From positions 1 to 11,141 of the forward strand of contig CAKSPH010000042.1 in the NCBI GenBank assembly GCA_934481355.1: a stretch of 11,141 nt of DNA. Direction: 5' to 3'. Both the position numbers and the translations under genes were made by a program. This DNA comes from an uncultured Oscillospiraceae bacterium (lineage in GTDB: Bacteria; Bacillota; Clostridia; Oscillospirales; Ruminococcaceae). Under the pieces are notes generated by a model. The model saw only the letters and a program-made list of their open reading frames with translations, made no database searches and was not told the DNA's origin. The first letter of the stretch is position 1. Every line of letters begins with the position of its first letter. Shown here piece after piece: positions 1 to 11,141 of this stretch.

Positions 1-39
1 ACAAAACCGGAAGCAGGAGCCCGGTTTTTAGAGGTTACC
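1..39. repeat. Right end of a GGTCACC-family terminal-inverted-repeat element, cut by window edge
   Basis: Positions 23-39 read GGTTTTTAGAGGTTACC, one base different from the right terminal repeat of the complete element at 6801-6959. The matching left end would lie to the left of the window. The terminus overlaps the 3' end of the methyltransferase gene: its last three codons (Gly-Asn-Leu) and its TAA stop are written in the repeat. Only the end is visible, so interior type and element length are unknown. Confidence 0.7.
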
Positions 40-822
40 TTTGGATAATACGACTATTTTGTTGGAAATATTTCTGACCAAGGGTATTTTATCAAGCGCC
101 TTATAAATCGGAATGAACTTCGCCATGCCCTCTGTAAGACCGTGTTCCCCGGAGAGGCGGAAATCCGGGATCAGCTCTGCAAGCGCCCTGCCGTTCTTTA
201 CGCCCCATGTGAATTTTGCCTTGCTGCCCTCGATGGAGCGCTCCCTGAAACGCTTTGCGACCGCCGGGTTCATTATCTCGACAAGGACCTCCACATTCTC
301 AAATCGTGCGGAGATAACGGCGAAGATACGCTGAACATCGGCCTCGGAAAGATACATCGTAAGTCCCTCGATGATGACCAGCGCCGGAACGCCGGTCTCC
401 TCTATTTCACTGCCCCAGTCGTCCATTGCGGACATGGGTATCTGCGTTATTTTATCTGTCGACGGCAGAATATTCCGGCGCACCGCGATAGTTTCCGGAA
501 GGTCGAGGTTATACCAGTGGCAGTAGTTTTTCATGCGGTAGCAGCGCGTATCAAGTCCGCAGGCAATATTCACCGCCACCGCGCCCGGGTGCGCCATAAG
601 GAACTTCTCAGCCAGGCGGTCAAGCACGATGGTGCGTGCGATAACGCCGTCATGCATTGCGGAATCCTTGTCCGCCAGCGAGAAATCATAATCCAGATTC
701 CCGACTATCTCGACAGCCTTGCCGTCCTTTATCGCTCCCCTGCCCCTTGTTTCCTTTGCGCGGGCGTATATCGTCTGGAGCATTGTTTCTGTTACCCCCG
801 AAAGGGTTGGTTTTTCACTCAT
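28..822 (-). CDS. Class I SAM-dependent methyltransferase, leucine carboxyl methyltransferase (LCM/PPM) family
   Basis: This 264-residue cytoplasmic protein should transfer a methyl group from S-adenosylmethionine, in this family usually to a carboxyl or hydroxyl oxygen. Family marks seen are the SAM-binding motif ACGLDTR (residues 87-93), the acidic NLDLPE (105-110) and EGLTMYL (152-158), which together are typical of LCM-fold enzymes. No signal peptide or membrane segment is seen. The ATG at 822 has CGGAGG at 829-834, six bases upstream. The gene lies 27 bases after the ABC-transporter remnant and is probably co-transcribed with it from the operator region at 1078-1093. Its last codons (G-N-L) and stop lie inside the end of a repeat element, so the native C-terminus may have been replaced or slightly trimmed. 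The substrate cannot be read from sequence. Bacterial members often act on small metabolites or natural products rather than on proteins. Confidence 0.88.
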   Translation of the reverse strand: MSEKPTLSGVTETMLQTIYARAKETRGRGAIKDGKAVEIVGNLDYDFSLADKDSAMHDGVIARTIVLDRLAEKFLMAHPGAVAVNIACGLDTRCYRMKNYCHWYNLDLPETIAVRRNILPSTDKITQIPMSAMDDWGSEIEETGVPALVIIEGLTMYLSEADVQRIFAVISARFENVEVLVEIMNPAVAKRFRERSIEGSKAKFTWGVKNGRALAELIPDFRLSGEHGLTEGMAKFIPIYKALDKIPLVRNISNKIVVLSKGNL

Positions 823-849
823 TGCTGACCTCCGTTATAATTGATGCTT

Positions 850-1056
850 CTATTGCTCATAGCTGAGCTGCACATTCTCAATGTGCCTGTAAATTCCGCC
901 GGCTTCTCTCGGTTCTGCGGGCGTGCTGCTCCCGGCGACCCTGCCGTCCTTAAGGGCGACTATCTTGTTCACGCCGTCAACAGCATAGCTCAGGCATTTA
1001 TGCCCGCCCGCATACTTCATCAGCACTGAAAATGCACTGTTCTGTTTTGGTTTCAC
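850..1056 (-). pseudogene. ABC exporter remnant: N-terminus fused to C-terminus by internal deletion
   Basis: This is a 68-codon ORF with a GTG start at 1056, preceded by AAGGAAG at 1064-1070. The first part, KPKQNSAFSVLMKYAGGHK, resembles the cytoplasmic N-terminal lead-in of clostridial fused-domain ABC exporters. From residue about 28 it changes to NKIVALKDGRVAGSSTPAE and GGIYRHI, which resembles the end of the nucleotide-binding domain (the usual ADKIVVLKDGRVVEEGTPEEL...GGIY pattern). The roughly 500 residues between them (all membrane segments, Walker A, signature and Walker B motifs) are missing. The reading frame is kept across the join, the RBS and operator are intact, and a methyltransferase follows after 27 bases. 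It cannot transport anything. It may persist as a short leader ORF that keeps the downstream gene translated. The identification rests on remembered family patterns, not on a search. Confidence 0.6.
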
Positions 1057-1077
1057 ATCAATGCTTCCTTTATTTTT

Positions 1078-1093
1078 GTTAGCTTTAGCTAAC
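1078..1093. promoter_or_regulatory. Palindromic operator upstream of ABC remnant/methyltransferase operon
   Basis: The sequence GTTAGCTTTAGCTAAC has perfect 7-base arms around TT. It sits just before the RBS of the ABC remnant and shares the GTTAG-N6-CTAAC form with sites at 4120-4139 and 7632-7653. Those two lie at or just downstream of a consensus promoter. Here no good -35/-10 pair is visible, although TATAGT at 1107-1112 (minus strand) is a possible -10. The adjoining repeat element starts 8 bases away and may have displaced the original promoter. Confidence 0.65.
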
Positions 1094-1101
1094 CTGTATA
1101 T

Positions 1102-1380
1102 GTTCAACTATAAAAACCGGGACACGGGCAGATTTCGTACATGACTTATATCAGATGCAAGGAGTCAAACCGCAGCATTATCCGCCTTCGGCGGATAATG
1201 CGTTTACTGTATGTGTTTCAAGGTTTGACAACTAAGCAGATGATACGGGATACGCTGAATATAGCGAAGCGTAACAAAATCAGACGAGTGAGTTCCCTCG
1301 TTTGAACGGGTCGGTTTTGTTTTATTCAGCGTTTCCCTTTGGCATAGAAATCTGCCGTGAAGAAGGTTTTAAAGGTTACT
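1102..1380. mobile_element. 279-bp non-autonomous TIR element (MITE-like) with large internal foldbacks
   Basis: The left end (1102-1118) matches GGTCACCTCTAAAAACC at 14 of 17 bases. The right end (1365-1380) is a degraded GGTTTTTAGAGGTTACC with one base lost. Inside, the blocks ACACGGGCAGATTTCGTA (left) and AATCTGCCGTGAA (right) are shared with the element at 9773-9895, as is a middle block around TTTGACAAC...GATGATAC. Two extra structured blocks are present. One is a 12-bp hairpin (1175-1186 with 1190-1201, loop TTC) inside an 8-bp inverted repeat (1164-1171 with 1222-1229). The other is a nested fold with 10 bp (1252-1261/1323-1332), 7 bp (1273-1279/1315-1321) and 5 bp (1284-1288/1297-1301). 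No transposase and no clear target duplication are seen. It fills the whole gap between the ATPase stop and the operator at 1078. Confidence 0.65.
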
Positions 1381-3466
1381 GTAACATACTGCCGTCTTTT
1401 AGAAGCGGAGTCATGCTCTTTGCGCATATTGCAATGGTTGAGCCATTGTGAAGCAGAGCCGACAGCGACGGAGTTATCACGCCGAAGAATCCGAGCGCAA
1501 TAAGCGCAGTATTGAATGTCAGAATAAACCGATAGTTGGAATTTATCCTCTGCATGAGCTGCTCGCTGAGTATCCTCAGCACGGCAAGCTCTGTGAGCTC
1601 GGCGCCGCGGAGGGTGATATCCGCAGTTTCCTTCGCGATATCGGAAGCGTCGCTCATCGCTACAGAAACATCGGCAGCCGCAAGCGCGGGGGCGTCGTTT
1701 ATGCCGTCGCCGACCATGATAACGCAGTGCCCCCCGGATTTAAGCTGCTCAATATGGCTGTGCTTCTCCTCAGGGAGCACCTGAGCGTGAACCTCGGTTA
1801 TTCCGAGCTGCCCGGCTATCTTCTCAGCCGCGGAGCTGCTGTCGCCGGTAAGCATCACAACATTCTCTATGCCGCATTTCTTCATCAGCTCCACCGCCCG
1901 TGCCGCTTCTGCGCGGGGCGGGTCGTTTATGCAGAGCACGCCGGCAAGCTCGCCGCCCACCGCCAGATAAATAACGGAGGAAGCTCCGGAATCCTCGTCG
2001 ATTCGCGCCTGCTGCCCTGCGGAGATGACAACGCCCTCGTCGTCGCAGACAAAGTGGCGGCTGCCGATGACGGCGCGCACTCCGTGAAGCGTCGTGGCTA
2101 TGCCATGGGCAACTATGTAGTTGACCTCAGCGTGCTCCTCTGCGTGGACTACGCCACGCTTCTCAGCGCCCCTGACTATCGCCCTCGCCATGCTGTGCGG
2201 GAAATGTTCCTCAATGCAGGCGGCGGTTCTGAGCACCTCTTCCTCAGAATACTCTCCGAACGGAATTATCTTGTCAAGCACAGGCTCCGCATTTGTGAGA
2301 GTTCCCGTCTTGTCGAAAACGATGGTGTCCGCTGCGGCAAAGGCTTCAAGGTACTTTCCGCCCTTTACCGTTATATTGTGGTCTGCGGCCTCACGCAGCG
2401 CAGAAATCACCGCGATAGGCGCCGAAAGCTTTATCGCGCAGGAATAATCCACCATCAGCAGTGAAACTGCCTTGGTGACATTTCCCGTGAACAGCAGCGT
2501 CAGGCCGAATCCCAGGAAGCTGAACGGAACTATTCCGTCCGCCAGCCGCTCTGCGCGGCTCTGTATGCCCGCCTTCAGATTCTCCGAGCTGTCGATGAGC
2601 TCGATTATCTTCTGTATCTTCGTGTCGGAGCTTACCGCCCTGACGCTTACGACCACTGAGCCTTCCTCGACGACTGTTCCCGCGAACACCGACGCATTCA
2701 CGGATTTCATAACAGCCAGAGGCTCTCCGGTCATCGAGGATTCGTTGATATAAGCCTCGCCGTCGGTTATCTCGCCGTCTGCCGGGATAACGCTGCCTGT
2801 CCTTACGCGTATTTTGTCGCCTGTTTTCAGTTCGTCTATCGGGATAAGGACGTCCTCGTCCCCGTTTGCGAGCCATACCTTGTCCGCCTTTACCGCAAGG
2901 CTGGACGTAAGCACCGCCCTGGTGCGGGCGTGGGTGTAATCCTCAAGCAGAGAGGATACCGAAAGCAGAAGCATGATTGTGGAAGCCGTCTTGAAATTAC
3001 GCTGCGCAAGACAGGCTGTAATTGAAGCCGCGTCCAGTACCCCGACCGTGAGTTTCCCCTGACCCAGCTCGGAAAGTCCCTTTAAAACGTACTTTGCGCT
3101 GCTGAACACAGTCAGAGCCGCACGTATAGGCGCAGGAAGCAGGAACTTCTTTACATAGTGCGTAACTATGAGCTTTGTGAGCCCGCTCTTAAAGTTGTCG
3201 TCTATTTCCTGAGTGGCATTATCCCCGGGTATCGGGGAAAGGGTACGGAAATCAAGGGACTCGATAAAGCTGATGACCTCGCGCCTGCTGCCCTTTTTGT
3301 AGTAGATCAGCAGACCTCCGTTTGCGGAGTGCACCTCAGCGGAAAGCACAAAAGAGTTAACCTCGGCTAACTTCCGTATACAGCTTTCAAGCTCCTTATC
3401 AAAAGCATATCCCCCGAAACGCACCCTTATGCGCCCGGGATTATCCGATATGATCCTGTAACGCAT
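1376..3466 (-). CDS. Heavy-metal P1B-type ATPase, FezB-like (P1B-6-like)
   Basis: This 696-residue membrane ATPase should move a transition metal ion across a membrane using ATP. Seen motifs are the actuator TGE (246-248), the phosphorylation site DKTGT with D385, a nucleotide-domain HP within FPHSMA, TGD, and GDGIND (586-591). The membrane motif before the phosphorylation domain is SCA (342-344, in DYSCAIKLSAP) rather than the CPC, SPC or TPC of common Cu, Zn, Cd or Co pumps. The N-terminus lacks CxxC and instead carries the basic motif PGRIRVR (10-16). The combination fits the atypical group that includes ferrosome FezB proteins, so iron is a plausible substrate. That assignment is inferred from memory of the family. 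The start ATG overlaps the stop of the upstream small gene (TAATG), which indicates translational coupling. The stop codon lies in the decayed end of the adjacent repeat element. Confidence 0.9.
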   Translation of the reverse strand: MRYRIISDNPGRIRVRFGGYAFDKELESCIRKLAEVNSFVLSAEVHSANGGLLIYYKKGSRREVISFIESLDFRTLSPIPGDNATQEIDDNFKSGLTKLIVTHYVKKFLLPAPIRAALTVFSSAKYVLKGLSELGQGKLTVGVLDAASITACLAQRNFKTASTIMLLLSVSSLLEDYTHARTRAVLTSSLAVKADKVWLANGDEDVLIPIDELKTGDKIRVRTGSVIPADGEITDGEAYINESSMTGEPLAVMKSVNASVFAGTVVEEGSVVVSVRAVSSDTKIQKIIELIDSSENLKAGIQSRAERLADGIVPFSFLGFGLTLLFTGNVTKAVSLLMVDYSCAIKLSAPIAVISALREAADHNITVKGGKYLEAFAAADTIVFDKTGTLTNAEPVLDKIIPFGEYSEEEVLRTAACIEEHFPHSMARAIVRGAEKRGVVHAEEHAEVNYIVAHGIATTLHGVRAVIGSRHFVCDDEGVVISAGQQARIDEDSGASSVIYLAVGGELAGVLCINDPPRAEAARAVELMKKCGIENVVMLTGDSSSAAEKIAGQLGITEVHAQVLPEEKHSHIEQLKSGGHCVIMVGDGINDAPALAAADVSVAMSDASDIAKETADITLRGAELTELAVLRILSEQLMQRINSNYRFILTFNTALIALGFFGVITPSLSALLHNGSTIAICAKSMTPLLKDGSMLQ

Positions 3467-3708
3467 TAGTCCGCACTTTCATCGTTAAGACCAGCCTGCT
3501 CCTTTGCCTCATAGCAAAGATCCTGCGCCTCGTCCTTCATGTTCTGGAATGCTGCCTTAGCGTCGCTTGTAAGCTTCATTCCCTTTGCAAGGCCTGTTAC
3601 AGCGATCTGTCTTGTCTTCTTGGCTGTGATTATCTTCTTGCCAACGATAACGCCTGCCGCGCCTGCTGCTACCAGCCAGAATTTTTCGTTTTTAAAGATG
3701 TTTTTCAT
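3466..3708 (-). CDS. Small membrane protein, DUF6110-like, partner of the P1B ATPase
   Basis: This is an 80-residue protein. The start at 3708 is chosen because GGAGG (3718-3722) lies nine bases upstream; a longer 97-codon reading from 3759 would place that RBS inside the gene and begin at the expected transcription start. Residues about 8-23 (FWLVAAGAAGVIVG) form one glycine/alanine-rich hydrophobic segment, followed by a basic stretch (KKIITAKKTRQ) and an acidic, probably helical tail. I recognise the pattern as DUF6110, a family often found beside metal P-type ATPases in Clostridia. It is the first gene of the operon and overlaps the ATPase start by one base. A role as a small accessory or scaffold protein, perhaps the counterpart of FezA in ferrosome operons, is an inference. 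No catalytic motif is visible. Confidence 0.78.
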   Translation of the reverse strand: MKNIFKNEKFWLVAAGAAGVIVGKKIITAKKTRQIAVTGLAKGMKLTSDAKAAFQNMKDEAQDLCYEAKEQAGLNDESAD

Positions 3709-3735
3709 TTTTGTTGTCCTCCTGTATTTTGCTTG

Positions 3736-3754
3736 CAGAGGAAATCGTCCTCTG
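3736..3754 (-). promoter_or_regulatory. Short inverted repeat in the leader of the ATPase operon
   Basis: A perfect 7-bp inverted repeat, CAGAGGA and TCCTCTG, with a 5-base spacer lies between the -10 box and the RBS of the DUF6110-like gene. It starts close to the predicted transcription start, so it could be a protein-binding site or a 5'-end hairpin. It does not match the GTTAG-N6-CTAAC operators elsewhere in the window. Confidence 0.35.
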
Positions 3755-3762
3755 TACACTAG

Positions 3763-3791
3763 ATTATATCCCTTTTGTCGTAAAATGTCAA
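3763..3791 (-). promoter_or_regulatory. Consensus sigma-A promoter for the DUF6110/P1B-ATPase operon
   Basis: On the minus strand TTGACA (3786-3791) is followed after exactly 17 bases by TATAAT (3763-3768), a perfect match to the housekeeping consensus. Transcription should start near 3756, giving a leader of about 48 bases. Such a strong core promoter for a metal pump suggests that a repressor controls it. An imperfect GTTA...TAAC palindrome at 3805-3821 lies just upstream of the -35. Confidence 0.85.
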
Positions 3792-3819
3792 GGAAAATTT
3801 TTCTGTTACCCTATAGATA

Positions 3820-3879
3820 ACTTTTTAGAGGTGACCTATTGTCAGGCTTCGGAAATACCGTGGTAACCTCTAAAAAACC
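3820..3879. repeat. Pair of outward-closing TIR ends of the GGTCACC family
   Basis: Positions 3820-3836 match the right terminus (GGTTTTTAGAGGTGACC) at 15 of 17 bases. Positions 3862-3879 match the left terminus with one extra A. Here the outer ends face each other across 25 bases, the reverse of a normal element. This could be two solo ends left by separate elements that inserted side by side. As single-stranded RNA or DNA the pair could also fold into a stem of about 15 bp. The partner ends are not adjacent. Confidence 0.6.
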
Positions 3880-4085
3880 TCCATCACGGCAAAATACCCG
3901 GAAAAATTCCTGCCCTCCTCAATGAAATCCACTTTTTTACGTCATGATAAAACGTATACATATTTACAATGTATGGAATCTTGTGCGAAACCGCATTGGA
4001 ATGCGCCTTTGCAATATACTGAAGTTTACTGTGTATTTGTTCACCATCACCAGACCTGTTGAAAGAATTTCATGCGTTATGTCAC
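3880..4085. other. Intergenic stretch without recognisable gene
   Basis: These 206 AT-richer bases lie between the repeat pair and the enolase promoter. I see no supported ORF with a ribosome binding site, no strong hairpin and no terminal repeat. Because the genes on either side diverge, the stretch may simply separate two promoters. Confidence 0.5.
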
Positions 4086-4114
4086 TTGCAATTTTCTGTG
4101 AAGTATGATATAAT
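4086..4114 (+). promoter_or_regulatory. Sigma-A promoter of enolase
   Basis: TTGCAA (4086-4091) and TATAAT (4109-4114) are separated by 17 bases. The start site is expected near 4121, so the enolase leader is about 157 bases long. The operator at 4120-4139 covers this start site. Confidence 0.8.
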
Positions 4115-4119
4115 GGCCG

Positions 4120-4139
4120 TGGTTAGAAATGACTAACCA
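4120..4139. promoter_or_regulatory. Palindromic operator over the enolase transcription start
   Basis: TGGTTAG-N6-CTAACCA has perfect 7-base arms and begins six bases after the -10 box, a position where a bound protein would block initiation. It has the same GTTAG-N6-CTAAC core as the sites at 1078-1093 and 7632-7653. The half-site and spacing suit a dimeric repressor such as a MarR-, TetR- or DtxR-family protein. Which family is not decided by the sequence. Confidence 0.7.
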
Positions 4140-4152
4140 AATAAGAATAAGC

Positions 4153-5570
<1,418 letters not shown>

Positions 5571-5573
<3 letters not shown>

Positions 5574-5597
5574 TTTCCGGTATGTAAATCAAGCCTT
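5571..5597 (+). terminator. Weak candidate terminator after enolase
   Basis: TGATTT and AAATCA (starting at the stop codon) can pair around nine bases, followed by a short spacer and TTTTT. The stem is only 6 bp and AT-rich, so this is a weak call. No better terminator is seen before the convergent hydrolase gene ends at 5623. Confidence 0.25.
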
Positions 5598-5622
5598 TTT
5601 CTCCGAATTATACAGCGCCTTT

Positions 5623-6597
5623 TTATGTTCTGACAATTATCCTTCCAAAAATAACCCTTGTATTGTCGCTGAACATTTCTGTCCTTATTCCATCTGCCAG
5701 ATATGATATCATGTTGAAATGTCCCAGATATGCGTCCTTTACTGTGTTCATCACCGGATAGCCGTGGTACATTCCCCTGCCCACCTCGAGCGTGACATCT
5801 GCGCCGGCGCTTTTCATCTGTGCCTCGAGCTCATCGCACATCGCATAGAGTATCTCGCCGTCGGCAAAGCAGATGTATGCGTCTTTCAGCCCGGTATAGT
5901 TTCCTAACTGCGGATATGTCATATACCGGGGCAGCTCCCTGCCGTTGGTTATCAGGTCATAAAAGGTGTCGAGCCACTTTACAGTCAGGCAGATGTCAGT
6001 CTTTTCGAGCTTTTTTGCGCGCTCCCTTTCCTCCTGCGAATAAATGCACATTTCCGGGGAGGAAACATACAGCTTATCAGGCATGGGAACATTTTCTCCC
6101 AGCCCGTTGATATGAGAAATAAGCGCCAGCGCAAGGGTGCCTCCCGATGAACAGCCGGCTGCCGCGACATTCCCGGCGCCGTATTCCGAAACAAGGGATT
6201 TATAAACCGTGTACACCATATCGACCGCTTCATTCATGGAATGCTCGATACACAGAGGATAGTGGGGAATTATCACATCTCTGCCTGTTTTCAGCGCGAG
6301 TTCCTCGAACAGGACATAATCTACGCCCTCGGGGAATCTGAGCATCTTTGTGTCAGGAATGTACAGCAGCGCCTTTGTACTGTTCTTACGCGTGATAAAT
6401 GTGGAAAGACAGCCGTGCTCAAACCTGCGCTCGTATTCAAGCTTTGGCGAAAACGCTTTGTCCATCACGGGAATGACGCGCGAGGTTTTCCGGTATTTTT
6501 CACGCAGCTCGTCCGCAGATAAATCCGGCGCTTTCTTATATTTGAACATCTGTGCCGCCATTCTTCTCAGACGGTATTTCAGCGTGAACTCAGACAT
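5623..6597 (-). CDS. Alpha/beta hydrolase, HSL-like (fold-3) family, with altered oxyanion motif
   Basis: This 324-residue protein lacks a signal peptide and is probably cytoplasmic. The nucleophile elbow GCSSG (148-152, S150), a C-terminal acidic site in FADGEIL (D246 or E248) and H278 in GMYHGY form a plausible Ser-Asp/Glu-His triad. The DVIIPHYPL segment (107-115) matches the strand that follows the cap region in lipase/esterases of the hormone-sensitive lipase type. Where those enzymes have HGGG (after a YLH-like strand), this one has YIPDTK (79-84), so the usual oxyanion hole is missing. It may hydrolyse an unusual ester, or it may have lost esterase activity. CGGAGGG at 6604-6610 supports the ATG at 6597. 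Expression probably comes from the promoter at 6720-6748. It is convergent with enolase, with 49 bases between the two stops. Confidence 0.82.
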   Translation of the reverse strand: MSEFTLKYRLRRMAAQMFKYKKAPDLSADELREKYRKTSRVIPVMDKAFSPKLEYERRFEHGCLSTFITRKNSTKALLYIPDTKMLRFPEGVDYVLFEELALKTGRDVIIPHYPLCIEHSMNEAVDMVYTVYKSLVSEYGAGNVAAAGCSSGGTLALALISHINGLGENVPMPDKLYVSSPEMCIYSQEERERAKKLEKTDICLTVKWLDTFYDLITNGRELPRYMTYPQLGNYTGLKDAYICFADGEILYAMCDELEAQMKSAGADVTLEVGRGMYHGYPVMNTVKDAYLGHFNMISYLADGIRTEMFSDNTRVIFGRIIVRT

Positions 6598-6690
6598 TGT
6601 TTTCCCTCCGGTTGGTTTTGTTAAAGAGACTGTTTGGCGTTCAACGTATAAATTTTACTCCATAAAAACCATTTTGATCTGCAAGGACAT

Positions 6691-6733
6691 TTTCATGGTA
6701 TAATAAACACACTGCGTTTATTATACCATGAAA
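6691..6733. promoter_or_regulatory. 43-bp perfect palindrome containing the hydrolase -10 box
   Basis: Bases 6691-6708 are the exact reverse complement of 6716-6733, with a 7-base centre. Each arm contains GGTATAAT, so a -10 sequence faces each way. The minus-strand copy belongs to a perfect promoter. The plus-strand copy has only a poor -35 (TTGATC, 19 bases away) and no gene downstream. Transcription of the hydrolase would start about at the palindrome centre, so the RNA would not contain both arms. This makes a DNA-level operator more likely than an RNA hairpin. Confidence 0.75.
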
Positions 6734-6748
6734 TATATACGCTGTCAA
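6720..6748 (-). promoter_or_regulatory. Consensus sigma-A promoter for the hydrolase gene
   Basis: On the minus strand TTGACA (6743-6748) and TATAAT (6720-6725) are separated by 17 bases, a perfect match. The expected start is near 6713, leaving a leader of roughly 115 bases before the ATG at 6597. Confidence 0.85.
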
Positions 6749-6755
6749 TGACTTC

Positions 6756-6795
6756 ATTACAGAAAAATGCGGCATGGAATACCCACGCCGCATTT
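6756..6795 (-). terminator. Rho-independent terminator, probably of the ATC-hydrolase gene
   Basis: AAATGCGGC (6765-6773) and GCCGCATTT (6787-6795) form a 9-bp stem with a 13-base loop. On the minus strand the stem is followed by TTTTTC (6762-6767). Reading leftward, the first gene before it is the ATC-hydrolase-like gene ending at 6977, and a repeat element lies between the two. It could also work weakly in the other direction, where TTTATTAT follows. Confidence 0.7.
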
Positions 6796-6800
6796 ATTAT

Positions 6801-6959
6801 GGTCACCTCTAAAAACCGGTTTGAAAAGTGAAAATGGGTAGAGTGCGCCGAATGCGATGAAAGCCGACGAAGTAAGGCTGTATGCCTTACGAGGAGGTTT
6901 GAAGAAGCAGTCGGTGTGCTATACACATTTTCACTCAAACAAGGTTTTTAGAGGTGACC
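6801..6959. mobile_element. 159-bp complete TIR element (MITE-like), near-palindromic
   Basis: The ends are a perfect 17-bp inverted repeat: GGTCACCTCTAAAAACC (6801-6817) and GGTTTTTAGAGGTGACC (6943-6959). The similarity continues inward with gaps for about 40 bases (GTTTGA...GTGAAAATG on each side), so nearly the whole element could fold back on itself around the central hairpin TAAGGC-TGTAT-GCCTTA. TTAT flanks both outer ends and may be a 4-bp target duplication. It encodes no transposase. It lies between the stop of the gene at 6977 and that gene's likely terminator, so the element is transcribed with the gene. Confidence 0.8.
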
Positions 6960-6976
6960 TTATAGATGTGGTCCGT

Positions 6977-7609
6977 TCACTTTTTCTTCTTGTATCCACA
7001 GTCGCAGAAGGGACCGCCGGATGCCAGCGTGTATTCCCTTATGAAATCCGAGGTCTTGCCGGCCTCTGCCATATTGTAGTCCAACCGGCACATTGCGGGC
7101 ACAAGGTCGTAAAGCCCGAGCTCCTTCGCGAGGGTGCAGATACCGCATTTTGTAAAGCGGGCTTCGTAACCGCTTCCGTCAGGGTAAATGAAGAGATCCA
7201 TGTTCCACGAATAGGGATTGCGGTCTGCTGCTTTCAGCGCGGCTGTCTGCTCCATTCCGGCAATATCCCTGGAGGTGAATTTCTTCTTACCGCTCTTGCG
7301 GCAGAACCACTTCACTGCGGGAATCATCATGGAGCTTGCGTAGTATTCGGCGAGCTGTTCCACTGTCGGGCGCTTAGGCATATGAAGAACTACCGCCGAG
7401 AGCATTGCACAGTTCACGATGTTCATTTTGAAGCGGTCAGCCTTTTCAAACTCCGGGATTTTCGCGATTATTCTGCGGTATTCCGGCTTTGCAGAATCGA
7501 TTATTTCTCTGGCTTCGCCTTTGTCATATCCCAGTATCCCGGTGAGCTGTTTTCTGAATGAACCTGAAAACATCAGCCACATTCCCCATGGCATTCCTGA
7601 ATATTTCAT
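6977..7609 (-). CDS. L-2-amino-thiazoline-4-carboxylic acid hydrolase (ATC hydrolase) family protein
   Basis: This is a 210-residue protein with no clear signal peptide. The C-terminal part (KCGICTLAKELGLYDLVPAM, LDYNMAE, and the closing PFCDC) fits the ATC hydrolase family, whose founding member opens a thiazoline ring on a route to L-cysteine. Conserved-looking cysteines are C155, C158, C174, C202 and C204. Most family members have no tested activity, so the substrate here is unknown. The ATG at 7609 has AAAGAGAGG (7618-7626) eight bases upstream. A strong promoter (7679-7707) and the operator at 7632-7653 indicate regulated, single-gene transcription. The tail ends in KKKK, 17 bases before a repeat element, which may have removed some original 3' sequence. 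Family assignment is from remembered motifs. Confidence 0.75.
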   Translation of the reverse strand: MKYSGMPWGMWLMFSGSFRKQLTGILGYDKGEAREIIDSAKPEYRRIIAKIPEFEKADRFKMNIVNCAMLSAVVLHMPKRPTVEQLAEYYASSMMIPAVKWFCRKSGKKKFTSRDIAGMEQTAALKAADRNPYSWNMDLFIYPDGSGYEARFTKCGICTLAKELGLYDLVPAMCRLDYNMAEAGKTSDFIREYTLASGGPFCDCGYKKKK

Positions 7610-7631
7610 GTTATGTACCTCTCTTTTCGCA

Positions 7632-7653
7632 TAAGTTAGAGTAAGCTAACTTA
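7632..7653. promoter_or_regulatory. Palindromic operator in the ATC-hydrolase leader
   Basis: TAAGTTAG-N6-CTAACTTA has perfect 8-base arms. It lies about 20 bases downstream of the predicted start site and just ahead of the RBS. The core GTTAG-N6-CTAAC is the same as at 1078-1093 and 4120-4139. Confidence 0.7.
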
Positions 7654-7678
7654 CTGTCATAGCTTTCCCTGTGATTTG

Positions 7679-7707
7679 ATTATATCACGGAAACGGATAT
7701 TTTTCAA
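7679..7707 (-). promoter_or_regulatory. Sigma-A promoter of the ATC-hydrolase gene
   Basis: On the minus strand TTGAAA (7702-7707) is followed by 17 bases and TATAAT (7679-7684). The start is expected near 7672, giving a leader of about 63 bases that contains the operator. Confidence 0.82.
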
Positions 7708-7739
7708 CAGGAAACGCTGGTATAAAGTGATTTTATGCG

Positions 7740-7803
7740 AAAAAATCTGCGGTAAACTCCGCCGGGAAAGTCGCAGCCGATAATCTGTGACTTTCCCGGC
7801 GGA
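7740..7803 (-). terminator. Terminator region of the 5'-nucleotidase gene with two alternative stems
   Basis: A perfect 15-bp stem is formed by 7789-7803 and 7758-7772, with a 16-base loop. On the minus strand a second possible stem, GCGG-AGTTTA-CCGC (7749-7762), follows and ends three bases before six T's (7740-7745). The two stems share bases 7758-7762, so they cannot both be complete. The simplest reading is a strong terminator for the gene ending at 7866. Confidence 0.65.
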
Positions 7804-7865
7804 TATTATGTTACAGCAGACAGCCGCGGAGCGTGGCGTTCCCGATACTGCGATACGGGGTCATA

Positions 7866-9710
7866 TTATCTTCTTCTGCGCGAAACAGCCATAATCGCCG
7901 CAGAAATTCCAACAGCGCATATGAGCACAGCCGCTGAGCCGGCACCGGTATTCGGGTTATCAGATACTCCGGAGGTATCTGCGGTTCCGGTAGTTTCGGA
8001 TGTTTCAGAAGTCCAGGATTCATCGGAGGTTTCGGGAGCTTCGTTCACGACAGTTATTCTGCCGCTTCCGCGCGGGTCGGAATATTCCCCTCCGACAGTG
8101 CCGCCGAGGTCGTCGGTTATGTAGTCGATGAGCGCCTGATTATCAAGGGAGATCTCCTTTGCGACCATGGGGCAGTCCCTGAACATCGTCATTCCGCTGC
8201 CGAAGCTGATAAGGTAATAATCGTGGGAAGCCACCGTATATGTCTTTCCGGGGTCAAGCGGCTCGTCGCCAACAAACACATTGCTTACGCGGTATTCGCC
8301 GTCAACGCCCATGAAGTTTCCGTCCTTGTCAGTCTTTACGGAAGATGGGATATAAGCGTTTATCTGATATGTAAGCCCGGAAACCTGAATGAAGCTGCCG
8401 TCCTCCTCGGGATAGTGCATCGCGCCTAGCTCAAGACAGTCGAGTATCTGCTGACCCGTGGCTTCTATGACGCAGAGGGAATTTCCGAACGGCTGTACGT
8501 CTATGATGTTCCCGTATGTGATGTCGCCTACCGCGATATTGGCGCGCACTCCTCCGCCGTTAATTATTGCGATGTCCGCTCCGGTCTTTGCACGGTAAGC
8601 GTCGGCGCAGAGGTCCCCGAGGTTGGTTTCAGAGTTCCTGACTGCGCGCGCCCCTGTGTCTGGATCGTTGACGGTGAGCTCAACGTCCGTCCTTGCGACA
8701 ACCGTTCCGGCGAGTTCGTTGTACTGCTCTTCTATTCCCGCGATGAAATCGGACGTATTCTGATATGCCTTGTATTCAGCGGAGTTTTCGTCCGTGGACA
8801 CTGTATAGTCGCCTTTGTTTATAAGAGTGCAGTCGACCTGATCCTGGGTTATGGTTATCTGACCGATAGTCTGGAGCTTGGTACCGGTAGATGTAAGCCA
8901 TACGTCATGCCTGTCCCTGTCCTCGTCCATTGCCGTTATCTGGCTGTGGGAATGCCCGTCAATGAAGCCGGTAAGTCCGCTGACGTGTTCTATCACCGAC
9001 GTGGAGCTCCATCTGTCGTCGTAAACGTAGTCACCCATGTGACCTATCGCGAACACATAGTCCGCACCGTCAGCATACGCAGCGTCTATCGCATTCTGGA
9101 CTGCGGTATAGAGCGCCGTCCCGTCATCTCCGCCGAGGAATCCGTAGATGTAATTACCGTTTTCGTCCTGAAAGTTTGAGGGTCTGCTGGAGGTCGGCGT
9201 TTCAGGCGTGGTTATCCCTATGAACGCTATCTTATACTGCTCGGCGTCGATGACCGTGTACGCCTGAAAAGGCTTTTCATCTGTCCTGAGGTCGGTGAAG
9301 TTCACTGAAAGATACGGAAACCGGGCTTCGCCTGCCAGCTTGAGGAACGTCTCAGCGCCGTAGTCGAACTCGTGATTTCCCGGAACCGCAGCGTCATAGC
9401 CAAGTTCGTTCATTATCTGCATCGGGTACTCTCCGTCTGAGAGCGTGCCGATAACTCCGCCCTGAATAAAATCTCCTGCGTCCACAAGGATAACGTTGTA
9501 TCCCTCGTCCTCCAGGCGCGCCCTGTATGCGGCAACGTCAGCCGCGCCATAGGTGGAATCGTCAGCCTCGAATCCGCAGTGCACGTCGTTCGTGTGAAGT
9601 ATGACTACGCCTTTGCTTTCCGCTTCTTCTGCGCCGGAAACAGTAGTGAACGTCATAAGCGATGACGTCAGCACTGCCGCAGAAGCAAGGAATGATATAA
9701 CATTCTTCAT
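7866..9710 (-). CDS. Cell-wall-anchored 5'-nucleotidase / metallophosphoesterase (UshA/YfkN type)
   Basis: This 614-residue secreted enzyme should remove phosphate from extracellular nucleotides, releasing nucleosides and phosphate for uptake. Parts in order are a signal peptide (about 1-26, ending VSGA), a metal-dependent phosphoesterase domain with HTNDVH (39-44), GDF (79-81), GNHEFD (111-116), IGHMGD and DGHSHS, and the C-terminal nucleotidase domain with NLGDLCADAYR, NGGGVRA and QPFGN. After a Ser/Thr/Glu-rich spacer comes NPNTG (585-589), then a hydrophobic segment and RRRR at the end, which is a sortase signal of the LPXTG kind with an N-P-x-T-G variant. The start at 9710 has AAGGGG nearby upstream. 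The repeat element at 9773-9895 begins about 60 bases upstream, so the promoter must lie in or next to it. The exact nucleotide preference is not visible. Confidence 0.93.
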   Translation of the reverse strand: MKNVISFLASAAVLTSSLMTFTTVSGAEEAESKGVVILHTNDVHCGFEADDSTYGAADVAAYRARLEDEGYNVILVDAGDFIQGGVIGTLSDGEYPMQIMNELGYDAAVPGNHEFDYGAETFLKLAGEARFPYLSVNFTDLRTDEKPFQAYTVIDAEQYKIAFIGITTPETPTSSRPSNFQDENGNYIYGFLGGDDGTALYTAVQNAIDAAYADGADYVFAIGHMGDYVYDDRWSSTSVIEHVSGLTGFIDGHSHSQITAMDEDRDRHDVWLTSTGTKLQTIGQITITQDQVDCTLINKGDYTVSTDENSAEYKAYQNTSDFIAGIEEQYNELAGTVVARTDVELTVNDPDTGARAVRNSETNLGDLCADAYRAKTGADIAIINGGGVRANIAVGDITYGNIIDVQPFGNSLCVIEATGQQILDCLELGAMHYPEEDGSFIQVSGLTYQINAYIPSSVKTDKDGNFMGVDGEYRVSNVFVGDEPLDPGKTYTVASHDYYLISFGSGMTMFRDCPMVAKEISLDNQALIDYITDDLGGTVGGEYSDPRGSGRITVVNEAPETSDESWTSETSETTGTADTSGVSDNPNTGAGSAAVLICAVGISAAIMAVSRRRR

Positions 9711-9730
9711 TTCTTTTTACCCCTTTTTTA

Positions 9731-9757
9731 ATTCTGTTCCATTCACTTTAACAGAAT
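9731..9757. promoter_or_regulatory. Inverted repeat upstream of the 5'-nucleotidase gene
   Basis: ATTCTGTT and AACAGAAT are perfect 8-base arms around 11 bases, placed about 20 bases before the start codon and next to the RBS. It may be an operator or a leader hairpin that affects ribosome access. No T-run follows on the minus strand, so it is not a normal terminator. Confidence 0.4.
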
Positions 9758-9772
9758 GGACAGATATATTAT

Positions 9773-9895
9773 GGTCACCTCTAAAAACCGGGACACGGGC
9801 AGATTTCGTATACTGATTGTATTTCAATGTTTGACAACAACGAAGATGATACAAACAGTAATAATCTGCCGTGAATAAGGTTTTTAGAGGCGTCC
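9773..9895. mobile_element. 123-bp TIR element (MITE-like), short relative of the 1102-1380 element
   Basis: The left end GGTCACCTCTAAAAACC (9773-9789) is identical to that at 6801. The right end (9879-9895, GGTTTTTAGAGGCGTCC) has a few changes near the tip. A second inverted repeat lies inside, CACGGGCAGATT on the left and AATCTGCCGTG on the right. The left block, the TTTGACAAC...GATGATAC middle and the right block are shared with 1102-1380, but the two large hairpin blocks of that element are absent. The flanks TTAT and CTAT could be a decayed 4-bp duplication. It sits between the dockerin gene's stop (9916) and the nucleotidase gene. Confidence 0.75.
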
Positions 9896-9915
9896 CTATG
9901 TTCCTGACCCGGAGA

Positions 9916-11141
9916 TCACGCGGATACTACCGCCCTGAGTATCGCGGCAGCGTCCAGCGCGTTTACTGTGCCATCGCCGTTAAAGTCGCACATCAGAGGA
10001 TTTGTACTCTCTGAGATACCAATGATCTCCTTTAACAGAGCCGCCGCATCCATAGCATTAAGTTCGCCGTTATTGTCGGCGTCGCCGGGGATGTCGCTGT
10101 ATTTGCAGACCATGACGATATATTCGCCGGCAGTTTCCGCTCCGGTTATTATTGCAGAACCGTCCGCGCCGACCTCTGAGCAGCACTTAAATACAAGCTT
10201 GTTGTCCACCAGCCTATATATGTTCGCAAATTGACCCGCAAATTCTTTGCGGAAACCAAGCCTGAGATCAGCCGGAATTCCTGTTCCCGCCGACTTGAAA
10301 TCAGCGCCGAAAACTCCGCGAAGCGTGCTCCTATCAGCGTTTCCGGGGAGCAGCGACAGATCTGCGGCAGGAGCCGAAGTCAGCTTTTCGCCGCTGACGA
10401 TCCAGCTTCTTGTGCTGTCCACAATGAACTCTGCGCGCACCTTTCTTTCCATGACAGCGCGAACGATCTCAGCAGGAACAGTAGTTTCACCGTTCAGATG
10501 GATCTGAACACTGCTGTTTTCAGGGGCTCTGCCGAGTGCGGACGCCATGTCCGTCCAGCTCTGTTCCGAGCCGTTGAGAGTCGGTTTTTTCCCGGCTGTT
10601 TCCGTTCCGGATGGACGCACATGACCGCCGTAGGAAATACCGGAGGACTTCTTCACGAACTCCGCCGCAAATGTGCAGTCGGCGGTCACGGTGAATGTGT
10701 ATCTGCCGTCAGTGAGCGCGACTTCCCTGCCGTCCATCGTGACGGACTTCACCCGATATCCGGAATCCGGAGTTACCGTCAGCGTTACCTCCGTACCGCT
10801 CTCATAGGACTTTGTACCGGGGGTAACTGTGCCGTTCGCGCCGGAATTTACCGTTACCGTAAAGCTGTCCGCCGGGATTTTTTCGAACTCCGCCGCAAAT
10901 GTGCAGTCGGCGGTCACGGTGAATGTGTATCTGCCGTCAGCGAGCGCGACTTCCCTGCCATCCATCGTGACGGACTTCACCCGATATCCGGAATCCGGAG
11001 TTACCGTCAGCGTTACCTCGGTGCCGCTCTCATAGGATTTCGTGCCCGGGGTCACCGTTCCGTCCGCGCCGGAATTTACCGTTACCGTAAAGCTGTCCGC
11101 CGGGATTTTTTCGAACTCCGCCGCAAATGTGCAGTCGGCGG
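9916..11141 (-). CDS. Secreted dockerin protein with InlB-B-like repeats (5' end outside window)
   Basis: The open frame runs through the right edge, so the N-terminus and any catalytic domain are not visible. An apparent start at 11055 is only an internal valine codon within a repeat. From the edge inward the protein has repeats of 76 residues (GTVTPGTKSYESGTEVTLTV, SGYRVKSVTMDGRE, YTFTVTADCTFAAEF), which resemble divergent InlB B-repeats, beta-rich modules of surface proteins. A serine/glycine linker and a domain of about 150 residues common ahead of ruminococcal dockerins follow. The C-terminus is a type I dockerin with two calcium loops, DADNNGELNAMD and DFNGDGTVNALD, each followed by a helix (AAALLKEI, AAAILRAV). 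Dockerins bind cohesins on scaffoldins, so the protein is probably part of a cellulosome-like or surface complex. Confidence 0.9.
   Translation of the reverse strand, partial: ADCTFAAEFEKIPADSFTVTVNSGADGTVTPGTKSYESGTEVTLTVTPDSGYRVKSVTMDGREVALADGRYTFTVTADCTFAAEFEKIPADSFTVTVNSGANGTVTPGTKSYESGTEVTLTVTPDSGYRVKSVTMDGREVALTDGRYTFTVTADCTFAAEFVKKSSGISYGGHVRPSGTETAGKKPTLNGSEQSWTDMASALGRAPENSSVQIHLNGETTVPAEIVRAVMERKVRAEFIVDSTRSWIVSGEKLTSAPAADLSLLPGNADRSTLRGVFGADFKSAGTGIPADLRLGFRKEFAGQFANIYRLVDNKLVFKCCSEVGADGSAIITGAETAGEYIVMVCKYSDIPGDADNNGELNAMDAAALLKEIIGISESTNPLMCDFNGDGTVNALDAAAILRAVVSA
10657..11141 (-). repeat. Tandem 228-bp coding repeats
   Basis: The string GAACTCCGCCGCAAATGTGC starts at 10657 and 10885 and, as far as visible, 11113, an exact 228-base period (76 codons). 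Two full units and the start of a third are in the window. The units differ at few bases, mostly third codon positions, with one Ala/Thr change seen, so they were duplicated recently or are being homogenised. Confidence 0.9.

Follow-up and report, generated by a model that had tools for sequence, protein, structure and literature searches.

MITEs with IS5-type ends around a conserved strand-specific fold in Clostridia: probable exchange of ends around a retained core

Introduction

What are the folded sequences that lie between inverted copies of one 17-bp repeat at several gene boundaries of an uncultured Oscillospiraceae bacterium, and is it their ends or their interiors that change? The stretch analysed here, referred to as the window, comprises 11,141 nucleotides of contig CAKSPH010000042.1. 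A preliminary description of it proposed a family of non-autonomous elements in which a transposase not visible in the window acts on a common terminal repeat around interchangeable interiors. We have followed the ends, the flanking duplications and the interiors into related genomes and weighed the explanations that these data allow.

Results

The window contains eight matches to the 17-mer at three or fewer mismatches where 0.03 are expected, a number reached by 0 of 200 shuffles. Seven sites carry 0–2 mismatches, at 23-39(-), 3820-3836(-), 3862-3878(+), 6801-6817(+), 6943-6959(-), 9773-9789(+) and 9879-9895(-), and the eighth, 1102-1118(+), carries three. They lie between genes or at the 3' ends of genes, in keeping with the gene boundaries noted before: the TAA stop of ORF 28-822(-) falls within the end copy at 23-39, and the end at about 1365-1380 overlaps the stop codon of ORF 1376-3466(-). 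The ends of 1102-1380 are decayed, the left one by three mismatches and the right one by a deletion and two changes. The five places at which the 17-mer had been recognised are real, but the inverted pair at 3820-3879 is not an element; its ends face outward and family A-like subterminal sequence follows the right one, and it is therefore read as a relic (Table 1). In an intrinsic terminator a U run comes after a GC hairpin; the T run of the 17-bp ends sits within the stem. No match was found to the 19-base pattern of the ends in viral contigs, or to element 9760-9910 in plasmids or phages.

Table 1. Ends, elements, nested blocks and folded cores located in the window.
Feature	Position	Strand	Basis
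One-mismatch copy of the 17-bp end (GGTAACCTCTAAAAACC), truncated by the window edge	23..39	-	sequence, pattern search
279-bp element of family A with decayed ends and two nested hairpin blocks; target duplication absent	1102..1380	+	
Folded core within 1102-1380	1140..1254	+	cmsearch R1, 59.8 bits, E 4.9e-12
Nested hairpin block GCATTAT...ATAATGC near the core apex	1175..1201	+	
Nested 91-bp foldback block, ends GGGAWACGCTGA	1247..1337	+	
Outward-facing end sequence, probably a relic	3820..3836	-	pattern search
End with sequence resembling the family A subterminal region after it (CCTCCATCACGGCA); probable truncated relic	3862..3878	+	
159-bp element of family B; both 17-bp ends perfect, TTAT on either side	6801..6959	+	
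Folded core within 6801-6959	6837..6925	+	cmsearch R1, 40.6 bits, E 3.2e-7
Family A element, 123 bp, without the 5' arm of the core, flanks TTAT/CTAT	9773..9895	+	

Among 132 paired elements from the fetched loci and the window, 76 are flanked by an exact 4-bp duplication, against a permutation mean of 8.6 and a maximum of 18 in 1000 permutations; duplications of 5–8 bp number 0, and 56 elements have no exact duplication. The expectation of a constant 4-bp duplication is thus borne out, and the window copies vary: the TTAT duplication of 6801-6959 is exact, that of 9773-9895 only near, and 1102-1380 lies between ATAT and GTAA. Empty sites in relatives had also been anticipated, and the 159-bp B element of genome G026 is missing from the orthologous site in each of the three relatives that match both flanks on a single contig; a fixed orthologous position in all relatives, the contrary prediction, does not hold for this element. 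A gene of the window searched as DNA in 43 genomes gave no match, and a window protein searched in 396 genomes gave only homologs of 29-35% and no close relative of the window, so that the empty site pertains to the B element of G026 and not to the window copies.

Elements of the IS5 family, about 1.24 kb long and with near-identical ends, occur in related genomes. Three loci (L073, L090 and L091) have an end on both sides, each within one mismatch of the degenerate consensus GGNNACCTCTAAAAACC. L091 is flanked by TATA on both sides and carries the full-length gene that the preliminary description had suggested looking for, an intact 343-aa transposase gene whose product scores 272.4 bits with the NCBIfam IS5 model NF033581 (cut-off 140). 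The piece of the L073 gene before its stop scores 188.5 bits with NF033581, and the insertion sequences L073 and L090 show no flanking duplication. In the IS5 subgroup of ISfinder the duplication is of 4 bp and the ends begin with GG. The MITEs described here show both, but of the three insertion sequences with both ends only L091 has a duplication, and the partner transposase is at most a candidate member of that subgroup. The postulate of an unseen transposase acting on the ends accordingly finds support in IS5-family genes with the same ends, in the 4-bp duplications and in one empty-site case, and an IS5-family transposase of this type presumably moves the window's copies. Three end pairs 0.95-2.2 kb apart in G006 enclose no ORF recognised as a transposase by eye, no end with fewer than four mismatches is present in the PF13751 loci, and a sequence-based protein-structure comparison returned no solved relative of the transposase. 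Judged by their sequence, with inverted repeats, 4-bp duplications and autonomous relatives elsewhere, the 17-mer sites are the ends of MITEs. Mostly intergenic positions and strong hairpins would also be seen if these were non-mobile REP-like or terminator-like palindromes with a mere resemblance to transposons, a reading made highly improbable by the exact 4-bp duplications, the empty orthologous sites and the transposase genes between the same ends.

Of 43 genomes of one genus, 21 have the exact pattern of the ends, as do 27 of 396 genomes drawn from the family, and the 17-mer is hence not confined to the places where it was first seen. The figure of 21/43 understates the spread of the end type, since among the 22 genomes that lack exact ends six or more (G007, G008, G010, G031, G033 and G034) have diverged B-like copies. 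Five genomes hold 5 to 34 end copies each, and the elements are mostly 45-300 bp long with no transposase inside. Of the six pattern loci obtained first, one (L002, from an Alteromonadaceae) was set aside, as its genome has a single end that looks like chance.

Homology of the interiors was examined by a covariance model (R1, searched by cmsearch) built from 18 family A cores only and by a sequence-only model (R2). R1 matched 17 of the 17 B elements given to it, which had been picked near base length from about 54. It also matched both of the two loci given for a fourth type and 5 of 10 D loci, missing the other five, and had no match in 15 control loci. The interior of 6801-6959 had been taken for an unrelated near-palindrome. 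This is not so, for R1 identifies in it, at 40.6 bits, a core homologous to that of family A, which the sequence-only model does not detect at 6837-6925. Nor is the proposed interchange of interiors supported, given that A, B, half of the given D loci and the fourth type have the core in common. These model matches indicate that families A, B and D and the fourth type share one folded core. Within a related genus, 40 out of 43 genomes contain this core, with up to 34 copies per genome. The assignment of 1102-1380 and 9773-9895 to one family stands, both aligning lengthwise with elements of other genomes and the latter having an internal deletion; R1 gives no match to 9773-9895 at E <= 5, and R2 matches 9810-9857 within it. 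Conserved unpaired bases of the core lie around GG, GCAG, TCAAG and ACG-AG, and its apex is a TACT...TGTA hairpin. No Rfam 15 family reached its cut-off over the core in the window and 17 loci; elsewhere in the same loci four families pass, and one of them, THF (38.9 bits against a cut-off of 36), lies over the left arm of the L260 element but not over its core.

The two additional hairpin blocks attributed to one copy are indeed present in 1102-1380 (Table 1). Blocks similar to the shorter one, with other stems, were found in other elements. Copies of the 91-bp block are 91% (L132), 88% (L048) and 86% (L157) identical to it, and a further copy in L126/L029 was detected with L132 as query; in other genomes they occur in two A elements, in one D element and also outside such elements. 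The extra hairpins in some copies, both of those in 1102-1380 included, are nested insertions, and at least one nested hairpin behaves as a separate repeated element.

In a mixed set of 85 cores 95.4% of cells are paired versus 61.3% after shuffling, and the covariation score is 0.840 versus 0.215. Family A has 97.9% of cells paired and two-sided changes in 26 of 57 pairs (shuffled 13.0), and family B 96.7% and 18 of 54 pairs (shuffled 11.2); the window element 6801-6959 is itself a row of alignment A2. The mixed alignment A5, which was fitted to the model, has 25 pairs with two-sided changes, barely more than the 22.9 seen when shuffled, 10 of 500 shuffles reaching 25. G-U cells outnumber A-C cells by 13:0 in A, 74:2 in B, 68:2 in D and 114:3 in the mixed set, an excess that points to one strand; the reverse strand of family A in its own best fold has 12 G-U and 9 A-C cells. 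The forward strand has the more stable fold in 93 of 99 oriented elements, taken from the 132 by leaving out 33 that have no clear orientation or lie outside A, B and D. The stems of the core change fast yet stay paired, on one particular strand.

Pairing of this kind might be maintained mechanically. Ordinary MITEs with a non-functional interior could keep their arms complementary by template-switch correction, a process that acts on the arms of quasi-palindromes in bacteria. The whole element is an imperfect palindrome, the nested hairpins show that palindromes often arise or insert here, and the share of invariant columns is no higher among unpaired than among paired columns, either in B (23% versus 28%) or in the central part of A (56% for each). 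Correction should, however, remove internal loops, whereas unpaired motifs persist (54% of unpaired versus 34% of paired columns invariant over the whole A interior) and the same motifs reappear between other ends. As the 114:3 excess of G-U cells is not predicted by correction either, we consider this explanation unlikely.

Ninety distinct places with a core, best-scoring or hand-picked, were inspected for their ends. A listed end type is present on both sides at 66 of them, end types other than the 17-mer on both sides at 58, and none of the listed types at 12; as a control, 435 random places in the same loci gave 43 end-type pairings, some of which overlap true elements. The inverted-repeat finder, applied to 78 of 91 core matches (after exclusion of second matches, of matches bearing 17-mer ends and of one truncated at the end of a contig), found no ends at six (G012, G013, G014, G037). 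Duplications of the other end types were counted irrespective of a core between the ends: 3-bp duplications flank 10 of 12 TACTAATAACC pairs (mean 2.8) and 16 of 45 GARCCTGT pairs (mean 6.6), TA flanks 15 of 18 pairs of TAGAGCGTGTTCA ends, which is near chance (permutation mean 14.2), and AGTGTRCTGTC and GGGAARCRCTGATTAAAT ends contributed only three and four pairs, respectively. The core was thus found between at least four end types other than the 17-mer, which suggests that exchange around the retained fold affects the ends more than the interiors. Besides the nested hairpin insertions, the changes are mainly in the ends.

The position of cores relative to genes, based on rough ORF calls, was mixed, with 13 in the same and 11 in the opposite orientation and, in a second count, 32 and 23; a fixed sense orientation is ruled out by these counts. 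One may nevertheless ask whether the core is at root a structured or regulatory RNA of the host, for instance a terminator or a 3'-UTR element, that transposon ends acquired secondarily. The strand-specific fold and its covariation would suit such an origin, as would the cores without recognised ends (6 of 78, and 12 of 90 by listed type). B elements further favour the strand of co-directional neighbours, 21 to 7, and cores with other ends lie between convergent genes more often than between divergent ones, 16 to 5 by rough ORF calls. Set against this are the up to 34 copies per genome in no fixed orientation, the listed end types flanking 66 of 90 core places on both sides, and the incidental observation that no shared neighbouring gene was noticed beside the cores. 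A host RNA seems rather unlikely on balance.

Discussion

The most plausible account, to which we assign a probability of about 0.78, is that these are MITEs with IS5-type ends around a conserved strand-specific fold, and that the ends have been exchanged, the fold probably helping the element to persist. Each element is a non-autonomous MITE some 160 bp long, bounded by inverted repeats of 17 bp. An IS5-family transposase supplied in trans would recognise the ends and insert the element at AT-rich sites, creating a 4-bp target duplication, and different transposon ends would over time be exchanged around the retained folded core. Acting either as RNA or as a specific single strand of DNA, the fold has a putative role in persistence, and such aid to the element is most likely the reason why it is kept.

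A bolder version, possible but somewhat short of even odds, is that of a mobile structured-RNA family, in which the core, transcribed or acting as one single strand, has repeatedly changed its ends while keeping its fold. The swapped ends would then belong to transposases that duplicate 4 bp, 3 bp and possibly 2 bp, and a total length near 160 bp would be kept for most end types. If this were true, the fold would serve a function of its own across Clostridia, be it in mobility, in survival or in regulation of the host.

The interior of a MITE is commonly regarded as decayed filler. In the present elements a strand-specific fold with compensatory changes is retained in many genomes while the ends change, and the idea that non-autonomous elements can carry selected structure thereby becomes testable. 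Since the ends decide the transposase, these elements are also natural material on how transposases get switched. The core itself represents a structured-sequence family in Clostridia that is absent from Rfam 15. The literature searched (supplements excluded) held no description of these elements or of a core shared between end types, and we know of no report of one folded core common to several end types.

The structured RNAs of Rfam 15 resemble the core in their base pairing, compensatory changes and conserved loops, and none of them matches it. TIMEs and REPINs are likewise small non-autonomous elements mobilised in trans; the former have the ends of Tn3, and the latter are doublets of REP sequences linked to a tyrosine transposase. 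The size and duplication of the present elements argue against REP or BIME sequences, which consist of a 20-40 bp palindrome with a tagged end and are associated with a tyrosine transposase. Some ERIC and Correia elements carry inserts. Both are described, in the review PMC10969869, as short, palindromic and intergenic, with folded transcripts. The elements studied here are alike as short palindromic intergenic elements, but differ in hosts, sequences and ends. A close likeness is to the MITEs of IS5-family insertion sequences, in the short ends shared with a transposase gene, the duplication of fixed length, the lack of an internal transposase and the many, mostly intergenic copies. The interiors of ordinary MITEs are mostly remnants or filler, whereas the interior here is a conserved, covarying, strand-specific fold common to elements with other ends.

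Results

The terminal 17-mer GGTCACCTCTAAAAACC was matched eight times in the window at up to three mismatches against 0.03 expected, confirming that the shared sites are real. No transposase was found among the nine window proteins tested. Two host genes, one a leucine carboxyl methyltransferase-like ORF and the other a P-type ATPase, take their stop codons from the element ends at 23-39 and 1365-1380. The window also holds 228-bp tandem repeats (10656-11141, 95% identical) coding for InlB-like repeats, in a protein with a C-terminal type I dockerin domain.

Elements and single ends in the window
Feature	Position	Flanks
Paired inward-facing ends	6801-6959	TTAT / TTAT
Paired inward-facing ends	9773-9895	TTAT / CTAT
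Element with decayed ends	1102-1380	duplication absent
Two ends pointing outward	3820-3879	
Single end, truncated by the window edge	23-39	

The folds obtained from alignments of 18 A, 20 B (window element 6801 included) and 11 D elements are long stems interrupted by internal loops. In the A alignment 97.9% of cells are paired (35-44% in slid versions) and two-sided changes occur in 26 of 57 pairs (13.0 shuffled; score 0.312 vs 0.101), and for B these values are 96.7% (37-50%) and 18 of 54 pairs (11.2 shuffled; 0.309 vs 0.131). R1, a covariance model trained on the 18 A cores alone, matched all 17 B elements submitted to it, 5 of the 10 D elements and, at 25-27 bits, both elements of a fourth type, and none of the 15 control loci; the next match scored 12.3 bits. 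A sequence-only model recovered fewer: 10 of the same 17 B elements, with scores of 13-25 bits, and a single one of the 10 D elements; the B element at 6801 in the window was missed. The interiors of these element types are thus homologous, and the view that the third interior (6801-6959) is unrelated to the other two can no longer be held.

A mixed alignment of 85 distinct cores, which had been fitted to the model, had 95.4% of cells paired (61.3% shuffled) and 756 two-sided cells (211 shuffled; score 0.840 vs 0.215); its 25 of 27 pairs with two-sided changes are no strong evidence, since shuffles already give 22.9. Unpaired letters conserved in the cores include GG, GCAG, TCAAG and ACG-AG. 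Invariant columns amount to 54% of unpaired and 34% of paired columns over the whole A interior, 56% of each in its middle, and 23% and 28%, respectively, in B.

The fold prefers one strand. G-U exceeded A-C among paired cells (A 13:0, B 74:2, D 68:2, mixed set 114:3) in structures picked by RNA rules, a choice biased toward G-U; against such a bias, the helices of A are nearly continuous, and four single-mismatch positions excluded from B held 7 G-T and 0 A-C. Reverse-strand consensus folds were weaker (-69.0 vs -79.6, -22.5 vs -61.0 and -51.1 vs -89.1 kcal/mol), although the reverse fold of A, with its own pairs, gave 12 G-U and 9 A-C. The forward strand also folded better in single elements (B 44/48, D 21/21, A 28/30). 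Relative to neighbouring genes, by rough ORF calls, the core had no fixed orientation.

Within the genus, R1 detected the core in 40 of 43 genomes; across the class, at E ≤ 1e-5 and with only 11 candidates scored per genome, it did so in at least 33 of 391. End types were surveyed around the core at 90 separate places, spread over 86 loci and made up of best-scoring and hand-picked ones. A listed type stood on both sides at 66 places, at one end at 12 and at neither at 12; the paired types were GARCCTGT or GAGCGTGTTCACAT (36), short CAGACTGTA (10), TACTAATAACC (9), the 17-mer (8) and AGTGTRCTGTC (3). The interchangeable interiors proposed in the preliminary description are not supported: it is mainly the ends that vary around the core. 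As a control, the loose motif test behind these counts gave 43 pairings at 435 random places in the same loci, some coinciding with true elements.

Median lengths for six end types were 160-164 bp, except for the GGGAARCRCTGATTAAAT type (91 bp); CAGACTGTA-type elements were about 105-119 bp where cleanly measured. Three-bp duplications flanked 10 of 12 TACTAATAACC end pairs (permutation mean 2.8) and 16 of 45 GARCCTGT pairs (mean 6.6, maximum 13), each counted with the core inside or not; in the TA type duplications were about as frequent as under permutation (15 of 18 pairs, mean 14.2). Duplications of 3 bp and 2 bp would belong to other IS5 subgroups. As read from BLAST matches and sequence, the D core also lies between GGGAARCRCTGATTAAA ends in locus L048, and L055:2121-2410 is a hybrid around one D core, its left end of the 17-mer type and its right end GCTGATTAAAT-type. 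In L082 one GAGCCTGTTCACATTA end adjoins a DDE transposase remnant.

The 1102-1380 element owes its two additional hairpins to insertion. One of them, a 91-bp block at 1247-1337, is also present in two A elements, where its position varies slightly, and in one D element, and copies occur outside paired elements as well. Another nested block, in B elements including L014:1501-1797, joins a ACACGATGT hairpin to a CGGCACGGACGCCG hairpin; its stems differ among copies with pairing kept, as judged by eye.

The flanks point to mobility. Among 132 paired elements extracted from the fetched loci and the window, a few of them probably false pairs, 76 had an exact 4-bp duplication (permutation mean 8.6, maximum 18 in 1000) and none had one of 5 to 8 bp. 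The most frequent site was ATAA/TTAT (30/76). Empty sites were likewise found: a 159-bp element between two genes of genome G026 is missing from the orthologous intergenic region in each of the three relatives (G006, G003 and G025) whose matches to its two flanks lie on a single contig; that region is otherwise diverged, and its closest end match has 6 mismatches in 15 specified bases.

A DDE transposase search of 12 genomes gave one place with the same end on both sides (L073, overlapped by L076), where the ends are 1228 bp apart and the enclosed gene carries one internal stop. Homologs at E ≤ 1e-20 occurred in 9 of 396 family genomes. Among eight closer loci, matching ends stood on both sides of L090 and L091 (1 mismatch each) and, shortened and with 2 mismatches, of L093; L092, L095 and L097 had a matching end at one side, L094 nothing but weak end matches (4 mismatches), and L098, cut by its contig, no end match. 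Six distant homolog copies of genome G183 had different ends. The gene of L091 is intact (343 aa) with TATA flanking both sides, and its protein scores 272 bits (cut-off 140) against the IS5-family model NF033581; it is a candidate for the transposase suggested earlier, a full-length gene bounded by near-identical ends.

Six loci came out of a pattern scan of genome contigs, five of them from records titled Clostridia or Oscillospiraceae. At up to one mismatch, each of these five genomes contains between 5 and 34 copies of the end (reversed control 0), and the sixth a single copy. Among 43 genomes in the genus to which G006 belongs, 21 carry exact GGNNACCTCTAAAAACC, as do 27 of 396 sampled evenly from the family of G006; these counts are too low for the true spread, since diverged copies matching the B element of L171 occur in at least 6 of the 22 genus genomes lacking the exact ends. 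Three G006 contigs (L042, L043, L044) terminate within near-identical D elements (99% over 140 bp), a likeness suggesting that the D family may have multiplied recently there.

Discussion

Over the cores in the window and in 17 loci, no match to an Rfam 15 family scored as high as the cut-off. Elsewhere in the searched loci four families passed: Lysine, FMN and THF riboswitches and Fusobacteriales-1 RNA (L267:105-278, L275:2350-2476, L260:1398-1493 and L210:258-376). The THF match (38.9 bits, cut-off 36) overlaps the left arm of the L260 element, and that in L210 stops about 50 bases short of the element there.

A published description of this MITE family was not found in the literature searched, and the main text of a MITE review makes no mention of Clostridia or Ruminococcus (PMC10969869). 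A survey of structured RNAs from microbiomes includes palindromic candidates, among which the present elements could be (PMC8040213). The elements are IS5-type MITEs, a known kind; what is new is a conserved strand-specific core that persists through changes of ends and may act as RNA or as single-stranded DNA.
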